From contig JAGLYT010000113.1 in NCBI GenBank assembly GCA_023132075.1, positions 1-5,482 on the forward strand: a stretch of 5,482 bases of DNA, read 5' to 3'. Below, one piece after another: positions 1 to 5,482 of this stretch. Each line of letters begins with the position of its first letter. Within the stretch, counting starts at the first letter, position 1. The translations under genes and the position numbers were made by a program. Source of the stretch: JAGLHV01 sp023132075 [NCBI: bacterium]. GTDB taxonomy: Bacteria > CBDUZB01 > JAGLHV01. Under the pieces are notes generated by a model. The model had not been told where the DNA came from and did no database searches. It was given only the letters and a program-made list of their open reading frames with translations.

Positions 1-69
1 GAATATAACATATTGAAGAATTTAGACAAAGAGAGAGCCGATAAACTTTTTAATTGGATTTATAAATAA
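1..69 (+). CDS. C-terminal end of an unidentified protein (partial)
   Basis: An open frame enters from the left edge and gives 22 residues before a TAA at 67-69. The residues are charged and helix-like (segment LDKERADKLFNWIYK at the end), and the codons match the AT-rich genes downstream. This is too short to assign a family. It lies on the same strand as bioY, but more than 300 bases and a separate promoter lie between them, so it is probably not in that operon. I see no clear hairpin terminator after it. Coding status is an inference from composition and the plausible C-terminal residues. Confidence 0.45.
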   Translation, partial: EYNILKNLDKERADKLFNWIYK

Positions 70-80
70 TAATTCAAAAA

Positions 81-269
81 GGAGTCCTCATAGTAAAAAT
101 CATCACGAAAATTTTCGGCAAAGAATACCACCGAAGCCCCGGGTAAACAACTAAAGGACGATTCAGCAAAGAAGTCATAGAAACAACCTACAAAAAACTA
201 AAAAAGAAAAAGAACACCCTGGAAGCCACCTCGAGACAATTAATCACAAGTGAAAAAGCAAAGGAATAA
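81..269 (+). pseudogene. decayed small Lys-rich gene, or non-coding remnant
   Basis: One reading frame runs from about 90 to a TAA at 267-269, interrupted by an in-frame TAA at 144-146. Before the break it reads KIITKIFGKEYHRSPG; after it, TTKGRFSKEVIETTYKKLKK and on to a Lys-rich tail with NTLEATSRQLITSEKAKE. An AAGGAG at 79-84 is well placed for a start near 90-95, but the codons there are ATA and GTA, not ATG/GTG/TTG. A GTG-to-GTA change and a CAA-to-TAA change would explain both defects. Third positions are richer in C (ATC, TTC, GGC, TAC, CAC, AGC, CCC) than in neighbouring genes, which may indicate a different origin. The tail vaguely recalls a helix-turn-helix, but I do not recognise a family. 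The region could also be non-coding. Confidence 0.3.
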
Positions 270-302
270 AAAAGGCTAATTTGAAAAAATGTGTAGATTA
301 GT

Positions 303-333
303 TTGTTAACCAGAACAAAGAAAAGGTTGACAA
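303..333. promoter_or_regulatory. BirA-type biotin operator
   Basis: The half-sites TTGTTAACC (303-311) and GGTTGACAA (325-333) form an inverted repeat matching at 8 of 9 positions, separated by 13 nt. This closely resembles the BirA biotin-repressor signal (TTGTTAACC...GGTTAACAA in many bacteria; TTGTAAACC...GGTTTACAA in E. coli). The 13-nt spacer is shorter than the 16 nt of the E. coli operator. The right half-site covers the -35 box of the bioY promoter, so bound biotinyl-AMP-BirA would block RNA polymerase. BirA identity rests on motif plus position before bioY; the repressor gene is not in the window. Confidence 0.8.
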
Positions 334-355
334 TAATGATTTAATAATTTACAAT
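327..355 (+). promoter_or_regulatory. sigma-70-type promoter of the bioY operon
   Basis: A consensus -35 TTGACA (327-332) and a -10 TACAAT (350-355, one mismatch to TATAAT) are separated by exactly 17 nt. Transcription would start near 361-363, giving a short leader of roughly 33 nt before the bioY ATG, too short for a riboswitch. The -35 box lies inside the right half of the BirA-like palindrome, which predicts repression when biotin is plentiful. Confidence 0.8.
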
Positions 356-380
356 AATATAGGAAATAAAACAAAAAAAC

Positions 381-388
381 AAAGGAGG
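381..388 (+). promoter_or_regulatory. strong ribosome binding site of bioY
   Basis: AAAGGAGG lies 6 nt before the ATG at 395, a near-ideal Shine-Dalgarno sequence and spacing. It fixes the bioY start at this ATG. Confidence 0.85.
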
Positions 389-394
389 AAAAAA

Positions 395-982
395 ATGGTT
401 AGTCAATCTCTAAATCAGGTATGGTTAGCAGGGAAAAAAGAAATTATTTTAGATAAAAAGGTATGTGCAATAATCGGAGTAGGCGGGTTTATTATTGCTA
501 CGGCATTAGCTGCTTATGCGAAAATTTATTTACCCTTTACTCCTGTTCCCATAACGTTGCAAACCCTTTTTGTCTTACTTTCCGGAGCGGTATTAGGTAA
601 AAAATTAGGCGGAATATCGCAGTTGGGGTATTTGACGTTAGGTGCGGTAGGATTACCCGTTTTTACCGGTGCGGGAGGAATAGGATATTTTTTCGGTCCA
701 ACGGGAGGATATTTAATCGGATTCTTATTAGCTTCCTGGGTAATAGGTAAAATGCTGGAAGAAGAAAAAAGATTCCCGTGGGTAATTTTATCTTTTCTTA
801 CCGGAACAGTAATTATTTATTCGTTAGGCATGGTGCATTTATCAGTAGTAATGAGAATAGGAATAGGCAAGGCGTTTGCTTTAGGGGTAGCTCCTTTTAT
901 TCCCGGAGGACTTTTAAAAATAATTTTTGCCGGTTTATTATATAATAAATATAAAGCAAGGTTTAAAGCAATTTTTAAATGA
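395..982 (+). CDS. bioY: BioY, biotin-binding S component of an ECF transporter
   Basis: This 195-residue polytopic inner-membrane protein has the usual BioY length and hydrophobic profile. BioY binds biotin with high affinity and delivers it through an energy-coupling-factor transporter. Visible family signatures are KIYLPFTPVPITLQTLFVLL (about residues 43-62), the following SGAVLGKK, and the Gly-rich LGAVGLPVFTGAGGIGYFFG (about 82-101) followed by PTGGYLIGF. About 24 N-terminal residues precede the first membrane helix. No ATPase or T component (BioM/EcfA, BioN/EcfT) is present here, so it probably uses a shared module encoded elsewhere or works alone, as proposed for some solitary BioY proteins. 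It is the first gene of an operon behind a BirA-like operator and promoter, and its stop overlaps the receptor start as ATGA. Family identity is very secure; regulation by biotin is inferred. Confidence 0.95.
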   Translation: MVSQSLNQVWLAGKKEIILDKKVCAIIGVGGFIIATALAAYAKIYLPFTPVPITLQTLFVLLSGAVLGKKLGGISQLGYLTLGAVGLPVFTGAGGIGYFFGPTGGYLIGFLLASWVIGKMLEEEKRFPWVILSFLTGTVIIYSLGMVHLSVVMRIGIGKAFALGVAPFIPGGLLKIIFAGLLYNKYKARFKAIFK

Positions 983-2805
983 AAAAAGTTGCTTTTTGCG
1001 GAATAGTTAGTTATTTTATTTTTCTGCCCTTTTGTTTATGGGGGGAGACGGTTTATTTAGATACAGTACGGCTGGGAAGTTCTTTGCCCGGGAGTTTTGT
1101 TCAAAGGTCTCCCTATGTAGAAATTATTGACCAAAAAGAAATAGAAACATTACCAATTACCGCTATCGGTCAGTTGCTTGATTATACCCTGGGCGTAGAT
1201 ATGAGCAGGCGTAATCCTTGGGGAATGCAAGCAGATATTAGTATAAGAGGATGTACTTTTCAACAAGTCTTGGTGCTTATTAATGGAGTAAGAGTCAACG
1301 ACCCGCAAACAGCTCACCACAATATGGATTTTCCTATAACTATAAATGATATAGAAAGAGTTGAAATTTTATATGGTGCAGGTTCTTATCTTTACGGCGC
1401 AGATGCTTTCGGAGGAGTGATTAATCTGATAACTAAAAGGCCGCAGGGAGATAAATTTTTAAAAAGTATTCAAATAGGTTGTAGTGAATATAATACAGGG
1501 GATGTTTCTTTTTCTTTAGAGCAGGGAGGGAAATTCAGCAAAAGAATTTCTTTTCAAAAAATGAAGTCTGATGGGTTTCGATACGACACGGATTTTGATA
1601 ACAGCAATTTTTTTAGCAGTTTTACCTGGAATATGTTTGTCCCCGGGTCTGATCTCCAGCGAGGAAAAATTTCCCTGGATTTAGGATTTATGGATAAAGA
1701 ATTCGGAGCTTATGATTTTTATACACCGGGAATGAATTTCCCTTCGAAAGAATGGACAAAAACTTACCTCTCTATTCTTAAGGGGTCTTACAGCATTAAT
1801 AAAACAATAATGATTGATTCCAATTTCTCTTTTCGCCGTCATGAGGATAAATACATCTTAGATATAACCAATCCTTCCTGGTATGTAAATGAACATATAT
1901 CTTCTACTTTCGGAGGAGGTTTACAGTCTAAGTTTTTTCTTAAAGGGGCAGGGAATTTAGTTGTGGGAGGGGAAATAAATAGCGAAGAAATAGACAGTGC
2001 TTCTTTAGGAGACCATAGCCGCTTGAGGAAAGCAGTTTTTGCTGAGTATTTGCTGCCGGGACCTATTTGGAAAATGGATTTTAATACCGGTTTGCGTCTG
2101 GATTTTTCTGACTGGGGACAGATGTTATCTCCCCAAGTAGGTCTTGGGTGGGGAGTCATACCTTTTTGCGGATTGCATATGTCAGTTAGCCGTGCTTTTC
2201 GTATTCCTTCTTTTACAGAACTTTATTACCAAAGTCCGGTAAATAGCGGTAATCTTAATCTTAAACCGGAGGAAAATTTGTCTTATCAATTAAAAGTGGA
2301 TTTTTTAAGTAAAAATCAGGATAAAACAGGAATTATTTTTTTTAGAAGGGAAGAAAAAAATCTTATCGATTGGATAAAAAGGGATGAAGTTCAAACTCAA
2401 TGGTCTGCCGAAAATATAGGAAAAGTTGATTTTAACGGGGTAGAGATTTTTTTGAAGAAAAAAATAAATAAAAAAATAAATACGCAGTTGGGATATACTT
2501 ATGTTGATTCTGTCTTAAAAAAGGATAACTACCTTTCTAAATATGGATTGAAATATAGCAAACATCAAATTTCTTGCAAAATAAATCATTTTTTATATAG
2601 GGGAATTAATCATGTATGGTGTGGGGTTTACAAGAAAAAAGAAGATAGGGATTTTTTTATTTTAGATACGCGTGTACTCTTAACTATTAAAAAATGGAAA
2701 TTATTTTTAGATGTGAAAAATATTTTTGATAAGAAATATGAAGAAGTGCTTGGTATCGGGCAGCCGGGAAGATATTGGGGGAGCGGAGTAATGCTTAAAT
2801 TTTAG
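979..2805 (+). CDS. TonB-dependent outer-membrane receptor, BtuB-like; candidate biotin receptor
   Basis: The 608-residue protein is complete and BtuB-sized. Residues 1-22 look like a signal peptide (KK, hydrophobic core, likely cleavage after LWG). A possible TonB box lies just after it (ETVYLDTVRL). A plug domain spans about 43-155, with YVEIIDQKEIETLP, ISIRGCTFQQVLVLINGVRV and IERVEILYGAGSYLYGADAF. The rest is the barrel, including SRAFRIPSFTELYY at about 404-417 and a typical end, DVKNIFDKKYEE...GRYWGSGVMLKF, closing on Phe. Such receptors use TonB-ExbBD energy to import scarce large ligands (cobalamin, siderophores, heme). Its ATG overlaps the bioY stop (ATGA, 979-982) with no good ribosome site of its own, so the two are probably translationally coupled and share the BirA-like control. 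That context argues for biotin, or a biotin-containing molecule, as ligand. Cobalamin or another substrate cannot be excluded from sequence. Confidence 0.92.
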   Translation: MKKVAFCGIVSYFIFLPFCLWGETVYLDTVRLGSSLPGSFVQRSPYVEIIDQKEIETLPITAIGQLLDYTLGVDMSRRNPWGMQADISIRGCTFQQVLVLINGVRVNDPQTAHHNMDFPITINDIERVEILYGAGSYLYGADAFGGVINLITKRPQGDKFLKSIQIGCSEYNTGDVSFSLEQGGKFSKRISFQKMKSDGFRYDTDFDNSNFFSSFTWNMFVPGSDLQRGKISLDLGFMDKEFGAYDFYTPGMNFPSKEWTKTYLSILKGSYSINKTIMIDSNFSFRRHEDKYILDITNPSWYVNEHISSTFGGGLQSKFFLKGAGNLVVGGEINSEEIDSASLGDHSRLRKAVFAEYLLPGPIWKMDFNTGLRLDFSDWGQMLSPQVGLGWGVIPFCGLHMSVSRAFRIPSFTELYYQSPVNSGNLNLKPEENLSYQLKVDFLSKNQDKTGIIFFRREEKNLIDWIKRDEVQTQWSAENIGKVDFNGVEIFLKKKINKKINTQLGYTYVDSVLKKDNYLSKYGLKYSKHQISCKINHFLYRGINHVWCGVYKKKEDRDFFILDTRVLLTIKKWKLFLDVKNIFDKKYEEVLGIGQPGRYWGSGVMLKF

Positions 2806-2831
2806 TTGTCTGGTGACTAAGAAGTTTTTTT
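2802..2831 (+). terminator. possible weak terminator of the bioY-receptor operon
   Basis: TTAGTTGT (2802-2809) can pair with GTGACTAA (2813-2820) around a CTG loop. The 8 bp include three G-U pairs, and a run of seven T follows at 2825-2831. The hairpin includes the receptor's TAG stop and reaches into the last codons of the convergent gene. The stem is weak and four bases separate it from the T run, so this is tentative. Position between convergent genes is the main support. Confidence 0.35.
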
Positions 2832-3512
2832 GAGGTGACTGATAATAAAAATAATTATCTCTTTACCCCGGGTAAGGAGCCATTTCCAGATTTCCCGAGT
2901 GGTGAAATAAGTTACTTCAAAGAATTCTTTTATAGAAAAAAAACCTGCCATAGTCCATCCTAAAATTAAAGATAAAACGATAATATTCATTGACCATATA
3001 ATTACTACAGAAAAAAACATTCCGCCTTTTTGAAGGTCGGATTGTTCCTTTCTTAATGAAAAAAAACAAAAAGATAAATGAAATGACCATGAAAATCCGA
3101 TTAAAAAGATTAAGAGAGAAAAGAACTGTTTTAGGGGATAAAAAAAATTAATAGAGTAATAAATAGCTAAAATCAAGAAAGTATAAAAAGGAAAAAAATA
3201 AGGAGCCAGAGTTATTAGAAAATTAACTTTAGTGACTTGAACTTCCCCTCTGGTTTTTAATACTTTGAGTTTTTTTACTTTTCCACCAAAAGCTAACGAC
3301 CAAAGAGCATGGGTTAATTCATGTCCTAAAATGTATATACGAAAAGGGGTAAATACGAATGTTTGTAAGATCAGATAGGAAAGGAAACCGGTGATAAAAT
3401 ATATGAGCGAATAAGAACCGCCTAAAGAAAAAACCTGGGACATTAAACCGGCAACAGTTGCTATACAGACAGGAACAAGAAAAAGAGCAATTAAAAATTT
3501 AAAAAAACGCAA
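2817..3512 (-). CDS. polytopic membrane zinc metallopeptidase-like protein (M50-like, HELTH)
   Basis: This 231-residue protein is very hydrophobic, with about five or six membrane helices (near 5-25, 33-57, 99-121, 126-152, 166-192). A gluzincin-type HExxH motif appears as GHELTHALWSLAFGG: H64, E65 and H68 would bind zinc and catalyse. A second conserved-looking block is NFLITLAPYFFPFYT (97-111), and D159 in EQSDLQKGG is a candidate third zinc ligand. This arrangement resembles membrane-embedded M50-like peptidases; I do not see the classical NPxPLxxLDG motif of site-2 proteases, so it belongs to a divergent subgroup and its substrate is unknown. The start is TTG (3510-3512); an in-frame TAA lies directly upstream, so no earlier start exists. 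AAAGGAG (3524-3530) lies 11 nt before it, inside the upstream gene. The 22-nt overlap implies one transcript with the VanZ-like gene. Confidence 0.75.
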   Translation of the reverse strand: MRFFKFLIALFLVPVCIATVAGLMSQVFSLGGSYSLIYFITGFLSYLILQTFVFTPFRIYILGHELTHALWSLAFGGKVKKLKVLKTRGEVQVTKVNFLITLAPYFFPFYTFLILAIYYSINFFYPLKQFFSLLIFLIGFSWSFHLSFCFFSLRKEQSDLQKGGMFFSVVIIWSMNIIVLSLILGWTMAGFFSIKEFFEVTYFTTREIWKWLLTRGKEIIIFIISHLKKTS

Positions 3513-3898
3513 TTAAATTTTTTCTCCTTTAATTTGATTATTATAGGGATAATGATTAAAGCCAGCACTATTCCTATTGTATCGATTAATACATCAGTGA
3601 GTGAGGGACAGCGGGTGGCAACGTAATGTTGGTGTAGTTCATCGGAAATAGCAAAGAGTAAAGAAAGGCTTCCTATCCAGAGATAAATCTTAATTTTATT
3701 CCAGGAAAAAGTAATTTTAAATGCTCTCCAGAGGAGAAGAACCAGAATAAAATATTCTATTATGTGAGCTATTTTACGTAAAAAGAATCCACATTTGTAA
3801 TTAATACCTAAATTAGGAGTAGCGGAAAGAAGATAAATTATTCCCATCCAGAGAAATACCGGCATCCAGGAGTTTATGTGTTTTTTAAGTTTTTTCAT
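3491..3898 (-). CDS. VanZ-like family membrane protein
   Basis: This 135-residue protein has four predicted membrane helices (about 12-27, 45-61, 69-84, 103-122). It carries the conserved polar residues of the VanZ-like family: RKIAHIIEYF (41-50, with K42, H45 and E48) and AISDELHQHYVATRCPSLTD (83-102), then VLIDTIG, giving D86, E87, Q90, R96, D102 and D106. VanZ of the vancomycin-resistance cluster gives low-level teicoplanin resistance, but most family members are chromosomal proteins of unknown role, and nothing here suggests a glycopeptide-resistance cluster. The ATG is preceded by an AAGGA (3917-3921) at 18 nt, too far for a good ribosome site, so initiation may be inefficient. It is the first gene of a two-gene unit with the metallopeptidase-like gene. 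Family call is strong; function is unknown. Confidence 0.88.
   Translation of the reverse strand: MKKLKKHINSWMPVFLWMGIIYLLSATPNLGINYKCGFFLRKIAHIIEYFILVLLLWRAFKITFSWNKIKIYLWIGSLSLLFAISDELHQHYVATRCPSLTDVLIDTIGIVLALIIIPIIIKLKEKKFNCVFLNF
3524..3530 (-). promoter_or_regulatory. ribosome binding site for the TTG-started metallopeptidase gene
   Basis: Read on the - strand this is AAAGGAG, 11 nt before the TTG at 3510-3512 and inside the end of the VanZ-like gene. It is the only Shine-Dalgarno-like site near this start and supports TTG over the next downstream ATG (codon 24). Confidence 0.55.
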
Positions 3899-3915
3899 TT
3901 TGTTATTTTTTTCCC

Positions 3916-3954
3916 ATCCTTTTTTTTGTATAATGAAATTATCAAAAAAAGGAT
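3916..3954. repeat. near-perfect inverted repeat in the divergent vanZ-like/uvrB intergenic region
   Basis: The left arm (3916-3934) begins ATCC, continues with eight T and ends GTATAAT. The right arm (3938-3954) begins ATTATC, continues with seven A and ends GGAT. They can pair over 17 bp with a GAA loop; the left arm has one extra T in its run and one T bulged next to the G-C pair. It lies 18 nt before the VanZ-like start and about 110 nt before the uvrB start. It could be a regulator site, a cruciform or an mRNA hairpin. The left arm also contains TATAAT (3929-3934) on the + strand and TATACA on the - strand, both without a good -35 box, so promoter assignment is uncertain. Confidence 0.6.
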
Positions 3955-4054
3955 AATAAAAATTTTATTAATTTATAATATCTAAAATTTAAAAAAAATT
4001 CAAGATAAAATTGAAGATGTCTGTTTATTTGTTATTAAAATCGGGAATTCAACC

Positions 4055-4058
4055 GGAG
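4055..4058 (+). promoter_or_regulatory. ribosome binding site of uvrB
   Basis: GGAG lies 5 nt before the ATG at 4064. The uvrB frame stays open upstream as far as a TAA at 3983-3985 but contains no ATG, so this site with its ATG is the best start. It also gives the expected UvrB N-terminus (FKL...Y.P.GDQ.QAI). Confidence 0.7.
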
Positions 4059-4063
4059 TAAAA

Positions 4064-5482
4064 ATGGATAAATTTAAGTTGAAAACAGAATATAAGCCCA
4101 GGGGGGACCAGAAACAGGCAATAGATCTTTTAAGTAAAGGCATCAAGCAAAAAGAAAAATATCAGGTTCTTTTAGGGGTTACAGGTTCGGGTAAAACCTT
4201 TACTATGGCTAATGTAATCGCTAAAATTAACAAACCAACCTTAATTATTTCTCATAACAAGACATTGGCCGCACAACTCTATTCTGAATTCAGGCAGTTT
4301 TTTCCGGAAAATGCAGTAGAATATTTTGTCAGTTATTATGATTATTATCAACCCGAAGCCTATATTCCCCATAAAGATATATATATAGAGAAAGATTCCT
4401 CCATTAATGAAAAAATAGACCGCTTAAGACTTAGAGCGACCAGTTCTCTTCTGGAAAGAAAAGATGTGATTATTGTCGCTTCGGTTTCCTGCATTTATGG
4501 AATTGGATCTCCCGAAGAATGGGAAGAATCTCTGATAAGTTTGCAGGAGGGAAGGATAATTATGCAGGGGGATTTGCTCAGGAGTTTGGTTGATATCCAA
4601 TACGAAAGGAATGAGATGAATTTTTCCAGGGGTAAATTTCGGGTAAGAGGGGATGTAATAGAGGTTTTTCCCGCTTATTTGGAGACGGCATTACGAATTG
4701 AATTTTTTGGTGATAAAATTGATAGAATCAGCGAAATAAATCCTTTAACCGGTAAAGTGCTTAAAAGGAAAAATACTGCCTATATTTATCCGGCAAAACA
4801 TTTTGTTACCACTGCTCCCCGCAGGGAAAAAGCTATAAAAGAAATACGGAAAGAATTGGATGAACGATTGAAATGGTTTACCGGTGAAGGTAACCTTTTA
4901 GAAGCTGAGAGATTGAAAATGCGGACTGATAATGATATAGAAATGATGCAGGAAATAGGGGTTTGTCATGGAGTTGAAAATTATTCCCGTCATCTGTCAG
5001 GGAGAAAACCGGGACAAGCACCTGCCTGTTTGATTAATTATTTTTCCAAAGAGTTTCTTTTAATTGTTGATGAATCTCATGTGGCTATTCCTCAAATAAG
5101 AGGAATGTATGCAGGGGATAAGGCTCGTAAAGAAAATTTAATAAATTATGGATTTCGTCTTCCCAGTGCTTTGGATAATCGCCCTTTAAAATTTAACGAA
5201 TTTGAAAAGATAACCAATCAGGTAATTTATGTTTCAGCCACTCCCGGACCTTATGAACTGCAAAAAACTAAAGGGAAATTTATAGAACAGATCATCCGGC
5301 CTACGGGATTGGTGGATCCAAGAATAACGGTAAAACCCATACAAGGACAAATAAAGGATTTAATTTTCCAGGTAAAGCAAAGAATTGCTAAAAAACAGAG
5401 AACACTGATAACTACTCTCACTAAGAGAATGGCAGAGGATTTGAGTGATTATCTCCACCAGGAGGGATTATGTGTGAGGTAT
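4064..5482 (+). CDS. uvrB: UvrABC system protein B, N-terminal 473 residues (runs off the window)
   Basis: UvrB is the DNA-damage verification helicase of nucleotide excision repair: UvrA2 loads it onto damaged DNA and it then recruits UvrC for the dual incision. About 473 of the usual ~660 residues are present; the window ends in helicase domain 2. In order: [11 protein letters not shown] near the start (Q-motif-like), Walker A GVTGSGKT (38-45), the damage-binding beta-hairpin [12 protein letters not shown] (91-102), the UvrA-interaction domain with [20 protein letters not shown] (about 176-195), the [13 protein letters not shown] region (305-317), Walker B DESH (336-339), SATPGPYEL (391-399), RPTGLVDP (412-419) and [18 protein letters not shown] (447-464). 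The reading frame is unbroken and every expected motif is present, so the gene looks functional. It is divergent from the VanZ-like gene; I see no LexA-type box in the upstream 165 nt. Confidence 0.97.

Follow-up and report, generated by a model that had tools for sequence, protein, structure and literature searches.

It is usually left to porins to carry biotin across the outer membrane, and biotin is small enough to pass them. The locus described here raises the question of whether vitamin B7 might have a dedicated, energised entry in some bacteria. The window, i.e., the whole stretch of 5,482 nucleotides that we analyzed, is contig C17 of a MAG (1.87 Mb, 87% complete; G000) and carries the biotin transporter gene bioY directly followed by a gene for a TonB-dependent receptor (Table 1). 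As argued below, bioY and the receptor gene probably encode an import system that spans both membranes, is regulated by biotin, and takes up biotin itself, a close vitamer, or a conjugate; the arrangement suggests that vitamin B7 has an outer-membrane entry of its own.

Table 1. Features of the bioY-receptor unit (positions are those of the window).
Feature	Position	Strand	Basis
BirA-type operator, TTGTTAACC-N13-GGTTGACAA (predicted)	303..333		Pattern searches; conservation in 3 species; half-sites as in predicted BirA sites
Sigma-70-like promoter, TTGACA-17-TACAAT	327..355	+	11/12 matches; best of four found, 3.6 expected by chance
AGGAGG, Shine-Dalgarno-like, serving bioY	383..388	+	Sequence
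bioY, biotin-specific S component/solitary transporter, 195 aa	395..982	+	PF02632, E 1e-44, 152 bits, cut-off 25
ATGA overlap, bioY stop/receptor start	979..982	+	Sequence; likewise in L058, L059
TonB-dependent receptor, 608 aa, proposed outer-membrane biotin receptor	979..2805	+	Pfam Plug E 6e-21, beta-barrel E 3e-25
Plug stretch, receptor residues 78-119, signature R78, Q84, D86, F94, Q96, Q110, T111, H113, P119	1210..1335	+	Alignment of 21 subfamily rows

The preliminary description had read this locus as a complete receptor gene whose ATG overlaps the bioY stop, with one promoter and a BirA-like operator before both genes, and both readings are borne out. The receptor gene is complete, and its product carries the plug (PF07715) and beta-barrel (PF00593) domains, both above their cut-offs. 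Where a signal peptide and a TonB box would be expected, the protein starts with MKK, followed by a hydrophobic stretch and WGETVYLDTVRL, and residues 1-43 are of low confidence in the structural model. The receptor gene stops 11 nt short of a convergent gene, and the unit therefore looks bicistronic. The further statement that no promoter or terminator intervenes holds insofar as the scan totals are near chance, although weak matches do lie within bioY, namely one terminator-like match at 883-895 (2 in total vs. 0.9 ± 1.1 by chance) and two overlapping promoter-like matches at 913-941 (4 in total vs. 3.6 ± 1.9 by chance). No ECF module (EcfA/EcfT, BioM/BioN) was found within the window; one study states that solitary BioY can transport without it (PMC6072759). 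Three species of the genus were examined, and the gene pair with its ATGA overlap is kept in the two others, G001 (L059) and G002 (L058).

The operator overlaps the -35 box of the promoter. In PMC545781, the BirA consensus is quoted as TTGTAAACC-[N14/15]-GGTTTACAA, and a BirA site is predicted for G. metallireducens bioB (TTGTtAACC-[N14]-aGTTgACAA). The half-sites of the BirA regulon, TTGTNAACC and GGTTNACAA, fit at the window promoter, where the spacing is N13 vs. N14/15 in the consensus, and the half-sites of the window operator agree with predicted Geobacter ones almost to the letter. When whole genomes were searched with the pattern TTGTTAACN15GTTRACAA, the operator was the sole match without mismatches in both G000 and G001. 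In G002 it was the sole one-mismatch match, the best of that genome; G001 has one additional one-mismatch match (on C367). Only the best matches of this pattern are meaningful, since totals at up to three mismatches are not above those of the reversed-pattern control. Using the pattern GTYAACCN13GGTTRAC with at most one mismatch, the operator is the single site without mismatches in each of the three genomes, with one extra one-mismatch site in G000 (C5), and the control gave 0, 1, and 0 sites, respectively. The box is kept in all three species, and in G002 most of the DNA upstream of it has diverged. We regard it as a predicted site to which BirA would bind.

A search with joined E. coli bait, which did not include BioA and BirA, returned no BioB-range match in any of the three genomes of the window genus and no BioD-range match in 11 genomes. 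No separate genome served as positive control, but since BioB relatives as remote as 21-26% identity were recovered from other genomes, a true BioB ought to have been seen. For the BioF-range match of G000, the highest-scoring model is one for serine palmitoyltransferase (577 against a required 640; 383 against 426 for bioF), which leaves the match under the serine palmitoyltransferase cut-offs and little short of the bioF cut-off. The BirA of G001 has the domains HTH_11, BPL, and BPL_C. Of the three species, the DNA-binding domain was seen in this one only, because the ligase gene of G000 is cut at a contig end and G002 (97% complete) gave no match for biotin protein ligase. The window genome has a TonB-ExbB/D-type energising cluster (C353, L333), in which a DUF3450 gene is accompanied by two MotA/TolQ/ExbB genes (PF01618), one ExbD/TolR gene (PF02472), and one TonB_C gene (PF03544; TonB C-terminus at L333 450-1040), these four over Pfam cut-offs. 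Among NCBIfam equivalogs the top scores go to TolQ and TolR, but no model reaches its cut-off, so that ExbB/ExbD and TolQ/TolR are not separated.

In the receptor tree, 27 of the 50 rows form a subfamily clade (100/100) that includes the window receptor and excludes both E. coli BtuB and the receptors that have a cobalamin riboswitch upstream, in a tree that contains long branches (BtuB among them) and rows of odd composition. Within the subfamily, the window genus groups with (G057,(G210,G389)) at 82/79, and the group of G368 is a separate branch. Residues were counted in 21 rows chosen from the 27 (G064, G146, G074, G337, G066, and G226 were left out). Six plug residues (R78, Q84, D86, Q96, Q110, and H113) are present in all 21 rows and three more (F94, T111, and P119) in 20; none of the nine occurs in the six BtuB-like rows, save Q96 and Q110 (two rows each). 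All eight biotin-linked rows share H114 and N115, which none of the six BtuB-like rows has. Likewise, the barrel residues T204, F242, A244, E258, D290, and Y522 are found in at least 20 of the 21 subfamily rows and in none of the BtuB-like ones. The stretch Q110-H113 aligns with what we take to be the BtuB plug stretch that touches cobalamin.

A profile of the window receptor (A1) was searched over 386 genomes, and the top match among genomes outside the A1 build was G210; the bit scores that A1 and a further profile, A2, give to their own members are inflated, because the profiles contain the members that they score highest. The receptor gene of G210 (L130, 7926-9767) has a DUF1284 gene overlapping it on the upstream side, and bioY lies downstream after a 78-nt gap. 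The same arrangement, receptor then bioY with a 46-nt gap, occurs in G389, a member of the same genus that was found through its receptor; in G340, bioY is cut at a contig end and has downstream neighbors as in G210 and G389. A Moco riboswitch lies just 3′ of bioY in G210 and G389, and the genes after bioY therefore look like a separate unit. The gene order is the reverse of that in the window, and a quick BioY tree joins the window genus to G096/G363 and others (97) and places G210/G389 next to G069 (95). Given the reversed order and the different BioY branches, the two pairings look independent. Neither the G210 nor the G389 receptor gene, each of which closely follows another gene, has a visible BirA-type box upstream.

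A third arrangement is seen in G368, G240, and G387, where the receptor has a BirA-type box of its own directly after a TTGAC(A/G) ... TATAAG/TATTAT promoter. The boxes of G368 (AAGTTAACC-N13-GGTTAACAT) and G240 (ATGTTAACC-N13-GGTTAACAA) lie at the -10 region and are perfect instances of GTTAACC-N13-GGTTAAC, and that of G387 (ATGTTAACC-N14-GGTTAACAA) is of the same type with N14. In G368 and G240, bioY is on a different contig from the receptor and also has a box, the one of G240 being weaker. At up to one mismatch, G240 (1.9 Mb) has three sites (control 0), and its sole perfect site is the receptor promoter. G368 also has three (control 1), comprising the receptor site (perfect), the bioY site (one mismatch), and a perfect site inside a coding frame. 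The G368 receptor box is additionally located 109 nt before a divergent gene. The BioB-like match of G387 is HydE-like by model score.

Adjacency alone, or one operator alone, could be luck, and BirA control indicates that a gene is biotin-related, not necessarily that it serves biotin import. However, three arrangements in three lineages are otherwise hard to explain, and the job of the receptor therefore appears to concern biotin. Since BioY is a biotin transporter, the simplest ligand would be biotin or a close vitamer. The preliminary description had proposed a candidate biotin receptor from operon context, and this reading is strengthened by the recurrence of the link in two further lineages, that is, the adjacency in G210/G389 and the boxes in G368/G240/G387 that a search of relatives for subfamily receptors next to bioY or BirA sites brought up. 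A consistent placement of homologs among cobalamin or iron genes instead of next to bioY was not seen, although most of the wider homologs are still not beside bioY. We hypothesize that, when biotin is scarce, BirA would leave the operator and both BioY and the receptor would be made. Outside the cell, the receptor would then bind biotin, one of its close vitamers, or a conjugate of it, a TonB-ExbB/D system would power the passage of the ligand into the periplasm, and BioY would carry biotin over the inner membrane. We infer the ligand, the energised transport, and the hand-over to BioY from gene context and sequence.

It could be argued that the receptor takes up cobalamin, as BtuB does in E. 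coli, or another nutrient, and merely shares the biotin operon. The two receptors have in common the plug-and-barrel fold, small size, and (as proposed here) vitamin import; the top NCBIfam model for the window receptor is TonB-B12 (TIGR01779), and BtuB is its best PDB chain by sequence profile (152 bits), with no closer relative in the PDB. In the AlphaFold2 model (pLDDT 76.4, pTM 0.80; fold match over residues 27-608), BtuB ranks first by VIA-align (1nqf, Z 38.5, rmsd 2.3 Å, 514 aligned) and is closely followed there by PirA, ChuA, and Cir, and it ranks third by Foldseek, where Cir is first. However, a BtuB-like fold says nothing on the ligand, and the TonB-B12 score of 156.1 bits is far below the equivalog cut-off of 599.7. 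BtuB shares only about 21% identity with the window receptor, lacks its plug residues R78, Q84, D86, F94, T111, and H113, and falls outside the subfamily at 100/100, as do the BtuB-like receptors of L061, L080, and L081, which have a cobalamin riboswitch. By contrast, the window receptor is under a BirA-type operator, and no cobalamin riboswitch was found in the window (Rfam, gathering threshold) or in the scanned DNA flanking the biotin-linked receptors of G210, G389, G368, G240, and G387. Nor was one found beside the receptors of L077, L078, and L060, the riboswitch in L078 adjoining other genes. Based on the cut-off, the tree, and the absence of the riboswitch, we reject a cobalamin receptor as first choice, and consider this reading very unlikely.

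Alternatively, the receptor might import a bound or larger biotin compound, such as biocytin or biotinylated peptides, which would be cleaved in the periplasm to release biotin for BioY, whereas free biotin would enter by porins. Free biotin is small enough for porins, and regulation and gene pairing should look no different in this case. However, no amidase or biotinidase was recognized in the operon or among the neighbors of the G210 and G240 receptors, as far as these were scanned or inspected visually, and thiamine, a similarly small vitamin, is served by the TonB-dependent receptor OMthi (PMC6977713); we thus regard such a division of labor as rather unlikely. It is also conceivable that the receptor serves a general ligand of its subfamily, e.g., a peptidoglycan fragment, and joined biotin promoters by chance. 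A member from Parabacteroides distasonis is encoded 6 nt after NamZ, an exo-N-acetylmuramidase, and most distant members are without recognized biotin context, as would fit this idea. But it needs a coincidence in three lineages, and rough estimates that assume 2,000 genes per genome give P ~4e-5 for two adjacencies in nine lineages and P ~5e-5 for the single perfect box of G240 falling within 100 nt upstream of the receptor gene. Chance association is therefore improbable, and import of biotin or a close derivative by the receptor, as proposed above, is the reading that we retain.

The proposed system has partial counterparts among known ones. OMthi-PnuT of Bacteroides (PMC6977713) likewise combines a small-vitamin receptor of the TonB-dependent kind with an inner-membrane transporter encoded nearby, and is a precedent for energised uptake of such a vitamin; it differs in both vitamin and transporter, and the likeness drawn here is one of role and gene arrangement. 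The bioY-type genes of Bacillus and Staphylococcus are under biotin/BirA-dependent control (PMC4016012, PMC6391492), but these hosts are without outer membrane, whereas the window operator would also drive an outer-membrane receptor. A biotin receptor of such a kind was not found in the open-licence literature, and may have been described in subscription papers. If our proposal is true, biotin would join B12 and thiamine as vitamins with their own energised outer-membrane gate, biotin uptake could be annotated in uncultured auxotrophs by means of a sequence signature, and a receptor clade whose members at present score as weakly BtuB-like would gain a ligand open to direct testing.

As for how widespread the association is, the surroundings of bioY were read for 102 of the 131 genomes with BioY (28 without a receptor match were left out, as was G337 with a weak BioY match), omitting second BioY copies in G122 and G259, and many stretches covered only 1.5 kb on each side or were limited by the contig. 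A receptor adjoins bioY in four of the 102 (G000, G001, G002, and G210), three of them in one genus, and adjacency occurs in only two of about nine lineages having both genes. A box scoring at least 15.5 of 20 is present upstream of 2/26 subfamily receptors (that of G387, with N14, scores 15.0), 0/76 receptors outside the subfamily, 7/101 bioY genes (three from the window genus), and 6/1303 other ORFs, three of which are the same physical sites as receptor or bioY boxes. Neither bioY nor a high-scoring box was seen beside the subfamily members in G057, G056, G069/G391, and the Bacteroidota and Chlorobiota records, and we thus reject the notion that every subfamily member sits with bioY, as most do not. 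The neighbors of these and further subfamily receptors (G057, G056, G069/G391, Chlorobiota L060, Persicobacter, Parabacteroides, and others) differ from bioY and include a PALP-family enzyme, FdhD, a CitMHS-type transporter, and NamZ, as well as an SSF-like gene near the G057 receptor (by eye). We also rejected the argument that the NamZ neighbor points to a peptidoglycan ligand for all members; NamZ was recognized in 1/20 subfamily neighborhoods, the others being read mostly by eye with few scanned.

It is possible, though doubtful, that the whole subfamily marked by GxQxD...G..F.Q...Q(T/S)xH, which spans Bacteroidota, Chlorobiota, and many other lineages, is a widespread family of outer-membrane receptors for biotin or its vitamers. 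Outside the window genus, BioY is present in 9/15 genomes with a subfamily member vs. 119/368 others (Fisher p 0.029, uncorrected for kinship and at a threshold of 340 bits picked after inspecting the list), and absent from 6/15. If the whole subfamily did serve biotin, a different carrier would take biotin across the inner membrane in organisms that lack bioY, and the family would have gone unrecognized because its members score best as weak BtuB.

Downstream of the bioY-receptor operon, the window carries three further genes or partial genes (table below). The 231-aa product looks like a zinc metalloprotease, as judged by eye from its motif, and Pfam and NCBIfam scans at an E-value threshold of 0.001 returned no match for it. 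Upstream of the operon (84-270), the reading frames are short and broken, perhaps the remnant of a gene.

Features downstream of the bioY-receptor operon in the window
Feature	Position	Strand	Basis
Membrane-rich ORF, 231 aa	2817-3512	-	HELTHA motif
VanZ-family gene	3491-3898	-	domain-model match
uvrB, start of gene	4064-5482	+	domain-model match

Compared with the corresponding stretch of another species of the genus (L059, genome G001), the window shows 91-97% DNA identity over most of the receptor and 95% before a divergent part of bioY, the second half of the gene (window 620-1000), where identity is 75-87%; from the alignment, this low-identity tract within the G001 bioY resembles a recombination tract. 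In the window's own genome, one cluster (contig C353; L333 447-4267) contains genes for DUF3450, two MotA/TolQ/ExbB-type proteins, an ExbD/TolR-type protein and TonB.

In the second lineage, where the receptor precedes bioY, the pair in G210 is preceded by genes (L130 4907-7935) for a B12-binding radical SAM protein, a DUF1284 protein and, judged by eye, an OYE-like enzyme. Downstream of the pair, a Moco riboswitch (L130 10436-10555) lies ahead of a transporter that appears by eye to be of the tungstate type, and the same is seen in G389 of the same genus.

Subfamily receptors without bioY beside them have other neighbors. In G069 (L131 3046-5639), the receptor gene directly follows and overlaps an FdhD gene by 4 nt, and G391 (L331 7206-9788) has the same order with a 3-nt gap, the FdhD identity resting on a domain scan in G069 only. 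In Parabacteroides distasonis (NZ_OY725790; L148 8606-11863), a NamZ exo-N-acetylmuramidase gene precedes the receptor by 6 nt.

In genome G260 (L190 2585-4260), bioY and a divergent gene share one BirA-type box, GTGTCAACC-N13-GGTTGACAT, and a receptor profile search of this genome gave no strong subfamily match (best E-value 3e-14).

A TonB-dependent receptor gene with approximately 25% identity adjoins a RepB gene on a large Vibrio plasmid (NZ_OQ622009; L150 5977-7800), and several other such plasmids carry similar matches.
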